64,000 nt of DNA from Ktedonobacter racemifer DSM 44963 (GTDB lineage Bacteria > Chloroflexota > Ktedonobacteria > Ktedonobacterales > Ktedonobacteraceae). Positions 1 to 64,000 of this stretch are shown here, in pieces (the stretch's first letter is position 1; every line of letters starts with the position of its first letter). Where the stretch lies: positions 1-64,000 of the forward strand of contig NZ_ADVG01000006.1 of assembly GCF_000178855.1 (NCBI RefSeq). Direction: 5' to 3'. The translations under genes and the position numbers were made by a program. The notes beneath the pieces were generated by a model. It had not been told where the DNA came from. It ran no database searches and was given only the letters and a program-made list of their open reading frames with translations.

Positions 1-13
1 TCCTTTTGTTTGT

Positions 14-1222
14 CTATAAGTTGCCAAGGACTTTGCGTACATAATTTTGTGTCTCTTGTGGAAGCGCTGAGAGCCAGTCATCATGGTGATGATTGATGGC
101 ATCATCTACCGTACCAGGGCCAGCGTTGTAGGCCGCGACGGCCTGTTGATAATTCCCACCATAATGGTTAAGAAGCTGCTTGAGATATTTGGCCCCTCCC
201 TTGAGTGAGGCAATCGGGTCATGTGGGTCAACACCTAGATCCGAGGCCGTGGAAGGTATGAGTTGTGCGATGCCGATAGCCCCGGCAGGCGAAACTGCAT
301 TGGGGTCAAAATGGCTTTCTGTCTCAATGATGTTGAGATAGATATCAGTGCGAACACCGTTGTCTTGTGCTGCCTGACGAGCCACATCAACATACTGAAG
401 TTTGGTGATATTTGTCTGGTATGGAGGCACAACTGGCAGGTACTTAGGATGAATGTAGCCGATCATCTTACGATCACTCCAATAGCCAACCTGTGCAATC
501 GAGTTATCTGGATTGATGACGAACTTATCTATAGGGGATTGAGCGTTGGCGTTGGCTATGGTCATCTCCCCCGGCTTGCCATTGTGGGGAGGTTGCCAGC
601 CCAGCACAATGCCAGTATGCCCGGATACGCCGCCACTCATCACAAAGATATCCCCTGGACTGATCGGGAGCTTGCGAACAGGGGGCGCGGTGTCAGGGTC
701 CGAATAATCCCCACTAGCAATGATCTGATAGTTTGGGTAGCCAGTGAAGGCACCCAGTAAGTACTTCGCATCGCTGGACGTTTCAAGCGGATGTAGCCGC
801 TCATAGCTAGCGACCACAAACGACACGCATTGAAAGGTGCCACTTGCCCAAAACGGTTGGTACATGGGGGCGCTGTACCTCTTTAAGATGTCTTGTGGAA
901 AGCCCGCATCATAGGCGGCATACACCGGGAATTTTATTGCGTTGCAGCCATTGTCTTTGGCGTAGCTCGTGTTCATTCCATGGCAGTCGTGTAGATGTGC
1001 CGCAATCTCTTTGGCGGCCAGCGTGACGCTATTATCCCCGCCAATTGTGAAGCCGTTGACCGAGCTAGTACCAGAGTCAGATTGAAATGCCCCGCTCACG
1101 GCTGCTACTGTCGTGCTTATGAACATCAGTGAGCAAAGCCCCATCACCACGAAGACACCGAGCAGACAACCGATGAGCTTGAATGGGTTGAGCAACCACT
1201 CCAAAGGATTGAAAAAGTTCAA
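14..1222 (-). CDS. VirB1-like peptidoglycan hydrolase (CHAP-like + lytic transglycosylase)
   Basis: A 402-residue secreted or membrane-anchored cell-wall hydrolase that probably opens the peptidoglycan for the conjugation channel. A hydrophobic segment lies at about residues 14-40. A CHAP/NlpC-like region follows (about 125-260), with FQCVSF as the candidate nucleophile Cys and HTGIVLGW as the His motif. A C-terminal SLT/lysozyme-like domain (about 275-400) shows ETESHFDPNAVSPAGAIG, AQLIPSTA and AAYNAGPGTV, with the Glu of ETES as the likely catalytic acid. The start is a TTG at 1220-1222 with AAGGAGG seven bases upstream. It is the last gene of a minus-strand group after the VirB6-like gene, as in Gram-positive-type transfer operons. 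The family assignment is firm; the transfer role is inferred from the neighbours. Confidence 0.88.
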   Translation of the reverse strand: MNFFNPLEWLLNPFKLIGCLLGVFVVMGLCSLMFISTTVAAVSGAFQSDSGTSSVNGFTIGGDNSVTLAAKEIAAHLHDCHGMNTSYAKDNGCNAIKFPVYAAYDAGFPQDILKRYSAPMYQPFWASGTFQCVSFVVASYERLHPLETSSDAKYLLGAFTGYPNYQIIASGDYSDPDTAPPVRKLPISPGDIFVMSGGVSGHTGIVLGWQPPHNGKPGEMTIANANAQSPIDKFVINPDNSIAQVGYWSDRKMIGYIHPKYLPVVPPYQTNITKLQYVDVARQAAQDNGVRTDIYLNIIETESHFDPNAVSPAGAIGIAQLIPSTASDLGVDPHDPIASLKGGAKYLKQLLNHYGGNYQQAVAAYNAGPGTVDDAINHHHDDWLSALPQETQNYVRKVLGNL

Positions 1223-1259
1223 TGTATGGCCTCCTTACCATCTCTGTGATCCTGGTATG

Positions 1260-1379
1260 CTAATGAACAAGGTGTGAGAGCAGCAGCAAGAGCAGACCAA
1301 CGACAAAGAGCACACCGAAGGCAGCCATGACCACGCACCCGTAGACAGTGCGACAGCCGGAAAACGGATCGAAAAACAT
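1260..1379 (-). CDS. Small single-pass membrane protein of the transfer operon
   Basis: A 39-residue protein starting at an ATG (1377-1379), beginning MFFDPFSGCRTVYG and ending in one long hydrophobic segment (VVMAAFGVLFVVGLLLLLL). It lies between the VirB6-like and VirB1-like genes on the same strand, with short gaps. The Shine-Dalgarno sequence (AGAGAGG) is moderate. Its size, position and single membrane helix fit a small T4SS subunit, but there is no sequence motif to name it. An upstream in-frame extension to 1484 overlaps the VirB6-like gene and is probably not used. Confidence 0.5.
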   Translation of the reverse strand: MFFDPFSGCRTVYGCVVMAAFGVLFVVGLLLLLLSHLVH

Positions 1380-1399
1380 GGTTGTTGCCTCTCTTTGTC

Positions 1400-2521
1400 T
1401 TACCCAGCAGCCATCGACGCTATCGCGCTCGCAATCTTGCCCATGCCACCGTCCGTAGGAACATTGATCCAGGAGATGGTCCATCGGGGAATCATCAGAA
1501 TGACCGCATTAATGGCAATCGCTATCAAGTAATTTGCAAGGCCCGATTTGCCCTCAGACAAGACCGCTAACATATCGGTTGAAAGTCCCATGATGATGAC
1601 CTGGATTGCTTGGGTGAAGATCAACACGATGGCCGCAGCCATACAACGGCGAGCGATGGATTGTGTTTGTGGGGCGATCCACATAATCATCCACAGAGGA
1701 GCCGTCACCAGCAGCACGATGATCCCCGCCATGCGCAGGTACGCAAAGACGAGGAGGCACAGTGTCAGGACGCTATACACTACCGTGAGCCACGCTATGA
1801 AGATATCGGTCTTCGCGGCAGAATCAAACAGTTGGTAGTTAAACCATGCTGCATGGATATTGCCCCCAGTGAACGTGGGGGCATAAATGGAGCAAATAGC
1901 ATTGTTGCCCGTGATGAGTAAGGTCATAAATTGTAGCGAGAAGTTCGCCGCCAGGTATCCCAGGACGACGCGGGGCAAGATGTCAACGATCCGAGCGTAA
2001 ACGATCCAACGCCCGGTCCCTGACAGCATTAGGCGAATAGCCGCCCAGAGGAGCGCGATAGTGAGCAGGCCCTCAGCAATCACGAGATTATCGTTATAGA
2101 TCGACTCAATAGGACTCTCCTTGCTGGGTCCATATTTGGCCGACTGATGTGGCGGGAACTGATAGGTCATTTCGGGCGGCGTGGTATAGACGACCCGGCC
2201 AACCGATTTGACCTGATCGAGTGTCCACTTGTTGATGGCAACCGCTACCTTGGTAACCGCATCCAGCCATGCCTGATTGAATGTCTGTTTTATCCCATCA
2301 CACAGCCATTGCATAGCACCACAACCCTCATCCTGTGCTTGCTGGAGGTGATTGCTGTGTGTCTGAACGGTGCTCGTGATCGATGTACTATGAGCCGTGC
2401 TTGCAGCCTCAGCAGGAGAGGCCACTGAGGGGGCCAGAATGAGCAGCAACAGGCACGCACATAGCACCGACAGGACGACGCGACGAAAAGAGGGCGGAGT
2501 AGACCGCCAGTAGTAAAACAT
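1400..2521 (-). CDS. VirB6/TrbL-like polytopic membrane protein of the T4SS
   Basis: A 373-residue protein with an N-terminal signal-like segment (about residues 12-35, ending near APSVASPAEAAS), a soluble stretch of about 100 residues, then several hydrophobic helices between about 150 and 340 (LLTIALLWAAIRLML, VVLGYLAANFSLQFM, IAWLTVVYSVLTLCLLVFAYL, AGIIVLLVTAPLWMIMW and others). This topology is typical of the TrbL/VirB6 inner-membrane channel component. The ATG at 2519-2521 has AAAGGA seven bases upstream. The longer frame to 2626 would translate the palindromic repeat at 2553-2621, so the shorter start is preferred. It heads the visible part of a minus-strand transfer operon. Confidence 0.75.
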   Translation of the reverse strand: MFYYWRSTPPSFRRVVLSVLCACLLLLILAPSVASPAEAASTAHSTSITSTVQTHSNHLQQAQDEGCGAMQWLCDGIKQTFNQAWLDAVTKVAVAINKWTLDQVKSVGRVVYTTPPEMTYQFPPHQSAKYGPSKESPIESIYNDNLVIAEGLLTIALLWAAIRLMLSGTGRWIVYARIVDILPRVVLGYLAANFSLQFMTLLITGNNAICSIYAPTFTGGNIHAAWFNYQLFDSAAKTDIFIAWLTVVYSVLTLCLLVFAYLRMAGIIVLLVTAPLWMIMWIAPQTQSIARRCMAAAIVLIFTQAIQVIIMGLSTDMLAVLSEGKSGLANYLIAIAINAVILMIPRWTISWINVPTDGGMGKIASAIASMAAG

Positions 2522-2552
2522 GTATAAATCCTTTCGATGCGATAGAAAGAAG

Positions 2553-2621
2553 TGTGACGCGTGGCCACGCGTCACAGCCACGACCAGGCGCGCCAGTTGT
2601 GACCCGGAGCTGCATGTCACA
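2553..2621. repeat. TGTGAC dyad pair, locus 1
   Basis: Two 24-bp dyads of the form TGTGAC-N12-GTCACA at 2553-2576 and 2598-2621, 45 bp apart start to start. The first is a perfect 24-bp palindrome with GTGGCCAC at its centre. The 21-bp spacer carries the CCAGGCGCG-type core seen at other loci. It lies just upstream of the VirB6-like gene, a good place for an operator. Confidence 0.85.
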
Positions 2622-2639
2622 CTCACGGCCCTGATCGCG

Positions 2640-3170
2640 GTCAGTCAGTTAGGAATGCGAACTTGTTCTTGATTGGTTGCTGATGTGGTGTAAGTGGATT
2701 GTTTCAGGATAGACCTCTGACCATTGATGAAAAACTGTATTGAACGTAGTAGCTACTGATGTAGTAGTAACTGTAGCATAAGAGTGTTGAAATGGTCAAT
2801 ATAAGTTAACTTTGCCTGTAGAAATTGGAGCAAAAAGCGAAATAATTTTGCATGCATAAAATTTGTTACGTGCAAAACATTGCGTAAAAATAACAGAAAA
2901 CATGCATTATATGTTATTAAACAATGTTTAATGTTTTCCTTTCCGTTGACACAAATATCATAGGTATGGTAACTTTTGTGTGGACCCCAGATACACCGAC
3001 CGCTTTCCTCCTCATTGCAGGAGGGTAAGAGTACAAGAAGCCCCAGCAGCCAGCCATAAAGCTGTACTGGCAGACTACAGTTGTATGGATGTGTAAGCGG
3101 CGATGCGCGACGATGCGCGAAATGTGCTAGTAGAGGCGGTAAGGACGGAAGGAAACAGGAGGAGCGCGAG
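2640..3170. promoter_or_regulatory. AT-rich divergent intergenic region with promoter and 17-bp palindrome
   Basis: A gene-free stretch of about 530 bp between the minus-strand transfer genes and the plus-strand gene at 3171. A palindrome ATTAAACAATGTTTAAT sits at 2916-2932 and looks like an operator. A TTGACA -35 box at 2946-2951 is followed about 17 bases later by a weak TAACTT-like -10, driving the plus-strand gene. Base composition is much more AT-rich than on either side. No other feature was recognised here. Confidence 0.5.
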
Positions 3171-4304
3171 GTGCCAACTACCACGTTACAAGGGAGCCTA
3201 TTACCACCATATTTACCCTATTTTGCCCCGCTATCCAGCACTGAGGTAGAACACTCGTTAACGCAGTATTGGCAAAGTGAAATTGCGCAGCGAGGACAGT
3301 CATTCAAAGTTCAACAACTTGATTGGGTTTTGACGAGCTATCTTGAACGTGTTCGAGCAGCCAGACAGAGTGTGGTGCAAGAGATGGATACCATTGTTGA
3401 CTTTGATAAGGTGCGCTCCGCCCGCCACAAAAAAATTTCTGCTTCATGGGTGAGACGGCGACTTGCCGAGGAGGCCCCCGCCTCATTTCAAGCAAAAGAG
3501 ATATCGAAGCCGACGCTCATGAACATTGTTGAGAGCAATGTACTGCGTAAGGAGAGCTGGGGGATATACGATCCCCAATCGGTGGCTAGTGCCTTGGTGC
3601 TGAGAAAGGTTCATCAGGAACGCGAACGGAATTGGTATCCCTCAATTATCCCTTCTGACGAAGAGTGGTATTGGGTATGGTCCCAGGAGCAGCCGGGAGC
3701 ACCCATTGTCCCATGTCCGTATCCTCAGATTCCCATCAACTTGAACCCTAAGACGCTTTTGTGGACTGGGTTTGCAGGAGCATCATGGGGCGAAGATGTG
3801 TGGTACAAGATAGGTACGATAGGCGCTGTGACGTTTGCAGGGCTTATCTGGGAGAAGCGTCACGGAATGCCTATGCTGGCTCACTCTGATTTAGAGGTGT
3901 GGAGTCCTAGCAGCATGAAGGGAAAAAAAACTAAGCGTGCAGCTCCAGCCATAGATGCAAGCCTTGGCTTGACGGTCGCCCTCCAAATTTTGGAGCAATA
4001 TCAACATAGTGGCTTGCTCCATGCGTTTGTGTCTGTGCGAGGGATTGGAAAGGGACGAGGCGAAATTCAGCTCGTAGATGGTAAGGTGAAGGATTGCTCA
4101 GTAGTGGATCAATCAGGACAGCGGCACCCTTTGAGGATAAATGACTTTATCGACCTTGAGGGGAAACGGGGCCATATTGAATGGTCGTTCCTGCCACAGA
4201 CAGCGATAGACTCTAGTGCATCCTCGATTCAAGCGCAGGCCAAGGATGTGTTGAGACGGCTTGCGGCGAAGATATTTGACGAGGGCAATCTCAAAAACAT
4301 ATAA
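3171..4304 (+). CDS. Protein of unknown function with a C-terminal domain shared with the gene at 6111
   Basis: A 377-residue soluble protein that I do not recognise. The preferred start is GTG at 3171, with AGGAGG eight bases upstream; an in-frame ATG at 3081 lacks a good ribosome site. The N-terminal half is rich in Trp, Arg and Glu and has no clear motif. The C-terminal roughly 110 residues (starting AIDASLGLTVALQILEQY, with VDGKVKDC and IEWSFLP) match the start of the protein at 6111 (VDVSIGLQRALPLLAEYY, RDGRPISC, FDWSLEP), so both carry one shared domain. Both lie in the same cargo block. No function is proposed. Confidence 0.7.
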   Translation: MPTTTLQGSLLPPYLPYFAPLSSTEVEHSLTQYWQSEIAQRGQSFKVQQLDWVLTSYLERVRAARQSVVQEMDTIVDFDKVRSARHKKISASWVRRRLAEEAPASFQAKEISKPTLMNIVESNVLRKESWGIYDPQSVASALVLRKVHQERERNWYPSIIPSDEEWYWVWSQEQPGAPIVPCPYPQIPINLNPKTLLWTGFAGASWGEDVWYKIGTIGAVTFAGLIWEKRHGMPMLAHSDLEVWSPSSMKGKKTKRAAPAIDASLGLTVALQILEQYQHSGLLHAFVSVRGIGKGRGEIQLVDGKVKDCSVVDQSGQRHPLRINDFIDLEGKRGHIEWSFLPQTAIDSSASSIQAQAKDVLRRLAAKIFDEGNLKNI

Positions 4305-4427
4305 CCAAGTAGCCAAGCAGGTATGGCCCAAAAAGCCCTATCTGCATGTTTGTCAACAAAACCTCTCTTATTTTGAGTACTATATAGATGGTTTTTGATC
4401 TATCGAACCATGACCAAGGAGGATGAA

Positions 4428-5192
4428 ATGTCAGACGACAACTCATTAGTAGGTAAGGTATTCCTTATCACTGGGGCTAGCCGAGGCATTGGCGCGGCCA
4501 TTGCACGCCAAGCCCTGGAAGCAGGGGCAAAGGTGGTTCTTACCGCACGCGAATCTTCTACTCAGCTCCTTCATGAAGTGGCAAGCTTTACCCATGAGAG
4601 AGTAGGCCAGGCGTTGGTGCTGGCAGGGGATATCAACGATGATAATTTCCAGCATCAGCTCGTCAAGACCGCCATTGAGCGCTTTGGGCGGATTGATGTA
4701 TTTGTCAGCAACGCTGGTGTGGTACACTTCGCGGACTTGCAACACACCACGGAAGAGGTGTTAGATTATCACCTCAAAACAAACTTTTACAGCGCCGTAT
4801 CTCTTACCCAGCGCATTGTCCCCCATATCCACAGTGGGGGGAGCATCATTTATATCACGACAAGCATCACGAACGGCGGCTTCCCCATGCTTGCGGCCTA
4901 CGCAGCCAGTAAAGGGGCACTCAAATGCTTCATGCAGTGCATGGCGGTAGAATTAGCTCCCCAGGGCATAGCGGTCAACGCGGTGGCCCCAGGCCCCACC
5001 CAGACGGAGATGTGGCCGAGGGCATTGCCTAAAGATGCGCTTGAGCATATGGGAGGCAAGATTCTACCAAGACTGCTCACGGGAGAGTTTGGCGATCCTC
5101 AACTGGTCGCAAGTACTGTGCTCCACATGGCGAAAACGCCCACCATTCGGGGGCAGGAGATTTTGATTGACAGCGGCTATACCATCAGTTAG
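4428..5192 (+). CDS. SDR-family NAD(P)-dependent oxidoreductase
   Basis: A 254-residue short-chain dehydrogenase/reductase. The cofactor motif TGASRGIG lies near residue 15, the NAG motif (VSNAG) near 95, a Ser of the catalytic set in the SGGSIIYITTS region, and the YxxxK catalytic pair in YAASKGALK near 160. PGPTQTEMW follows the active site, as usual. The ATG at 4428 has AGGAGG five bases upstream; an in-frame ATG at 4410 is less well placed. Substrate cannot be read from sequence. Cytoplasmic; neighbours are two YCII-like genes, so a small catabolic or secondary-metabolism cluster is possible. Confidence 0.92.
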   Translation: MSDDNSLVGKVFLITGASRGIGAAIARQALEAGAKVVLTARESSTQLLHEVASFTHERVGQALVLAGDINDDNFQHQLVKTAIERFGRIDVFVSNAGVVHFADLQHTTEEVLDYHLKTNFYSAVSLTQRIVPHIHSGGSIIYITTSITNGGFPMLAAYAASKGALKCFMQCMAVELAPQGIAVNAVAPGPTQTEMWPRALPKDALEHMGGKILPRLLTGEFGDPQLVASTVLHMAKTPTIRGQEILIDSGYTIS

Positions 5193-5273
5193 CTGTTATC
5201 TGTCATACAAAGTTAACACAACAACAGGTTGTGTGCTCAACATTGTATGACATTGCAAGAGGAGGAGAGGCAG

Positions 5274-5603
5274 GTGTACTACAAAGTAGCAGTGGTTTGC
5301 CACCCCGGCCCCAATTGGAACCCGGAAAGCCCGGTAACGAAACAGACCATGGAGGTCTTTACCAGATTCATGGTGAAATTAGACCGAGAGGGTGTCCTGG
5401 TCCTGGCAGGAGAATGGGGAGAGGGGGGGGTTATATATGTACTCAACGTTCCCTCGAAAGAGAAAGTTGAGCAGATCATGAGTGAAGATCCGGCAATTCA
5501 AAGCGGTATTTTCCGCGCAGAGGCGCAGAGCTTTAATCCCTTGATATCGCACAGCATCGGGGATTTCAACAACGTCGTCATACAGCGAAGCGGGAGTTTT
5601 TAG
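5274..5603 (+). CDS. YCII-like domain protein, copy 1
   Basis: About 109 residues of a YCII-related fold (dimeric alpha-beta barrel): HPGPNWNP at the start, TRFMVKLDREGVLVLAGEWG in the middle and IMSEDPAIQSGIFRAEAQSF near the end. YCII relatives include small enzymes and accessory proteins of oxidative metabolism; the reaction here is unknown. GTG at 5274 fits the GGAGGAG upstream, though an in-frame start at 5229 is possible. It is a paralogue of the next gene. The coding region contains a run of eight G (5423-5430), a place where slipped-strand frameshifts could arise. Confidence 0.75.
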   Translation: MYYKVAVVCHPGPNWNPESPVTKQTMEVFTRFMVKLDREGVLVLAGEWGEGGVIYVLNVPSKEKVEQIMSEDPAIQSGIFRAEAQSFNPLISHSIGDFNNVVIQRSGSF

Positions 5604-5659
5604 CTCTCTCCTGTCCCGTTGTTTATTGTTAAGCATAATTAGTTAGAAGAGAAAAAAAC

Positions 5660-6001
5660 ATGCCACCTATTTACTTTCCATTTGAGTATCTGCCTGGACC
5701 CAACTGGATTCAGGGCAAGCCAGTCATGGAGCAGCCCCTTCAAGGACATGTTGGTTATATGCTCCAACTGCATGCGCAGGGAATTCTTGCCTGGGGTGGA
5801 GCGTTTACGGGCGGATCGTTTTCGGCTGAAGCAGGGGGCCTGAATATCATCGCCGCCAACAACCTGGAAGATGCATGCCGGATTATGAACGCAGATCCGG
5901 CTATTCGGGATGGAATTTGTGTCTATAAGGTCCGGCCATGGATGCCATTGCTTAGAGCGGCATTCCAAGCTGAAAATTATGTGCCCTCGCCTGCCAGTTA
6001 G
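5660..6001 (+). CDS. YCII-like domain protein, copy 2
   Basis: A 113-residue paralogue of the preceding gene: PGPNWIQGKPVMEQP, MLQLHAQGILAWGGAF and IMNADPAIRDGICVYKVRPW align with the same segments of copy 1. Tandem YCII genes often make up heteromeric or duplicated small enzymes; no substrate can be assigned. ATG at 5660 follows an A-rich AGAAGAG sequence. A rho-independent terminator closes the unit 30 bases downstream. Confidence 0.78.
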   Translation: MPPIYFPFEYLPGPNWIQGKPVMEQPLQGHVGYMLQLHAQGILAWGGAFTGGSFSAEAGGLNIIAANNLEDACRIMNADPAIRDGICVYKVRPWMPLLRAAFQAENYVPSPAS

Positions 6002-6031
6002 TTAGGGGGACAACAAGGAGCACAAAGGAAG

Positions 6032-6066
6032 CGACCACAGAGGAAAGCCTCCTCTGTGGTCGTTTT
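6032..6066 (+). terminator. Rho-independent terminator
   Basis: A 13-bp perfect stem CGACCACAGAGGA (6032-6044) with TCCTCTGTGGTCG (6050-6062), a 5-nt loop, then TTTT. It closes the SDR-YCII-YCII unit. Confidence 0.9.
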
Positions 6067-6110
6067 AGCATAGAAGCAGCAAGCAAGCAGAGAGCAGAGA
6101 GGAGGGAGTA

Positions 6111-6788
6111 ATGCCGCCAGTCGATGTAAGTATCGGTTTGCAGAGAGCACTACCCCTGTTAGCCGAATATTATAAAGATGAGGCAATCTTACAGGCCAAG
6201 GTGCCGAGTCGCACCATTCCCGGTGTAAGGGAACGATGTCTGTGTTGCATCCATCTCCGCGATGGAAGGCCCATCTCTTGCTATATCGTGAAGAAGGATG
6301 GAAAGCGCCAGAGTGTGGATTTGGATTTGGTTCAAGCAGCCGACACAAAACGAGGACCCTTTGATTGGTCGTTGGAGCCTGTAAAACAGCCACAGCCACA
6401 GCCACAGCAGTCGGACATGCTACCAGACATGCCACCAGACATGCCGCCGCAAGCGTCGCAGTATACCTATACGCAATCGCAACTGCCACAACTCTATAGC
6501 CCCTCCCAACTATCGCAGCCATCCCATAATAACCTTTTCCCTTCAGTTACGCCGTCGATCAATAAAGACGCTATTCCCATACGGCTACGACAAGAATTAG
6601 ATCTGAGCTGGCTTTCGTCAATGGGCAGACCGCAACAGATCCTATTAAGAGCAGTGTTTAACTTTATTAATGGACAGCGATCTGTTGCAGAAATTAAAGC
6701 AAAGTTCCCTCATGTGTCGGATGACAAGATTGAGCAAACCATTATTTTCCTGATGGCAACCCATTTCGCTACTTTTAAGTATGAGTAG
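6111..6788 (+). CDS. Protein of unknown function with duplicated-domain N-terminus and Gln/Pro linker
   Basis: A 225-residue protein. Residues about 1-90 match the C-terminal domain of the protein at 3171 (VDVSIGLQRALPLL, RDGRPISC, FDWSLEP). A low-complexity Pro/Gln/Met linker with a short repeat (DMLPDMPPDMPP) follows, then a helical C-terminal domain (ELDLSWLSSMGRPQQILLRAVFNFINGQRSVAEIKAKFP) that resembles small winged-helix effector domains. ATG at 6111 is preceded by GAGAGGAGGGAGTA. The next gene, a membrane protein, follows after about 28 bases and may be a partner. No function is assigned. Confidence 0.72.
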   Translation: MPPVDVSIGLQRALPLLAEYYKDEAILQAKVPSRTIPGVRERCLCCIHLRDGRPISCYIVKKDGKRQSVDLDLVQAADTKRGPFDWSLEPVKQPQPQPQQSDMLPDMPPDMPPQASQYTYTQSQLPQLYSPSQLSQPSHNNLFPSVTPSINKDAIPIRLRQELDLSWLSSMGRPQQILLRAVFNFINGQRSVAEIKAKFPHVSDDKIEQTIIFLMATHFATFKYE

Positions 6789-6816
6789 TGCTTACTAGAT
6801 CATTCAATTGGAGTGC

Positions 6817-7971
6817 ATGATGCAACAAACCACGTCCACATTCACAGAGAAGAAGCCCTCTCTATTGAGTTGGTGGTATCAACTCACTGCCATTCCCGAA
6901 CCACCACAGGGAAGAGCAACCTTTGCCCAGCGTGAAACGGTTCGCAAATCGCGCTTTTTGAGCGTGATTGTTGGCTGTTTGCTCATATCGTTTGTTTTCT
7001 TTATCCCTGGCTGTCTTGTGCTCCCAAATCACTACGTCATTGTCGCAGATGTGGGCATGATGCCTATCTGTATCATTGCGCTTGTGCTCAACAAGCTCCG
7101 CAAGCCCATCGTGGCGGGCATTCTGCTGACGATAGCGTTTGAGGCAGCGCTTACGATGGTCGTCCTGACCAGTATTCCCTTCGATCCCCCCACCTTGCAG
7201 CAATACGAGCTGTTTGTGTTTGGGGAAGTGCTAGCTGTTTCCCTTATTACACCCGAGGCCGTATGGGTCGTTGCTCTCTACAACATTAGCTTTATCATTT
7301 GGAGCCTTTTCTTTCAGGAATACAAAGATGCGGCTCTCATCTCTGAGTTGCAAACGCAGTTTTGGGCCATCTTAGTACGCCCCGTTGCCGTGCAGTTCGT
7401 GACCGCTGGTGTGACGTATCTATGGGTGAAAGGTGCCACAGGTGCGATTGAACGCGCCGACAGAGCTGAGATGCGTACCCAGCTAGAGGTGCAGATGCGC
7501 GAGTTGGAAGAGGAGCGCAACGAGGAAAAGAGACGTGTCGAGGAATTTATCACGCGGATCGTCAATGACCATGCTACTGCGATGAACAAGGGAGAAATAT
7601 CAAAGATACCCGCAGGCGAATATCCTACACAGTTATGGCCTCTGATTAACGTCTTTAACATGCTTCAGGCTCGTGCGCAACGGGCGCGCTTGAGCGAGAA
7701 TCAATATAGTCAGCTTCAGCAAATAATTTTGCGCGCCACCACTCTCGCAAATCAGGGACGATTCCCGGTAGATCGGCCTACCGGAACGATACTAGACCCA
7801 CTTGTGGCAGCTCTAAAAAGGCAGGAAATTCTTCGCGGGAAAGGCGGGGCACCTGCCTCTGTTGCTGATAGATACGTGTCTGCTGCACAGGTGCCGCTAC
7901 AGCCAACCCAACCACAACAACCGATCCAGGGAGAATTACAACCATTTGATATGCCGCCATTTGATCGATAA
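6817..7971 (+). CDS. Multi-pass membrane protein with cytoplasmic coiled coil
   Basis: About 384 residues. Some six hydrophobic segments lie between about residues 45 and 210 (SVIVGCLLISFVFFIPGCLVL, MPICIIALVL, IVAGILLTIAFEAALTMVVL, VWVVALYNISFIIWSLFF, PVAVQFVTAGVTYLWV). A charged coiled coil (about 220-260, MRELEEERNEEKRRVEEF) and a Gln/Pro-rich tail follow. This is the layout of the sensor half of a histidine kinase or similar signalling protein, but no kinase domain is present. ATG at 6817 or 6820 follows GGAG. Probably co-transcribed with the gene at 6111. Confidence 0.72.
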   Translation: MMQQTTSTFTEKKPSLLSWWYQLTAIPEPPQGRATFAQRETVRKSRFLSVIVGCLLISFVFFIPGCLVLPNHYVIVADVGMMPICIIALVLNKLRKPIVAGILLTIAFEAALTMVVLTSIPFDPPTLQQYELFVFGEVLAVSLITPEAVWVVALYNISFIIWSLFFQEYKDAALISELQTQFWAILVRPVAVQFVTAGVTYLWVKGATGAIERADRAEMRTQLEVQMRELEEERNEEKRRVEEFITRIVNDHATAMNKGEISKIPAGEYPTQLWPLINVFNMLQARAQRARLSENQYSQLQQIILRATTLANQGRFPVDRPTGTILDPLVAALKRQEILRGKGGAPASVADRYVSAAQVPLQPTQPQQPIQGELQPFDMPPFDR

Positions 7972-8017
7972 TTCGGGAGGGAAAGAGCAGTAAAGGACAA
8001 GACATAGCTTTAGGGAC

Positions 8018-8050
8018 GGTTGCCAGGCATCGGCAACCTTCTCTTTTTTT
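8018..8050 (+). terminator. Rho-independent terminator
   Basis: Stem GGTTGCC (8018-8024) with GGCAACC (8032-8038), followed by TTCTCTTTTTTT. It closes the 6111-6817 unit. Confidence 0.9.
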
Positions 8051-8124
8051 ATGGCAGACTGTAAACTGTCATGCGATGTGTGTGCATAGTAGAATGTAGA
8101 AATGAAGCGGAAAGGGACTCTTCC

Positions 8125-8325
8125 ATGACCAATCGCCAACAAGAAATTCTTGAGGCTCTTCGCAGCAAGCGAAACTGGACAACAAGCACATTTGCCAAGC
8201 ATCTTGGTATTTCCGTCGCCGCAGTCTCGAAAATGTTCTCGCGCCTAGAAGGCCAGGGAAAAATTCAACGAATCATTGATCCACACGACCGACGTGCGCG
8301 TGTTATTCGCGTGATCCAAGAGTAA
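8125..8325 (+). CDS. Small MarR-like winged-helix regulator
   Basis: A 66-residue DNA-binding protein: ILEALRSKRNWTTSTFAKHLGISVAAVSKMFSRLEGQGKIQRIIDPHDRRARVIRV. The HTH and the wing with D-x-RDRRAR are typical of MarR/winged-helix proteins, but the dimerisation helices of full-length MarR (about 140 residues) are absent. ATG at 8125 is chosen because it starts the domain; a longer start at 8071 adds an unlikely Cys-rich leader. It may regulate the SnoaL gene downstream. Confidence 0.7.
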   Translation: MTNRQQEILEALRSKRNWTTSTFAKHLGISVAAVSKMFSRLEGQGKIQRIIDPHDRRARVIRVIQE

Positions 8326-8530
8326 GAGGCCCAGAGTGAAGGTTACTGTTACTACGGGCACTACATCGGGCAATACGAGCAATTACGTAAGGTTTTATGA
8401 AGTGCAAGATAGCGGGCATGAGGCGTAAAAACCTCTCTAATGGTTGTAGAACAAAGCTTCGCTAATGCACATTTTTGCCAGAATCTTAGACATACCTCAA
8501 AGGGCTGCGCAATGGTGACGGTGCGCTTGC

Positions 8531-8560
8531 TTGACAGGTAGCGCAAGGGGGCGGTATTAT
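8531..8560 (+). promoter_or_regulatory. Sigma-70-like promoter for the SnoaL gene
   Basis: TTGACA at 8531-8536, an 18-bp spacer, and TATTAT at 8555-8560. The TGCGC (8520-8524) and GCGCA (8541-8545) arms around the -35 form a possible operator dyad. The start codon lies 40 bases downstream with AAGGAG before it. Confidence 0.7.
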
Positions 8561-8599
8561 TTTCATGTTTGGTGTGTAAATAGGAGTAAGGAGAGCTAC

Positions 8600-9037
8600 A
8601 TGGCGATGAGAGAAGAAACCAACAAAGCCATCATTCGCCTCTTGATGGAGCAATGGAACAAAAAAGACCTGGAAGCTTTTTTCGATGGTTTTGCTTCCGA
8701 GTGTGTTTTCCGCGTCGTCCAAAGTTACGACTCCCCGCTCACCAGAGATGACTTCAAAAATCTCATGAGCACGGCTTCGGCGGCCTTCCCCGACATGATT
8801 ATCACCGTTGAACACGAGATGGCGGAGGGAGACCACGTGGCGATTCGCGTCCTCAATTATGGCACCCATACTGGGGACCAGTGGGAGGGGATTCCGGCGA
8901 CCTACAAACAGGTCGCCTACCGCGAAATGGTTACCTTTCGCCTAAACACCGAGGGAAAGATCGTGGAGTGGATCTATCATCCCGATCTCTTCACGCTTTT
9001 TCAGCAGCTTTCGTTGAAAAACGAGAGCGCCTCATAG
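8600..9037 (+). CDS. SnoaL-like ester cyclase / NTF2-fold protein
   Basis: A 145-residue alpha+beta barrel protein of the SnoaL-like polyketide cyclase family: IIRLLMEQWNKKDLEAFFDGFASECVFR, then EHEMAEGDHVAIRVLNYGTHTGDQWEGIPATYKQVAYREMVTFRLNTEGKIVEWIYHPD. Length and motif order are normal for the family. ATG at 8600 with AAGGAG. It lies convergent to a polyketide synthase, so a role in polyketide tailoring is tempting, but many SnoaL relatives act on unrelated substrates. Confidence 0.85.
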   Translation: MAMREETNKAIIRLLMEQWNKKDLEAFFDGFASECVFRVVQSYDSPLTRDDFKNLMSTASAAFPDMIITVEHEMAEGDHVAIRVLNYGTHTGDQWEGIPATYKQVAYREMVTFRLNTEGKIVEWIYHPDLFTLFQQLSLKNESAS

Positions 9038-9054
9038 CGTTTCATCTGCGAGCA

Positions 9055-9099
9055 ACAGGGCAACCACGCGGAACATGCTGTGGTTGCCCTGTTTTTTTT
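9055..9099 (+). terminator. Rho-independent terminator between convergent genes
   Basis: A 13-bp perfect stem ACAGGGCAACCAC (9055-9067) with GTGGTTGCCCTGT (9080-9092), followed by a run of T. It ends the SnoaL transcript; the convergent PKS gene stops shortly beyond it. Confidence 0.92.
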
Positions 9100-9153
9100 G
9101 CTACCTCTGTCAACGAAGACAGCTACGGGTTTGTTGACACGCTACAACAAGCT

Positions 9154-12100
9154 CTAGGCCTGTTCTACACTGTGCACCAAGAGTCCCTCCAGGATCTCCC
9201 CGATAAGCTGCTCAAATGTCACGCCCTTGAGGAATGTTGTCACTGCGATGGTCACGTCCAGGTCCGCGCGGATGCGGTTCCTCAGTTCCACGGACATGAG
9301 CGAATCGATGCCCAGCCGGTTGAGCGGTTGGTACGCATCAAGATTGAGTGAGGCGTGCCCCAGAACGCTCGCAATGTGAGCGTTGAGATACTGGCTCAGC
9401 GCCTGGTGGCGTGCCTCTTCGTCCAGCGTTACCAGCATGTCCCCTGTCAGGCGTGGCTCTGCTGCTCCTGCCTTCTCCTGTGCCCTCGTTTCCTCCACCA
9501 GATCCGCAAAGAGCGAGGAACTGGTCAAATTTGGATAGAATTGGCTCCATTTTGGTAGATGAAACGACATGACTCCAACTTGTGGTGGACTCTGCCGCAA
9601 GAGTTCACCCAGGATAGCCAGGCCTTCCTTCGGCTTCATACTGGCAAAGCCGCGCACATCCAGGCGTTCGCCGCGGTCTCCCTTCATCGCCTGTCCAACC
9701 TCGCCCCAGCGCCCCCAGTTGATGCAGAGGGCAGGTAACCCTTGCTGCCTGCGGTAGAACGCCAACATATCCATAAAGGCATTGGCTGCTGCGTAGTTGC
9801 CCTGGCCGGGTGAGCCGATCAGTGAGGCTGCCGACGAGAAGAGCACAAAGTAGTCCAGGGGATCATTCAGCGTCAGGCGATGCAGATTCCATGCTCCATC
9901 GACCTTGGGGGGCATGACACCCTGGAAACGCTCACGATCCAATTGAAGCAGGGTACTGTCATCCAGCACAACGGCTGAGTGGAAGATTCCGCGTAAGGGA
10001 GGCATCCTGCGCCGTATTTCATCCAGAGCAAGAGCGAGTTGCTCTTCCTGGGAAACATCGGCCAACATGAGATGCACCGTCGCTCCCGTGTCGCGCATCA
10101 TGTGCAGCGTGGCCTGAGCCTCCTCTGAGGGACCTCGGCGGCCCATGAGGACGAGGGAGCGCGCGCCTTGTTCTATCATCCATTGAGCTGTGCGTAACCC
10201 AACCCCGCCCAGGCCACCGGTAATCAAGTAGGTGCCATCCTGACGGAATAAGGTTTCGGATGATTCCTGCTCATTTGGTAAGGTGTGATGAGCAAGCCGG
10301 GCAGCATAGCGCCTCTTTCCGCGTAGAGCCACTTCATCGGCTTCATCGTTGGAGGATATTTCCTTGCAAAGGGCCTTGATGCTCTCCTCTGAAGGCGTTG
10401 GATCGAGATCAATCAAGGTGGCGTGCAAATCCTGATGCTCGTAGACGATGACGCGACCCAGGCCCCACAACGGAGCCTGCGACAGCGCAGTAGTCCCTTC
10501 TTGCTCCTCAATAGCATGGACGCCGCTGGTCACGAGATAGAGTCGCGGAGTGGTTTCCTGCTTTGTTGCTGTCAATGCCTGGAGCAAGTGGAGCGTGCCG
10601 ATACTCACCAACTCCTGATCCTCAAACAATGCGTGCACCGTACTCGCTTCGTTGACTGGTTGTGTCAGCAGACTCCACAAGTAGACGATGCCATCGATGG
10701 TTTGTCCTCCCTGGTACAACTCACTAAAGAGGTGATGAAACTCCTCAGGAGACGTAGGATTCAGTTCGTAATGCTGTACCTGGACCTGTTTATAGGTGTT
10801 GCCTGGGGTAACAACGATACACTCAGCGCCATTTGCCTGCAAATATTCAACCAGTTTCTGAGCAGGACCCTCGTGCGCACCAAAGATGAGCCACCGTTTG
10901 CGCGACTCTTGCACCTGCTGTTCGGTGGAAACCTGTTGCTCCCACTGGATACTGTATAAGAGCTGGTTGAGGCGTTGGCGCATTAATCCCTGTGTGTTAT
11001 CCTCAAGCGATTGCAAGCGGAAACCAAGCACCTCCAGGAGCACGTGCCCTTCGTCGTCAAGCAGAATGATATCACCATCGATGGTGCTCGTATTGTCTGA
11101 GCGGAGTATCGCGTGGCTCCAGAGTCTTCCTGTACCCTCTGGCTGCTGATAGAGTCTCACCTGTTTTACCACGACGGGTACATAGCTGTCCTCATTCTCT
11201 TCCGGCAGAAAGGGAATAATGCCTTGCAGAATGGCATCCATCAGCGCGGGGTGGACCTGGTAGCCGGACCGCTCATCTATGACTTCCTGAGGAACGGCGA
11301 TCTGCGCCATCACCTCGCCTGATCTCCGCCAGATGTGGGTGACGCCCTGGAAGCGTGGGCCGTGTTGAATGCCGCGCGCCCGGATGCCATCGTAGAACGC
11401 AGGCGCTTCCATCGTCAGGGTCCATTGGTCTGGCACCTGCTCAGGGAGGAGATGAGGATGCGCTTCATTCGTCAGGAATTCTTCCACCCTGCGCACCATT
11501 GCCGTCGCGTGATGGGTCCAGGAGACGGCTTGCTTGTCCTGCTCAGCCTGGGTACTATAAAACTGCAATACCCAGCTTCCTTCCTCTGCTTCGTGGGGTG
11601 TCAGGGTAACTTGCAAGGTTTGCCTGATACCTTGGGGGAAGAAGAGCACTTTTTTAAGTTGAAGATCTTCGATGCAAAAGTGACGGGCGCCAAAAATATC
11701 AGTTGCGGCGGCCAGGGCTAATTCGATATAGGCTGCTCCGGCAAGGACCGGCATGTCATGAACACGGTGTTCCTCCAGATAGGGGAACAGTTCCGCGTCG
11801 ATCTCCGTCGTCCAGAGATACGTCTGCTTCTGGAGCGCCAGTGGCGTGCCGACATTGAGGATGGGATGGGCGATGGTTCCGTCGCTCCTCCATGTGGAAA
11901 TGGCACGGGATTGTGAGCGATCGCCGCCGTCGTTCCAGTGGCGTTGCCGTTGCCAGGGGTAGGTGGGCAAGGACACCCGTCGTCCTCCATCGGGATAGAG
12001 GCGAGACCACTCCACTTCATAACCATGAGCGTACAGCGTGCCCAGCGTGGTCAGCAAAGCGTTGCGCCCTTCATCACGCCGCAGCGAGGCCAGGGCCATC

Positions 12101-14236
12101 GCAGGCTTATCCGATTGTTCAATGGTTTGCCTGATCGCGCCGACCAGGATCGGATGGGGACTCATCTCCATAAAGATATCGAAGCCCTCCTCCAGTAATT
12201 CCTGCGTCGCATTGAGGAAGAGGACCGGTTTACGGAGGTTATCCACCCAATACTGCGCGGTTAATTCTCCCCCTTCTATATATGTGCCATTGACCGTCGA
12301 AAACATCGGCACACTGGCCCGACGCGGCTGAACACGCTGCATCAGGCTGAGCAGATCCTCGCGCAGCAGGTCCATCTGCGGACTATGCGAGGCAAAATCC
12401 ACTCTGACGAGGCGGCCAAAGATGCCCTTCTCCTCAAGGACAGCGAGAATTTCTTTCACGGCTTCAGCGTCACCCGAGAGGACCGTCGAGTTTGGGCTAT
12501 TGCTGACAGCTACCGATACACGCTCCTCGTACTTGTTATCTTTGACGAGCGCGGTGGCTTGCTCCAGCGAGAGCTCTACTGCTGCCATCGCCCCTTTACC
12601 TCGTTGGCGCAGTGCCAGTTTGCTGCGAGAGCAAATAATCCAGGCCGCGTCTTCCAAACTGAGCGCTCCAGCGATATAGGCTGCCGCTGTTTCACCCATG
12701 GAGTGCCCTACCACCGCGTCTGGCTCGACCCCCCAGGAGCGCCAGAGCGCCGCCAAGGCAATCTCAATCGCGAAGAGTGTCGGCTGGATCACATCGATTT
12801 CATCCAGGCGTGCTGAGTCCTCATTGGTTTGCAAGAGGTCGAGTAGCGACCAGTCTACGTAGTTGCGCATGACCCGATCACAGTCCTCAATAGCAGCGCG
12901 GAATGCAGGCTCCTGGGCCAGTAAATCGCGTCCCATGCCCAGCCACTGTGATCCCTGACCAGGAAAGATCCAGGCAATTTTGTGCTTTTTGGTTGCGATG
13001 TGTCGACCACGAAGCAACTCGACGCTTGCCTCCCCTTGTCCGAAGGCGCTGAGTTTTCTGTGTAGTTCGGATTTTGAAGAACTCGTGACGGCCAGGCGCT
13101 CCTCGCGGGGCAGCCGGCCCAGGCTTGCCGTGTAACAGATATCGCGCAGGGTTTGCGCTTTGTATTCCTCCTGCTCCAGGTGCGCTACATACCGCTGAGT
13201 CAGTTCCTGAAGGGCTTTGTCAGTCTGCGCGGACAAGGGCAGCAGATAGGTGGTGGAGGGTTCCTCGTCCGGTTCCGTCTCCGCAGCCACAGCATGTGGG
13301 GCTTCTTCGAGGATGACATAGGAGTTTGTCCCGGCGATACCGTAAGAGCATACCGCCGCACGATGTGGGGTACCGACGGAGTGTGGCCAGGGCGTGAGCG
13401 CTGTAGGAATGGTCAGCGCATATCTCTCCCACGGGATGGCGGGGCTAGGCGTATGGAAATGCAGGTTTCCTGGGATCATACCGTACCGGAGGCTGAGTGC
13501 CGCCTTCATCAAGCCAGTGACGCCTGCTGCTCCCTCGGTATGGCCGATGTTCGTCTTCACCGAACCCACGAGCAAGGCATGTTCTGCAGGACGATTGTTG
13601 CAGAGGACCTCTCCCAATGTCTCAATTTCGACGGGATCACCTGCTTTGGTCCCTGGGCCGTGTGCCTCGACATAGTCAATAGTCAGCGGGTCAACGCTGG
13701 CGTTTTCTAGCGCCTTCTTTAACCCGGCTTGCTGCCCCTGGGTGCTGGGAGCCATAAAGGAATCACAATGACCGTCATTGTTGGAGGCGCTGCCGCGAAT
13801 AATGGCATAGATCTGATCGCCATCGGTTTGTGCTTGTGAAAGGAGCTTGAGGATGACCACGCCTGCGCCTTCGCTACGCACATAGCCATCGGCAGCCGCA
13901 TCGTAGGTCTTACAATGCCCATCGGGGGCCATCATTTTGCCCTGCGAGAAACCAATGGTGTGATCGGGATTCAGGATGACATTCACTCCGCCCGCAACGG
14001 CGATGCGACAGGCTCCAGCGCGCAGATTGTGTACCGCCTGGTCGACGGCGATCAGCGAAGACGAACAGGCGGCATCGATCGCGAAACTGGTCCCCATGAG
14101 ATCTTGCGTATACGAAATGCGACCGGCAGCGCCACTACGCGCGCTGCCGGTCGTTCCGTACACATCCAGACTTGCGGCATTCTTAAATTGCCGGTCCCAG
14201 AAATCTCCGGTCAGGATGCCGATAAAGGTACCGTTT
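9154..14236 (-). pseudogene. Type I polyketide synthase module, 5' truncated (KS'-AT-DH-KR-ACP)
   Basis: About 1,690 residues of one module, missing its start. From the break: remaining KS with the active-site DAACSSS and the two His motifs EAHGPGTKAGD and NIGHTEGAAG; AT (GQGSQWLGMGRDL, GHSMGE; specificity motif FASH, nearer the methylmalonyl-type YASH than HAFH, weak evidence); DH (His kept in EEHRVHDMPVLAG, but Gly and Pro of HxxxGxxxxP replaced); KR (TGGLGGVGLRTAQWM); ACP (LGIDSLMSVELRN). No ER or thioesterase. In frame, KS homology continues past 14163 (FIGILTGDFWDRQ) to about 14229 and then meets a stop at 14236-14238 in foreign sequence, so at least 100 residues of KS and any upstream modules are lost. 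A stand-alone product is unlikely to work. Confidence 0.9.
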
Positions 14237-14321
14237 TACAGACACTTCCCACACCGCCAGAAATGCACCTCGAAACCTCCAATTTATGCTATAATAGTGT
14301 CTGTATACCCGTCTGCAAAAC
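14233..14321 (+). promoter_or_regulatory. Resolvase res site and promoter
   Basis: Three related subsites: GTTTTACAGACAC at 14233-14245, the inverted GTGTCTGTA at 14297-14305 and the inverted GTCTGCAAAAC at 14311-14321. An extended -10 (TGCTATAAT, ending 14295) lies between them, so binding would repress the resolvase. The truncated PKS gene ends exactly at the outer subsite. Confidence 0.7.
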
Positions 14322-14398
14322 AACGTCTAAGAATAGAGAGGCAGAGACGAGTTACTGTACTATAAAGTCAGCAATAGACCAGGAAGGAGCCAACCAGG

Positions 14399-14980
14399 AT
14401 GAAACTAGGCTATATCCGCGTCAGTCGTGACAAGCAAACGACCGCACTGCAAGAAGATGCTATGAAGCGCGAGCAGTGCGATAGGACATTTACAGATAAG
14501 ATGAGTGGGAAGCGGTTCGACCGCCCGGAATTCTTGCGCATGCTCGACATTGCGCGGCCAGGGGACGTGATTGTGGTGTGGAGACTTGATAGGCTGGGAC
14601 GTTCTCTTAAAGAGCTGATTGAGACCGTGAATGTGCTATCAGAGCGCGGGGTTGAGTTAAAGAGCCTAAAAGAGAATATCGATACCTCAACACCAACAGG
14701 CAAGTTGATGTTTCATATCATTGGAGCGTTGGCAGAGTTCGAGAGGGATATCATCAGCGAGAGGACCCAGGCAGGACTTGAGGCAGCCAGAGCCAGAGGT
14801 CGCCAGGGAGGAAGACCAAAGGCCAAGATACGCCCCGACCAGCTAGAGCGAGCGCGCAAGCTTCACGCCGCGAGGCAGAACACCGTTGCCGAGATTATGG
14901 CCCTAACCGGATTTAAAAGCCGGGCTACTTATTATAAGTACGTGGTAGATAGTGCCAAATCACAAGACCCACAGGTGTGA
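14399..14980 (+). CDS. Serine resolvase/invertase (Tn3/Hin type)
   Basis: A 193-residue small serine recombinase. Catalytic domain at 1-140: GYIRVSRDKQTTALQ with the nucleophilic Ser, RLDRLGRSLKEL, and LMFHIIGALAEFERDIISERT, followed by a C-terminal HTH (NTVAEIMALTGFKSRATYYKYV) after GRQGGRPK. Length and order are canonical. ATG at 14399 has AAGGAG upstream. A res-like array lies immediately upstream. It probably resolves multimers or a transposition cointegrate of the element; its stop codon overlaps the first TGTGAC dyad of the next locus. Confidence 0.95.
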   Translation: MKLGYIRVSRDKQTTALQEDAMKREQCDRTFTDKMSGKRFDRPEFLRMLDIARPGDVIVVWRLDRLGRSLKELIETVNVLSERGVELKSLKENIDTSTPTGKLMFHIIGALAEFERDIISERTQAGLEAARARGRQGGRPKAKIRPDQLERARKLHAARQNTVAEIMALTGFKSRATYYKYVVDSAKSQDPQV

Positions 14981-15044
14981 CACCCGATCCGCTGTCACAC
15001 CTGCGCCGGCCAGGTCGAAGTGTGACGCGATCGGCTTGTCACGT
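14976..15044. repeat. TGTGAC dyad pair, locus 2
   Basis: Dyads at 14976-14999 and 15021-15044, period 45, with a GGCCAGGTCG spacer core. The first overlaps the stop codon of the resolvase gene. The rest of the gap to 15210 shows no gene. Confidence 0.85.
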
Positions 15045-15210
15045 TGTTGTCTGTGCTCAAAAATCAGCCTGAGAAGCGCAATTTGCCCAGAATCGCGCCA
15101 GGATGCGATTTTAGAAACGGACCCCCTTATGGATACCGGGAAGGTTGAAATAGGGGCTTTCTCGTGGCTCTCAGCGCGTCGTATTTTGCGCTTGCTCTCT
15201 CGATTTCTGC

Positions 15211-15525
15211 TTATCCTTCAGCCTCTAGCTCAGAGAGGCGGATTTCTCCCTCCAAAGGGGCAACCCACAGCAAATTCTCATCATCCTCTGTCATATCGTT
15301 ATCCCCCAGGGCGAGGAAGTCAAGCTCCGCGTCGAATTGAGCCACTGTTACCCAGCGAGGGATGACGCAAATAGTATTGTCTTGGAGCATTACTTGGCCG
15401 CGCACCTGGATATGCACGACCACCCCATATTGTTCAGTGTAGAGCAGTGCTGCGCGGCGAATATCATCAATGCGTTTAGGAAGTGGCAGCACGACGGACT
15501 CTCTTATGCCCAAAGCACCCATCAC
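15211..15525 (-). CDS. Small acidic protein of unknown function
   Basis: A 104-residue protein (starts MMGALGIRESVVLPLPKRIDD, contains GVVVHIQVRGQVMLQDNTICVIPRW and an acidic Asp/Glu-rich C-terminus). Start GTG 15525 or ATG 15522 with an AGGGG-type ribosome site. No family is recognised. It stands alone between two dyad loci. Mixed beta-rich middle and acidic tail would suit an inhibitor or accessory protein, but this is only a guess. Confidence 0.5.
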   Translation of the reverse strand: MMGALGIRESVVLPLPKRIDDIRRAALLYTEQYGVVVHIQVRGQVMLQDNTICVIPRWVTVAQFDAELDFLALGDNDMTEDDENLLWVAPLEGEIRLSELEAEG

Positions 15526-15631
15526 TTATCCCCTTGTCAGTTTGTAGTAGAAGTGCAGCACCATTATAGCCGCTTGCTGCCTCTGGTGCCAGTCAGCAGC
15601 GAAATGAGAGAGCGCCGATCACCCCGGCGAG

Positions 15632-15773
15632 TGTGACCCCTTGCCGTGAGTCACGCCCCGCACAGTCAGGTCAATGCGTGACACCCGAGCATGGTCTCAC
15701 TTGCAGCTCCAGCTCGTTCGAGTGACAGCCGCCAAAAGTCACAAGGCTTGCACCTGGCTGAGGATGTGACCAC
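15632..15773. repeat. TGTGAC dyad cluster, locus 3
   Basis: Three dyads at 15632-15655, 15677-15700 and 15720-15743, plus a half site TGTGACCAC at 15765-15773. Periods are 45, 43 and 45. The half-site ending resembles that of locus 8. Confidence 0.75.
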
Positions 15774-15820
15774 GGCAAAAGGGTAGGAATAGGGTACAAT
15801 GGGGGTGAAGCGACAATTTT

Positions 15821-16066
15821 GTGAAGGAGCAGCTTACCACGAGTGAGGAGCAAGCCCCCTACCATTCCTCTAGCCAAAGACAGCGCCCCGGAGCCAAGGG
15901 CGAGACAAACGGTGCAAGCCATCGGCATGTGTACCGCATAGCCATCGGAAGCCCCGTGATACGTTGGTGCGAAACATGTGGAAAGTCCTCTATCTTACAG
16001 CAGGTTCACGAGCTTATACATGATACCGTGTCCTACGCCTGGGTGGAAATTGCGGAGGATGAGTAA
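15821..16066 (+). CDS. Small protein with a Cys pair, unknown function
   Basis: Up to 81 residues; the C-terminal part (IGSPVIRWCETCGKSSILQQVHELIHDT) carries a CxxC that could be half of a zinc site. The start is uncertain: GTG at 15821 has no clear ribosome site. Its stop overlaps the next start (TAATG), so the two genes are translationally coupled, which is the main support for its being real. Confidence 0.5.
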   Translation: MKEQLTTSEEQAPYHSSSQRQRPGAKGETNGASHRHVYRIAIGSPVIRWCETCGKSSILQQVHELIHDTVSYAWVEIAEDE

Positions 16067-16284
16067 TGAACGAGATGCACAAGCTAGCGGCACAAGCAGC
16101 CAGGGCTAGCCGTGGGGGCGATTGGTATATTGACGAGCGCCTTTCTGAAGGCGAGATCACGCTGCCTGAGAATCTGCCGATACGCATGTGGATCTTCACG
16201 CTGAAGCATAGGCTCGCTGGGCACATGGGTTATGAGATCGTGGTGTGGAATCGGTCGCGGTTTATCTCTATCGAGATGCAGTAA
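16066..16284 (+). CDS. Small protein of unknown function, coupled to the preceding gene
   Basis: A 72-residue protein (MNEMHKLAAQAARASRGG, then DERLSEGEITLPENLPIRMWIF). ATG at 16066 overlaps the upstream stop in a TAATG junction. It ends at a terminator-like hairpin. No family recognised. Confidence 0.55.
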   Translation: MNEMHKLAAQAARASRGGDWYIDERLSEGEITLPENLPIRMWIFTLKHRLAGHMGYEIVVWNRSRFISIEMQ

Positions 16285-16306
16285 GGCCCGGTAGTCCGGG
16301 CCTTCG
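16285..16306. terminator. Bidirectional terminator hairpin
   Basis: GGCCCGG (16285-16291) with CCGGGCC (16296-16302), a four-base loop, between the plus-strand pair and the convergent minus-strand gene. Confidence 0.7.
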
Positions 16307-16308
16307 TG

Positions 16309-16926
16309 CTATTCAACCACTTCAGACGTGTGATTCTCCTGTGCTGGCACGGCTGGTTCTGGCACCAACTCAACTATATTAGGCTTAGGAGAGATGTTCT
16401 GTCTGGATCGGTTCAATAGCTCATGCAAGTTAGCAGTAGTCCGTCCCGCCTCTTCCAATTCACCCATGCGCTCTGCCAGCCAGAGAGAGTGAGCAGTATG
16501 GATGTTCCCAATAGCATCAGAGATCCTCTGAGTATGCGCGCCGATGACCTCGTGTATCGGTTTCGGCTCACCATCTGGCGCTATTGGAGAGAGTTGAGCA
16601 ACTGTCTGTTTCATTTGCTCTACTTGGCTAGTGAGTTGCCCCAGATTCTCAGCAACATCAGTAAGGACTGCAAGTTGCTTTGAAAAGCTCTCGATACGGT
16701 TCTGTAAGTGAATAACATTCACGGGAGTCTGGTAGATCTCTTGTGGAAATCGCGGTACTGAATGCGTGTGCTGAAGTAGCGCATCTTTCACCGATGCCTC
16801 TACCGCAAATGTCTGCCGTATCTCTGCAAGCAGAGTGCTCTCCATCTGTGCTACACGGGCGTCGAACTGTACTTTGACTTGCTCCAGCTCTTGGCGTACC
16901 TCTTCTCTCGATAGAAATATCCCCAC
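16309..16926 (-). CDS. Coiled-coil protein of unknown function
   Basis: A 205-residue, largely helical protein with heptad-like stretches (REEVRQELEQVKVQFDARVAQMESTLLAEI, NRIESFSKQLAVLTDVAENLGQLTSQVEQMKQTVAQL). The start is GTG 16926 with AAAGGA upstream. No enzymatic motif. Such proteins on plasmids may be structural or partner proteins; no specific role is claimed. The 293-bp gap to the next gene holds AT-rich promoter-like DNA and nothing else recognised. Confidence 0.62.
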   Translation of the reverse strand: MGIFLSREEVRQELEQVKVQFDARVAQMESTLLAEIRQTFAVEASVKDALLQHTHSVPRFPQEIYQTPVNVIHLQNRIESFSKQLAVLTDVAENLGQLTSQVEQMKQTVAQLSPIAPDGEPKPIHEVIGAHTQRISDAIGNIHTAHSLWLAERMGELEEAGRTTANLHELLNRSRQNISPKPNIVELVPEPAVPAQENHTSEVVE

Positions 16927-17219
16927 GAAATAGAATCCTTTCTTTTCTTTTTAGACATCCTGCAACAATGGAAGCAACAAGAGATATATATTAGTATACG
17001 TGCAACGTGTATCAAATGCTACGTACAGATGTTCTATGTACGCTGCTGCTCCCTTTCTCATTTGGGTGCTCCGGCACAGGTGACGCAGGCCAAGCTGCCT
17101 TACTGACACAAATTCGCCATTTTAAAATCAAATGTCATATTCTCATATGCCTATATATTGTACAATTGCAGAGAATAAATTAATTTGTGCCGCAGATGTC
17201 AGGCTGAAAGGGAATTCGG

Positions 17220-18923
17220 ATGGCCCGTGCAATTACCGAGAACACCTTATTTTATGGCGATAACTTTGATATCCTCCGTGAGTATTTTATTGACGAATGT
17301 GTTGATCTCATCTACCTTGACCCACCCTTTAACTCAAACCGCAATTATAATGTCCTGTTTAAGGACGAGCATGGCTCAGATAGTGAAGCGCAAATTACTG
17401 CGTTTGAGGATACCTGGCACTGGACAGTTGCCACAGAACATACGTATTACCACATCCTCAATCATAGCTCAGATAAAGTTGTTGAAATGATCACTGCCTT
17501 ACGCGCCTTTATCGGAACCAATCAGATGATGGCGTATTTAGTGATGATGACAGCAAGACTCATTGAACTCCATCGAGTGTTGAAACCTACTGGTAGCCTC
17601 TACTTACACTGCGACCCGACGGCGAGTCATTATCTCAAGATCATTCTGGATACTATTTTTGGGGCGCAGAACTTTCGCAACGAAATAATTTGGAAAAGAA
17701 CAAGTTCTCACGGGAATGTTACTACTACATATGGAGATGTAACAGATACGATCCTCTACTATTCTCGTGGGGGTAAGCCAGTGTGGAACCAAGTTTATAT
17801 ACCCTACACCCAAAAACATATAGAGAGTTCATTTACGCATGTAGATTCAGACGGTCGGCGCTATACGACCAGCGATCTTCGTAACCCAGGATACCGACCA
17901 AACCTCATCTATGATTACAAAGGGTATAAGCCTCACCCTAATGGTTGGGCGGTTAGTCGAGAGAAAATGGAGGAGTATGACCGTCAAGGTAGGCTCTGGT
18001 TCCCGTCTAATAAAGATGGCCGTATTCGTCTCAAGAGGTATTTGGATGAGTCGCCTGGACATCGCGTTCAAAATCTATGGGATGATATTCCTCCTATTAG
18101 TTCTCAGGCAGCAGAACGCCTCGGCTACCCAACGCAAAAACCCTTGGCTCTCTTAGAGCGTATTATTGCAGCAAGCAGTAATCCTGGCTGTGTCATTCTT
18201 GACCCATTCTGTGGTTGCGGGACCGCAATCGCGGCAGCTCAGAAGTTAGAAAGAAAGTGGATCGGTATTGATGTCACTCACTTAAGCATTGCCTTACAGA
18301 AATACCGGTTGGAAGCGATGTTCCCTGGTATTAAGTTTAAGATCGTCGGAGAGCCGGAGGATATGTCGGCAGCTTACCAGCTTGCAAAGGATGACCGCTA
18401 TCAATTCCAATGGTGGGCTTTATCATTAGTTCGTGCCAAACCACTTGGCGGCCTGGAGGGAAGCAAAACAGGCAAGAAGGGAAGCGATAAGGGAATTGAT
18501 GGCATCATTAATTTTGTGGATGACGCGAGTGGAAAACCCAAGCGCGTGATCGTTCAGGTGAAGTCTGGTCACGTCAAATCAGGCGATATCCGTGATCTGG
18601 TAGGAACCATGCAGCGGGAGCAGGCCGCAATTGGCGTGTTTATCACACTAGAGCCTGCTACGAAGGATATGAAAACCGAGGCCGCCAGTGCAGGATTTTA
18701 TCACTCACCTGGTTGGGGCAAAGACTATCCACGCCTTCAAATTCTCTCCATTGCCGATCTCTTACAACGGAAAGAGGTGCATATGCCTCCCCAGTCTGGG
18801 ACATTCAAGGCAGCCCAACGGGTACAGCAAGCAAAGCCACAAGCTGAGCAGATTGAGTTCGAATTTCAAGACGAGAGTATGAGCGACAATAAAAACGACA
18901 GCTCATACTCATATAGGGGGTAG
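17220..18923 (+). CDS. DNA methyltransferase fused to an Mrr-like nuclease domain
   Basis: A 567-residue fusion. Residues about 1-370 form a beta-class amino-methyltransferase: catalytic motif DPPF (LDPPFNSNRNYN) near residue 35 comes before the AdoMet motif (LDPFCGCGTAIAAAQ) near 325. Residues about 400-500 resemble the Mrr-type PD-(D/E)xK restriction domain: KGIDGIINF followed by VIVQVKSGHV gives the D...QxK core. One chain could therefore methylate and cut, or cut in a methylation-dependent way. ATG at 17220 after an AAAGGGA sequence. It stands 91 bp upstream of a type IIG-like gene; the two form an AT-rich island with a different base composition from the backbone, a sign of transfer. Confidence 0.85.
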   Translation: MARAITENTLFYGDNFDILREYFIDECVDLIYLDPPFNSNRNYNVLFKDEHGSDSEAQITAFEDTWHWTVATEHTYYHILNHSSDKVVEMITALRAFIGTNQMMAYLVMMTARLIELHRVLKPTGSLYLHCDPTASHYLKIILDTIFGAQNFRNEIIWKRTSSHGNVTTTYGDVTDTILYYSRGGKPVWNQVYIPYTQKHIESSFTHVDSDGRRYTTSDLRNPGYRPNLIYDYKGYKPHPNGWAVSREKMEEYDRQGRLWFPSNKDGRIRLKRYLDESPGHRVQNLWDDIPPISSQAAERLGYPTQKPLALLERIIAASSNPGCVILDPFCGCGTAIAAAQKLERKWIGIDVTHLSIALQKYRLEAMFPGIKFKIVGEPEDMSAAYQLAKDDRYQFQWWALSLVRAKPLGGLEGSKTGKKGSDKGIDGIINFVDDASGKPKRVIVQVKSGHVKSGDIRDLVGTMQREQAAIGVFITLEPATKDMKTEAASAGFYHSPGWGKDYPRLQILSIADLLQRKEVHMPPQSGTFKAAQRVQQAKPQAEQIEFEFQDESMSDNKNDSSYSYRG

Positions 18924-19014
18924 CGTGTAACGTTACGGGGTCCTGACATAAAACCCCTAATAGGCATCAATCCGTGAAGGAAATCATATAGAGGAAATAC
19001 AAGGAAGTAGACAT

Positions 19015-22000
19015 ATGGCAGCACCACATTCAGTACTTGAACTTATTGAACGCTTTGACCGCAATCGTACTGCTTACCGCTCCGAACAATATAACGAAGC
19101 CCGACTTCGTATTGAGTTTCTTAATCCCTTTTTTGAAGCTCTGGGATGGGATATCAACAATAGGCAAGGATACGCAGAGGCATATAAAGACGTTATTTAC
19201 GAGGATGCCATCAAAATAGGAAAAGCCACCAAAGCCCCTGATTATTGTTTCCGTATTGGTGGTACACGTAAGTTCTTTGTCGAAGCAAAAAAACCCGTTA
19301 TTAATCTCAAAGATGCTAGCGAACCCGCGTTCCAGCTCCGCCGCTATGCCTGGTCTGCAAAATTGCCACTAAGTATTCTCACAGATTTTGAAGAGTTTGC
19401 TATTTATGACTGTCGTATTAAACCCGACCAAAACGACAAGGCTACAACCGCCCGCGTTATGTATTTCCCTTATACCGAGTATGTAAATCGTTGGGAAGAA
19501 ATTACCTCTGTTTTCTCGCGGGACGCAATTTTAAAAGGCTCTTTTGATACCTATGCAGAGGCAACGAAAGGAAAGCGAGGAACGGCAGAAGTTGATGTTG
19601 CATTTCTGCAAGAGATTGAGTCCTGGCGAGAGATACTTGCTCATCAAATAGCTCTGCGAAATAAAACGCTGACGCAGCGCGAATTAAACTTTGCGGTACA
19701 AATGACGATAGATCGCATTATTTTCCTTCGTATCTGTGAAGATCGAGGTATTGAAGAATACGAACGGTTAAAATTTCTACTCAAAGGAACGAGTGTTTAT
19801 AAGCGTCTTTGTGATCTCTTTCTTGAAGCAGATGCACGCTACAATTCTGGACTGTTTCATTTTCAAAAAGAGAAGAACTGGGATGAAGCACCTGATACGT
19901 TAACGCAGAATCTTGTTATTGACGATAAACCACTCAAAGATATTGTTAAGCGGCTCTACTATCCTGAAAGTCCGTATGAGTTCTCAGCACTTCCCGCTGA
20001 CGTTCTCGGCAAGGTCTATGAGCAGTTTCTTGGGAAGGTTATTCGTCTTTCCCCTTCTCATAAGGTAACGGTTGAGGAAAAGCTCGAAGTCAGAAAAGCT
20101 GGCGGTGTTTACTACACGCCTGACTTTATTGTTACCTATATCGTTCATCATACATTGAGTAAATTGCTTGAGGGGAAAAAGCCAGGAGCACGAGGAAGCG
20201 CAAGTAAAATCAAAATTGTTGACCCTTCGTGTGGGTCAGGCTCGTTTCTCATTGTTGCCTACCAATACTTACTTGATTGGCATCGAGACCGCTACGTTGA
20301 AGATGGGCCTGAAAAGCACCGTAAAGAGTTATTTCAAGGTCCAGGCGGTCAATGGCTATTAACTACTCAAGAGAAAAAGAGAATTCTTCTTAACAATATT
20401 TATGGTGTGGATATTGATAGCCAGGCGGTTGAGGTAACAAAATTATCTCTGCTACTCAAGGTGCTGGAGGGTGAGTCAAATCAATCGCTTACTTCTCAGC
20501 TTAGTTTATTTCAAGAGCGTGCGCTTCCTGACTTAGACCACAACATTAAATGCGGTAACTCACTAATCGACTCAAGTTTTTATAACGAAATACAGCAACT
20601 ACCTCTTTTTTTGGATGAGGAAACGCAGTATCGTATCAATGCATTCGATTGGAAAAGTGCGTTTCCTCAAGTTTTTTCTAGTGACGCGCCGGGCTTTGAT
20701 GCTGTTATAGGCAATCCTCCTTATATTCGTATTCAATCATTGAAAGAGTGGGCACCTTTAGAGGTTGAATACTATAAAAAAGTCTATAAAGCAGCAGGAA
20801 AAGGAAACTATGATCTCTATGTAGTGTTTGTTGAACATGGACTTTCGCTGCTTAACAAACACGGTCTACTTGGATATATCCTACCTCATAAATTTTTTAA
20901 CTCTCAATACGGGGAACCATTGCGTAACCTTATCGCCGAAGGCAAATATCTCTCTGATGTTGTCCACTTTGGAGATAAACAAATCTTTGACCAGGCTACT
21001 ACATATACCTGCCTCCTGTTTCTAAATAAGACAGGGAGTAATCAGTGCCATATATCGAAAGTGAATGACCTTGTATCCTGGCGTAACAATGGTGAGGTAG
21101 TCGAAGGCATTATTCCGTCTAGCAGCATCACAAATGAAGATTGGAACTTTGCGATTGGAAATAGTTCAATTTTGTTTGAAAAGCTAAGTAGTATGCCGAC
21201 AAAGTTGAAAGACATAGTCAGTAGGATTGGGCAAGGTATTCGTACTAGTGCTAACGAAGTGTATGTATTGGACTTGGTTTCTAATGATGGTGATTTGATT
21301 CTAGCTCATTCTAAGCAACTTAATTGTACTATCCCGTTGGAACGGCAAGCTGTATTGCTCTTTTTACAAGGTCGAGAAATTAAACCCTATATGCTCCAAC
21401 CATCGGGAAAAGTTGTTCTTTTTCCATACAAATTAACCAACGGAAGCATGCATTTAGTTACAGAGGATTATTTGACTAAGTTCTACCCAAAGGTATATGA
21501 GTATTTACTCTTAAACAAACGTTACCTAAGCGAAAGAGAAAAGGGAAAATTCAATGGAGTAGGATGGTACGGCTATGGCAGAGTACAAAACATTGATCTG
21601 ATGCTTCAGCCTAAGATACTTGTTCCTGATATTGCAGATCATGCTTCATTTGCCTTTGATGAAAATGGTAGTTATGCCTTTACTAGTGGTTATGGCATCA
21701 CACTACTAAATACAGTTGTGGAATCACCTAAATATATCTTGGGCTTGTTAAACAGTAATGTTTTAGACTTCTATCTTAAATGTGTTAGCACCCAAATGAG
21801 GGGTGGTTTCTTTCGCTACTTTACTCAATTTATTGAACAACTTCCCATCCGCACTATCAACTTCTCTGACCCCACAGACAAAGCTCGTCATGATCAACTA
21901 GTGGAGTTAGTTGAACAAATAACAACTCTGTACAAGCGGCTGGCAGATGTAAGAATGGCTCAAGATAAGACAATGCTTCAACAACGCATTACTATCATAG

Positions 22001-22074
22001 AAAAGCGAATTGATAAAATGGTATATGAACTATATGGATTAACTGAGGAGGAAATCAACATAATGGAGGGATAG
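19015..22074 (+). CDS. Type IIG-like restriction-modification enzyme (Eco57I/TaqI-type methylase)
   Basis: A 1,019-residue single-chain R-M enzyme. The N-terminal PD-(D/E)xK-like nuclease shows PDYCFRIGGTRKFFVEAKKP near residue 75. A helical linker follows, then a gamma-class N6-adenine methyltransferase with GGVYYTPDFIV, the AdoMet motif VDPSCGSGSFL near 405 and the catalytic NPPY (VIGNPPYIRIQ) near 565. A TaqI-like target-recognition region fills about 640-970 (GLLNSNVLDFYLK, RGGFFRYFTQFIEQLPI). Length and order are usual for the family. ATG at 19015 with AAGGAAG upstream. Strongly AT-rich compared with the backbone. It would restrict incoming DNA by sequence and methylate its own. Confidence 0.92.
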   Translation: MAAPHSVLELIERFDRNRTAYRSEQYNEARLRIEFLNPFFEALGWDINNRQGYAEAYKDVIYEDAIKIGKATKAPDYCFRIGGTRKFFVEAKKPVINLKDASEPAFQLRRYAWSAKLPLSILTDFEEFAIYDCRIKPDQNDKATTARVMYFPYTEYVNRWEEITSVFSRDAILKGSFDTYAEATKGKRGTAEVDVAFLQEIESWREILAHQIALRNKTLTQRELNFAVQMTIDRIIFLRICEDRGIEEYERLKFLLKGTSVYKRLCDLFLEADARYNSGLFHFQKEKNWDEAPDTLTQNLVIDDKPLKDIVKRLYYPESPYEFSALPADVLGKVYEQFLGKVIRLSPSHKVTVEEKLEVRKAGGVYYTPDFIVTYIVHHTLSKLLEGKKPGARGSASKIKIVDPSCGSGSFLIVAYQYLLDWHRDRYVEDGPEKHRKELFQGPGGQWLLTTQEKKRILLNNIYGVDIDSQAVEVTKLSLLLKVLEGESNQSLTSQLSLFQERALPDLDHNIKCGNSLIDSSFYNEIQQLPLFLDEETQYRINAFDWKSAFPQVFSSDAPGFDAVIGNPPYIRIQSLKEWAPLEVEYYKKVYKAAGKGNYDLYVVFVEHGLSLLNKHGLLGYILPHKFFNSQYGEPLRNLIAEGKYLSDVVHFGDKQIFDQATTYTCLLFLNKTGSNQCHISKVNDLVSWRNNGEVVEGIIPSSSITNEDWNFAIGNSSILFEKLSSMPTKLKDIVSRIGQGIRTSANEVYVLDLVSNDGDLILAHSKQLNCTIPLERQAVLLFLQGREIKPYMLQPSGKVVLFPYKLTNGSMHLVTEDYLTKFYPKVYEYLLLNKRYLSEREKGKFNGVGWYGYGRVQNIDLMLQPKILVPDIADHASFAFDENGSYAFTSGYGITLLNTVVESPKYILGLLNSNVLDFYLKCVSTQMRGGFFRYFTQFIEQLPIRTINFSDPTDKARHDQLVELVEQITTLYKRLADVRMAQDKTMLQQRITIIEKRIDKMVYELYGLTEEEINIMEG

Positions 22075-22098
22075 CTGCAAACTAAACACATGCCTATT

Positions 22099-22264
22099 TG
22101 TAAATTTGGGAAATAAGCTGGTGAAAACTTACCAATGATGCGCGTGACTCTCGGTTCACTGTCTCTTTCATTTGCCGAGAGAATGGCTCCACAGGCAAAA
22201 GAAGGGAAGAGGCTTTCAACAGAGAAATTGCAAAGAAATCACCAGCTTATTTCCCAAATTTACA
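22099..22264. mobile_element. 166-bp MITE-like element with perfect 26-bp terminal inverted repeats
   Basis: The ends at 22099-22124 (starting TGTAAATTTGGG) and 22239-22264 are perfect 26-bp inverted repeats around 114 bp of non-coding DNA. It lies just after the R-M island. No clear target duplication is visible at the ends. It may be a non-autonomous element or the fused ends of a lost insertion sequence. Confidence 0.65.
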
Positions 22265-22284
22265 GGCGGGCCAGATCGCGCCTG

Positions 22285-22397
22285 TGTGACGCCCGAGCTG
22301 TGTTACCCACCACAGCTCCAGCTCACGGTGTGACCGGAGATCTATGGTCACACCCGGCGCGCCTGGTGCAAGGTGTGACTGCCAGCTCTGGGTCACA
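22285..22397. repeat. TGTGAC dyad cluster, locus 4
   Basis: Dyads at 22285-22308 (degenerate right arm), 22329-22352 and 22374-22397, periods 44 and 45. The second spacer carries the GCGCGCCTGGTGC core. About 150 bp of unexplained DNA separates it from the next gene. Confidence 0.8.
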
Positions 22398-22545
22398 TGT
22401 AGACCGATAGCCAACTAGCTCGCCCAGCTTGGCTGTCGGTCTACACTGTAATGGGCTACCACCATCCATGTGATCCTTATGTCCGCATACCCCAGAGAGA
22501 GCCGAAACGATAGAGGAGAGGCAGCGCGATAGGAGGTACATTCGT

Positions 22546-22752
22546 ATGGAGCTTGAAGACCTGGAGGCGATCATTGACAAAAAATATTACGGAGAGGAGC
22601 GCGACGAGGAGCAGGACCCGGACGGCCCCTATCTTATCGCGTTCGCCCTATTGCAAGTCGTAAAAGAGCTACGTGCCTTGCGTGCCTTATTGACGCAGGA
22701 ACAGGACCCAGGCAGGCAGACCGACGACATAGGAGACACGCAAGATGTATGA
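22546..22752 (+). CDS. Small acidic protein of unknown function
   Basis: A 68-residue acidic helical protein (MELEDLEAIIDKKYYGEERDEE, then LIAFALLQVVKELRALRALLTQEQDP). ATG at 22546 with AGGAGGT upstream. It is bracketed by two dyad loci, the right-hand one starting right after its stop codon. No family is recognised. Confidence 0.6.
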   Translation: MELEDLEAIIDKKYYGEERDEEQDPDGPYLIAFALLQVVKELRALRALLTQEQDPGRQTDDIGDTQDV

Positions 22753-22755
22753 GGG

Positions 22756-22824
22756 CGTGACTCCCGATCCAGAGTCACACCCGGCGCGCCAGGTGCAAAG
22801 TGTGACGCGTGGCCACGCGTCACA
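22756..22824. repeat. TGTGAC dyad pair, locus 5
   Basis: Dyads at 22756-22779 and 22801-22824, period 45. The second is the same perfect 24-bp palindrome as the first dyad of locus 1. The spacer core is GCGCGCCAGGTGC. Confidence 0.88.
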
Positions 22825-22911
22825 CTCACGACGGCGATCCTGGTAGAGTGGAGCGCGAAAGAACAGTCAAATCTTTTTCCTCACCTTAGCCCGTATAGGC
22901 TCACAGGCAGT

Positions 22912-23309
22912 TGGTAAATGACATCCGAAGTGAGCAGGTTTTGCCCTCCGATGGTAGCACTTGCCCTCCAATGTGAGCAACAGCGCCACTGCCTGACAGA
23001 GAATCCGCCTCAGAGGCGGTCAACCAGCAGCAGGTGTTGTAAATTCCAGACAGGGTACTTGAGCCCAATCGTGAGCCCGCATGAGCCGGATCTTCAGCGT
23101 TTGGCTTGAATTCTGCTGGTGCTGGAAGTCTGTCTGAACATTCAGTACCCGCATGACGCCGAATCTTGAGCACTGAATGTACAGAAACGGCACACGACTA
23201 TTGGCTTATAGAGCGGCTTCATTTGCGCTTGATAGCCACGCTGCTCACATTGGAGGGCAAGTGCTCAAGTGGGTGGGCAAAACCTGCTCACTTCGGATGT
23301 CATTTACCA
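22912..23309. mobile_element. 398-bp non-autonomous inverted-repeat element with 5-bp target duplication
   Basis: The two ends are an imperfect inverted repeat of about 67 bp, starting TGGTAAATGACATCCGAAG at 22912 and ending with its complement at 23309. Direct repeats GCAGT flank it (22907-22911 and 23310-23314). TG...CA termini and several internal GTGAGCA motifs near each end recall IS21-type ends, but no transposase is present. It sits in the 3' end of the exonuclease gene on the minus strand and supplies that gene's present stop codon. Confidence 0.82.
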
Positions 23310-24715
23310 GCAGTTTCGTCGTAGAGGTTATAGCGATCAAAGGCACCATCAACGACGGCGGCAGGTTTCTGGTTTTTGGCAGGCTTGAGCCTGAGCTTGA
23401 GAAGTTGGGTGCGAGTCTTGAGATGCTTGGGAATGTATATCCACGACCGATATGTTTTGATGCCTGCGCACCAACAGCGCGGCAGGCGACTCCACGAAGC
23501 ATCACAGATGCGGCAATGCAAGCCAGAGCTGCCATCGTCATACTTCACACGCTCGAATTCATGCTTCAGGTGCTTAATAATCTTATCAGCAGGCGCGGGC
23601 TTTGGGTCCTCCAAGGGAGGCAGACCTAGCTCAGCACGGCGGCGATTCTCTTGCTCACGTTCTTTCCTCCGCTGACGGTAGGCTTTTGCATAGGCACGCC
23701 TGTGCTCTTTCCGTTCGCGGGCGATCCGTTCTTGACGTTCTCGCTCTGCTTCTTCTACCTGACGCCGCCATTCATAACGGCGCTGGCAGTCGGGGCACCG
23801 TTCCCCCAAATCGGGAGACTGGACAATATTGTAGGTGATGTGAGGGCAGCGAGGGTCAGGACAGCGATGCCAAGCCCCTATCAGCAGCATCGTTTCCTGG
23901 TGCAGTGCTTGATGACAATACTTGCAGAGGTCATCAGGGATAGTATCACGCGAAGGCGTCTCGACCACACCACCGCAGCCAGGGCAACGGTGATACACAC
24001 CATGCTCGACGCCGCAGCTCCGACAGTACCACACCTCGTCAGCTTCAGCGCACTCTTTCACAGCTTGGCGACATCCACCAGCGCAGGGGACAAGCACCGG
24101 AGGATGCCAACCCGCAGGGAGTTCTTTGTCTGCCAGTTCGGCGAGCTGCCTGATAATGTGAGCGGTCGCCGCAGCGTCGTGCTCTGCATTGTGAGCTTCA
24201 CCGGGGACGGTAATGTTGAGGTGACTAATGGCAGTTGTGAGTTTCTGCCATGTGTAAGATCCCCAGTATTCGTGGTACTCACCATAGAAACTTGCGAAGA
24301 GTTGCATCGCGCACTCTGCTTTAATCTCGTCCCAACGCATAGGGATACCATGAGCACGCGCCGAGGACCAGAGCATACCTATGTCAAAGTTGGAGTTATA
24401 GATGACGACCGTTTTCCCACTGGCAGTAAGCAGGTCGCGGATTGTGGGCCAGGACTCCGCGAACAAGGGCGCATTGGCGAGCTGTGCCTCAGTAATGCCG
24501 TGTATCTCAAACGCCCCCTCACTAATCGGGACAGTCGGCTTGATATAGCCACTACCCAGGAGTTGACCCTCCTGGTTGCAGACAGCCCACTGGATAATCT
24601 GATCCTCACTGTCTAAGCCAGTTGTCTCGCTGTCAAACGTGTTGAATCCTTGCTCCCACAGTTGGCGAGCTTTATACAACACCCGTTGCCTAGTCGTTGC
24701 AAGTATTTCGCTCAT
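23300..24715 (-). CDS. DnaQ-like 3'-5' exonuclease with zinc-ribbon region, C-terminus altered by insertion
   Basis: A 471-residue protein. Residues about 20-205 are a DEDD-family exonuclease: FDSETTGLD (motif I with Asp and Glu), IYNSNFDIGML (motif II) and HNAEHDAAATAHI (motif III, DEDDh type). Several CxxC pairs follow (about 215-340: CAGGCRQAVKEC, CRSCG, CPGCGG, CKYCHQ, CPDPRCP, CPDCQRR), making zinc ribbons, then a long basic helix and another Cys pair. Such proteins proofread or process DNA ends. ATG at 24713-24715 with GAGGA upstream. The last residues GK and the stop lie in the inserted 398-bp element; removing it restores about 12 more codons ending KVRKKI. Confidence 0.85.
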   Translation of the reverse strand: MSEILATTRQRVLYKARQLWEQGFNTFDSETTGLDSEDQIIQWAVCNQEGQLLGSGYIKPTVPISEGAFEIHGITEAQLANAPLFAESWPTIRDLLTASGKTVVIYNSNFDIGMLWSSARAHGIPMRWDEIKAECAMQLFASFYGEYHEYWGSYTWQKLTTAISHLNITVPGEAHNAEHDAAATAHIIRQLAELADKELPAGWHPPVLVPCAGGCRQAVKECAEADEVWYCRSCGVEHGVYHRCPGCGGVVETPSRDTIPDDLCKYCHQALHQETMLLIGAWHRCPDPRCPHITYNIVQSPDLGERCPDCQRRYEWRRQVEEAERERQERIARERKEHRRAYAKAYRQRRKEREQENRRRAELGLPPLEDPKPAPADKIIKHLKHEFERVKYDDGSSGLHCRICDASWSRLPRCWCAGIKTYRSWIYIPKHLKTRTQLLKLRLKPAKNQKPAAVVDGAFDRYNLYDETAGK

Positions 24716-24783
24716 TATTCTTATCCTCTACCAAAAACAGGTAATAGAAAGTGAAAAAGGTAAAAGATGGACATTTGCCAGAA

Positions 24784-24813
24784 AGCATACACGATGCTGG
24801 AAAAATTTGTCAA
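24784..24813 (-). promoter_or_regulatory. Promoter of the DnaQ-like gene
   Basis: On the minus strand TTGACA (24813-24808), an 18-bp spacer and TATGCT (24789-24784), about 70 bases upstream of the start codon. The rest of the intergenic region to 25063 holds dyad locus 6 and nothing else recognised. Confidence 0.6.
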
Positions 24814-24976
24814 GACATCAGTTTGTATGTACATAGGTAAGGTATAGGTCAAGACGCAGAGGAGGTGCGACGAGCAGGAAAAAATCATTGACCGTCGAGG
24901 CCACACAAAAAAGCGCCGCACCCTGGAGGGGCAGCGCCGATACTATACGTGGAGAGGGTTAGTAATCTTCTTGGCT

Positions 24977-25045
24977 TGTGACGGTCAGCTCCGTGTCACA
25001 CCCACCGCGCCAGGCGGAAGATGTGACACCCGAGCAGCCGTCACA
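24977..25045. repeat. TGTGAC dyad pair, locus 6
   Basis: Dyads at 24977-25000 and 25022-25045, period 45, spacer core CGCGCCAGGCGG. It lies between the 3' end of the gene at 25064 (minus) and the DnaQ promoter. Confidence 0.87.
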
Positions 25046-25063
25046 CATGCTCAGGTGATCGCG

Positions 25064-25603
25064 CTAAAACGGGCTATCTGCGTACACAGGCGAACGTTTC
25101 TGCTCGCCATAGGGTGATGAGGGCAGGTCAAGATCATCTACTTTTTCTCTGGCATCACGCCTTGCCCGCCACGCGTCAGTTTGCGCAACTGCGTCAGCGC
25201 GCCATGTCCGCTCTTGTTCTGTCAACAAGCCATCTTCACGACTCCCAGGATGCCAGAGCAGGAGGAGAGGCGCACTGTCAGGGAAGTACTCTTGCCACAC
25301 CTTCCAATAAAGATCATCATGGTTAGAGTAGTAACACTCAATGACCGCATACTTTTTCAACACTTCAGGAGGTAGCGGCCCGCCGTTTGTTCCTTCCAGG
25401 TCGGGAACGCTCGCAACTGGCACCACGACGGAGGGAACCTCATAGCGAATGCGACCGGACCCACCAGCATTGTACATGATCGTGCCATCTTCGAGGCACA
25501 CGTCGCACTCCCATAACCCTCGTGGATTGATAATGGTTGCAACTTCGACGGTGCCGTTGTCATTGATCCAGGAGCAGCGTGCTCCCTGTCTGAATCCTGC
25601 CAT
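25064..25603 (-). CDS. Protein of unknown function
   Basis: A 179-residue protein starting MAGFRQGARCSWINDNGTVEVATIINPRGLWECDVCLEDG; the N-terminal half is beta-rich with three Cys, the C-terminal half helical and charged (WHPGSREDGLLTEQERTWRADAVAQTDAW). ATG at 25603 with AAAGGAG. A longer frame to 25960 would read through the next gene's 3' end and is rejected. Probably in one transcript with the HTH gene upstream of it (25689-26015). Confidence 0.6.
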   Translation of the reverse strand: MAGFRQGARCSWINDNGTVEVATIINPRGLWECDVCLEDGTIMYNAGGSGRIRYEVPSVVVPVASVPDLEGTNGGPLPPEVLKKYAVIECYYSNHDDLYWKVWQEYFPDSAPLLLLWHPGSREDGLLTEQERTWRADAVAQTDAWRARRDAREKVDDLDLPSSPYGEQKRSPVYADSPF

Positions 25604-25688
25604 GTGTGGTAAACTCCTTTTTACGTAGTAGGGCTGTGCGTCGTCGCTTGCTTCTTTGGTCGGAATGTTGCCGCGACGTACAGCCGAG

Positions 25689-26015
25689 CTATGCCGCATT
25701 CTCTTGCTTCTGCTGTTTGCTCCCCTTTGGGGTATATCGGCGAGGCGTACGGTCTTTTGCCCCAGCAGGCCGCCCTGGCTTGCCATGCGCCATTTTTTCA
25801 GCGTAGGCATCAATCTCTTCCTTGGGATACGCCAGCAACTTTGGGTTGAGTTGCCGAGCCGGGAACTTCTTATATTGCACCGCAAGCACGCGCACATACT
25901 TGGGCGTCGTTTTAAGAACCGAAGCCGCCTGATCCGAGGTATAGTACAGTACCCCATCAATACTCAGGGGCACCATATCGAGAGGCTTTACTCCTTCCTG
26001 GTCATCATGTGCCAT
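25689..26015 (-). CDS. Excisionase/MerR-type HTH protein
   Basis: A 108-residue DNA-binding protein: LYYTSDQAASVLKTTPKYVRVLAVQYKKFPARQLNPKLLAYPKEEIDAYAEK is a helix-turn-helix of the excisionase/MerR-like (HTH_17) type with its wing, followed by a basic AT-hook-like tail (GKPGRPAGAKDRTPRR). ATG at 26015 with AGGAGT. It is transcribed from a promoter carrying the same 16-bp dyad as three other promoters of the window, so it is a candidate for the regulator of that set, autoregulated. That link is inference. Confidence 0.72.
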   Translation of the reverse strand: MAHDDQEGVKPLDMVPLSIDGVLYYTSDQAASVLKTTPKYVRVLAVQYKKFPARQLNPKLLAYPKEEIDAYAEKMAHGKPGRPAGAKDRTPRRYTPKGSKQQKQENAA

Positions 26016-26076
26016 ATCACTCACTACTCCTTTCACCTGTAGAGAAACCACAGACAGAGCATGCCCGTGTCTTCTT

Positions 26077-26105
26077 AGTATAATGTTTCGGGACATTAAA
26101 AACAA
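26077..26105 (-). promoter_or_regulatory. Dyad-in-spacer promoter, copy 1 (minus strand)
   Basis: On the minus strand TTGTTT (26105-26100), 17-bp spacer, TATACT (26082-26077). The spacer is filled by the dyad at 26082-26097 (plus strand AATGTTTCGGGACATT). Same geometry as at 27435, 31710 and 35952. Confidence 0.82.
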
Positions 26106-26170
26106 CCCCCTATGAGTACTAGGGAGAGCGCAAAGGTTACATGTGTATGCGAAGCTGTCTTACAAAGCGT

Positions 26171-26205
26171 AGCCCTGGTAGGGGAGAGCCAGGGCTTTTT
26201 CTTTT
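26171..26205 (+). terminator. Rho-independent terminator
   Basis: AGCCCTGG (26171-26178) with CCAGGGCT (26189-26196), then TTTTTCTTTT. A TATACT -10-like box follows at about 26214, just before the small gene. Confidence 0.85.
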
Positions 26206-26256
26206 GCTATGCTATACTCTCAAGTAAGATTGTTGAAAGGCAACGAGGAGAACATC

Positions 26257-26523
26257 TTGAAGAAAGTATATCTAGCTCTATCAGTCCCAAACAAAAAGCA
26301 GGAGCAGCAGATATTTGGGACATTCCCTGATGCCGCTGAGAATAAAGACAAATTCAGAGTGTTTAAGCCCAAGAATACAGAGTATTGGCCGGAGAGCGAG
26401 ATTCAGAACGCGCTTGCCACCATCACGGGTGACCTGGAGCGGCAGGGCTACACCGTTGAGGTCGTGCCCATCAGTGAGTACCATAGCGTACTTGACCGGC
26501 ACAAAAAGCAAATGAAAGCATAA
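26257..26523 (+). CDS. Small protein of unknown function
   Basis: An 88-residue protein (KKVYLALSVPNKKQEQQIFGTFPDAAENKD, then ITGDLERQGYTVEVVPISEYHSVLDRHKKQ). The preferred start is TTG 26257 after CGAGGAG; an in-frame start at 26209 overlaps the promoter. It sits between two good terminators, so it is a single-gene unit. The fold looks alpha/beta; no family is recognised. Confidence 0.55.
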   Translation: MKKVYLALSVPNKKQEQQIFGTFPDAAENKDKFRVFKPKNTEYWPESEIQNALATITGDLERQGYTVEVVPISEYHSVLDRHKKQMKA

Positions 26524-26545
26524 ACACTATTATGAATGCAGCGTG

Positions 26546-26575
26546 AGCCCTGGCTTTGGCTGGGGCTTTTTTTTT
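26546..26575 (+). terminator. Rho-independent terminator
   Basis: AGCCC (26546-26550) with GGGCT (26563-26567) and an inner GGC/GGC region, followed by nine T. It closes the unit at 26257. Confidence 0.8.
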
Positions 26576-26658
26576 GCTAAAAGCGTTGTAGGTATCTCGA
26601 CGGCTACGACCTCCGAGGAAAGCGCCCTGTCTCCGGCGTGGTACGGCACTCCGTGACC

Positions 26659-26705
26659 TCAGCGCGGACACGGCGATGCCAAGGCATCACGCCGTACCGC
26701 GCTGA
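26659..26705. repeat. Long interrupted hairpin (cruciform candidate)
   Basis: Stem TCAGCGCGG (26659-26667) with CCGCGCTGA (26697-26705), then CGGC with GCCG, then GATGCC (26675-26680) with GGCATC (26683-26688) and a two-base loop. Nineteen base pairs in 47 nt. No T-run follows, so it is not a simple terminator. Confidence 0.7.
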
Positions 26706-26719
26706 GATCCCTCCGAGCC

Positions 26720-27390
26720 TACCACACCTGCGCAGGGTGTTCCGCGCTTTCCCTTCCCAACCCATCAGCCGCCCGCGCTCCCTATGGCTTCGCCACGCTC
26801 TCCTCTCCGGTCTCCGCCGATGCTTAAACATGGTCACACCTCGACATTTGCCTCCGGCGGGACCTAGCGCCCCACAGCTCCGCCATCCTTGCCCCCGGAC
26901 CCAGCCACCACCAACGCGCCGCAGCTAGAAGCGTTACACCTCGACGTAACGAAACCAGCCAGCCACCAGCGACCGACCGCGAACCAGGAGCGCCAGGCAT
27001 CGACACGCCGCACAGCCGCAGCCGGACCACCTGAACGCCAGCCAGAGCAGCCGGACCCACCCAGGCAGAAGGCGACGAGACACGCCCCCAGCGAGCCAGC
27101 CGGACCACCGCCAGCCGAGCGAACCCACCAGCCGAGCGAACCCACCAGCCAGCCGGACCCGCCCAGGCAGAAGGCGACACCGAACGCGAGCGAACCCCCG
27201 CAGCCAGGAGCAGCCGCAGCCGGACCACCTGAACGCCAGCAGCCGCAGCCGGACCACCTGAACGCCAGCAGCCGCAGACCTCGACGCACGACCCCAGCCA
27301 GCGAGCCAGCGAGCCAGCGAGCCAGGAGCGCCCCGCATCATGACCAGCCACGACCACGCGAAGCCGCACGCAGAGCCACGCGAGCCGCCA
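26720..27390. other. GC-rich, repeat-laden region without a supported gene
   Basis: Very GC-rich DNA with short direct repeats: a roughly 30-bp unit (GCAGCCGCAGCCGGACCACC and following bases) at about 27011, 27210 and 27240, a CCAGGCAGAAGGCGAC unit at about 27061 and 27164, and AGCGAGCC runs near 27300. Open frames exist on both strands but encode only low-complexity Pro/Ala/Arg or Gly/Trp/Cys. It runs straight into the promoter at 27435. Confidence 0.6.
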
Positions 27391-27392
27391 AA

Positions 27393-27463
27393 AGTACTAG
27401 AAAATAATGTCCCAGGGTAGTACTTTTTCGTCACTTGAAAATAATGTCTCAGGACATTATAAT
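27393..27463 (+). promoter_or_regulatory. Dyad-in-spacer promoter, copy 2, with upstream AGTACT pair
   Basis: TTGAAA (27435-27440), 17-bp spacer, TATAAT (27458-27463). The dyad AATGTCTCAGGACATT (27443-27458) fills the spacer. Upstream lie AGTACT at 27393-27398 and again at 27419-27424, with an AATGTCCC half dyad between them. It drives the 27.5-31.2 kb gene run. Confidence 0.9.
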
Positions 27464-27480
27464 ATAAGAGTAAGAGATGA

Positions 27481-27557
27481 GGAGCGCGGAGCGGGAGGGA
27501 CGCTTGAGACCCGGACCCCCGAACCGCCTAGCAGACAGCCGAGAGGAGACCCGAACT
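27481..27557 (+). promoter_or_regulatory. Structured leader L1 (GACGCTTGAGACCCGG loop)
   Basis: Loop core at 27499-27514. The stem is CGG-AG-CGGG with CCCG-AA-CCG (about 27487-27495 and 27518-27526), with a 2x2 internal loop. A conserved trailer AGCAGACAGC and a GAGAGGAG ribosome site lead to the ATG at 27558. Confidence 0.75.
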
Positions 27558-28133
27558 ATGGCCCTTATCACTTTTGAGCACGTAGCAGCCCACCTCGACG
27601 GCTTGACCGAGGCCCAGCTCGACAAGTGCCACCGCACCATCGACGAGGCCACCGGGCAAGTATTTTATCAGGTGGAGAGTTCAGAGTACGAGCAGAACGA
27701 GCAAATGTACAAAGTTACGTACGACGAGGAGACCGGCTTCCATTGCACCTGCAAGAGCGGTCAGTGGGGTTTCGCTAATGTGAAACATTGGAGCGGCGTT
27801 GACTGGCATGTTCGCGCCAGCGTGAAGCGCGAGCTTGAGTTTCGCGCCGAGGCTCAGACCCGCCAGGATGCAGACGCACGCGAGCAGGAAGCACGCCGCG
27901 AGGAGGCCGCGAAGAAGGAGCAGGAGCGCCAGCAGGAGCAGGCAGCGCCAGCAGACGAGCCGACCCGCGAGCAAGCTTTAGAGCGGTTCAGGGACGCCCA
28001 CCGCATCGACGGACGCCGCCCGACCCGCGAAGAGGCCGAGCGCCTTTTGTTCAAGGTTTCACCCCGCCCGACCCGCGAAGAGGCCGAGCGCGACATGCAG
28101 CGTTATCAAGCCCGCCCATTCCGAATCATGTAA
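27558..28133 (+). CDS. SWIM-like zinc-finger protein
   Basis: A 191-residue protein. Residues about 45-90 (MYKVTYDEETGFHCTCKSGQWGFANVKHWSGVDWHVRASVKRE) resemble a SWIM domain (CxCx(n)CxH): the CxC and final His are present but the third Cys is Trp. A long charged helix rich in Glu, Gln and Arg (about 95-140) and two copies of a PTREEAER motif (about 153 and 172) follow. ATG at 27558 with GAGAGGAG; the upstream in-frame extension translates leader L1 and is rejected. First gene behind the dyad promoter. SWIM domains bind DNA or proteins; the role here is unknown. Confidence 0.7.
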   Translation: MALITFEHVAAHLDGLTEAQLDKCHRTIDEATGQVFYQVESSEYEQNEQMYKVTYDEETGFHCTCKSGQWGFANVKHWSGVDWHVRASVKRELEFRAEAQTRQDADAREQEARREEAAKKEQERQQEQAAPADEPTREQALERFRDAHRIDGRRPTREEAERLLFKVSPRPTREEAERDMQRYQARPFRIM

Positions 28134-28228
28134 GATCCAAAGCCAGCGCGCCACCTGCCTAACCTTCCACAGCCGACAGGAGGCGCGCCCAGACCCCGAC
28201 CGAAGCCGGAGTACAAGGAGTATAGCAT

Positions 28229-28579
28229 ATGCGGGAGCGCAGGAAGCAACGCCCGGACCTATACCCGCCAGGGTGGAAGCGCATCACCCAGAAGTGCAGG
28301 GAGCGCGCCGGGAATTGTTGCGAGCATTGCGGCATAGCGCAATACACGCTAGCTCAGGGAAGGAGCGGCACGCCGTACTTGATTTATTTGCAAGCCGCCC
28401 ATGTACACCGGCTTGACCCGCACTTTCTACTTATAGAGCCAATCGGAGGCCAGCGCATACGCGCACTATGCCCAACTTGCCACGGTCGCTATGATGCCCA
28501 CTGGAGACGCGAGGAGCAACGCCAGGAGGCCCAGGAGGCCCAGGAGGCCCAGGAAGCAGCAGCGAACCCGGCAGCCTAA
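28229..28579 (+). CDS. HNH-type nuclease-like protein
   Basis: A 116-residue protein with CEHCG near residue 31, LQAAHVHRLDP near 55 and LCPTCHGRYDAHW near 80: two Cys pairs and the His motif of an HNH/zinc nuclease fold. A C-terminal tail repeats QEA four times (from a CAGGAGGCC tandem repeat) and looks disordered. ATG at 28229 with AAGGAG. Unlike most neighbours it lacks the L-type leader; its upstream region has a GCGCGCC/GGCGCGC hairpin (about 28147-28188). HNH proteins of this size may be nicking or restriction enzymes. Confidence 0.72.
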   Translation: MRERRKQRPDLYPPGWKRITQKCRERAGNCCEHCGIAQYTLAQGRSGTPYLIYLQAAHVHRLDPHFLLIEPIGGQRIRALCPTCHGRYDAHWRREEQRQEAQEAQEAQEAAANPAA

Positions 28580-28590
28580 CGAATAACCAG

Positions 28591-28674
28591 GAGGAGGAGC
28601 GGAGGGACGCTTGAGACCCGGCCCCCGCCCCACCTCGACAGCAGGCAGCAGAGCCACCAGAAGGAGGAGACCAG
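28591..28674 (+). promoter_or_regulatory. Structured leader L2
   Basis: Loop core GACGCTTGAGACCCGG at 28606-28621. The outer stem GAGGAGGAGCGG with CCGCCCCACCTC has 10 of 12 pairs. Trailer CAGCAGGCAGCAGAG, then AAGGAGGAG before the ATG at 28675. Confidence 0.78.
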
Positions 28675-29079
28675 ATGAACCACTTTTTAGCAGAGCTTAT
28701 AGCACTTCTTATCGGCATGTTTGACCGAGACGCCAAAGGCATTGTAATTCGCCACTGCGCCGCCATTCCACGTTGGAACCCCCACTACCAGCCACACGCG
28801 GAGCAGGAGGACCGCTATTATGTGGAAATCGAGTTGAACTATCCAGCCAATGAGGCAGGAGAGGCGGCTTATGAGCATATCCGCAGCATGGAGCATATGC
28901 TTGAGTACCTGAAAGGCATAGGAGTTACAGAGGAGAAGATCAAGGAGCGCGGCCCCTACATTCAGCAATATTGCCACATGTTCGACGATCCGAACGAGGA
29001 AGACAGCGGAGCGCCCACCAACCCCGCCTATATAGATGGTTGCTTCTCTGTAGAGCGCGAATGGTACGAGGAAGACTAG
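28675..29079 (+). CDS. Protein of unknown function (leader-associated)
   Basis: A 134-residue acidic protein (MNHFLAELIALLIGMFDRDAKGIVIRHCAAIPRWNP; YYVEIELNYPANEAGEAAYEHIRSMEHMLEYLKGIGV). The start is hydrophobic but too short for a clear membrane anchor. ATG at 28675 with AAGGAGGAG. Its neighbours in the leader-bearing run include antirestriction-type proteins; no function can be given from sequence. Confidence 0.6.
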   Translation: MNHFLAELIALLIGMFDRDAKGIVIRHCAAIPRWNPHYQPHAEQEDRYYVEIELNYPANEAGEAAYEHIRSMEHMLEYLKGIGVTEEKIKERGPYIQQYCHMFDDPNEEDSGAPTNPAYIDGCFSVEREWYEED

Positions 29080-29107
29080 CAGGACCCAGGCAGCACCCAG
29101 ACAGACA

Positions 29108-29198
29108 GAGCGCGGAGCGGAGGGACGCTTGAGACCCGGACCCCCGCCCCGCCTCAGTAGACAGCAGAGACCGCGAGGGCGGGAAAGGAGTTTCACCC
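29108..29198 (+). promoter_or_regulatory. Structured leader L3
   Basis: Loop core at 29124-29139, stem GCGGAGCGG (29112-29120) with CCGCCCCGC (29144-29152), one A-C mismatch. Trailer AGTAGACAGCAGAG, then AAAGGAG before the ATG at 29199. Confidence 0.82.
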
Positions 29199-29447
29199 AT
29201 GGCACACTTTCACTACAAGTACATGCGTAAGATCATCGACGAGCAGGGAACACCCGTCTATGTATCTCCTAATAACTACCTGGACATCACCACAAGCGAG
29301 GCCGTGAATTGCCCAGGCAAGAGCCAGCGCCAGCCATGCGAAGCCGTCGCCACCGTGCAAGACGTGCAGCCCTACGAGCATGCACTAGAGTACCAGTACC
29401 AGTGCCCATCATGCGGCCATAAATTCCACATCTTGTATCACAAGTAA
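29199..29447 (+). CDS. Small zinc-ribbon protein (leader-associated)
   Basis: An 82-residue protein with NCPGKSQRQPC in the middle and QCPSCGHKFHILYHK at the C-terminus, so two Cys pairs able to bind zinc. ATG at 29199 with AAAGGAG at 29185-29191, ahead of TTTCACCC. No family is recognised beyond a zinc ribbon. Confidence 0.62.
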   Translation: MAHFHYKYMRKIIDEQGTPVYVSPNNYLDITTSEAVNCPGKSQRQPCEAVATVQDVQPYEHALEYQYQCPSCGHKFHILYHK

Positions 29448-29470
29448 ACACCCTGGCAGGCAGGCACACA

Positions 29471-29551
29471 GAAGCGGAGCGGAGGAACGCTTGAGACCCG
29501 GACCCCCGCCCCGCCCAGCAGGCTGACAGCAGAGCAGGAGGAGACCCAAGC
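29471..29551 (+). promoter_or_regulatory. Structured leader L4
   Basis: Loop core AACGCTTGAGACCCGG at 29486-29501 (first G changed to A), stem GCGGAGCGG (29474-29482) with CCGCCCCGC (29506-29514). Trailer GACAGCAGAG, then AGGAGGAG before the ATG at 29552. Confidence 0.8.
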
Positions 29552-30067
29552 ATGAAGCAGCACCCATACCTGAAAGCGTTCTCCAACGCGACCACCCCCA
29601 CAAGCGAGCAGATAGACGAGGCACTAGAGGCCGCTTTTTCCATCCATGATGGAGCCTGGACGTATTACAGCACGACCGCGAAGCGCTTTATCTATAGCCC
29701 CGACCTGTTAGAGCTTGCTCAGGTGGAGGCACAGCACCTTTACCCATGCGATGAAACCGCCATAGCGCGTATTTTTATCCCTGCCTATCTGGCAGAGCAT
29801 GCCCAGCAGCAGCAGCAAGAGGTACACGCGCTTATTGACCCCCGAAGCGCGACCGGGAAAGGCGTCATCATTCACCCGAACACGCGCAGAGGAGAAGGAG
29901 GTTATCAGATTACCAGCTTCGACCAGGACGGCCTAATTAGACACATCATCACCCCAGATATTCAGAATGCACTTATGCTAGCCATTAGCCGCCGATGCTA
30001 CAAGCCCGTTGACGCGGAATATGTTGACGCGCTAGCAGCCACATGGACAGCAGGATTAGCCATCTAA
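29552..30067 (+). CDS. Protein of unknown function (leader-associated)
   Basis: A 171-residue protein (MKQHPYLKAFSNATTPTSEQIDEALEAAFSIHDGAWTYYSTTAKRFIY). Mixed alpha/beta, no clear motif, no membrane segment. ATG at 29552 follows AGGAGGAGACCCAAGC. Fourth ORF of the run to carry the conserved leader. Confidence 0.6.
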   Translation: MKQHPYLKAFSNATTPTSEQIDEALEAAFSIHDGAWTYYSTTAKRFIYSPDLLELAQVEAQHLYPCDETAIARIFIPAYLAEHAQQQQQEVHALIDPRSATGKGVIIHPNTRRGEGGYQITSFDQDGLIRHIITPDIQNALMLAISRRCYKPVDAEYVDALAATWTAGLAI

Positions 30068-30070
30068 AGA

Positions 30071-30146
30071 GAGCGCGGAGCGGGAGGGACGCGTGAGACC
30101 CGGCCCCCAGCTCCGCCCAGGCAGACAGCAGAGAGGAGACCAGAGC
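30071..30146 (+). promoter_or_regulatory. Structured leader L5
   Basis: Loop core GACGCGTGAGACCCGG (one change). Stem GCGGAGCGGG (30075-30084) with CCC-A-GCTCCGC (30107-30117): the A-C mismatch of L3 and L4 is here a proper A-T pair. Trailer GGCAGACAGCAGAG, then GAGGAG before the ATG at 30147. Confidence 0.82.
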
Positions 30147-31205
30147 ATGAGCAGCAGCACCGCCACCAGCACGAAGACCAAGAGCCAGCAGAGGCAAAGC
30201 CCCGAAGTGCAAGCCCTGTACCGCCTGCTAGAGACAGACGCACGTGTGCTAGAGATCGACACGGAGGTATACATTTTTCGTGGCAAGGAGCACCACCGCC
30301 TAGCCAAAAATGTGTATAAGGCCCTCTATACAAAAGGGTGGATAGAGCGAAGCCGGGAGTACACCGGCTCAGGAATTACCGAGTTCGCAACCACCCGCCG
30401 AGCACACGAGAGCGCCGACTTTATAGCGCGCATGCGGAGCGGATACAAGCAGCTAGAACTACCCGACATCAGCCGCGAGCCAGCACCCGCCGCCGTACAA
30501 CAGCCGCTTATGCTGGACGACTCACCAGCCGCCGAGGCCCAGGAGGAGCAGGCAGAGCCGAGCGTGCAGCCGGAGCGGGAGGAGCCGAACCAGGAGCGCG
30601 AGCCGGCAGAGCCAGAACACGCCCAGCCGGACCAGGAGGAGGAGCCAGCCGAGGAACCGACCCCAGGACCAGCCGCCGACCAGGACGACCAGGAGCGCGA
30701 GCCGGAGCCAACCAGCACCGCCAGCCAGGAAGCGGAGGAGGAGACCCCGGCAGCACTGGACGCCAACGCCCGCCAGGACCAGGACCAAGACCAGACAGAG
30801 CCGAGCGCCGCCGACCAGGACGCCAGCCAAGAGCGCGAGACCGAGGAGAAGACGAGCGCCCCCGATCCAGAGCAGGAGGAGCAGAGCCAGGAGGAGCAGG
30901 AGCGCGCCGCCGCATGGTTGGAGAGTATCAAGGTAGAGCGATTTAGCGCCCGCAACCGAAAGCGTATCTTGTCACAGCGCCCCAGAGCTACGCATCTTAC
31001 GACCTATAAGGTATGGCTACAGCACGGTTATCAGGTACGCAAAGGAGAGAAGGCCATCAGAATTGCGAAACCCGCCTCCAGTATGGAAGGAGGAGCGCAC
31101 GCACCACAGTTTAGGCCGCAGTGTCTTTTCGACATCAGCCAATGCGACCGAATAGCAGACCAGCCGGAGCCGAGCGGAGGAGAGAAGGCGACCGCAGCCG
31201 CATAG
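30147..31205 (+). CDS. Modular protein with C-terminal ArdC-like domain
   Basis: A 352-residue protein in three parts. Residues about 15-100 are a small helical, perhaps winged-helix, domain (VQALYRLLETDARVLEIDTEVYIFRGKEHHRLAKNVYKALYTKGWIERSREYTGSG). About 120-265 is a disordered acidic Glu/Pro/Gln/Asp tract. About 265-340 (RNRKRILSQRPRATHLTTYKVWLQHGYQVRKGEKAIRI) matches the N-terminal ssDNA-binding part of ArdC-type antirestriction proteins, including the Y-x-VRKGEKAI signature also seen at 32133. ATG at 30147 with GAGGAG. Antirestriction is the known role of ArdC relatives; here it is inferred. Confidence 0.75.
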   Translation: MSSSTATSTKTKSQQRQSPEVQALYRLLETDARVLEIDTEVYIFRGKEHHRLAKNVYKALYTKGWIERSREYTGSGITEFATTRRAHESADFIARMRSGYKQLELPDISREPAPAAVQQPLMLDDSPAAEAQEEQAEPSVQPEREEPNQEREPAEPEHAQPDQEEEPAEEPTPGPAADQDDQEREPEPTSTASQEAEEETPAALDANARQDQDQDQTEPSAADQDASQERETEEKTSAPDPEQEEQSQEEQERAAAWLESIKVERFSARNRKRILSQRPRATHLTTYKVWLQHGYQVRKGEKAIRIAKPASSMEGGAHAPQFRPQCLFDISQCDRIADQPEPSGGEKATAAA

Positions 31206-31242
31206 ACGAAAGCGAGGAGCAGGGAGGCAAGAAGACGAGAGA

Positions 31243-31345
31243 ACGGGCATGCTTGACGCTAAAGCTTGAGACCCGGCCAGCATGCCCGCCCAGCAGACAG
31301 CAGAGCCACCAGAAGGAGACCCCGCCGCGATACACCAAGTATAGC
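31243..31345 (+). promoter_or_regulatory. Structured leader L6, orphaned (no ORF follows)
   Basis: Perfect 10-bp stem CGGGCATGCT (31244-31253) with AGCATGCCCG (31279-31288), of different sequence from L1-L5, around a slightly longer loop ending AAGCTTGAGACCCGG. Trailer CAGCAGACAGCAGAGCCACC matches L2. Downstream, GTATAGCATATCTGCG resembles the start region of the HNH gene (GTATAGCATATGCG) with the ATG disrupted. Probably the remnant of a lost gene. Confidence 0.75.
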
Positions 31346-31393
31346 ATATCTGCGCCAGCATGCGCCCAACTGCGAGCCGATCACCCCCGCGGG

Positions 31394-31461
31394 CGTGACC
31401 AGTCGCCGCCGTCACAGGCGCGCCGCCTGGCCGACAATGTGACACCCAGCTCACAGTCACA
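31394..31461. repeat. TGTGAC dyad pair, locus 7
   Basis: Dyads at 31394-31416 (one base short) and 31438-31461. The spacer is GC-rich with GCCTGGCCG. GC-rich DNA without a supported gene continues to 31665. Confidence 0.8.
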
Positions 31462-31668
31462 CTTGCCCGACCACAAGCCAGAAGCCACGAGTCAGAAGCC
31501 GGACCAGGGAAGGAGCGCGAGCCGGGCGAGTACGCCCGGCCCCTTCGGGGACGCCCAGCCACCGCCGCGCCACCTCGCAGCCGCCGCGCATTACTTGGTC
31601 CCTGCGAGTCACACACCAGCCAGAGCCGGAGGGGACCCGAAGCGGAGCGTGCCCACCCAAAAACAAAA

Positions 31669-31764
31669 GTACTAAAAAATAATGGCCTGGGACAGTACTA
31701 ATATCTCACTTGAAAATAATGCTTCGAGACATTATAATTGAAGTGTACCAGTTGAGTGGTACAC
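31669..31764 (+). promoter_or_regulatory. Dyad-in-spacer promoter, copy 3, with 5'-end hairpin
   Basis: TTGAAA (31710-31715), 17-bp spacer, TATAAT (31733-31738), with dyad AATGCTTCGAGACATT at 31718-31733. AGTACT lies upstream at about 31670 and 31694. The transcript would begin inside or beside the hairpin GTGTACCA (31743-31750) / TGGTACAC (31757-31764). Confidence 0.88.
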
Positions 31765-31800
31765 GGAGCGCGGCGAGGAGCCGCAAGGAAGGATACTATC

Positions 31801-32055
31801 ATGCCAGATGTGACCATTTCTCTCCCTTTTCCCCCAACCGATGACGGAGAAGGCTATATCTTCCCCGCACCTGAATGTTGCCCACAAAGCGCGGCAAGGC
31901 TCGTTGTCGTGTTCAAGGATGAGCACGGCACCGTGAGAGAGCTGATCTACGCACACGACACGAAACACGCCCTTAACATCATCTTTTATCACACCTGCGT
32001 GCTAAAGCATCTCTTTGGCGGAGATATCGAGACCCGCCCCATTAACACCCACTAA
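31801..32055 (+). CDS. Small protein of unknown function
   Basis: An 84-residue protein (MPDVTISLPFPPTDDGEGYIFPAPECCPQSAARLVVVFKDEHGTVRELIYAHDTKHALNI). ATG at 31801 with AAGGAAGGA. First gene after the third dyad promoter. Beta-rich, two adjacent Cys, no family recognised. Confidence 0.6.
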   Translation: MPDVTISLPFPPTDDGEGYIFPAPECCPQSAARLVVVFKDEHGTVRELIYAHDTKHALNIIFYHTCVLKHLFGGDIETRPINTH

Positions 32056-32060
32056 ACGAT

Positions 32061-32132
32061 GTAGCGAGCTTGGGACGCTTGAGACCCGGCCCAAGCTCGC
32101 ACCAGCCAGCAGACAGCAAAGGAGTCTTTACT
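32061..32132 (+). promoter_or_regulatory. Structured leader L7
   Basis: Perfect 10-bp stem GCGAGCTTGG (32064-32073) with CCAAGCTCGC (32091-32100) around the loop GACGCTTGAGACCCGG plus one C. The stem sequence differs fully from L1-L6 while the loop is identical. Trailer CAGCAGACAGC, then AAAGGAG before the ATG at 32133. Confidence 0.88.
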
Positions 32133-32597
32133 ATGACCAAGACCACCAAACGCACCCTCCAGGACGACCCCAAGAAGGCCGAGCAGGCCGCAGCATTCCG
32201 CCAGATGGCGGCCCTGTTAGATGGCGAGTTGAAGGAAGGCAAGCACGAACAACGCCTCAAGAAAGCGCGCCAGGAGTCAACGAGCATTGCCCGGTATAGT
32301 CCACTCAATCAGCTTCTTATTCTTACACAATGCCCCCATGTCACAGTAGTACACGGCTATGTGGAGTGGAAGGACTTGGGGTTTCAGGTACGCAAGGGTG
32401 AGAAGGGCATAGCAATACGTGCCCCACACGCGAAGGCCCCACAGGGCGAGGACGCCGGTACAGTTGGTTTTCATCGTATGTATGTTTTTGATAAATCGCA
32501 GGTTGACCCCATCACCACCGACGAGCAGACCCCGGAGCCAGGAGCAGCACCCCAGGACCAGGACAACCAGCCAGCCCCCGCGCCTGCTGCTGATTAA
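32133..32597 (+). CDS. ArdC-like antirestriction domain protein
   Basis: A 154-residue protein matching the N-terminal domain of ArdC: RYSPLNQLLILTQCPHVTVVHGYVEWKDLGFQVRKGEKGIAIRAP, then GFHRMYVFDKSQ. The C-terminal metallopeptidase half of full ArdC (about 300 residues in total) is missing; the tail is Pro/Gln-rich. ArdC-type proteins bind ssDNA and protect incoming plasmid DNA from restriction. ATG at 32133 with AAAGGAG. It shares the VRKGEKG signature with the gene at 30147. Both are controlled by dyad promoters, which fits early expression after transfer. Confidence 0.82.
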   Translation: MTKTTKRTLQDDPKKAEQAAAFRQMAALLDGELKEGKHEQRLKKARQESTSIARYSPLNQLLILTQCPHVTVVHGYVEWKDLGFQVRKGEKGIAIRAPHAKAPQGEDAGTVGFHRMYVFDKSQVDPITTDEQTPEPGAAPQDQDNQPAPAPAAD

Positions 32598-32616
32598 ATA
32601 GCCCTTACTACGATGT

Positions 32617-32663
32617 GGGCTTGTGTCTCGCTCGCTCGACGCAGCGAGCCGAGGCACAGGCCC
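32617..32663 (+). promoter_or_regulatory. Long leader hairpin before the gene at 32691
   Basis: GGGCTTGTG (32617-32625) with CACAGGCCC (32655-32663) and inner GCTCGCT (32630-32636) with AGCGAGC (32643-32649). The apical loop is CGACGC, sharing GACGC with the L-type leaders. It occupies the place where those leaders stand. Confidence 0.7.
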
Positions 32664-32690
32664 GACGAAGACCACCAAGGAGAATACAGT

Positions 32691-33536
32691 ATGCCAAGCC
32701 AGCAAGAGCGCCCGGAGATGCACAATGTCTATCTGGGGTGGAATGATTACGAAATCAAGGTAGGCCCGGAGGCATATCGGCGCATCATTGAAATAGTGCA
32801 GGCCGAAGCCGTTTGTCGCAAGTGTGGGCAGCGTTACAGCGAAGAGGCCCCCAACGTTGCAGGCTTGCTCTGTCTGCATTGCTTTCTGGCAGAGGATAGA
32901 AAGGGACTCACCTATCAGGGGTTACTTACCCCCGATTTGGGCGAGCAGCCAACCAGGAGACTATACACCCCCTACGATAGCAAAGCCTACTTCTTTTTAG
33001 ACGGTCAGGGCCATGTGTACACCACCAAGGGAGGCCCAGGAGAGAAGGAGGACGTAACCCAAAATGAAAATGCAACCCTCAAATACTGGCACTTTCCCCG
33101 CCCTGTACAAGCCGCCATGTCGAACGGGCAAACCGTTGACGCGAGCCATTGGCATTGGACGATCCACGGCACCCCCCGGACGGATGACGTGGTAATGATC
33201 CAGCATGGAAGCTCATGGCGCAAGGACGAAATACTTTTTATTGTGAAGCGCCACGGGCAAGCTATCCAGATCAGCCGACGCAAGCCGATGCACCGCGCCC
33301 TCCTGGCAGAAGCACGCGCCGAGCTTGAAGGTATGCGCAGAGGCAATATGTACTTAATAGATGGTGAGGAGCAGTATAGCATCTATGAGAGCGATGTATA
33401 CCGATTGGTTGCGCGCAAAGTTGGCGAAATCTTGCAGGAGGCCACGAGTAACACCGAAGCCCCCGACGAGCACAGCGCAGACGAGGAGAGCGAGGAAGCC
33501 AACGAGGAAGCCCACAGCGCAGCAGCGAGCCGCTAG
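32691..33536 (+). CDS. Protein of unknown function with an N-terminal zinc knuckle
   Basis: A 281-residue protein. CRKCGQRY and LCLHCF near residues 42-66 form a zinc ribbon. The middle (YTPYDSKAYFFLDGQGHVYTTKGG, HWHWTIHGTPRTDDVVMIQHGSSWRKDEILFIVKRHGQAIQISRR) is beta-rich, and the tail is acidic. ATG at 32691 with AAGGAG. Follows the ArdC-like gene, probably in one transcript. No family recognised. Confidence 0.65.
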   Translation: MPSQQERPEMHNVYLGWNDYEIKVGPEAYRRIIEIVQAEAVCRKCGQRYSEEAPNVAGLLCLHCFLAEDRKGLTYQGLLTPDLGEQPTRRLYTPYDSKAYFFLDGQGHVYTTKGGPGEKEDVTQNENATLKYWHFPRPVQAAMSNGQTVDASHWHWTIHGTPRTDDVVMIQHGSSWRKDEILFIVKRHGQAIQISRRKPMHRALLAEARAELEGMRRGNMYLIDGEEQYSIYESDVYRLVARKVGEILQEATSNTEAPDEHSADEESEEANEEAHSAAASR

Positions 33537-33551
33537 AAAGGATACCCTAAC

Positions 33552-33782
33552 ATGAGTCAGTACTCTGTTGTTCCAGAGCTTTATTATGATCGTGACTTGC
33601 AGGCATACATCTATGATCGTTTTCACGGAGGCCGGTTGATTGTTCCTGATGCCCTCTTTCAAGACGCAGTGAAAACCTATCAGGAGCAATACCGATGTGT
33701 ATGGGGAATCGCTTGGAGCATCGCTATCAAGCTTTCCTCCTGGGACCGCGACGAGAGCGGGCGTGTTTTTTACTCAATCTAA
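33552..33782 (+). CDS. Small protein of unknown function
   Basis: A 76-residue protein (MSQYSVVPELYYDRDLQAYIYDRFHGGRLIVPDALFQDAVKTYQEQYRC). ATG at 33552 with AAAGGAT, 15 bases after the previous stop, so the last gene of this unit. No motif recognised. The following 300 bp (to about 34090) are GC-rich with no supported gene. Confidence 0.58.
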   Translation: MSQYSVVPELYYDRDLQAYIYDRFHGGRLIVPDALFQDAVKTYQEQYRCVWGIAWSIAIKLSSWDRDESGRVFYSI

Positions 33783-34096
33783 CAGGAAGGCGCGAGCGTG
33801 GCGACTGCGAGGCAGACCGTCACGCCCGCGCCCTTTGCAGGAGACCCGCAGCGAGGGAGCGAGACCGCAGCAGGAGCAGAAAGCGCAGACCCGCCGAGGC
33901 GTGGAGCCGCGACCGGGCTACCGCCCGGCAGGCTCACGCCTGATTCCCACCCGCCCACGCGCCGCCCCGTTGAAGGCCCCACGACCCACGCCCCACCTCG
34001 CAAATAATGCGTTCTGCAGGACGGCGAGCAGGACCACCAGCCGCAGCCAGGACCCGGAACCGAAGAGGGAGAGAGGGAGACGATCACCCCGGCGAG

Positions 34097-34239
34097 TGTG
34101 ACCCTTGGCCACGCGTCACATCCTGCGCACCAGGTGGAGAACGTGACACCCGAGCACCGTCACACCTTGCAGCTGAGAGGTGTGAGCGTGGCCAGCCGCA
34201 GCCGTCACAATCAAAGCACCTGGCGGAGAGCGTGACCAC
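34097..34239. repeat. TGTGAC dyad cluster, locus 8
   Basis: Dyads at 34097-34120 and 34142-34164, then an interrupted copy at 34181-34209 with a longer centre, and a half site GTGACCAC at 34232-34239. Spacers carry CCAGGTGG and CACCTGGCG. Confidence 0.78.
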
Positions 34240-34284
34240 TGCCGCCAAGTGATGAGTGAATAGTACCAATAATTCCTGAGAGAA

Positions 34285-34626
34285 AGATTGATATATGCTA
34301 CTATTATGGTATTCCGCTCTCTTTTATATGTCTTTGTGACTTTCGCCGGAGGTAGGTTATCCTGCTTTATCTGTCGCTGGGAGTTCTTCAGAGCGTGTAG
34401 AGGAGAGCAAAAAAAGACTTTGCCGCCGCTGTGAATTCCTTCTCTTGTGAATTTGCGCCGGAAGTCATCGCAACCAACGTATCAAACTTATTCAATCTTT
34501 TAGTCGGTCGCTTGTTAGCGATAGAAAGGAGGTCAACCCGCATGTAGGGAGCAACCACCGTTCTATCGCTGTGTGTTTTTTGGAGGGTTGCTTAGGAGAG
34601 TAAGCGATAGAAAGGAAGGACCCCAC
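34285..34626 (+). promoter_or_regulatory. Conserved roughly 300-nt leader of NTase module 1, with start-stop uORF
   Basis: Shared blocks with the leader at 59460-59778: TATG-TAC...ATGGTAT promoter-like start, TTTCGCCGGA, TCTGTCGCTGG, CGCTGTGAA, TTTGCGCCGGAAG and GCGATAGAAAGGAGGT. At 34517-34560 AGCGATAGAA pairs perfectly with TTCTATCGCT, enclosing AAGGAGGT and an ATGTAG (start then stop). A further AGCGATAGAA precedes the ribosome site of the real gene and could compete for the same pairing strand. Confidence 0.7.
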
Positions 34627-35226
34627 ATGAATAGCAAACAAATCGTGCAGTACCTTGAAGAGTTGTCCCAGGCATTGAGTCAACTGGGTGCTCCTAGCAT
34701 TCATATCCTCGTACCAGGGGGCGCTTTTATGCTCTTGCAAGGGAAACGTCAACTCACGTTAGACATTGACTTTGTTCTTATCGAAAATCCCAATCCTCTA
34801 CGGATACCAACACAAGGAACATTCCAGATCGCTGTGCAACGGACCGAGGTATCCAAAACCCCTTATGGAAAAAAGTTCAAGCGAGCCATAGAGTTTGTGG
34901 CGAGCCAGCATAAGGGTTTGGCCGAGGACTGGATGAACGATGAGGCAGCCGTGTACTATTACGACGACGCTCCTTTCGCAGAGGTGCGATTTTGGCGTAA
35001 TTTCAATAATGTCCTTTATGTCTACTTACCTTCTTTTGCATATATGTTTGCAGCGAAGGTTGCGGCATATCGCCAAAAAGACATAAAAGATATTCAAGTA
35101 TTGAAACAAGAATTGAATATCCAGACGCGGGCAGAGGCACAGGCTATTCTCGATAAGTTTTTGTTGCCAGATGCCCAAGAATTTTGGGAGGTGGACAAAA
35201 AGCTGAAACGCTTATTCCGTAAGTAA
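34627..35226 (+). CDS. DUF6036/AbiEii-like nucleotidyltransferase, module 1
   Basis: A 199-residue protein. LVPGGAFMLLQGKRQLTLDIDFVLIE near residue 28 is the GG...(T)xDIDxxL nucleotidyltransferase core of the DUF6036/AbiEii-like group, known from abortive-infection and toxin-antitoxin loci. A central helical part and YLPSFAYMFAAKVAAYRQKDIKDIQVL follow. ATG at 34627 with AAGGAAGGA; the frame upstream to 34573 overlaps the leader. A paralogue lies at 59779. The partner gene follows after a terminator and its own promoter. A defence or addiction role is inferred from family. Confidence 0.8.
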   Translation: MNSKQIVQYLEELSQALSQLGAPSIHILVPGGAFMLLQGKRQLTLDIDFVLIENPNPLRIPTQGTFQIAVQRTEVSKTPYGKKFKRAIEFVASQHKGLAEDWMNDEAAVYYYDDAPFAEVRFWRNFNNVLYVYLPSFAYMFAAKVAAYRQKDIKDIQVLKQELNIQTRAEAQAILDKFLLPDAQEFWEVDKKLKRLFRK

Positions 35227-35250
35227 GGCTACTGTCCTCCATCCAGATAG

Positions 35251-35310
35251 GGCGACTTCTTAGAAGTCGCCTTTTCGTGTGTCTCGCTCGTTCCTCTTTC
35301 ATGGTATAAT
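35251..35310 (+). terminator. Terminator followed by promoter between the module 1 genes
   Basis: GGCGACTTCT (35251-35260) with AGAAGTCGCC (35262-35271) and TTTT ends the first transcript. A TATAAT -10 box at 35305-35310 starts the second. Module 2 has the same order of hairpin and TATAAT, so the two genes are kept as separate transcripts. Confidence 0.78.
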
Positions 35311-35336
35311 TGAGGCGGAAAGGAGGGATAGCAAAT

Positions 35337-35825
35337 ATGATAACGCAAGAAGATCAGGCGGCAATGCTTGAACAGGATGAAGAGGGCGTACCTTTGCAGA
35401 CGTTTCAGCGCTCGTTCGCGCAGATATGTGCAGGCGAGGAACCGTGGTTGCCCCTTGGCATTTTTATGCATCAGTTCTTTGGATACTATAAACATCGCCG
35501 GGATGAGTTGGTAAGAGATCCCATCGAGATGCCAGAGCAGCCGGACCAGGAGCAGCGTCAATGGGCAGCCTTTTGCGCAGCTTCGGTTGAGTATCTGTGC
35601 GCGAAATACGATCTTTCCTGTCCCGACTGGGTACACGACCCTCGCTATTCCCTAGACTATCCCTGGTATTATGATATTAGTGCCGACCTGCCTGAAGTGC
35701 AGGAAGAACTTCGCCAAACAACCCCGGAGAAGTTCACAAAGCATAATGTTTTTTGTGGAGATCGTACCTATCTCAACAAATATGAGCACACCGGGCGTCA
35801 TGGACGTAGAAGAAGAATAGCATAG
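35337..35825 (+). CDS. Conserved partner of the nucleotidyltransferase, module 1
   Basis: A 162-residue protein. It matches the protein at 60495: FAQICAGEEPWLPLGIFMHQFF against IDQGQDPWASFNAFYHDWW, RQWAAFCAASVEYLCAKYDLSCPDWV against KRWAAFAAATVEELCNRHDIPCPEW, and the end TTPEKFTKHNVFCGDRTYLNKYE against STLAPYKRRNVYAGGNVLDNKYE. No known domain is recognised. ATG at 35337 with AAGGAGGGA. Constant company with the NTase in two loci points to a functional pair. Confidence 0.75.
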   Translation: MITQEDQAAMLEQDEEGVPLQTFQRSFAQICAGEEPWLPLGIFMHQFFGYYKHRRDELVRDPIEMPEQPDQEQRQWAAFCAASVEYLCAKYDLSCPDWVHDPRYSLDYPWYYDISADLPEVQEELRQTTPEKFTKHNVFCGDRTYLNKYEHTGRHGRRRRIA

Positions 35826-35921
35826 CAATCCCCATCAGCAGCAGGAGCAGTGTTAGAGAGCGGAGCCGCCGACCACCGGCCCCGCTTTTTTGTTTGCCTT
35901 TTCCCCCGTAAAAGCATGCAT

Positions 35922-36023
35922 AGTACTATCTTCCCGGTACTATCTCCTCTCTTGAAAATAATGTTTCGAGACATTATAATAAGAAGAGGCCGGGAGCCTG
36001 AGACCGTCAAGACGCAGGCCCCC
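35922..36023 (+). promoter_or_regulatory. Dyad-in-spacer promoter, copy 4, with permuted-loop leader hairpin
   Basis: TTGAAA (35952-35957), 17-bp spacer, TATAAT (35975-35980), dyad AATGTTTCGAGACATT at 35960-35975; AGTACT and GGTACT lie upstream. The leader hairpin GGGAGCCT (35992-35999) / AGGCCCCC (36016-36023) encloses GAGACCGTCAAGACGC, the same loop modules (GACGC and TGAGACC) as L1-L7 but in reverse order. Confidence 0.8.
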
Positions 36024-36073
36024 GCAACGTCAGAGTGAGAGCCACCCCGAACCACGAAGAGGAGTATAACACA

Positions 36074-36826
36074 ATGGAAGATTACAGCAGCTATAGAAGC
36101 TATGAGAGCGAGGCCCAGCGCCGCGCCAAGGAGCGCGAAACTGCCCCCAAGACATGCCCTCATTGTCATGAGGAGATCAACCAGAACTTAGGCCCATGGG
36201 ACAAACCGAAATATCACTGCGGCAAAGACAAGTGCAGGAAGGCCGCGAGCCGTCAAAATATCGCGGAGCGCAAGCGCCAGAACCGCGCCAACGCCCGCGA
36301 GAGGATGTTGAAATACTGTGAACAGCATCTTACCATGGACCAGCGCCGCAGTGTCATGGATATGTGTGATCTGCTCATGAACTACAGTTATGACGAAGGC
36401 CACCAGATCGCGGAGCAGGTGGTGAAGGTCATTGAAGAAAAGCGATGCAAGCATGACCGCATCGCGCAGCTTGAAGCCTACGCCAAGCTTGCCAACCGGC
36501 AGAGGGAGGCGAGCGAACGCCAGCTAAAAGAGCGTATCGCGGAGCTAGAGGAGGAGTTGAGGCTGTATCAGTCTCTTGAAAATACCATCCATGGTATCGC
36601 GGAACGGCAACTTGAGAAGCAGCCCGACCCCCAGAAGCCAGAAGAGCGACCAGCGCCCCAGGAACAGGAGGAGGAGAGCGACCCCGACCGGGCGCGAGTG
36701 CCGTCTATTCTTGCTCAAGCCAACATCAAGCCCTATACAGGCCAGGAAGAGGAGGAAGAAGAAGAGGGCGAGGAGCTAGGGGAATACAGCGACGAGGGCG
36801 ATGAGGACCGCGACGAGGAGGAGTAA
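36074..36826 (+). CDS. Zinc-finger and coiled-coil protein of unknown function
   Basis: A 250-residue protein. CPHCHEEINQ and YHCGKDKCRKAASRQNIAERKRQN (about residues 28-65) form a zinc site with a basic helix, followed by a coiled coil (about 120-190, RQREASERQLKERIAELEEELRLYQSLE) and a very acidic tail. ATG at 36074 with AGAGGAG. Transcribed from the fourth dyad promoter. The Cys-Cys-Cys motif with basic helix recurs in the next gene (CxxxC...YCSDKCRVAHHRQRQREAKR), so the two may be related. Confidence 0.68.
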   Translation: MEDYSSYRSYESEAQRRAKERETAPKTCPHCHEEINQNLGPWDKPKYHCGKDKCRKAASRQNIAERKRQNRANARERMLKYCEQHLTMDQRRSVMDMCDLLMNYSYDEGHQIAEQVVKVIEEKRCKHDRIAQLEAYAKLANRQREASERQLKERIAELEEELRLYQSLENTIHGIAERQLEKQPDPQKPEERPAPQEQEEESDPDRARVPSILAQANIKPYTGQEEEEEEEGEELGEYSDEGDEDRDEEE

Positions 36827-36859
36827 GCGTACCAGAGCCGGGCCGATCATCCCCACCGA

Positions 36860-36928
36860 TGTGACGCCCGGCCAGCGGTCACAATCGAAGCGCCAGGTGC
36901 AACGTGTGACACCCAGCTCCGCGTCACA
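36860..36928. repeat. TGTGAC dyad pair, locus 9
   Basis: Dyads at 36860-36883 and 36905-36928, period 45, spacer core GCGCCAGGTGC. It lies between two genes likely to be in one operon. Confidence 0.88.
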
Positions 36929-36960
36929 GTCACCAGGACGACCAGGAAGGAGAGAGCAAG

Positions 36961-38010
36961 ATGCAGCAGGAGAACCACCAACCCAGCACAGCGCGGGAGT
37001 GTGCGAAAGACTTTATCAGGCACTATGTTATAGAGGGCTGGACACGTGAAGAGCTTGCAGGCGGGCATATGACAACCCATCAGCCTACCTATGATGCCCA
37101 GATCGGCGCGCAGGGAGGCAAGGTGCAGGACCAGGAGGACCGGACCAGGACCATCAGACCAGACCAGATGTTAGTCACCCGCGTTGGTGATACGCGGTGC
37201 TTTGTGCTCTTTGACCTCGCAGACCTTATAGCGGAGATCCGCGACGAGCAGCGTGGATTTTACCGCCAGTCTCTAAACCTTTTCAACATCCAGGAACCAG
37301 AGCCAGAGCCAGAGCCGCCCACGTCACAGCCGGAAGACACAGGGCAGGGCACCCTTCTTGACCTGTTTCGCAATGAGGAGGCCCAGCAGGAGCCATCCAA
37401 GCGCAAACGTCGCCAGTACACCATATATCGGTCATACTATGCGGGGGCTTGCCAGAACCCGGAATGCACCGTTGATATCGGCCTAATCGAAACAGAAGGC
37501 GGGAGAGATCGGCGTTACTGTAGCGATAAATGCCGAGTAGCACACCACCGCCAGCGCCAGCGAGAGGCCAAGCGGGAGGAAACCTTACGGTATCACGGCG
37601 AGCTACGCGCCTACTGGCAGCTTCATAACATCCGTGGTGAGGTGTTGGCACGTCTGCAAGAAATCTTGTTACAGCATGGCAAGAAGGCAGCCCGCGCCGC
37701 GACCGATGCCGTACTTGTTGCTCTAGCAGCACAGCAGGAGGCCGGGAGTCAGGAGCAATTCAGGTTGATAGATGAGGTGCTATCGAGAGGTGAGGCTATC
37801 GGTTATCCTGAGATCCGACACGATGATTTTCGAGTGCCCGCAGGGTTTGAGGGATGGACCAACATTGTCGGCAATGCAACCTTGAACTTTCTGCGAGATT
37901 TGAAACTCTATCTTTGGGACCTCCAGCAGCGCGAAGCCCAGCGCGAGCAGGCGCGCCGCAAGATGGAGGAATTGAGCCGCCCCTACCAGCAGCCGGACAA
38001 CCAGGGCTAG
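36961..38010 (+). CDS. Zinc-finger protein of unknown function
   Basis: A 349-residue protein. The N-terminal half has a beta-rich VGDTRCFVLFDLADLIAEIRDEQ segment; the middle is acidic Pro/Glu; CQNPECTVDIG and DRRYCSDKCRVAHHRQRQREAKR near residues 165-205 form a zinc site with a basic helix, as in the preceding protein. The C-terminal part is helical (LARLQEILLQHGKKAARAATDAVLVALA). ATG at 36961 with AAGGAGAGAG. Function unknown; DNA binding is plausible. Confidence 0.68.
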   Translation: MQQENHQPSTARECAKDFIRHYVIEGWTREELAGGHMTTHQPTYDAQIGAQGGKVQDQEDRTRTIRPDQMLVTRVGDTRCFVLFDLADLIAEIRDEQRGFYRQSLNLFNIQEPEPEPEPPTSQPEDTGQGTLLDLFRNEEAQQEPSKRKRRQYTIYRSYYAGACQNPECTVDIGLIETEGGRDRRYCSDKCRVAHHRQRQREAKREETLRYHGELRAYWQLHNIRGEVLARLQEILLQHGKKAARAATDAVLVALAAQQEAGSQEQFRLIDEVLSRGEAIGYPEIRHDDFRVPAGFEGWTNIVGNATLNFLRDLKLYLWDLQQREAQREQARRKMEELSRPYQQPDNQG

Positions 38011-38063
38011 CCAGAAACGTTACAGCCACATGTGTGATTTGACAAAGCTTCTGTCCTCCAGTG

Positions 38064-38261
38064 TGAACCATATGTTGTCCAGCACTTAGCCTCACACCTC
38101 ATCTCATCACACCGTATTCAGAAACTAAAGTTCAGCTTTTGACGCATATCATGACCAGCAGTCCATAATTAGAAGCATAAGGTGTCCAGCAGTTCATTTA
38201 AGGTGATTTCGGCAGCTTTTTACCTTGCAGTGGTGAACTAGCTAACACGGATATGCGTCAA
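38064..38261. repeat. Transposon-end-like repeat cluster, left side
   Basis: Four copies of a TGACNCATATNTTGTCCAGC-type motif at 38064-38083, 38139-38159, 38172-38192 and, inverted, 38249-38261. Together with the right cluster they flank the gene at 38358. Multiple binding sites at both ends are usual for Tn7/TniA- and IS21-type elements. No transposase is present. Confidence 0.55.
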
Positions 38262-38357
38262 AGCGGACACATTATGAGCCTGCGTAAACGTACTATGATA
38301 AAGTGAAGGACAGTAGCCTGTTTTGGTTGTTCTCAAATGGCTAGTGAGCAGAAATAG

Positions 38358-39107
38358 ATGACTATGATCATTAACAATGAGACGTCTACAGAGAAAATAG
38401 AGAGCCTCTATTTTCCCCTCATTGATGAAGCGCTGTCAATCTATCAAGAAATCTTCCAGGATGCGCTCATTGAGATACGGCTTCTCGGCTCAGTTCCAAG
38501 GGGAGAAGCTCATCCAGGATCTTCTGATATTGATTTCATGGCCCTCATACGAGAAAAATCACGAGAGGCTTCTCTTTCCTTGCTACAGGAATCTTCTCGA
38601 AGACTTCAATCTACCTATCTCTTTGTTTCTCAGGTTGATCTGGATTGCTTTGACGTGGCATCTCTCTCGCCATTTCAACGCTTTGTGTTATCAAGTGACT
38701 CTTTGAGCATTTATGGAAAGGATGAGTTCACAAAAAAAGTTCAGATGATCAAAAGAGAACATTTAGCCTCATTGGTCACTCCAAATATTACCGCTCTTGT
38801 ACAGGAATATACCGACGCTATCCACTTGCTTGAGAGCAAGGAGGCGCTAAGGCAAATGAGCCGAGTCATCGGAAAAGATCTTCTGAGGTGCCTTAGATAT
38901 ATTCTTATTGTTGAGCAGGGGATATATGAGAAAACCATAGAAAATATTCATAAGCAACTTCTTCACACGCTACCAGAATATAAAGAGCGTATTTGCGATC
39001 TCTTCACCTTATATGTGCAGCCAACAGCAAATAAACAGGCATTGCTTCACTGCTTACACTGTTCACGTCAAGAATTGATTCCACTCTTACAGCGATATGG
39101 CTTTTAA
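38358..39107 (+). CDS. Aminoglycoside-adenylyltransferase-like nucleotidyltransferase
   Basis: A 249-residue protein with the MNT core LLGSVPRGEAHPGSSDIDFMALI near residue 45 (GS..RG....SDID with the two catalytic Asp) and a third acidic site in VDLDCFDV near 95, followed by a helical C-terminal domain (YILIVEQGIYEKTIENIHKQLL). This is the layout of ANT/AadA-like enzymes, but drug specificity cannot be read. ATG at 38358 has no strong ribosome site; ATG 38364 is an alternative. AT-rich compared with the backbone and flanked by transposon-end-like repeats, so it looks like cargo. Confidence 0.75.
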   Translation: MTMIINNETSTEKIESLYFPLIDEALSIYQEIFQDALIEIRLLGSVPRGEAHPGSSDIDFMALIREKSREASLSLLQESSRRLQSTYLFVSQVDLDCFDVASLSPFQRFVLSSDSLSIYGKDEFTKKVQMIKREHLASLVTPNITALVQEYTDAIHLLESKEALRQMSRVIGKDLLRCLRYILIVEQGIYEKTIENIHKQLLHTLPEYKERICDLFTLYVQPTANKQALLHCLHCSRQELIPLLQRYGF

Positions 39108-39168
39108 AGCACAGGTTGCGCAATTATGCTGGCTCAAAAGTAGGCCTCAATGAAGCACAACAAGATAT

Positions 39169-40055
39169 TGACCCATATCTTGTCCACCTGATTTTTGACC
39201 CATATTGTCAGTAGGCGCATAAAATCGCCACTTTTGACCCATAAAATCGCCAGCTAATTGAGCTTGATTAGAATACTTGTTCTTTGATTTACTGACGCAT
39301 AACTTCGCCCGAATCACAAATTGACTCATAACCCCGCCTTTTTAGGCGAGCACAGAAAAACGTTGATATCCCACGTAAAATCATGGCAGATCGCCTAAAA
39401 TGGGCGATGATATGAGTCAAACTGGCGATGACATGGTCCTTTCGCTCCTTTCTGCCACGAATCATTGCCGGGAAGGCTGCGGCGACCTTTTCCAGATCGG
39501 TGCTGACAACACATAGGCATAAAGGCAAGGCAAACGGGTACAAACGCCATGAAACAAGGCCAGTCCTTCATTGAGAGACTGACACATATCTTCGCCAGTT
39601 TTGACTTCTGACGCATAAAGGCCCGTTTCGGCGAGGTTATGTGGATTCTCATAATTCCAGTCGCCATTCTCAGATAAAAATTCGTTGCGTAGATATACAA
39701 TACAAGTAGAACGAGCATACTTTCTCGCATAAATTTTCTTGGCGCGATCCAGCGCTGGCGCAAACTGTTACATTTCTGACAAATAACTTTCTCGCATAAA
39801 TTTTCGTTGGCCTGTAGAGCGGTGCGAAACCCTGTCAGCGAAAATTTATCTGAGAAAAATTGTCTGTTTGGGCCTGCCAAAATGCGCCCGCACGACCTGG
39901 AAAATTTATCTGAGAAAAGAGAGTGCCACTTGCAAGGCTTAACGCAGCGCTACAAGCTGTCTTACGCAAAACTAATGAACGTTTATATGATTGGATGGCG
40001 ACAGCAATCATGAGAATGCACAGGTTATGGTATTAATGACACATATCTTGTCCAG
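39169..40055. repeat. Transposon-end-like repeat cluster, right side
   Basis: Ten copies of TGACNCATA followed by TCGCC or TTGTCCA: 39169-39187, 39195-39212, 39214-39229, 39232-39252, 39292-39310, 39321-39338, 39400-39420 (inverted), 39579-39598, 39608-39623 and 40036-40055. No ORF in this 900-bp stretch is supported. A decayed transposon end is the simplest reading. Confidence 0.58.
39668..39918. repeat. Five copies of TTTCTCNNATAAATTTTC
   Basis: Direct copies near 39668, 39719 and 39786 and inverted copies near 39840 and 39899, each about 18-22 bp and AT-rich, inside the right-hand repeat cluster. The two inverted copies are spaced about 60 bp, like the direct ones (51-67 bp). It may be a second protein-binding array. 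Confidence 0.6.
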
Positions 40056-40143
40056 TTTGTTCTTTTTAGACAAAATCACACGGTAAAAAACGAAAGAAAC
40101 GTTTACGTTACGACGTTAAAACATTCGTTCTTTCACTATTCTT

Positions 40144-40177
40144 TTGAGAACGTTAAACGTCACGTTAACGTTCTCAA
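40144..40177. repeat. 13-bp palindrome pair rich in AACGTT
   Basis: TTGAGAACGTTAA (40144-40156) and TTAACGTTCTCAA (40165-40177) with an 8-base loop. The surrounding 150 bp contain further AACGTT and GTTCTTTC/GAAAGAAC motifs in both orientations. Confidence 0.7.
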
Positions 40178-40349
40178 GCTGAACGAGGCGCATTCTCGTT
40201 TCGTTCTTAACCAGCAGAAAGAACGAAGAAGCACGGATAGAAGCGGATTCTGCGTTTTTTTCTCGAAAGATCAGCTTGGTCAAGATCAATGGCAAATCAC
40301 AACATGTAACGATATAGCCGACCGGGCAGCAGGTGTTACGATCCCCAAA

Positions 40350-40417
40350 CGTGACGCCAGCGCCCGGTCACTTTGCGCGCGGCCAGGTGAGTGTGTGACC
40401 TACCGGTACTAGTCACA
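40350..40417. repeat. TGTGAC dyad pair, locus 10
   Basis: Dyads at 40350-40372 and 40394-40417; the left one is weaker. The spacer carries GGCCAGGTGAG. Confidence 0.75.
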
Positions 40418-40456
40418 GGATGCGCAGCGCCTACTCTTCTCGCTTTTTCTCCAATT

Positions 40457-40527
40457 GGAGGGAGGCCAGGATACGTGTAAAAACCACTCATAGTGATAGG
40501 TTTTTACACGTATCCTGGCCTCTCTCC
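40457..40527. repeat. Near-perfect 29-bp inverted repeat
   Basis: Arms at 40457-40485 and 40499-40527 (inner 22 bp perfect, starting GGCCAGGATACGTG; one G-T type mismatch outside), 13-base loop. It lies downstream of the minus-strand gene at 40559 and could end its transcript, though the stem is far longer than a usual terminator. Confidence 0.8.
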
Positions 40528-40558
40528 GCTACCTCTGCAACTGAGGGCAATTTCTTGC

Positions 40559-40864
40559 TCATTTTCTTTTTAAGAAGAGGTGTATGAATTCGAGAAATGG
40601 AGACTGGTTTTCTGAGGTCGGGAAAAGAAAACTTATGACCTTGTATAAGCAGAGAAAGACGGGGAGCTGGAAGACAGCAGCAGCTTCTATATTTTTACTC
40701 AAGAAGAATACCACTACACCGACGATCATCGATGTTGGAGTGAGGAAAAGAAAAGCTGTGAGAATGAGAACACGCATACGAGCGAGTTCGACGTTTGCTG
40801 TTTTTGGTTGTGGTGAGGTTTTGCTGTTTCGCTTTGGCCCAACAGTTGAGTTTTTGGGTGCCAT
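40559..40864 (-). CDS. Small two-helix membrane protein
   Basis: A 101-residue protein: a basic N-terminus (MAPKNSTVGPKRNSKTSPQPKTANVELARMR) then two hydrophobic helices (VLILTAFLFLTPTSMIVGVVVFFL and AAAVFQLPVFLCLYKVISFLF) and a short charged tail. ATG at 40864 with AAGGAG nine bases upstream; the longer frame to 40915 has no ribosome site. Alone between dyad locus 10 and a hairpin (about 40917-40952). No function assigned. The DNA from 40953 to 41335 shows nothing recognised. Confidence 0.6.
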   Translation of the reverse strand: MAPKNSTVGPKRNSKTSPQPKTANVELARMRVLILTAFLFLTPTSMIVGVVVFFLSKNIEAAAVFQLPVFLCLYKVISFLFPTSENQSPFLEFIHLFLKRK

Positions 40865-41339
40865 ATAAAACTCCTTCAAATTAAGGAAGAGAGTATCGTT
40901 ATCAAAGAGCACCATAAAGGATAAGGGTACGCCTATAGCGTATCCTTTGGCTCTCGTAACGAACTCAGTTCGATAACAAAAGGAGTTTCTTTCTCTGATC
41001 TACTCGCTTATTTTCCCCACTTAGCGTGGGCCTTAGACAGAAGCAATCGGCAAAATTGCGTTGAAAGCAAACTCAATGTATTTAATTGTGTCAATGGTAG
41101 GTTTAGCATCGGAAACGAGTAGATTTGTCTAAGATTCGGTGATGGGCACCGGTTAAGATATGATAACACAACAATAATGATTTGGCAAGCAGCAGTTTAC
41201 TGATTACGTTGTTTTAGAATCCAACGGTATAACCTGCGTCGCGGTCCCTCTCCCCCTTAAACGCATCTAGATCAGATTGGTAGATTTGCCACTCCGGGCC
41301 TACCTCCAATTGACCAGGGCCAGCGCGGGCAGTGTACAC

Positions 41340-41358
41340 GGACAGCCACGGACGCCCG
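41340..41358 (+). repeat. Outlying copy of the parMR 19-bp iteron
   Basis: GGACAGCCACGGACGCCCG, identical in form to the iterons around 47.2 and 49.6 kb. It lies 73 bp upstream of the HTH gene at 41431, where a ParR-like protein could repress. Confidence 0.7.
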
Positions 41359-41430
41359 CGAGTATGATGCGTTGCAGATTTATGGTACTATTTGTAAGAG
41401 ACGGCGCGAGAGGATAAGGAGGGCAGCAGT

Positions 41431-42018
41431 ATGACGGACGACCCCGGACAGCCGACGATAGTAGAAGAGCAGCCAGCCCCAGCTCAGGAGGCGGAGATGG
41501 AGACCACAAACGAGGTGCAGGCATCACAGAGTGAGGTGAGTCTGACCACGACCCAAGCTGCTGCCCAGTTGGATGTGGACGCTCGTACCGTGCGACGCTA
41601 CATTACCGAGCGGCGACTAAAAGCCCGGCAGGTCAAGAGCGCCAGAGGCCAGGAATGGCAAATATATCAATCTGACTTAGATGCGTTTAAGCAGGAGCGG
41701 GACCGCGCCGCAACCGAGGGCCAGGAAGCCGGATTGACAAGGGCCGAGGAGAGCCAAGCCCTCACCACCACTGTAGGAATTATCGCTGCTGAGTTGGAAC
41801 GCCGTTCCCAGGCATTGACCGAGGCCCAGGCAACTATTGAGCGTTTGGCCCTTGAAGCCGGGCGACAGGCAGGGCGCAACGAAGAGCTAGAGCGAGAAGC
41901 GGCACGCTTGCGCGAGCGCGTGGCCCACTTGGAGCAGGAGCGCGACCAGTTGAAGGCCGAGGTGAAGGACCAGGGAAAGGGACCGCGCCGGATAAAGTTG
42001 CTTCCCTGGCAACAGTAG
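41431..42018 (+). CDS. HTH and coiled-coil DNA-binding protein
   Basis: A 195-residue protein. Residues about 35-90 (VSLTTTQAAAQLDVDARTVRRYITERRLKARQVKSARGQEWQIYQSDLDAFKQERD) are a MerR/excisionase-type HTH with wing. Residues about 110-180 form a long coiled coil (LEREAARLRERVAHLEQERDQL). Same plan as the protein at 54871. ATG at 41431 with AAGGAGGG. Such proteins may organise or segregate plasmid DNA; specific role unknown. Confidence 0.72.
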   Translation: MTDDPGQPTIVEEQPAPAQEAEMETTNEVQASQSEVSLTTTQAAAQLDVDARTVRRYITERRLKARQVKSARGQEWQIYQSDLDAFKQERDRAATEGQEAGLTRAEESQALTTTVGIIAAELERRSQALTEAQATIERLALEAGRQAGRNEELEREAARLRERVAHLEQERDQLKAEVKDQGKGPRRIKLLPWQQ

Positions 42019-42064
42019 TAGGAGCCCGGTAGAAACTACCTCCACAGCCGATCATCCCCGCGAG

Positions 42065-42133
42065 TGTGACCGGAGATCCGCAGTCACAACCAGCGCGACC
42101 AGGCGCAGATGTGACACCCAGCTCCGGGTCACA
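42065..42133. repeat. TGTGAC dyad pair, locus 11
   Basis: Dyads at 42065-42088 and 42110-42133, period 45, spacer core GCGCGACCAGGCGC. It stands just upstream of the GntR promoter. Confidence 0.87.
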
Positions 42134-42185
42134 CTTATCATTATATTCCTTAATAGTCTGAAGTACTTTTATTTGCATTGAGGTA

Positions 42186-42226
42186 TTTACACTAGTGTGA
42201 TTGCAATGGTATAATCGCACTAGTGT
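42186..42226 (+). promoter_or_regulatory. Autoregulated gntR promoter with two ACACTAGTGT operators
   Basis: TTTACA (42186-42191), 18-bp spacer, TATAAT (42210-42215). Operator ACACTAGTGT (42189-42198) overlaps the -35; GCACTAGTGT (42217-42226) lies just after the -10. The same operator recurs at 43109. Confidence 0.85.
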
Positions 42227-42255
42227 AGTTTTATTGTTTAATTGGAGGCTTATAA

Positions 42256-43041
42256 ATGCCAGAGAAAAAGAAAGATACCTCTGCAAAGAAAGTAGACACT
42301 GCAAGCAAGGTGAACTATATTGTAGAGACGCTGAAGACTGAGATTGAATCCGGAATGTATGGGCAGAGCGGAGCAGGAATTATTCCCTCCCGTAACCAGC
42401 TTAAAGATCGCTTTAGCGTCTCGCCTGAGACAGTAGGACGCGCTATTCTCCACTTGCGTGCTATGGGTTTAGTTGAAGCACAACCCAAAGGCCGCCATGT
42501 GCTTGTTGGTATGCTCAATCTCAAGTTGCCAGGAGTAACATCATCCTTTGATCGCTACCTGACCGAGCAGGGGCTAACCCCGGAGATGGCAAACGTTGGC
42601 ACACCCGAAGTTATCTCGCTTGAAGGGAGTCAGGCCGCCCGCTTTCGCCTGCCAGCAGGAACACAGGCGATTAAGCGTCTACGCTTGCAAGGAGCCAAGC
42701 GACAGAATCATCTCTCATGGTATCGGCTCGCTGAAACCTATTATCTCCGCGAGTTAGTACGTGATGAATGGCTGGAAGCTATCCGGCAACATCCTAAATT
42801 TGTGCTTATTGACGCCATCAAGGAGGCGACCGGGAAGCAGATTACCCATGCTCATTCTGAACTCATCACCCGCTTTCCAAACCCGGACGAGCAAAGTCTG
42901 CTTGAGATCACCTTTCAAACGCCAGTAGTTGAGCACTACAGGATGTGCTATGCCGACGATGACACGCTCATTATGTTTAACCGTATTGTGGCCGTTGCAA
43001 ATAAATTTACCTTTGAATTTGATTATCCCATCTCCATGTAG
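42256..43041 (+). CDS. GntR/HutC-family transcriptional regulator
   Basis: A 261-residue regulator. N-terminal winged helix (about 20-85: VNYIVETLKTEIESGMYGQSGAGIIPSRNQLKDRFSVSPETVGRAILHLRAMGLVEAQPKGRHVLV) and a UTRA-like effector domain (about 95-255, SRYLAE-type sequence around SWYRLAETYYLRELV and EITFQTPVVEHYRMCYADDDTLIMFNRIVAV). Length is normal for the HutC group. ATG at 42256 with GGAGG. Palindromes ACACTAGTGT sit in its own promoter and in the next one. GntR proteins such as KorA/KorSA control conjugation in Streptomyces plasmids; a similar role is inferred. Confidence 0.9.
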   Translation: MPEKKKDTSAKKVDTASKVNYIVETLKTEIESGMYGQSGAGIIPSRNQLKDRFSVSPETVGRAILHLRAMGLVEAQPKGRHVLVGMLNLKLPGVTSSFDRYLTEQGLTPEMANVGTPEVISLEGSQAARFRLPAGTQAIKRLRLQGAKRQNHLSWYRLAETYYLRELVRDEWLEAIRQHPKFVLIDAIKEATGKQITHAHSELITRFPNPDEQSLLEITFQTPVVEHYRMCYADDDTLIMFNRIVAVANKFTFEFDYPISM

Positions 43042-43082
43042 TTCCCTCTCTGTTTCTATCATTCCAAACATCGGATAAACTA

Positions 43083-43128
43083 CACTAGCATTAATGACTT
43101 GACAGAGTACACTAGTGTAGTTTATACT
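43083..43128 (+). promoter_or_regulatory. GntR-controlled promoter of the 43.3-47.1 kb operon
   Basis: TTGACA (43099-43104), 18-bp spacer, TATACT (43123-43128), with ACACTAGTGT (43109-43118) inside the spacer. A degenerate copy ACACTAGCAT lies upstream at about 43082. Confidence 0.87.
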
Positions 43129-43138
43129 TATAAAAGAA

Positions 43139-43292
43139 GGTCGATGCTACCAACACCGACCGCCGATGAAAGAGGCCAGTGCTACCAACACCGGCCACTA
43201 ACAGGCGTCTAGAACCGTTTACAGCAACCCTAGACACCCATTACCGCATAATATGCGGTGAGGTGTCACAAGTCAAGGAAAGGATGTCCTTG
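43139..43292 (+). promoter_or_regulatory. Multi-hairpin leader of the GntR-controlled operon
   Basis: Five hairpins in a row: GGTCG/CGACC (43139-43161) and GGCC/GGCC (43174-43196), both with the loop GCTACCAACACC; GTCTAG/CTAGAC (43207-43235); ACCGCAT/ATGCGGT (43243-43259); CAAGGA/TCCTTG (about 43274-43292). The first two have different stems but the same loop. The first start codon follows directly. Confidence 0.65.
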
Positions 43293-43294
43293 CA

Positions 43295-43537
43295 GTGACA
43301 AGTCCTACTCTTATGCTGTCCTCCGACAGCCCCCGCAGCGCGAACTGCGCACCAGCCACGCAGACCGGCAGCGCCGGACGTGGCAATTTCCCCCCATCCA
43401 CTTTTGTATTGTGTCCCGGCGAAGACCCCAACCGGCAGCGTACTGTATATCGCAATCTGACCGACCGCATTGAGCGCCAGATGAAGCGCAGCCGTAGTGT
43501 TGCATGGGCCTCAGCGTCTCGAAAGGAGGCCCGGTAA
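43295..43537 (+). CDS. Small basic protein of unknown function
   Basis: An 80-residue Ser/Arg-rich protein (GTG start 43295; contains TFVLCPGEDPNRQRTVYRNLTDRIERQMKRSRSVAWASASRKEAR). Its stop overlaps the next start in TAATG, and the AAAGGAGG for that gene lies inside its end, so it is translationally coupled. That arrangement, repeated down the operon, is the best support for it. No family recognised. Confidence 0.55.
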   Translation: MTSPTLMLSSDSPRSANCAPATQTGSAGRGNFPPSTFVLCPGEDPNRQRTVYRNLTDRIERQMKRSRSVAWASASRKEAR

Positions 43538-44574
43538 TGGCAAACAGCAAATCACGCGCAGGAGCCGCAGCCGACACCACGAAAAACGTAGCTCGTACCA
43601 GGAAGAACGCGACCGCCACGATTGACCCAACCGCCGGACCTGTCCCAGTACTGCTAGAGGATGGACCGCGCAAGAGCCGCAGCAATGTGGTAAAAGCCCC
43701 CTATGCCACTGAAGCGAAAGAGGAACTAATAGCAGCATCGGGTGGTCTCCCTTCTACCTCGCAGCGCGCCCAGCGTGCTAAGCGCCTGAACGCCCAATTC
43801 ATCGCAGCCGAGCAGCAGCGCCGGGCCGAAGCGTCAGCCCCGGAGACATCCGAGGATGAGGCGATCACGACCGGCGACGAGTCCGAGTTTGACGCCGATA
43901 TAGAGCAAGCCTTGACGGCGCGCCGCCGATCCCAGCAGCGCGAGGACCAGCGCCGCAGCAGCCGTTATACACAAAATGTTGTGCCTGCTGAGAATCCCTA
44001 TAGCTTCCAGAACCGCAGCAACCCGCATGCTGAAATCTGGCTTGCGGAGGACACCCGCAACCCGACCCGACAGCGTAAGGCGCGAGCTAGGCGTTTCTGG
44101 ATACTTGCTGGTTCACTTACACTTGCCTTTATCCTGATCCTGGTAGCAGTGCTCATTTTTGTTGTTGGGCAGACCACTACCGCAGCCGTGAACACCTATC
44201 AAGCGCGTCATATGATCCATGCGAACTTTGGGCGCGGGGATGAGACGATCACGGCCTTTGTGCAGGACCATAAAGTGATGATTGCGGAAGTGTTCGCCGC
44301 CGACCCCAGCAAATCGCATGTGTACGCCACTGCCGACCTGCGCGAGAGCGGCTACGAGGACGCCGCGCACGTGACCGATCAGGACATCACGCTTGAGGTG
44401 CTGGACCTGAAAGGCGACGGCAAGCCCGATGTGCTTATCAATGTCCAAATCGCGCCGGGTACGTTCTTCTCTCCTCATCCGCAGGTGATGCGCTGGACGC
44501 TCATCAATGACGGCAAAGAATTGAAATTTGCTGGGAGCAGCACCACCAGCACGATTGACCAGGGAGGGAAGTAG
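43537..44574 (+). CDS. Single-pass membrane protein of unknown function
   Basis: A 345-residue protein. The first roughly 185 residues are basic or mixed and probably disordered and cytoplasmic; one membrane helix follows (FWILAGSLTLAFILILVAVLIFVVG, about 187-211); an external domain of about 130 residues (TITAFVQDHKVMIAEVFAADPSKSHVYATADLRESGYEDAAHVTDQDITLEVLDLKGDGKPDVLINVQ) ends the chain. The last part contains DLKGDGKPD, an FG-GAP/EF-hand-like calcium loop. ATG at 43537 with AAAGGAGG. Plausible transfer-related envelope protein; not identified. Confidence 0.7.
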   Translation: MANSKSRAGAAADTTKNVARTRKNATATIDPTAGPVPVLLEDGPRKSRSNVVKAPYATEAKEELIAASGGLPSTSQRAQRAKRLNAQFIAAEQQRRAEASAPETSEDEAITTGDESEFDADIEQALTARRRSQQREDQRRSSRYTQNVVPAENPYSFQNRSNPHAEIWLAEDTRNPTRQRKARARRFWILAGSLTLAFILILVAVLIFVVGQTTTAAVNTYQARHMIHANFGRGDETITAFVQDHKVMIAEVFAADPSKSHVYATADLRESGYEDAAHVTDQDITLEVLDLKGDGKPDVLINVQIAPGTFFSPHPQVMRWTLINDGKELKFAGSSTTSTIDQGGK

Positions 44575-44577
44575 GCT

Positions 44578-45189
44578 ATGCTTGACCGTTCTCTCCCCTA
44601 CCAGCGCCGCCAGAGCCAGGAGCCACGCCCCCGAAGCGTGGCCCAGGCCCCGGCACTACCGCAGAGCCAGCAGGACCAGCGCAGCAGCCGCAGCGAAGCC
44701 GTGTACTTTGATGCGACCTCCGCTGCCCTCTTTGCTCTCCATCGCGCCCAGGAGGACCTAGCCCTACCAGCGCGCACCGTAGCGCGTACCTCTTACTGGT
44801 TTTCCCAGCAGGCGAAGCGATCCCGGCGCGCTAACGTTACCCGCTACAAACTGGCTCAGCTCAAGAAGCGCGTTCGATGGTTGCGCCGCCGAGCTATCCA
44901 GATTTACCAGGTACTCAATGTCTTGCAGTCCGAGCCAGAGCCGCGCAATGTGATGCTTCTCTTAGACGAGGTAGCCGGGAGGGCCGCCGAGGCCCTAATC
45001 AAGCTAGCCCTCTTTGAGGAGATGAGAGGGACCCCGGAGTCTGACGACTGGTGGTTTTATCACATGTGCAGCGCGGAGGCCCTGAAACGGCTTGTAGTTG
45101 CGACCAGCAACGCCCGCGCAACCCTCCGTGCCTATGACGCCCGGATGCGCCAGCTATGCCAGCCGAAGGAAGGGAGGGCGCAGGCATGA
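44578..45189 (+). CDS. Helical protein of unknown function
   Basis: A 203-residue, Arg/Gln-rich helical protein (SYWFSQQAKRSRRANVTRYKLAQLKKRVRWLRRRAIQIYQVLNVLQ). ATG at 44578, 3 bases after the previous stop, with GGGAGGGAAG upstream. Its stop overlaps the next start (ATGA). No family recognised. Confidence 0.65.
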   Translation: MLDRSLPYQRRQSQEPRPRSVAQAPALPQSQQDQRSSRSEAVYFDATSAALFALHRAQEDLALPARTVARTSYWFSQQAKRSRRANVTRYKLAQLKKRVRWLRRRAIQIYQVLNVLQSEPEPRNVMLLLDEVAGRAAEALIKLALFEEMRGTPESDDWWFYHMCSAEALKRLVVATSNARATLRAYDARMRQLCQPKEGRAQA

Positions 45190-45428
45190 CGCAGCCACAG
45201 CCATCGCTAACCTCTACCTCCACTGTTGCCGCCCTCGTGCTGGAGAGCTCGCCACGATCGGCGAGCTTCCCAGCCAACGAGGCCGAGCGCCGCGAACGGT
45301 GTATGTGGTGTTGGCCCCAAAGGCACCCCAACCAAGCATACCCGCAGTCTTGGTCATCATCCATGTGTCCCGACTGCGCCGCAGCCATGCGCGCCATGCG
45401 CCAGCAGAGGCAGGAGGCGACCGCATAA
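45186..45428 (+). CDS. Small Cys-containing protein of unknown function
   Basis: An 80-residue protein with CMWCWPQRHPNQAYPQSWSSSMCPDCAAAM: two CxxC pairs 20 residues apart, a zinc-ribbon pattern. ATG at 45186 overlaps the upstream stop (ATGA) and its own stop overlaps the next start (TAATG). Confidence 0.62.
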   Translation: MTQPQPSLTSTSTVAALVLESSPRSASFPANEAERRERCMWCWPQRHPNQAYPQSWSSSMCPDCAAAMRAMRQQRQEATA

Positions 45429-45907
45429 TGCACCATACCTCCTCGTTTCGTTGTCGTTCCAGGCAGCAGGAGAAGCAAGAGCCGGATGCCGAAGCCGTGG
45501 GGGCGATCATGCCCCCACCCATTCCACATGGCTACAACATTCTGGAAGATCCTTGCATGTTGTTTGAGAGCGGCGACGAGTGGGCCACATTGGCGGAGCA
45601 TACAGGGACCGGCGAGGTTGGCTTGCTGGTGTACGACCGTCAGCAGGCTCGTGGCTTTACTGACGCCGAGAAATCTATATTGTTGTTTGCCTATCAGCTT
45701 CAACACGCCACTACGATTATCAACAGTCTGTCCGAAGCGTTCAAGCATGAGTATGCCGAAGAGGTTGGCATGCTGCGAAGCGCCTGGTGGTGCGTTGAAG
45801 ACGAGGAGGCCCGCGCCCTAGTTGCCCTTCTTGGTCCTGTCCCCAAGGAGGACAAGGACACCCAGGAGCCAGCCGGAGCCGAAGCAGAGGGCGAGGTGCA
45901 GGCATGA
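45428..45907 (+). CDS. Protein of unknown function
   Basis: A 159-residue protein (PPPIPHGYNILEDPCMLFESGDEWATLAEHTGTGEVGLLVYDRQQARGFTDAEKSILLFAYQLQHATTIINSLSEAFKHEY), alpha/beta with an acidic tail. The start ATG 45428 overlaps the upstream stop; the long upstream frame to 45098 is the shadow of the two previous genes. The stop overlaps the next ATGA. Confidence 0.65.
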   Translation: MHHTSSFRCRSRQQEKQEPDAEAVGAIMPPPIPHGYNILEDPCMLFESGDEWATLAEHTGTGEVGLLVYDRQQARGFTDAEKSILLFAYQLQHATTIINSLSEAFKHEYAEEVGMLRSAWWCVEDEEARALVALLGPVPKEDKDTQEPAGAEAEGEVQA

Positions 45908-46410
45908 CGACCAGGACGAAGACCAGAGACGCCAATAGCGTCAAGCCGTTGCTTATCACCATACAGCGCCGTTCCAGATGGTACGCAGAGCTTGCCGACC
46001 CTATCGCGCAATCTGGACTCTGGCAGGTAGGCAACACACCTGAAGAGGCAATCCAGCTTTGGATAGAGCGACACCATCACCGAGAACCATCCTATACCCT
46101 TCCCCTATGCTACGACCATGTCGAGCGGTGGATGCGCCACCCTCAACAAGTCTGGTATTGCGACCTATGCCGCCAAGTCAAGCAGATCAAGCTTAGCGAT
46201 GCTGGTTATCGGGAAGTGAGAGCAGCGATCAAAGCTGACCATCAGTTGCATGCACCCATGTGTGACGGTGCGTATGGGTGGTTGCATATCGTCAATCAGT
46301 TTCTCGTGAGTGACCTGGAGGACTTGCGCTGTGATCCTGATATCCCCGAATGGGCAAAGCCGACCATTGCGGAGCTGCTTCAGTTGCAAGAGCCGGAGGT
46401 GCAGCTATGA
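45904..46410 (+). CDS. Protein of unknown function
   Basis: A 168-residue protein (PLLITIQRRSRWYAELADPIAQSGLWQVGNTPEEAIQLWIERHHHREPSYTLPLCYDHVERWMRHPQQVWYCDLCRQVKQ). The first part resembles a HicB-like strand-helix unit (xxGxxTPEEAIxxW), and CDLC is a possible zinc half site. ATG at 45904 coupled to the upstream stop. Function unknown. Confidence 0.65.
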   Translation: MTTRTKTRDANSVKPLLITIQRRSRWYAELADPIAQSGLWQVGNTPEEAIQLWIERHHHREPSYTLPLCYDHVERWMRHPQQVWYCDLCRQVKQIKLSDAGYREVRAAIKADHQLHAPMCDGAYGWLHIVNQFLVSDLEDLRCDPDIPEWAKPTIAELLQLQEPEVQL

Positions 46411-46898
46411 TAGGCGCCCCGATTGAGGCGGTACGTAAGGCCCTGCCAGCCGTTCAGCAGGCCGCCAGAACCCTTGCAACCTTTGATTATCCTCTGAGTG
46501 CGACGGATTGTGAGGCGGCGACGAATGCCGCAAAGGAACTAGAGAGCGCGCTTGAAGCAGTTGCGGCGATCATGGAGCAGCAAGGACCCGTCGCTATCAT
46601 CCATGATGCAATGAGCGTGCCACTGTACTACGCCTTAGAGCAGGGGGAGGACGCACGCTTGCGGCTTGCAGTCTATGCACCTAACCGTGAGCGCACAGCT
46701 AGGCGCTACCTCCGCCAGCGCCAGGATGTGGCGAAGAAGTACGCAGACTTTGCCAAAGCGGCGCAAGACATGGTGCAGGCGGCAGGCGACACGCCGACCC
46801 AGACACCACAGCCGCAGCGCCCACGACGTGAGCGCCCCGCATACTTGCGCCTTGTCCCTACCACGGAGACAGCCGCCGAGGAAGGAGGGCAGGTATGA
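46407..46898 (+). CDS. Helical protein of unknown function
   Basis: A 163-residue Ala-rich helical protein (AVRKALPAVQQAARTLATFDYPLSATDCEAATNAAKELESALEAVAAIMEQQGPVAII) with a Pro-rich tail. ATG at 46407 coupled (ATGA) to the upstream stop, and its stop to the next gene. No family recognised. Confidence 0.63.
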   Translation: MIGAPIEAVRKALPAVQQAARTLATFDYPLSATDCEAATNAAKELESALEAVAAIMEQQGPVAIIHDAMSVPLYYALEQGEDARLRLAVYAPNRERTARRYLRQRQDVAKKYADFAKAAQDMVQAAGDTPTQTPQPQRPRRERPAYLRLVPTTETAAEEGGQV

Positions 46899-47104
46899 GC
46901 AGCAGCCAGGAGCAGCCGCAGCCAGAGCAGGGGAGTCTCTTCGACCTGGAGACTTGCCCCCAGTGCAAGCGGGAGACAGCCAACCTACAGCGCGTAGGCT
47001 TGCCCAACGGACACACGGCCCTCTGTTGTCAGAAGTGCTTACCCGTAGTGCGTAAAGAGCGCACTAGAATGCGCGCCAAGCTATACCGAAACCTTACGAG
47101 ATAG
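46895..47104 (+). CDS. Small zinc-ribbon protein
   Basis: A 69-residue protein with CPQCKRETANLQRVGLPNGHTALCCQKCLP: two CxxC pairs in a zinc-ribbon pattern, then a basic tail (RKERTRMRAKLYRN). Coupled by ATGA to the preceding gene; last of the operon of overlapping genes. Confidence 0.65.
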   Translation: MSSSQEQPQPEQGSLFDLETCPQCKRETANLQRVGLPNGHTALCCQKCLPVVRKERTRMRAKLYRNLTR

Positions 47105-47209
47105 CGGTAACAGCCAGCGCCAGGTCAGGCGAGCTAGCCAGCCGCCCGACCTGGACGCCGATCTACCAAGGAAGGAGGAGGAGCCGCAGGGATGAAACGA
47201 GGGCAAGGC

Positions 47210-47325
47210 GGACAGCCCCGGACGACCGCCAGCCTCAGTGTTGGAGATCAAAAGGAGGAAGACGGACAGCCCCGGACACCCGAAATTGATATAGCGAGGG
47301 CAAGCCGGACAGCCCCGGATATCCG
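47210..47325 (+). repeat. Iteron array upstream of parM (three 19-bp copies)
   Basis: GGAYAGCCCCGGAYRYCCG-type 19-mers at 47210-47228, 47264-47282 and 47307-47325, spaced 54 and 43 bp. Each is itself two direct GGAYRNCC half sites about one helical turn apart. Likely ParR binding sites (centromere and/or operator). The remaining DNA to 47566 is AT-richer and carries no supported gene. Confidence 0.78.
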
Positions 47326-47566
47326 CAGCGTACACAGATGTTTGACCTGGATGCTCGCTCACCCGAAACATCCAGGTTTTACCGGCCTACTAGACGGTAG
47401 AACTAGTTCTAGAAAAGTACGTTACAAGTTCCTAATAAGTTCGTTACTAAAAGCAGAGGGGGCAAATCAGTACGGGACTAGTGAGGAACAAGTAATGAAA
47501 CAGTTAGGTACTAATTCGGATAGTATAGCAGATATAGAAATAGCCGCAGAAGGAGAGAACGAGGCA

Positions 47567-48670
47567 ATGGTCAAAAAATATGCGTATGGTCACGACTTTG
47601 GTAATGCCGAGATTGGCGGTGTGTTGACAAAGAGCAGCAATCAAGTTCTCACGCGAAGTATCCCTACTGCATTCGCCAAGATCGACACCAATGCCATGAA
47701 AGGGCTAGGCGTTGAAATGGCAGAAAGCCTTATCATCCAGATGGACGGCGAAACCACGTCCTACGGAGTTGGCCCAGTTGCGTTAGCGCAGAGTAAAGAC
47801 CCCTGGACGGGACGTGGCTACATCCAGCGCTACGCAACAAGCTATAGCTTGCGTGGTCTGCTTGCGGTTAGCGGCTCGCTCATCACTGATAAGGAATATG
47901 AGCTTGAAGTTGTGACTGGACTCCCGGCAGAAACCTACATGAAGAATCAGGGACTACGCAAGGAGATCAAGGCCGCCCTTCAAGGGACGCACAAGTTTAC
48001 GCTGGACCAGGGCAAGACATGGAGGGTTGCGCATGTCTCAGTTGCTACGGTCATCATGGAAGGCGCGGGTGCGCTTATCGCTTACGGCGGAAAAGACGGA
48101 AGCCCCCAGGGTGCAGGCGTGATTGACGTGGGAGGCAGAACCACAGACCTGTATGTTGCCCGTGGGCAGCAGCCCAGGATTGAATACTGTAAGGGCAAGC
48201 CTATAGGTGTCGTGTCTGTGATGGAGATGTTGAAGCAGGGATTTGAGGCGACCTATGACTTTCCTCTAGAGGACCTGGACGCCCGGAACATTCTCCATGC
48301 ATGGGCAGCACCAGGACGCAAGAAGAAGTACCCGCCCCTGTCGATCTTTGGGAAGCCGGTAGAGGCAGAGGTGTTAGACCGCCTGATGAACGAGGCAACC
48401 ATGCAGACCGCCGAAGAGCTAGAAGCGTTCGTGTCTGGAGCGTGGCGGCAGAATGATAGCTCCTCGAAAATCGCGGCCCAGTTTAGCCCGGTGCTTATGA
48501 TTGGCGGAGGGACTTACTACTTCTATGAGCGGTTGAAGAAGAGCATTCCCCATCTTATCAGGCCAGAGGATGACCCGGTGTATGCCAATGCCAGAGGCTA
48601 CGCCAAGATGGCAGAGAAGTACATGGCGAAGAAGGCCACAGAAACCAGCAGCGCCCAGGCCCAAGCGTAG
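47567..48670 (+). CDS. ParM/Alp-type actin-like plasmid segregation ATPase
   Basis: A 367-residue actin-fold protein: GHDFGNAEIGGVL near residue 8 (phosphate 1), IDVGGRTTDLYVARG near 185 (phosphate 2), a connecting AYGGKDGSPQGAG, and MIGGGTYYFYERLKK near 310 (adenosine motif). Length is usual for ParM-like proteins, which polymerise with ATP to push plasmid copies apart. ATG at 47567 with AAGGAG upstream; the frame to 47192 runs through the iterons and is not used. Paired with the RHH-like gene downstream and iterons on both sides, as in type II partition loci. Confidence 0.88.
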   Translation: MVKKYAYGHDFGNAEIGGVLTKSSNQVLTRSIPTAFAKIDTNAMKGLGVEMAESLIIQMDGETTSYGVGPVALAQSKDPWTGRGYIQRYATSYSLRGLLAVSGSLITDKEYELEVVTGLPAETYMKNQGLRKEIKAALQGTHKFTLDQGKTWRVAHVSVATVIMEGAGALIAYGGKDGSPQGAGVIDVGGRTTDLYVARGQQPRIEYCKGKPIGVVSVMEMLKQGFEATYDFPLEDLDARNILHAWAAPGRKKKYPPLSIFGKPVEAEVLDRLMNEATMQTAEELEAFVSGAWRQNDSSSKIAAQFSPVLMIGGGTYYFYERLKKSIPHLIRPEDDPVYANARGYAKMAEKYMAKKATETSSAQAQA

Positions 48671-48684
48671 AGGAGCAAGGCAAG

Positions 48685-49122
48685 ATGCCCAAGGATAGTA
48701 AGAAGTATCGCTACCTAACTGCGGGTATCGAGTGGGATAGCTGGACATTAAAACAGTTGGAACAAGATGCAGAGCTGCATCAAATGTCCGATCAGATGGC
48801 AAAGCTTATGGTGCTCCGACTCACGGAGTACTATAAGCTCGTCGAGCGCGGCGTTATCATGCCAGGGGCGACTGCCATGATGCAGCAACAGTACCCACCG
48901 ATCCAGGCCGCAGTACCCGCACCGTTGCCCCTCATGGGTGCCAACGGTAACGGAGCTATGATGCAGTCCTCTCAACCAATGAACGGCAGGCGAGAGAGCG
49001 CGAACACCGTGCCTCTCGCTCAAGCCGAGCCAGAGCCACAGATTGAAACCATCGGTGAGTCAGAAAACGCCGACGCCAACGCCGAAGAGGCGTTGAACTT
49101 CTGGGACATGGACGAGGACTAG
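48685..49122 (+). CDS. ParR-like ribbon-helix-helix partner
   Basis: A 145-residue protein. Residues about 5-55 (KYRYLTAGIEWDSWTLKQLEQDAELHQMSDQMAKLMVLRLTEYYKL) read as strand-helix-helix, the RHH plan of ParR; a Met/Gln/Pro-rich linker and an acidic end (EEALNFWDMDED) that could bind the ParM filament follow. It starts 12 bases after parM; ATG 48685 with GAGGAGCAAGG. ParR identity is inferred from fold pattern, size and position. Confidence 0.7.
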   Translation: MPKDSKKYRYLTAGIEWDSWTLKQLEQDAELHQMSDQMAKLMVLRLTEYYKLVERGVIMPGATAMMQQQYPPIQAAVPAPLPLMGANGNGAMMQSSQPMNGRRESANTVPLAQAEPEPQIETIGESENADANAEEALNFWDMDED

Positions 49123-49137
49123 TAGGAAAGGGAGCCG

Positions 49138-49446
49138 ATGACGACGAGGAAGGAGCGTAAACCCCTCGCAGTGATGACGCCCGACGAGTTGCAGGCATGG
49201 CTTGACCATCGCCGGGCCGCAGTTGAAAGCTTCTCCTGTGATGTCGTTGCGCCCTACTTGCAGCGCCGGGAGGTACAGCGCAAGCACCGAGGCTGGCAAG
49301 GTGAGGGGACCCGCATCGACCGACAGTACACGGCCTTTCTGCGAGAAGCCGAGGAGCTAGCACAGGGGTTGCAGGAGTTGCGCGCCATGATTGAGGTACA
49401 AGAAGGCCAGGGCCAGGGCGACCAGCCAGAGCCGCAACCATCGTAG
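49138..49446 (+). CDS. Helical protein of unknown function
   Basis: A 102-residue helical charged protein (LAVMTPDELQAWLDHRRAAVESFSCDVVAPYLQRREVQRKHRGWQ; FLREAEELAQGLQELRAMIEVQ). ATG at 49138 follows the parR-like stop by 15 bases with AAAGGGAG, so it is part of the parMR operon. No family recognised. Confidence 0.62.
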   Translation: MTTRKERKPLAVMTPDELQAWLDHRRAAVESFSCDVVAPYLQRREVQRKHRGWQGEGTRIDRQYTAFLREAEELAQGLQELRAMIEVQEGQGQGDQPEPQPS

Positions 49447-49485
49447 CACCTGCGAGCGGGAAGCGGAGGTGGTCACTCCCGCGAG

Positions 49486-49554
49486 TGTGACGCCCGGCCA
49501 ACGGTCACAACCAGCGCCAGGCGCGCCGGGTGTGACATCCAGCTCCGGGTCACA
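49486..49554. repeat. TGTGAC dyad pair, locus 12
   Basis: Dyads at 49486-49509 and 49531-49554, period 45, spacer core GCGCCAGGCGCGCC. It abuts the downstream iteron array directly. Confidence 0.88.
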
Positions 49555-49555
49555 C

Positions 49556-49701
49556 GGACAGCCACGGACGACCGACGCGGAGTGTGAGCAGGAGGCACGG
49601 ATAGCCACGGATACCCGCGCAACTGCGTAACCGTTGAGGCGGATAGCCACGGATACCCGCGCAACTGCGTAACCGTTGAGGCGGATAGCCACGGACGCCC
49701 G
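49556..49701 (+). repeat. Iteron array downstream of the parMR operon (four 19-bp copies)
   Basis: Copies at 49556-49574, 49599-49617, 49641-49659 and 49683-49701, spaced 43, 42 and 42 bp (four helical turns). The unit between the second and third is a 42-bp tandem repeat including CGCGCAACTGCGTAACCG. Same 19-mer as upstream of parM. Confidence 0.85.
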
Positions 49702-49720
49702 GACGATGGAGAGAAAGGAT

Positions 49721-50725
49721 ATGAAAAAGGAGTCTGTACGTTGCAGACCCCTTTTAGGAGAGGATGTAGAGGAGATCCGTATGGAGGAAGGCACCAAAGG
49801 CGGGCAGCCCCCACAGCAGGCACTAGAGCCAGTGCTACAAGAGGAAGTACCGTTCCGAGATCATACGATTACAGCCGTCAAGCTCGCAGACGGGCGTTAT
49901 GCCGTAGTCTTGCGCTGGGTGTGTGAAGCGCTGAATCTGGACCCCTCCGGCCAGGTACAGCGTATCCAGAGGACGGCAACCATCGCAGGCGAGTTACTTC
50001 GGGTAAGGGTGCAGCCCCGTGCCAGGGCAGAAAAGCCCCGGCGTGGCGGTGGAGCGCAGATCATGCCTGTGCTCACGTTGCGCGGGTTCTCTCCCTGGAT
50101 TCTAGGGATTAACCCCGGCGAGGTGGAAGAAGACCCCGGCAACCCAGCGCAGGCCGAGCATATACGTGAGATGATTAGAGCCTACCAGCAGGAAGCGATA
50201 GATGTACTGTACTCTCACTTTATGCAGAGAGCGGAAAGCCACAGCCACCCGGCTCTCCCACTTCCTAGTAGCAGCAGTGTAGCAAGCATTATACCCGTTC
50301 AGCCGAGCGCGCCACCACCAAACGCGACGCACGCGGAGCTAGCAACATATCATGCTGCTATGGCCTTGTGGCATCGTTGGCAGGCCGACCACCACGCGGA
50401 GGAATGGCGTGGAGAGATCGACACATGGCGCGGCTCAGTTGAGGCCCGCCTGGAGAGTGAGAAGGAGCTACTATCACTCATCCCAGAGGTGCTAGAGCGG
50501 TTAGGGCCGGAGAAGCTTAGCACAGAGCATCAGACCACCATACGAGGCATGGTCAAGCGGCTGAGTGACCTTACTGGCACACCGTACCAGACCATCTACT
50601 GGGAGCTTGCGCAGGCGTTTCAAGCGCCCCGCTATGAGGAGCTTCTAGAGAGCCAGTACCCAGCCGTGTTTGAGTGGTTTAGGAAACGTATCGAAGCAGC
50701 AAAGCAACGCAAAGGGCGAGCGTGA
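49721..50725 (+). CDS. Phage-antirepressor-like protein
   Basis: About 334 residues. The N-terminal part (VPFRDHTITAVKLADGRYAVVLRWVCEALNLDPSGQVQRIQRTATIAGELLRVRV, then MPVLTLRGFSPWILGINP and IREMIRAYQQEAIDVLYSHF) matches the P22 antirepressor N-terminal/BRO-like domain. The C-terminal part (IRGMVKRLSDLTGTPYQTIYWELAQAFQAPRYEELLESQYPAVFEWF) resembles the ORF6C domain. Start ATG 49721 (GGAG nine bases upstream) or 49781 (AGAGGAG). Antirepressors relieve repressors by binding them; the target is unknown here. Confidence 0.8.
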   Translation: MKKESVRCRPLLGEDVEEIRMEEGTKGGQPPQQALEPVLQEEVPFRDHTITAVKLADGRYAVVLRWVCEALNLDPSGQVQRIQRTATIAGELLRVRVQPRARAEKPRRGGGAQIMPVLTLRGFSPWILGINPGEVEEDPGNPAQAEHIREMIRAYQQEAIDVLYSHFMQRAESHSHPALPLPSSSSVASIIPVQPSAPPPNATHAELATYHAAMALWHRWQADHHAEEWRGEIDTWRGSVEARLESEKELLSLIPEVLERLGPEKLSTEHQTTIRGMVKRLSDLTGTPYQTIYWELAQAFQAPRYEELLESQYPAVFEWFRKRIEAAKQRKGRA

Positions 50726-50833
50726 CGCCCAACCAAGGGTCACAACCCACGCCACCAGGCGAAAGAGTGACGCCCGAGACAAGTCACAGGTTGCAGCTCC
50801 AGCTCACAGCGTGACCGTGGATCCACAGTCACA
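50721..50833. repeat. TGTGAC dyad cluster, locus 13
   Basis: Dyads at 50721-50744, 50766-50787 (short) and 50810-50833. The first begins inside the stop region of the antirepressor-like gene. Confidence 0.82.
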
Positions 50834-50905
50834 CCGACGCGGCAGGGGGCGAGAATAACGTTACATCCATGCGTAACGAAACAGGGAGAGCGAGGAGTAG
50901 AAGCT

Positions 50906-51196
50906 ATGACCAATGAAGAGCAGCAGAAGAGAGAGCGAGAAGCCGCCCTGTACGGCCCAGCAGGGCAGGCTGATTATGAGGCAGGGGACATCGTAAAATA
51001 CCTTGATCCGCATAACCGCCAGAGCGACAAGCTACAGCAGGGCAAGCTTATTTTTGTGAGAGCACCCGGCGAGGGGGTCAGAGGAGGTGTGGTACATCCT
51101 ACCTCTTTTTACGTGTTACCCCGGTTCGGGGGATTCCCCATCGTGATCTACGCCTCAGATATCGTTGAACTCGTCAGCAGGGCAGCAGACAAGTAG
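50906..51196 (+). CDS. Small protein of unknown function
   Basis: A 96-residue protein (AGQADYEAGDIVKYLDPHNRQSDKLQQGKLIFVRAPGEGVRGGVVHPTSFYVLPRFGGFPIVIYASDIVELV), beta-rich, resembling small SH3-like or KOW-like barrels. ATG at 50906 with GAGGAG. Stands alone before the promoter of the replication-initiator-like gene. Confidence 0.6.
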   Translation: MTNEEQQKREREAALYGPAGQADYEAGDIVKYLDPHNRQSDKLQQGKLIFVRAPGEGVRGGVVHPTSFYVLPRFGGFPIVIYASDIVELVSRAADK

Positions 51197-51218
51197 AAAC
51201 AGTAGTAGTAATGATATC

Positions 51219-51330
51219 TTGACGCCGCTACAGAAGGGGCGTATATTAGCAACATCACAATAAAAGAACAGCGACACCGTCGAGTCTGCCAAACATAAAC
51301 GGTGCCGCTGCTCTCTAAAACTCATTGACT
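51219..51330 (+). promoter_or_regulatory. Promoter and leader hairpin of the initiator-like gene
   Basis: TTGACG (51219-51224), 17-bp spacer, TATATT (51242-51247). In the leader AGCGACACCGT and ACGGTGCCGCT (about 51270-51312) form a hairpin with one mismatch and a long loop. Confidence 0.7.
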
Positions 51331-51347
51331 GTGAGGTTTAATTTATC

Positions 51348-52925
51348 ATGTCTAGTATAGCAGCCTTGCCTAGCACCATGCAAGGGGGGAGACTCTTTTC
51401 CGTCGCTGAATTTCCTATAGCGACCGAAAATACAACCCATTCCCATGAGCAGCAGCCCGCTCTCGATGAGCAGAGCGACGACCAGCGCGCCTATGCGGAG
51501 TTCACGGAAGCATTGCGCCGTGAACTATCTGCCAACTGGATAGGCGGATATTGCCAGATGCCGGACGCAGTGAGAAATGACCCAGACCTCGGTAACAGCG
51601 CGAAGCTTGTCTATGAGCAACTACTTTCCTATATGTGGCTGAAGACTGATCGATGTTGGCCCTCGCAGACCACCATTGCCGAAGCGCTAGGTATCAGCCG
51701 CCGCACGGTCATACGTGCCTGCGAGGAATTGTACCAGCGCGGGCATATCGAGAAGTGGCGGCGCGGCCTCTGTCGTACCAATGTGTATTTTGTGAATCCT
51801 ATCTCATTCGCCCGATCTTTCCGACGTACCCATCGGGAGGAGCCAAGTGTTGCCGTGTTGGCAGCCGACAACCAGGCCCGCCGTGTGGATATTTCCCAGC
51901 TTCCACCAGCGCCCGATCCTGCGCTAGAGCATATGTTACAAAGCATGTGTCAAAATGACACTTCTGGAAGTGACACGATGTCACATCAGGAGGTGTCAGA
52001 ATGTCACCCAAAACATACGAAAAGCAACCATATTCAAGGGAAACATACTCTTGATAGTTCTCGAAGCGCCAGAGGCGCAGAGCCAAAAAAGGAAGAGTTT
52101 TACACCCGGCCCGAGACTATACGAAGAGATGAGGATATCACCACCGAAACAGGTACGAGGGAACCCGAACCCGCAACCCAGGAACCGAAACCCGAAAATC
52201 GAAATACGGTAGCCTCTCAGGAAAGGCCCGCCGCGCCGCCTTGCCCGATCTATGTAGAAACCTATCTAGCCCGGCTCTCCGAGCGGTTTAACGACCTGCA
52301 ACCCAAAGCCAGCCGGACGCGAGCCGCCAAGCTATACCACCGCGCCCGCGCTGCTGGATGCCTGGACGAATACGAGTTCGTGGGCAGCACTGATAGCCCT
52401 GAACCCTACTGGATAGCAGCCGCCGAGGCCGCGACCGTTGCCAAGCTTCAGCGTCCCGGTGAGGCGGGCATAACGAAAGTGGTCAAAGGCAGGAAGGTTG
52501 CAATGCCGTACTTCTTCTCCTGCCTGGAGGGGTTAGTAGGAAAGGCCGAGCAGGAGCGCGCCGCCTATGACGCCGTGATCCAGGACCTACAATCCCAGGC
52601 CCAGGCCGAGCAGCTAGCGCCAGAGCCGGAGGCCCAAGAGCCAACCTACCAGCCGGAGCAGGAATGCCCACGCCAGGACGACACCGAGGCCCAGGAGCCA
52701 GAGCCAACGACCGCGCCAGCTCCAAGCCAGGAGCCAGAGGCCCAGGAGGCCGAGCAGGAAGCCCCGCATCAGGAGCCAGAGGCCCAGGAGCAACCCTACC
52801 AGGGAGGCTACACCGTTGAATACCAGCCAAGCCAGGAGTCGCAGCGCGTTGACTTGCGCGAGATCAACCCGGTTGCTGCCGATGTGCTAGCTCGCATCAG
52901 GGCGCGCCGCCGTGGTAGCGCGTGA
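51348..52925 (+). CDS. Replication-initiator-like winged-helix protein
   Basis: A 525-residue protein. Residues about 60-160 (GGYCQMPDAVRNDPDLGNSAKLVYEQLLSYMWLKTDRCWPSQTTIAEALGISRRTVIRACEELYQRGHIEKWRRGLCRTNVYFV) form the helix_turn_helix_36 / RepA-N-like winged helix of plasmid and phage initiators. A second helical part (about 300-395) is followed by an acidic Glu/Pro/Gln tail. ATG at 51348 with GAGGTTT. Closest candidate for the Rep protein of the iteron region at 54.4-54.9 kb. No helicase or primase motif. Confidence 0.75.
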   Translation: MSSIAALPSTMQGGRLFSVAEFPIATENTTHSHEQQPALDEQSDDQRAYAEFTEALRRELSANWIGGYCQMPDAVRNDPDLGNSAKLVYEQLLSYMWLKTDRCWPSQTTIAEALGISRRTVIRACEELYQRGHIEKWRRGLCRTNVYFVNPISFARSFRRTHREEPSVAVLAADNQARRVDISQLPPAPDPALEHMLQSMCQNDTSGSDTMSHQEVSECHPKHTKSNHIQGKHTLDSSRSARGAEPKKEEFYTRPETIRRDEDITTETGTREPEPATQEPKPENRNTVASQERPAAPPCPIYVETYLARLSERFNDLQPKASRTRAAKLYHRARAAGCLDEYEFVGSTDSPEPYWIAAAEAATVAKLQRPGEAGITKVVKGRKVAMPYFFSCLEGLVGKAEQERAAYDAVIQDLQSQAQAEQLAPEPEAQEPTYQPEQECPRQDDTEAQEPEPTTAPAPSQEPEAQEAEQEAPHQEPEAQEQPYQGGYTVEYQPSQESQRVDLREINPVAADVLARIRARRRGSA

Positions 52926-52938
52926 TCCTGGTGGAGTG

Positions 52939-53185
52939 CGTGACGCGTGGCCAAGAGTCACACTCAGCGCCAGGCGCCGCGCATGTGACCGGCCGTAGGC
53001 GTCACAGTGGAGACCTCCAACTGCGATGTGGGACACCCGAGCAATGTCACACACTCCGCCAGGTCTGCGAGATGTGACCCCGGACCGGCAGTCACACCGC
53101 GAGCTGGAGCACTGACGTGTGACTGTTGGGTATTGTCACGTGGATGCCGGCCAGACGCATGCGTGACATCCAGCTCCGCGTCACG
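52939..53185. repeat. Array of six TGTGAC dyads, locus 14
   Basis: Copies at 52939-52962, 52984-53006, 53027-53051, 53073-53096, 53118-53141 and 53162-53185, periods 43-46 bp. The largest cluster in the window, filling the gap between the initiator-like gene and the gene at 53315. Confidence 0.88.
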
Positions 53186-53314
53186 TCGCTGGCGGCGATC
53201 AGCGCACCGAGGAGAGTGATCGCAGGCCGCGTACCCGCCGCCGCTGACTTGTGACTTATAATAAGGTATAGCAGTCCTAAAAGGGGCGAAGAGTAAGGAG
53301 AAGGAGAAACCGCC

Positions 53315-54313
53315 ATGAATGAGCCACCCATCGACGACCAGGGCCAGGAGCCGCCGCCGCAGGAGGAGCAACCCACCACGCGCAAGCGGGGCAGGCCCCG
53401 GAAGTGGACCAGGGAGCAGCGGCGCATAGAGCCAGTTGGCGAGGGCCGCATGTCCTTTAAGCCAGGGGACCCCCACCCGATGGATGCCCAGATTGAGGAG
53501 GCGGGCCAGTTGCGCGAGGCAATCACCCAGCAGCTAGAGCAGCTCCAGGGCCTTGTGCATGATCTGGCACAGCTCGACGACCCAGGGGCCGCAATCAGCC
53601 GCGAGGAGCAGGCCATCAGCAAGCTACTCTGGCGCATGTACGGCACGCGCAAGCACCGTGAGCACATTCTCGCTACCTTTATTGCAGCGCGCCGCCGTCG
53701 CCTGCTCCAACGATTGCAGGCCGCCGAGGCCGCGCTAGAGCAGGCCCGCGCCTTTTTGACTGCCGACGCGGGACTCTTGCCACTCCTACAGCAGACCATC
53801 GCGCAGGCCCAGGCGCATGCCCTAGCGTTGCATGGCCCGCCGCCACCAGTGCCAGGAGAAGCCCCAGGCACCCAGGAGGGCGAGGCCACCGAGAAGGAAG
53901 CCCAGGAGCAGGCCGCACCACCTGAGGAGCAGCCGGACCCACAGGCGGAGCAGCGCCACGCGCTTATGCAGAGCGCGAGCGGTGGAGACGACGCCACGAC
54001 CACCCGCGCCGCGCTGGCAGCCTACGAGGAGCGGGCGCGTATCATGCGTAACGCCATCGGGGATGCACGCGGGTCCTTTGAATGGTACTACATCCCGAAG
54101 CCAAAGGTGCGCACGCGGGAGGCCGCTGAGCTTCTGGCACGCGGTGAGGCGCTACCAGAGGGCATGCAGGAGTTTGAGGAGGAGGAGGAACCCGGCGTCT
54201 GGGGGCCATATCTCCGGTACCGTTGGTGGGAGGGCAAGGAGCGCTATAGCATCGGCTTAGGTCACGTGCGAGGCGACGATTCCAAGTTTAGCACTGAGCC
54301 GCCCATCTTCTAG
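53315..54313 (+). CDS. AT-hook and helical protein of unknown function
   Basis: A 332-residue protein. KRGRPRKW near residue 27 is an AT-hook. A helical region (about 60-165) and a Pro/Glu linker precede a C-terminal domain with FEWYYIPKPKVRTREAAELLARGEALPEGMQEF and GPYLRYRWWEGKERYSIGLGHV. ATG at 53315 with AAGGAGAAGGAG. Its place between the dyad array and the oriV-like AT-rich region, with an AT-hook, suggests binding there; this is inference. Confidence 0.65.
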   Translation: MNEPPIDDQGQEPPPQEEQPTTRKRGRPRKWTREQRRIEPVGEGRMSFKPGDPHPMDAQIEEAGQLREAITQQLEQLQGLVHDLAQLDDPGAAISREEQAISKLLWRMYGTRKHREHILATFIAARRRRLLQRLQAAEAALEQARAFLTADAGLLPLLQQTIAQAQAHALALHGPPPPVPGEAPGTQEGEATEKEAQEQAAPPEEQPDPQAEQRHALMQSASGGDDATTTRAALAAYEERARIMRNAIGDARGSFEWYYIPKPKVRTREAAELLARGEALPEGMQEFEEEEEPGVWGPYLRYRWWEGKERYSIGLGHVRGDDSKFSTEPPIF

Positions 54314-54364
54314 GGGGCCTCTGAGTATTAATGGAACGAAAACGCACGCTTAGGGCGATCCGCA

Positions 54365-54860
54365 ATCCCTGTTATTTAGGGTGCATTGATCCTATCACCC
54401 AGCAGAGCACGCGCCCGCATTACCCGCTTACTTGTGACTGATAAATAAGCTATATAGCCCTAACTCAGAGCCTTTACCCCAAAAAAAGGCCAAAAAATGA
54501 CCATTTTTACCATACTTGTGACTAATAAATAAATTATACAGCCCTAAATAAGCACATTAAATAACAGGGAATAGCAGGTATTTATAGGCACAAAATAAGC
54601 TCATCAATAAATTAGGGCTAAAAAATACTATATACAGCCCTAAATAAGCACATTAAATAACAGGGAATATCAGTAAATAACAGGGATATATAAGGGATTA
54701 AAAATATGTTTATCAGCCCTAAGTATCGAATTAGGGTTACTATTAAGCTTTTCCAGTCACAAGTCAGCGGGCAAAGGCAGGCGCGGATTGCAGGCCGGAG
54801 ATCTCTCTGGTATACTGTGTCCTGTTTATACCTGTTCTTCCCTGTTATTTCTTGATAGGA
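54365..54860. repeat. Iteron-rich AT-rich region, oriV candidate
   Basis: About 500 bp, very AT-rich. A perfect 39-bp direct repeat lies at 54535-54573 and 54631-54669 (each starts TATACAGCCCTAAATAAG). The core AAATAACAGGGA recurs at about 54654-54665 and 54675-54686, and inverted at about 54367-54380 and 54838-54850. CAGCCCTAA or its complement occurs at least six times, and ACTTGTGACT-ATAAATAA twice (about 54430 and 54514). No ORF. This is the pattern of an iteron-regulated replication origin. Confidence 0.8.
54788..54816 (+). promoter_or_regulatory. Promoter of the gene at 54871
   Basis: TTGCAG (54788-54793), 17-bp spacer, TATACT (54811-54816), followed by an inverted origin iteron core before the AGGAGGTC ribosome site. 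Iteron binding could thus repress this gene. Confidence 0.72.
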
Positions 54861-54870
54861 GGTCGCACCC

Positions 54871-56058
54871 GTGGCATTCGTGCGGAAGCCGCGTTATACG
54901 CTCGAAGAGTGCTATAGCGCGCTTGACATTCACCCAAAGACCTTCCGGCGCTGGCTCACTGACGCCAACATGCAGCCGGAGCGCAGCCGCGCTGACGAGC
55001 GCATCAAATATCTCACCCATGAGCAGCTTGAGCACCTGGCACGAATTTATGGCCGACCGTGGCCGCCACAGGTGTCAGAGGAGGAGCACCAGCCTGAGCT
55101 TGTCCCGGCCCAGGCGTACAAGCTCCTGCTTGAGCAACTTGCAGAGGCCCAACAGGAGGCCCAGGAGCTACGGGCCAGCCTGGACACCCTCAGCACCCGG
55201 CAGGAGGTCATACAGGGCGGGCTAGAGGCCCAGCAGACCCGCCAGCAGCAGGCCCGCGAGCAGGCCGAGCAGGAAGCAATCAGACTGATCACGCACGAAC
55301 TGCAAACGAAGCAGAACATAGAGGCCCTGATCGCGGAGGATATCCGCTTGCGCGAGGTATCGGAGGAGGCCACCCGCCAGCAGCAGCAGGCCAACGAGCG
55401 CCTTGATGCGCAGCGGCAGGAGCTAGGCACCCTGAAGGCACGCCTTGAGCAGCAGGGCCAGCAGTTCGCACAGGAGCTAGGGACCTTGCAGACTCAGGCC
55501 GAGGAGCAGCGTGCCATGCTGGACGAGGCCAGAGCAACCATTGAGGCGCAGAGCCAACGGCTTAGCGACCTAGAGGCGAGGCTTGAGCAGCAGGCCCAGC
55601 GCATTGACGCGGGGGAGAAGGCCCAGGAGGCCGCGCACCGGGAGCAGCAGCAGGCGGAGCAACGTCTCAGTGCCCAGACGCGAGAGGCGGAGCAGCGCCT
55701 ACACGCTCAGGTGCAGGAGGCCCAGGAGGCCGCCCAACGGAGCCAGGAGCAGGCGCTTGCCGCCTTGCAGCGCGACCTGCTTGCCGAGGTTGAGCGCAGG
55801 ATGCAGGCGCGAGAGGCCCAACATACCCGCGAAAACACGACCCTGCTCGACATTGTGGAGAAGGCCAGGACCGCCGCCGCCGTCGCCGTGCAGGAGGTTG
55901 AGGGCTTGCAGCAACAGCTCCAACGCGAGCAGGCCGCCCGTACCGAGCTAGAGCAACGCCTCAAGCAACTTCAGGCCACCCAGGCGAGCCAGCCATCCCC
56001 TACTACACGCAAACAGCGGGGTGGCAAGAAGACCACACCGGGCGATCCCCAGGCGTGA
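54871..56058 (+). CDS. HTH and long coiled-coil DNA-binding protein
   Basis: A 395-residue protein. Residues about 5-60 (RYTLEECYSALDIHPKTFRRWLTDANMQPERSRADERIKYLTHEQLEHLARIYGR) are a MerR-like HTH. Residues about 85-380 are an almost unbroken Gln/Glu/Ala-rich coiled coil. A basic end (TTRKQRGGKKTT) follows. The GTG start at 54871 has AGGAGGTC. Same plan as the gene at 41431 but longer; resembles KfrA-type plasmid proteins, which bind DNA and stabilise plasmids. It lies directly beside the oriV-like region. Confidence 0.75.
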   Translation: MAFVRKPRYTLEECYSALDIHPKTFRRWLTDANMQPERSRADERIKYLTHEQLEHLARIYGRPWPPQVSEEEHQPELVPAQAYKLLLEQLAEAQQEAQELRASLDTLSTRQEVIQGGLEAQQTRQQQAREQAEQEAIRLITHELQTKQNIEALIAEDIRLREVSEEATRQQQQANERLDAQRQELGTLKARLEQQGQQFAQELGTLQTQAEEQRAMLDEARATIEAQSQRLSDLEARLEQQAQRIDAGEKAQEAAHREQQQAEQRLSAQTREAEQRLHAQVQEAQEAAQRSQEQALAALQRDLLAEVERRMQAREAQHTRENTTLLDIVEKARTAAAVAVQEVEGLQQQLQREQAARTELEQRLKQLQATQASQPSPTTRKQRGGKKTTPGDPQA

Positions 56059-56098
56059 CATTAGCCCAGCGCACCGACACAACCAGGAGCACCGACGA

Positions 56099-56166
56099 GG
56101 TGACGGATACCAGGAGTCACACATGCACCTGGCCGGCCACCATGTGACACCCGATCCGCAGTCACA
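56099..56166. repeat. TGTGAC dyad pair, locus 15
   Basis: Dyads at 56099-56121 and 56143-56166, spacer with CACCTGGCCGGCC. Sequence from 56167 to 56290 shows nothing further. Confidence 0.82.
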
Positions 56167-56290
56167 CGCTACGACGAGACTTCCCCGCGCCGAGGGGGAG
56201 CGGAGAGAGCGCCACGTTGCACCGGGCAACACGGCCCACTCCACCGACCCCAGGCAGCGGGACCCCTCCGGGCTGAGGCCCGTCTGGTAA

Positions 56291-56435
56291 GGCAAGATAA
56301 AGAGGGCATGGCCTGTATAGCAGGATGTATAGCTTTGATGTGGGAGTGAGCTTATAGAGTGGTCTATGCTGCTAGCAAATTGTATAGTGGCTAGAAGCGC
56401 CTGTATAGCTAATGCTATACTACCTCTATCTTGCC
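56291..56435. promoter_or_regulatory. oriT / relaxosome operator candidate
   Basis: GGCAAGATA-AA-GAGG at 56291-56305 faces CCTCTATCTTGCC at 56423-56435. Between them TGTATAGC or TGTATAGT occurs at 56314, 56326, 56381 and 56402, and the dyad GTATAGC (56403-56409) / GCTATAC (56414-56420) overlaps a TATACT -10. Placed directly upstream of the MobC-like and relaxase genes, as oriT regions usually are. Confidence 0.6.
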
Positions 56436-56451
56436 TTTGAAGGGGTAGTGA

Positions 56452-56967
56452 ATGCCAAAGGAACAATTTAATGTGCGCCTGGACACGACGTTAAAACGTG
56501 CGTTGCAGGACCGGGCAAACGAGGCGGGGCAACCGCTAACACAGGTGCTTGAGCGTTATATCAGTGAAGGGCTTGCCAGGGATAAGGGCGCAACCATTGA
56601 GGCGAGCACCGTCCCTGTGATCCGCGCCGCGATCCGTGAGGAGATGCAGCGAAGTATGGAGACGTTGACCGCGCAGATACATCAGGATGTGCAGCAGATC
56701 AGCCGCCGCGATACCGACCGGCTTGCAGCCCTTACGGTCAAAGCCGCCCGGAGCGCGGGCATCGGGCAGCGTCTTGTATACACTCTGCTCGCGGAGGAGG
56801 TTGGCGAGGAGGCCGCCGACCGCGTGTTTGAGCGAGCTGTGACCTTGACCGCGAAAGAGCTAGTTGCTCGTTCCTCTCCACCACCATCATCCTCGAAGAC
56901 AACCCGCCAGGAAGACCAGGGCGCAGCCGAGGAGAGTGGCGAGGAAGGGAAGGAAACCGGGGCATGA
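56452..56967 (+). CDS. MobC-like relaxosome accessory protein (ribbon-helix-helix)
   Basis: A 171-residue protein. FNVRLDTTLKRALQDRANEAGQPLTQVLERYISEGL at the N-terminus is an RHH DNA-binding domain. A helical middle and a Ser/Glu-rich disordered end follow. ATG at 56452 with GAAGGGG; its stop overlaps the relaxase start (ATGA). Proteins of this kind bind oriT and help load the relaxase; the repeated TGTATAGC sites upstream are its likely target. Confidence 0.78.
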   Translation: MPKEQFNVRLDTTLKRALQDRANEAGQPLTQVLERYISEGLARDKGATIEASTVPVIRAAIREEMQRSMETLTAQIHQDVQQISRRDTDRLAALTVKAARSAGIGQRLVYTLLAEEVGEEAADRVFERAVTLTAKELVARSSPPPSSSKTTRQEDQGAAEESGEEGKETGA

Positions 56968-57647
56968 TTGTACGTGGGCGCTACGTTAGCTCTAAGGGAA
57001 GCCACCGGGCCGCGCTTGGGCACAAGCTTGGCGGGCACCTCAAGTATCTCCAATATCGGGCACTGGGAGCGGAGGAGACGCGGGAAGATCGCGCTATCTT
57101 CTCGAAGGCCGAAGATAACGTAGCGCGCCCCGAAGTCATCAAGGACGTGATGGACCACGCCCACTACTACGCAGCCTACCATAAGCTTATTCTTTCTCCA
57201 AGCGAGAATGAGCCGGTAGGAGACTGGCAGGAGTGGACGCGAGCCGTTATGCGTGACATGGAGGAGCGCCAGAGCAAAGAATTGCGCTGGTACGCTGTTC
57301 TCCACCAGAACACCGACAACCCCCATGTCCATGTCGTGATCGCAGGTAAGGGCCAGAGCACCGACACGGGAAAAGAGAGCCTAGTCAAGATCGGCAAGGA
57401 GGACTACGAGGCCATGCGCGAGAGCGGGCGCGCCCATAGCGATTATGAATGGTTGCGCGAGCAGCGCCAGCATGTATGGGAGGCTGAGCGGGAGGCCCAG
57501 CGCCGCGAGCGGGAAGAACACCGCGCCCTGATGCGCTCTCTTCACACCCGCGTCAGAACGGCCCGTTCTCTCATAGAGAGCACAGGCGAGGGCCTGAATC
57601 GGCTTGCCCGGCCTGTCGATGATAACCCACTCCTTGACGACAGATAG
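56964..57647 (+). CDS. Small HxH conjugative relaxase
   Basis: A 227-residue relaxase domain without helicase or primase extension. HQNTDNPHVHVVIAGKG near residue 113 is the HxDTxNxHxHxxI-type metal motif (motif III) of the MobA/TraI HUH group. Tyr in HAHYYAAYHKLILS near 68 or in GRYVSSKG is a candidate nucleophile. The C-terminal third is a charged helix. Start ATG overlaps the MobC-like stop. It would nick oriT and lead the strand into the recipient. Short for a relaxase (many exceed 300 residues). Confidence 0.82.
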   Translation: MIVRGRYVSSKGSHRAALGHKLGGHLKYLQYRALGAEETREDRAIFSKAEDNVARPEVIKDVMDHAHYYAAYHKLILSPSENEPVGDWQEWTRAVMRDMEERQSKELRWYAVLHQNTDNPHVHVVIAGKGQSTDTGKESLVKIGKEDYEAMRESGRAHSDYEWLREQRQHVWEAEREAQRREREEHRALMRSLHTRVRTARSLIESTGEGLNRLARPVDDNPLLDDR

Positions 57648-57685
57648 CGAGAGATACACGCGAGAAAGAGAAGGTTGTATGACGT

Positions 57686-59452
57686 ATGGACACGATACTA
57701 CACCTGAGTCATAATTGGTCCCTCTGGTTCGGCATAGGTATTGCCCTGATTGGTCTGGTGGTGCTTATTCCGTTCTTGCTGGTTCAGAGAGGAGGCTTGC
57801 GCGGAGGCAAGACCGATTCTCACGGGTCAGCTCACTTTGCGCGCTCTGGTGATATCAAACCCTTGTTGACCTCGACACGGTGGCAGGAGCGCCGCAAGCG
57901 CAAGCGCGCAGAGGTGGCAGGAGTGCCAGCGCCCAGTAATTTAGTGTTGGGAACTTTCCAGGGGAAGGCCGTCGTGCTGGACGAGGAGACGCTAGAGACG
58001 CACGTACTCATGATAGCGCCCACAGGTGCAGGCAAGACCAGCCGCGTGATCCTGCCTGGATTGCTCAGGGAGGAGGGCCGCCGCAGTCTGTTTGTGATCG
58101 ACCCCAAGCAGGAGCTTGTGAGGAAGAGTGCAGGCTACATTGCCCAGCATCACGAGGTCTGGATGTTTGCGCCGACCGATCCCACCAGGAGCCACCGCTA
58201 CAATCCTCTTGCCTACATTGAGACGCTGGACGATGCCCGCGACTTTGCGATGAGTTGGATCCAAAATACAGGCGTGTCGAAAGAACCCTTCTGGGACCGG
58301 GCCGCCGAGTTGCTTATCACGGCGACGATCCTCCACTTGAGGACGTGCGAACGTGATGCGCCGTTCTCCAGGTTGGCGAAGATCTTTAGTGGTATGTCCT
58401 TTGAGCAGATTCAGGCATTGCTGAAGGACAGTAAAAACGAGACCGCGAGGGAGATGGCAACCTCGTTTCTGTCCAACATGGAGAAAAACGATAAGCTTGT
58501 AGGTAGTGTGTTGACCGATATTGCCAACCGCTTTTTCATGCTGTTCTCACCGGAGATCGCCGCCGCGACCGCAGAGAATGACATCGATTTTAGCGCCATG
58601 GCTGATCGGCCTATTGCCCTCTATCTCTCTATTCCCTTTGACGATGCCGAGCGCTTGCGCCCGCTCTCTGCCACGTTCATCATGCAGATGATGCGCACCT
58701 GGATACGGCGCGCCGACCGCAACCCATGGGGGCAGCTCCCCCGCGCTATTGGCTGTTACCTCGACGAGCTTGCCAATGTTGGGCGCATTCCCCACTTCGA
58801 GAGCTACATCTCGACACTCAGGAGTAAGCGCGTTGGCCTCTTGATGGCGATCCAGGCGTTTAGCCAGCTTGAAGAGGTGTATGGACCCGCAGGCAAGGAG
58901 ACGATCATCAGCAATAGCCGGACCAAGTTGCTGCTACCAGGGGCCGGTTTGGAGGAGTGCAAGTACTTTAGCGAGCTAACCGGGGAGACGACCGCCGTAG
59001 CGAAAGGCCAGAGCAAGAACATGCGCGGCATGATCTTTGCCGACTCAGAGAGCTTTACTAAGAGCGAGACAGCGCGGCCCCTCATGACGCCCGACGAGAT
59101 TAGAACTATGCCCGAAGGGTCAATTCTCATGGTATCGGGCCGCCTGCCTGCTGTGCTTGTGGAGAGTAGCCCCTACTTCGAGACTCCGGCACTGGTAGCG
59201 CGGTCAGCCCTCGCATTGACGTTGCCTGAACGGCCCGCCGACCTACCACCATTGACGTTGCCTGAGTGGTTCTCTGAGCTGGAGGAAGTGGTGAAGACGG
59301 AGGAGGAGCAGCCGCAGGATATCATAAGGCCGCCGAGGAGGAAAAGGCGCGGGCGAGGAGGAAAAGGCGCGAGCGAGGAGAGAACCCAGCAGGAGAACCA
59401 GGAGCCAGGGGGGGATGTATACGATTGGGATATTACCTTGCCTAAAATCTAG
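57686..59452 (+). CDS. VirD4/TraG-type coupling protein
   Basis: A 588-residue T4SS coupling ATPase. Two hydrophobic parts at the N-terminus (WFGIGIALIGLVVLIPFLLV). Walker A (IAPTGAGKTSRVILPGLL) near residue 110; Walker B-like CYLDELANVGRIPHF near 355; typical motifs FVIDPKQEL, WDRAAELLI, SNSRTKLLLPG. The basic, Glu-rich tail is likely disordered. ATG at 57686, 38 bases after the relaxase. It brings the relaxase-DNA complex to the channel. Confidence 0.93.
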   Translation: MDTILHLSHNWSLWFGIGIALIGLVVLIPFLLVQRGGLRGGKTDSHGSAHFARSGDIKPLLTSTRWQERRKRKRAEVAGVPAPSNLVLGTFQGKAVVLDEETLETHVLMIAPTGAGKTSRVILPGLLREEGRRSLFVIDPKQELVRKSAGYIAQHHEVWMFAPTDPTRSHRYNPLAYIETLDDARDFAMSWIQNTGVSKEPFWDRAAELLITATILHLRTCERDAPFSRLAKIFSGMSFEQIQALLKDSKNETAREMATSFLSNMEKNDKLVGSVLTDIANRFFMLFSPEIAAATAENDIDFSAMADRPIALYLSIPFDDAERLRPLSATFIMQMMRTWIRRADRNPWGQLPRAIGCYLDELANVGRIPHFESYISTLRSKRVGLLMAIQAFSQLEEVYGPAGKETIISNSRTKLLLPGAGLEECKYFSELTGETTAVAKGQSKNMRGMIFADSESFTKSETARPLMTPDEIRTMPEGSILMVSGRLPAVLVESSPYFETPALVARSALALTLPERPADLPPLTLPEWFSELEEVVKTEEEQPQDIIRPPRRKRRGRGGKGASEERTQQENQEPGGDVYDWDITLPKI

Positions 59453-59459
59453 GCAAGAT

Positions 59460-59778
59460 GCTTGCACGTATGGTACGCTAATGGTATCTTGCTCCCTTGT
59501 TTCTGTTTTCCTTGGACTTACGCCGGAAGTAGATCAAGATTCGTCTGCTTTGTCTGTCGCTGGAAGACGAGGAACAGGGGCAAGGGAGCGTCTATTATTA
59601 TCTGTTGGTGCTGTCGCTGTGAACTCCTTTGTTGTGAGTTTGCGCCGGAAGCCAACTAGCTTGCATTATTGCGTACGCGATAGAAAGGAGGTGAACCCAC
59701 AAGAAATGCTGTTCTAGCATCTTTTTGTGCTCTTTTCTGTCGCAATTTTTTATGCGATGCGCCAGAGGAGCAAAAAAG
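59460..59778 (+). promoter_or_regulatory. Conserved roughly 300-nt leader of NTase module 2
   Basis: The same block order as at 34285-34626: promoter-like GTATGGTAC...ATGGTAT, TTACGCCGGAAGTAG, TCTGTCGCTGG, CGCTGTGAA, TTTGCGCCGGAAG, then GCGATAGAAAGGAGGTGAACCC. Here GCGATAGAAAGG pairs with CTTTTCTGTCGC (about 59733-59744) using G-U pairs, and the enclosed small ORF reads ATG CTG TTC TAG. Confidence 0.7.
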
Positions 59779-60345
59779 ATGAAAATGCTGAACAGCAAAA
59801 TAATCATGAGGAACTGCGAGTACGTGGGTGAAAAGTGTGCAGAGTTGGGCCTCAATGTCAAACTCTTGTTGGTTGGCGGTGCGTATATGTTACTACTCAT
59901 GGGAAACCGGCCAACAACCCACGATGTGGATGTCGTAGTTATCCTAGATCAACCGACTGAAGCCGAAAATCGGCAGCACTACCGAGATGTGAAAGCTGTT
60001 ATTGCGGCTGTGACGAAAGAACGGGGACTTCCTAATGCATGGTTAAATGATGATGTAACAACCATCACAGACCAAGTTGGGACACCTCGTAACGCACGTC
60101 TATGGAAGCGATTTGGAGGGCTGTACATCTATGTGCCTGAACCAGCGTACATGTTGGCTCTCAAGCTTTTCTCTGCTCGTCCTCGTGATGACCGAGACAT
60201 TCAAGCATTAGCTGAGAAGCTTCACGTGTCAACCCAAGCACAGGCATGGACGGTATTGCAAAGGCATATTAATCCTCGATTCCTTGCAGATCGTGAGCAT
60301 CAAAAGAAGGTGCAAAAAGCGCTAAAGCGAAACTTCAAGGAATAG
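59779..60345 (+). CDS. DUF6036/AbiEii-like nucleotidyltransferase, module 2
   Basis: A 188-residue paralogue of the gene at 34627: LLVGGAYMLLLMGNRPTTHDVDVVVIL near residue 30 is the GG...T.D(V/I)D core; YVPEPAYMLALKLFSARPRDDRDIQALAEKL matches the helical C-terminal part of module 1. ATG at 59779 with AGAGGAG. Similarity to module 1 is moderate, so the duplication is old or the two came in separately. Family members occur in abortive-infection and toxin-antitoxin loci. Confidence 0.8.
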   Translation: MKMLNSKIIMRNCEYVGEKCAELGLNVKLLLVGGAYMLLLMGNRPTTHDVDVVVILDQPTEAENRQHYRDVKAVIAAVTKERGLPNAWLNDDVTTITDQVGTPRNARLWKRFGGLYIYVPEPAYMLALKLFSARPRDDRDIQALAEKLHVSTQAQAWTVLQRHINPRFLADREHQKKVQKALKRNFKE

Positions 60346-60349
60346 AGGT

Positions 60350-60444
60350 TGGAAGGTGGTTGCTCGTCAATCACCTTCCAGCTCTTTCCTTTCTCCTCCC
60401 CTTTTCACATTGCTCGCTCGCCTCTCTATGATTTGTGATATAAT
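60350..60444 (+). terminator. Terminator followed by promoter between the module 2 genes
   Basis: TGGAAGGTG (60350-60358) with CACCTTCCA (60372-60380), extended by TTG/CAA, forms the hairpin. A TATAAT box follows at 60439-60444. Same arrangement as in module 1. Confidence 0.72.
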
Positions 60445-60494
60445 AGAAGAAACGTTCTATTTGTTTACAGGCATGAACAGCGAGGCGTGTGAAG

Positions 60495-60974
60495 ATGCTA
60501 TCCTCTCCACTTCCTTATACGATTCATCCCATTGTTGACGTCATTCATGCGATTGACCAGGGCCAAGATCCGTGGGCATCCTTTAATGCGTTCTATCATG
60601 ATTGGTGGGGCCATGCCGTTGCATATCGGCAGGAGTTAATTGCAGAACCGCCTGCAACTCCAACCACAGAAGAGGGCAAACGTTGGGCCGCCTTTGCCGC
60701 AGCGACCGTTGAGGAACTCTGTAACCGCCATGATATTCCCTGTCCTGAATGGACACAGCAGCCCTTCTACTTCCTGGCAGAACCCTGGTATATATGGCCT
60801 CAGCCATCGTTGCATGAGGAGTTGCAGAAAAGCACTCTAGCACCCTACAAGCGGCGTAATGTGTATGCAGGCGGAAATGTACTTGACAATAAGTATGAGT
60901 TGAAAGAGCTGTTTGGGCCGACCGAAGAAGCTGCAATCAGACAAGCAAACACTTGGATACTTACCGACGAATGA
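60495..60974 (+). CDS. Conserved partner of the nucleotidyltransferase, module 2
   Basis: A 159-residue homologue of the gene at 35337, sharing (R/K)RWAAF-A--VE-LC-----CP-W, PWY and N(V)(F/Y)-G---L-NKYE. ATG at 60495 (GAGG eight bases before) or GTG 60489. No domain recognised. The C-terminal end differs (FGPTEEAAIRQANTWIL instead of a basic tail). Confidence 0.73.
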   Translation: MLSSPLPYTIHPIVDVIHAIDQGQDPWASFNAFYHDWWGHAVAYRQELIAEPPATPTTEEGKRWAAFAAATVEELCNRHDIPCPEWTQQPFYFLAEPWYIWPQPSLHEELQKSTLAPYKRRNVYAGGNVLDNKYELKELFGPTEEAAIRQANTWILTDE

Positions 60975-61091
60975 TACCCTCCTTGTTGTTCCGGCGAGGT
61001 CAGTGAGAAGAAACGTTACGCGTGGTTGTAACGAAACCATAGAAGATAATCCGGCAAAAAAGGCGTCACACTTGAAAGCTTCAGCTCTCAA

Positions 61092-61159
61092 TGTGACGCT
61101 TCTTTTGTGTCACGTGTTCGCCTGGCCACGCGCCGTGTGACCGGGAGCTGCGTGTCACG
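61092..61159. repeat. TGTGAC dyad pair, locus 16
   Basis: Dyads at 61092-61115 and 61136-61159, period 44; a GCGTCACA half site lies inverted at 61043-61050. It ends seven bases before the stop of the VirB4 gene. Confidence 0.82.
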
Positions 61160-61165
61160 TTCTCG

Positions 61166-63979
61166 CTAGTGATCGGTGGCGCGCCCAGGTCGCTCAAGAC
61201 GGAGTTTTCTGTACCCGCTTGGGGGCGTAGCCCCAGTGTCAGCGCCAGGAGCAGCCGCGAAGAAGTTGGGCATCACAACATCATACTCCGTCGTGCGAGT
61301 GGCGACGTTGATCACCGGCAGCGCAACCGCAGTAGAGTCTTTATCGTGCTCCGTATCCTCTTCGCTCTCGTTGGGGTTCGTGGTTGCCAGCTTATACTCC
61401 ACAGGCGAGGCCACGACCCGCAGCGGGACATGCGAGCTCCGCGCAAAGAAGAGGCCGGACCCCTTGGCACATGACAGCAGATACTTTCTCTCTTCATCCG
61501 AGAGGTGGAACGCCTGTGTCACGGCGTCAATGGTGCTGCTATCTTGCTTCATGAGGAACTTCATGGAGGCATTGACCAGGATGGTACGCCCTGCCTCTGA
61601 TGAGAGGCAGTCCTCTACGTCCTGGCTGATGATGCGCAGGCACAGGTTGTACTTGCGCGCCCGGCGTGCCATGGACGCCAGGAAGCGGCCACCCTCTTCA
61701 AATTGCAGCAACGACCATGCTTCATCAATGACGAGCAGCCGAGGGTGATACTTGCGCGAGCGCCGTACCAGCGTCCACACGTAATCTGTGATGAGGAGGA
61801 GCGCCGCCGGGCGGCTCTCGCTATCCAGGTCGCGGATATTGAACACGGTGAGCGGGCGGTTTGTATCCAGGCGCGTCTGATCGGGGAAGCTTGGCACGAA
61901 CCTTTGTAAGCGGTCAGCCAGTTCATAAGAGTCTTCCCCACATTCACCACTTCGCAAGACGTTGTAGAAGTCCGTCATGTTGGGCGGTCGGTTGACGTGC
62001 GTGCTCCTATCGGCAGTGATGCCTGCCTTGTGATAGGTGAGGTGCAGACACCTTGTTAGATAGGCTTTCTCACGCTGGGAGAGTACGCCCGGCGTCTTAT
62101 CTGCTATGAGCAGGTCAAAGAGGGCCAGCAAGCTTTGAAACTTCTCCTCTAACACGTTCCTATCGTCAGCATCAGCGCCCGGTAAGTCAAATGGGTTGAG
62201 TTGATAGTTCCCCGTGCTCATGCGAATGTTGACGCCATCGTACTGCTCACAGAGCGCCTTGTATTCGTTCTCAGGGTCGATGACAAGGGCATCAAACCCG
62301 GCCAGGATATAGCGCCCTACCCTCACTTTCTCATCGAAGGACTTGCCCGCCCCGGAGCGGGCGAACTTGACCTCGTGCCCATTTTCGAGGAGGTCACTCA
62401 AAGGGTCCAGAATGACCAGGGAGCCATTAGGCATGATACCAGTCAGAATGCCCGTTGGTGTGCTTAGATTGGTAGAGCTAAATGGGAAGCCCATCATCAG
62501 CGAACTGGTGTCCAGTATCTTCTTGCGCTTGAGAATGTCGCGGCCATCCGGCAGGCCACACTGCCAGGCGCGGTGATGCTCATAGGTGAGGTCCACTGCT
62601 GTCAGCTCTAGGGACTTGAGGAGCGAGAGCAGGCGCGCCGACTTCTCCGCGAGTTGCAGCTTGTTTGTGCCCCGGACCAGGATATACGTGGATACCTCGA
62701 AGGCTTGCTCTGACCTGTTGACCAACTTCTTGCGCAGATCCTCAATATCTGTTCTGGCTGCCTCAATATAGGGGTCAGGTGTCTTGCCATGATGCTGCTC
62801 CGCAAGCTGCGTACCGCGTAGTGTCGTCAATCTGCGAGAGAGATGTGAGACAAACGGCCCCGCCTCTTGTGGTGCGATATACACGATCAAGTCAACGTCA
62901 GGCTCTTCTATCTGGACGAGGCGATCAAACCAACCCGCCTCAACTTCAGCAGGATAGCCAATGAGGGTGAAGGCACGCAGAAATTCATTGCCCACATTAT
63001 GCCTAACCGTCAGGCAGTCAGGCGCGACATGCAGCCCTGTGGGAGCCACCAGCTCCGCCGCATTGACGAAGCGGTCAGGGGCCTTTTCCGGGGTGTCTGT
63101 AGTGGCCGTGGCCGTGGTCCTGGCCCTGGCAGGCTTGCCTTTGTTGCCCTCGTTGGTCACTGTGGCCGCAGCAATGGTGTGTGTCTCAGCCGTGTTATTC
63201 ACGTCCTGCTGTAGTATGTTCTCATCAGGACGTGCCGAGATCGTGGCATCAAGGTTGATATCCAGGTCCCCCGCAGCCGGGAGGCCAGCCAGCGCGACAG
63301 CCGCCGCCGTTGGCTTTATCGGGCGCGCCACCGCCGCGAGGTTGGAACCTGCAAGCGGGAAGTCGCGGGCCTGTCCAGCATGCACACAGGACTGATAGTA
63401 GTGAGCCAGCTCCACATTGTCGAGTCGATGCGAGGTCAGGCCCGCACGATCCAGGTCAGCGATAATATCATTGCAGCGTAGGCTAAGCTGGCTACGGGCC
63501 TGACTGCATGCGTCCGGTTGCTTTTTGGCTGACTTGGCCTTTTCATGGTCACTTGGCACGATGATGTAAAAACGCCTCTGTAACAGGGTATGGGTAGCCG
63601 CCAGCGTCAAGACGAATTCCTTGTGATCGACGGCCATCTCTCCGATAGCTGGTGTACGAGCGTTTTGGGCCGCCAGGTCAAGCCGTGAGAGATAGGGGTC
63701 AATGTCGTAGCGTTCAATGCGGATATGGATGCTAATGGCAAAGGTGAGGCGGTTGAGAAGCACCCGGAAGGACTCTAAGACCGCCTCTTTTTCCTTGTCG
63801 GAGAGCAGTGTGAAGTTAAGCGGGTCCACTGCCACCACGGCTTTATATTCGCGGTCATAGGCAGGCCCCGCCGTTTTGAGGCAGAGGCACCCATGCTCTA
63901 TCTCACGTACGCCTATGAGATCTAACACCTTCCCTAGTTTGGGGGAGACGTGTTTGTGTTTGCGTAGATCGACTACCAT
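61166..63979 (-). CDS. VirB4-type conjugation ATPase
   Basis: A 937-residue T4SS ATPase. Walker A (FARSGAGKSFDEKVRVG) near residue 543, DPENEYKAL just after, Walker B (LLVIDEAWSLLQ) near 750 and RIISQDVEDCL near 790. A Thr/Ala-rich insert of roughly 80 residues near 230-310 is unusual. The N-terminal domain (about 1-220) is SCO6880/PrgJ-like in feel. Start ATG 63979 with AAGGGA upstream; the window ends 21 bases beyond, so other transfer genes probably lie outside. It powers assembly of the channel. Confidence 0.93.
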   Translation of the reverse strand: MVVDLRKHKHVSPKLGKVLDLIGVREIEHGCLCLKTAGPAYDREYKAVVAVDPLNFTLLSDKEKEAVLESFRVLLNRLTFAISIHIRIERYDIDPYLSRLDLAAQNARTPAIGEMAVDHKEFVLTLAATHTLLQRRFYIIVPSDHEKAKSAKKQPDACSQARSQLSLRCNDIIADLDRAGLTSHRLDNVELAHYYQSCVHAGQARDFPLAGSNLAAVARPIKPTAAAVALAGLPAAGDLDINLDATISARPDENILQQDVNNTAETHTIAAATVTNEGNKGKPARARTTATATTDTPEKAPDRFVNAAELVAPTGLHVAPDCLTVRHNVGNEFLRAFTLIGYPAEVEAGWFDRLVQIEEPDVDLIVYIAPQEAGPFVSHLSRRLTTLRGTQLAEQHHGKTPDPYIEAARTDIEDLRKKLVNRSEQAFEVSTYILVRGTNKLQLAEKSARLLSLLKSLELTAVDLTYEHHRAWQCGLPDGRDILKRKKILDTSSLMMGFPFSSTNLSTPTGILTGIMPNGSLVILDPLSDLLENGHEVKFARSGAGKSFDEKVRVGRYILAGFDALVIDPENEYKALCEQYDGVNIRMSTGNYQLNPFDLPGADADDRNVLEEKFQSLLALFDLLIADKTPGVLSQREKAYLTRCLHLTYHKAGITADRSTHVNRPPNMTDFYNVLRSGECGEDSYELADRLQRFVPSFPDQTRLDTNRPLTVFNIRDLDSESRPAALLLITDYVWTLVRRSRKYHPRLLVIDEAWSLLQFEEGGRFLASMARRARKYNLCLRIISQDVEDCLSSEAGRTILVNASMKFLMKQDSSTIDAVTQAFHLSDEERKYLLSCAKGSGLFFARSSHVPLRVVASPVEYKLATTNPNESEEDTEHDKDSTAVALPVINVATRTTEYDVVMPNFFAAAPGADTGATPPSGYRKLRLERPGRATDH

Positions 63980-64000
63980 TCTTCAATTGTCCCTTCATTC

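What the first reader, a model, noticed from the sequence alone, without database searches (positions are those of the whole stretch)
27481..32132. A covarying leader hairpin with an invariant GACGCTTGAGACCCGG loop precedes six unrelated genes
Seven copies (L1-L7 near 27500, 28606, 29124, 29486, 30089, 31255, 32074). The loop and a trailer (CAGCAGACAGCAGAG) hardly change, while stems change completely: GCGGAGCGG/CCGCCCCGC in L3 and L4, GCTCCGC restoring the A-T pair in L5, CGGGCATGCT/AGCATGCCCG in L6, GCGAGCTTGG/CCAAGCTCGC in L7. Compensatory change around a fixed loop is strong evidence for selection on structure. The ORFs behind are unrelated (SWIM-like, zinc ribbon, ArdC-like, unknown). Either a cis-regulatory RNA shared by an operon of early genes, or a boundary element that lets leader-plus-ORF cassettes move, in loose analogy to integron cassettes.
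Basis: seen in the sequence. Interest (0 to 1): 0.88.

Follow-up and report, generated by a model that had tools for sequence, protein, structure and literature searches.

The report
Repeated RNA-like leader hairpin, conjugative plasmid
A probably circular 64.7 kb conjugative plasmid, most likely of a Ktedonobacter-like soil bacterium, carries the same short hairpin-plus-ribosome-site leader seven times, six of them before small genes; it looks like a plasmid-specific RNA control element for tuning those genes together, but it was found on no other genome, so its action is inferred and not shown.

Summary
Seven same-strand copies (27486-32121) consist of a GC-rich stem, an apical loop with invariant core TGAGACCCGG, and a trailer (about CAGCAGACAGCAGAG) running into the ribosome-binding site. 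Three unrelated stem types occur (L1-L5, L6, L7); 9 of 14 pairs show double changes, and an arm-swap test shows that L6 and L7 arms pair well only with their own partner. Corrections: the 16-nt loop is not invariant (L6 has a 6-nt insertion); L6 precedes no ORF; two of the six ORFs share an ArdC-N-like domain; three neighbouring genes lack the leader. The element was found nowhere else (about 400 Chloroflexota genomes by covariance model; about 85,000 species genomes and IMG/VR by pattern; plasmids and phages by blastn). It sits 28-46 nt before each start codon, and 6/7 copies carry a second GAGACC downstream, mostly at the Shine-Dalgarno. Best reading: a modular cis-acting 5'-UTR element for post-transcriptional co-regulation of an operon also under a repeated operator-promoter. 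The cassette analogy is not supported: no attC-like core, no tyrosine recombinase on the plasmid. Closest analogue: SAS/ESAS of cluster K mycobacteriophages. Active strand and trans-acting partner are undetermined.

The parts
27486..27527 (+). L1 hairpin (loop GACGCTTGAGACCCGG at 27499-27514), first in the P1 transcript
27530..27557 (+). L1 trailer and ribosome-binding site; second GAGACC at 27546; ATG of ORF 27558-28133
   Evidence: sequence
28591..28636 (+). L2 hairpin, 11 nt after the stop of ORF 28229-28579
28639..28674 (+). L2 trailer and RBS; second GAGACC at 28667; ORF 28675-29079
29112..29152 (+). L3 hairpin
29155..29198 (+). L3 trailer and RBS; second GAGACC at 29167; ORF 29199-29447 (weak zinc-ribbon hit)
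29474..29514 (+). L4 hairpin (loop AACGCTTGAGACCCGG)
29516..29551 (+). L4 trailer and RBS; second GAGACC at 29541; ORF 29552-30067
30075..30116 (+). L5 hairpin (loop GACGCGTGAGACCCGG; A-T pair restored in the stem)
30118..30146 (+). L5 trailer and RBS; second GAGACC at 30136; ORF 30147-31205 (partial ArdC-N domain)
31244..31288 (+). L6 hairpin with an unrelated stem (CGGGCATGCT/AGCATGCCCG) and a 6-nt loop insertion; no ORF follows
31291..31321 (+). L6 trailer (nearly identical to that of L2) and SD-like GGAGACC without an ORF
   Evidence: sequence
32064..32100 (+). L7 hairpin with a third stem type (GCGAGCTTGGG/CCCAAGCTCGC)
32107..32132 (+). L7 trailer and RBS (no second GAGACC); ORF 32133-32597 (ArdC-N, E 2.5e-9)
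27396..27463 (+). P1: promoter TTGAAA-17-TATAAT with palindromic operator (ATAATGTC..GACATTAT) and a second upstream repeat; drives L1 onwards
31671..31738 (+). P2: second copy of the operator-promoter, before ORF 31801; L7 is internal to this unit

Best explanation
The repeated element is a modular, plasmid-specific 5'-UTR element that acts in RNA. A hairpin displays a fixed loop (core UGAGACCCGG, held on an A.G mismatch and two C-G/G-C pairs) just upstream of each ribosome-binding site. Most likely a trans-acting factor reads the loop, and in most copies also a second GAGACC within or near the Shine-Dalgarno, and so tunes translation or mRNA decay of several genes of one polycistronic unit together. 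The stem serves only as a scaffold, so its sequence is free to change while pairing is kept. Shown: the repeats, the structure-consistent paired changes and the positions. Inferred: that RNA is the active form, that the target is translation or mRNA decay, and that a trans-acting factor exists.
For: Seven copies where 0.8 are expected. Covarying stems around a fixed loop. All copies on the coding strand, 7-38 nt after a stop codon (L2-L7) and 28-46 nt before an ATG. The conserved unit (hairpin, trailer, SD) ends at the start codon while the ORFs differ. L1 lies directly downstream of promoter P1; P1 and P2 are the only promoter-like sites on this strand and no terminator-like site was found, so L2-L6 are probably internal to one transcript. 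A second GAGACC lies 36-54 nt downstream of the loop copy in 6/7 leaders and in 0/21 other gene upstreams; that spacing is within the 10-63 nt range over which a dimeric repressor such as CsrA bridges two sites on an RNA (PMC7652899).
Against: No relatives, hence no phylogenetic covariation; only three independent stem types. No G.U pair occurs on the + strand, while several mismatches are A.C, which would be G.U on the other strand; RNA folding energies favour the minus strand in 6/7 copies. The second GAGACC arises in 9-39% of dinucleotide shuffles of the six trailers that have it, and the copies share ancestry, so its significance is modest. No RNA-binding partner was identified. L6 has no ORF.
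Confidence: 0.5

Rival explanations
1. mRNA processing or stability element: each hairpin marks or protects the 5' end of a gene-sized mRNA segment after endonucleolytic cleavage, decoupling expression of the genes in one operon.
For: Intergenic position 7-38 nt after the preceding stop and before the next SD, stable stems with free sequence, no internal promoters or terminators found.
Against: A nuclease that reads a helix would not need a fixed loop and trailer; conservation lies in the loop, not the stem.
Confidence: 0.18
2. Plain duplicated translation-initiation leader without a specific regulator (an insulated ribosome-binding site copied before several genes).
For: L1-L5 are close copies; hairpins just upstream of SDs, with unrelated loops, can also be seen in another related plasmid-like contig (G010:C101).
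Against: Does not explain why the loop stays fixed while the stems of L6 and L7 are wholly different.
Confidence: 0.15
3. DNA or single-stranded-DNA element (protein-binding hairpin or palindrome, for example used in transfer or priming), with the leader position incidental.
For: The plasmid is conjugative; A.C mismatches are read as G.U only on the other strand; DNA folding energies are similar on both strands.
Against: All copies are in the sense orientation and abut an RBS, with a conserved trailer extending into it; no copies elsewhere on the plasmid; no known nic, attC or priming-site signature was recognised.
Confidence: 0.12
4. Recombination boundary of mobile leader-plus-ORF cassettes, in analogy to integron attC.
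For: Leader units joined to differing ORFs; L6 lacks an ORF, as after loss of a cassette.
Against: No tyrosine recombinase on the plasmid; no conserved core sites at the stem base; arms remain cognate between stem types; no relative with another order found.
Confidence: 0.05

Closest known systems
SAS/ESAS start-associated sequences of cluster K mycobacteriophages (PMC3203893; PMC12699233)
   Same: Repeated short element directly upstream of start codons of a subset of non-structural genes, about half with an inverted repeat upstream; almost all in one orientation; role in translation initiation proposed, function unproven.
   Different: There the linear 13-mer and the inverted-repeat arms are conserved and the 4-13 nt spacer varies; here the loop is conserved and the arms vary. 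Sequences unrelated; plasmid, not phage; different phylum.
CsrA/RsmA target leaders, e.g. glgC (PMC7652899)
   Same: [quoted passage not shown] the host genome has eight CsrA-family hits.
   Different: The loop has no GGA (core UGAGACC); GGA occurs in only some copies outside the apical loop; no CsrA hit lies on the plasmid.
Phage coat-protein operator hairpins (MS2/PP7 type; from general knowledge)
   Same: Fixed loop and unpaired purine on a stem whose sequence is largely free, near a start codon.
   Different: One copy per genome there; no coat protein or homologous loop here.
Integron attC sites (from general knowledge)
   Same: Hairpin-forming repeats between small ORFs.
   Different: attC has conserved core sites at the stem base and variable loops, and an integron integrase; the reverse of what is seen here.

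Membership tests
SAS/ESAS (cluster K mycobacteriophages) | 13-bp GGGATAGGAGCCC just before the start codon | tested here: not met
   Trailer and SD read CAGCAGACAGCAGAG..GGAGACC; no such 13-mer.
SAS/ESAS (cluster K mycobacteriophages) | conserved 17-bp inverted-repeat arms with variable spacer | tested here: not met
   Arms differ wholly between L1-5, L6 and L7; the spacer/loop is conserved.
Integron cassettes (attC) | integron or other tyrosine integrase on the element | tested here: not met
   57 PF00589 matches in the genome, none on contig C5.
Integron cassettes (attC) | conserved core sites at the base of the hairpin, variable loop | tested here: not met
   The base is the variable part, the loop is conserved.
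CsrA-regulated leader | GGA in the hairpin loop | tested here: not met
   Loop core CUUGAGACC, no GGA.
CsrA-regulated leader | second site overlapping the SD at bridging distance | tested here: inconclusive
   Second GAGACC 36-54 nt downstream in 6/7, within or next to an SD-like sequence in 5/7; the motif differs from the CsrA site.
Any Rfam 15 family | covariance-model match | tested here: not met
   No match at gathering score in the window; only two weak CRISPR-repeat matches outside the leaders at E>1.
Intrinsic terminator | hairpin followed by a T run | tested here: not met
   0 terminator-like sites in 27300-32700.

The most novel reading that the evidence does not exclude
A conjugative plasmid carries its own translational regulon: an undescribed RNA-binding factor reads the fixed loop UGAGACCCGG and a matching site at the SD of each gene, giving a second, RNA-level switch below the shared operator-promoter for an accessory operon that includes ArdC-like genes.
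Probability: 0.25. Interest if true: 0.7.

Novelty: new variant of a known kind. Interest (0 to 1): 0.5.

Why it matters
A repeated leader whose loop is fixed while three unrelated stems support it is good sequence-only evidence for a structured element on a mobile element of a poorly studied phylum. If it is a translational regulon it would add to the few known cases in which a plasmid coordinates many genes at the RNA level, and it offers a small, testable module (stem swap, loop mutation) that could be moved into laboratory hosts.

Tried and rejected
Relatives of the element: covariance model R1 in 60 relatives, the class and 400 Chloroflexota genomes (two weak hits at E 0.004-0.009, of which the G039 one was read and lacks the loop); pattern scans of genome contigs (13 single matches) and IMG/VR (11 single matches) at about chance level, none with the full structure; blastn on plasmids and phages. 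Protein relatives of leader-borne ORFs: ORF 29552 only in the own genome among 47 class genomes; ORFs 28675, 29552 and 32133 none in IMG/VR. A G005 contig with a homologue of ORF 32691 and elements with related coupling proteins lack the leader. Trans-acting RNA with a perfect 12-nt complement to the loop: none in the genome. A leader after P3 with TGAGACC and GACGC in reversed order looked like a circularly permuted copy, but both motifs arise together in 4.7% of shuffles, so it is not claimed. Internal promoters and terminators: none convincing. Integrase on the plasmid: none. Laying the whole genome in the Python box was not available.

Full report
Setting. The window is bases 1-64000 of a 64,728-bp contig (C5) of a 13.7 Mb genome whose large contigs are several Mb long. 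The contig ends share an exact 18-nt overlap, so it is probably a circular plasmid. It encodes a T4SS coupling protein, a VirB4/TraG-like ATPase, an actin-like segregation protein and restriction-modification genes. The nearest relatives of the coupling protein, 72-75% identical, lie on a multi-Mb contig of the same genome and in two congeners.

Observation. Seven copies of the loop are present, all on the + strand. The alignments of the leaders show an invariant core TGAGACCCGG, a nearly invariant GACGC on its 5' side, and a trailer around CAGCAGACAGCAGAG that runs into the SD. L6 carries six extra bases between GACGC and TTGAGACC. The consensus fold is a stem, then an A.G mismatch, two pairs (C-G, G-C) and a nine-base loop CUUGAGACC. 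Counted on a hand-guided alignment, in which I trimmed short insertions and placed N at one bulge, 90.8% of cells pair and 9 of 14 pairs have double changes; no shuffle or slide comes near. Because that alignment was fitted to the structure, I also ran an arm-swap test without alignment: L6 and L7 5' arms pair far better with their own 3' arm than with any other; within L1-L5 the arms are interchangeable. So the structure is supported by three independent stem types.

Position. Hairpins L2-L7 lie 7-38 nt after the preceding stop codon, and the six with an ORF lie 28-46 nt before the ATG. L1 lies just downstream of a strong promoter P1. P1, P2 and P3 (27396, 31671, 35937) are copies of one operator-promoter with ATAATGtyTCrrGACATTAT in the spacer. 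A contig of another genus in the same family has similar operator-promoters, one of them in front of a gene homologous to the plasmid's HTH_17-like gene at 25689-26015(-); that plasmid gene itself has a matching operator and is a candidate regulator of the unit. The leader-bearing ORFs are 27558, 28675, 29199, 29552, 30147 and 32133; two share an ArdC-N-like domain. ORFs 28229, 31801 and 32691 lack the leader, and L6 has no ORF.

Second site. GAGACC recurs 36-54 nt after the loop copy in six leaders, within or next to an SD-like sequence in five, and in none of 21 other gene upstreams on the plasmid. The trailer composition favours this 6-mer, and the copies are related, so I treat it as suggestive. 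The arrangement resembles dual-site repression by CsrA, but the CsrA motif GGA is absent from the loop. The genome has eight CsrA-family hits, none on the plasmid.

Distribution. No relative was found by covariance model in Chloroflexota genomes, by pattern in about 85,000 species genomes or IMG/VR, or by blastn in plasmids and phages. No Rfam family matches. Elements with related coupling proteins lack it. The element is therefore specific to this plasmid as far as these collections go; metagenomes could not be scanned.

Which nucleic acid. Sense orientation, position and the trailer-SD continuity argue for RNA on the + strand. Against this, no G.U pair occurs on that strand, several A.C mismatches would be G.U on the other, and the minus-strand RNA folds more stably in six of seven copies. 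With perhaps two independent substitutions behind those A.C mismatches this is weak, but it is unresolved.

Cassette idea. There is no attC-like core and no tyrosine recombinase on the plasmid (a serine resolvase is present at 14399-14977), and arms stay cognate across stem types. The duplicated unit is the leader itself, ending at the start codon. I consider this reading unlikely.

Verdict. A real, repeated, structured leader element; most likely a cis-acting RNA module for co-regulation at the translation or mRNA level; closest in layout to the SAS/ESAS elements of cluster K mycobacteriophages, but with the conserved and variable parts exchanged.

Noticed in passing
window 27396-27463, 31671-31738, 35937-35980, about 26065-26097 (-): Operator-promoter repeated three times plus a related one before the HTH_17-like gene 25689-26015(-); a similar arrangement occurs in G014:C37 near 28765-29149. 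Looks like a transcriptional regulon with its own regulator.
   Followed up: partly
window 35988-36026: Hairpin after P3 with TGAGACC and GACGC in reversed order inside a stem resembling that of L1; a possible circularly permuted variant, not convincing by shuffling (4.7%).
   Followed up: partly
window 43143-43206: Two hairpins in the leader upstream of ORF 43504 share the loop GCTACCAACACCG on different stems, the same fixed-loop/variable-stem theme.
   Followed up: no
window 31744-31768 and L116 (G014:C37): The leader after P2 holds hairpin UACCA-GUUGAG-UGGUA; the same stem UACCA/UGGUA with loop AGUGAG follows the operator-promoter in G014.
   Followed up: no
window, many intergenic sites (e.g. 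2553, 22756, 24977, 34097, 36860, 42065, 49487): Arrays of TGTGAC-N12-GTCACA palindromes in intergenic regions, possibly binding sites or REP-like elements.
   Followed up: no
genome G000 (contigs C8 and C10): Eight CsrA-family matches above the curated cut-off in one genome, which seems a large number.
   Followed up: no
window 9154-14163 (-): Polyketide synthase ORF that starts within the ketoacyl synthase domain (matches only profile positions 144-252 of its N-terminal part); it may be truncated or its start misread.
   Followed up: no
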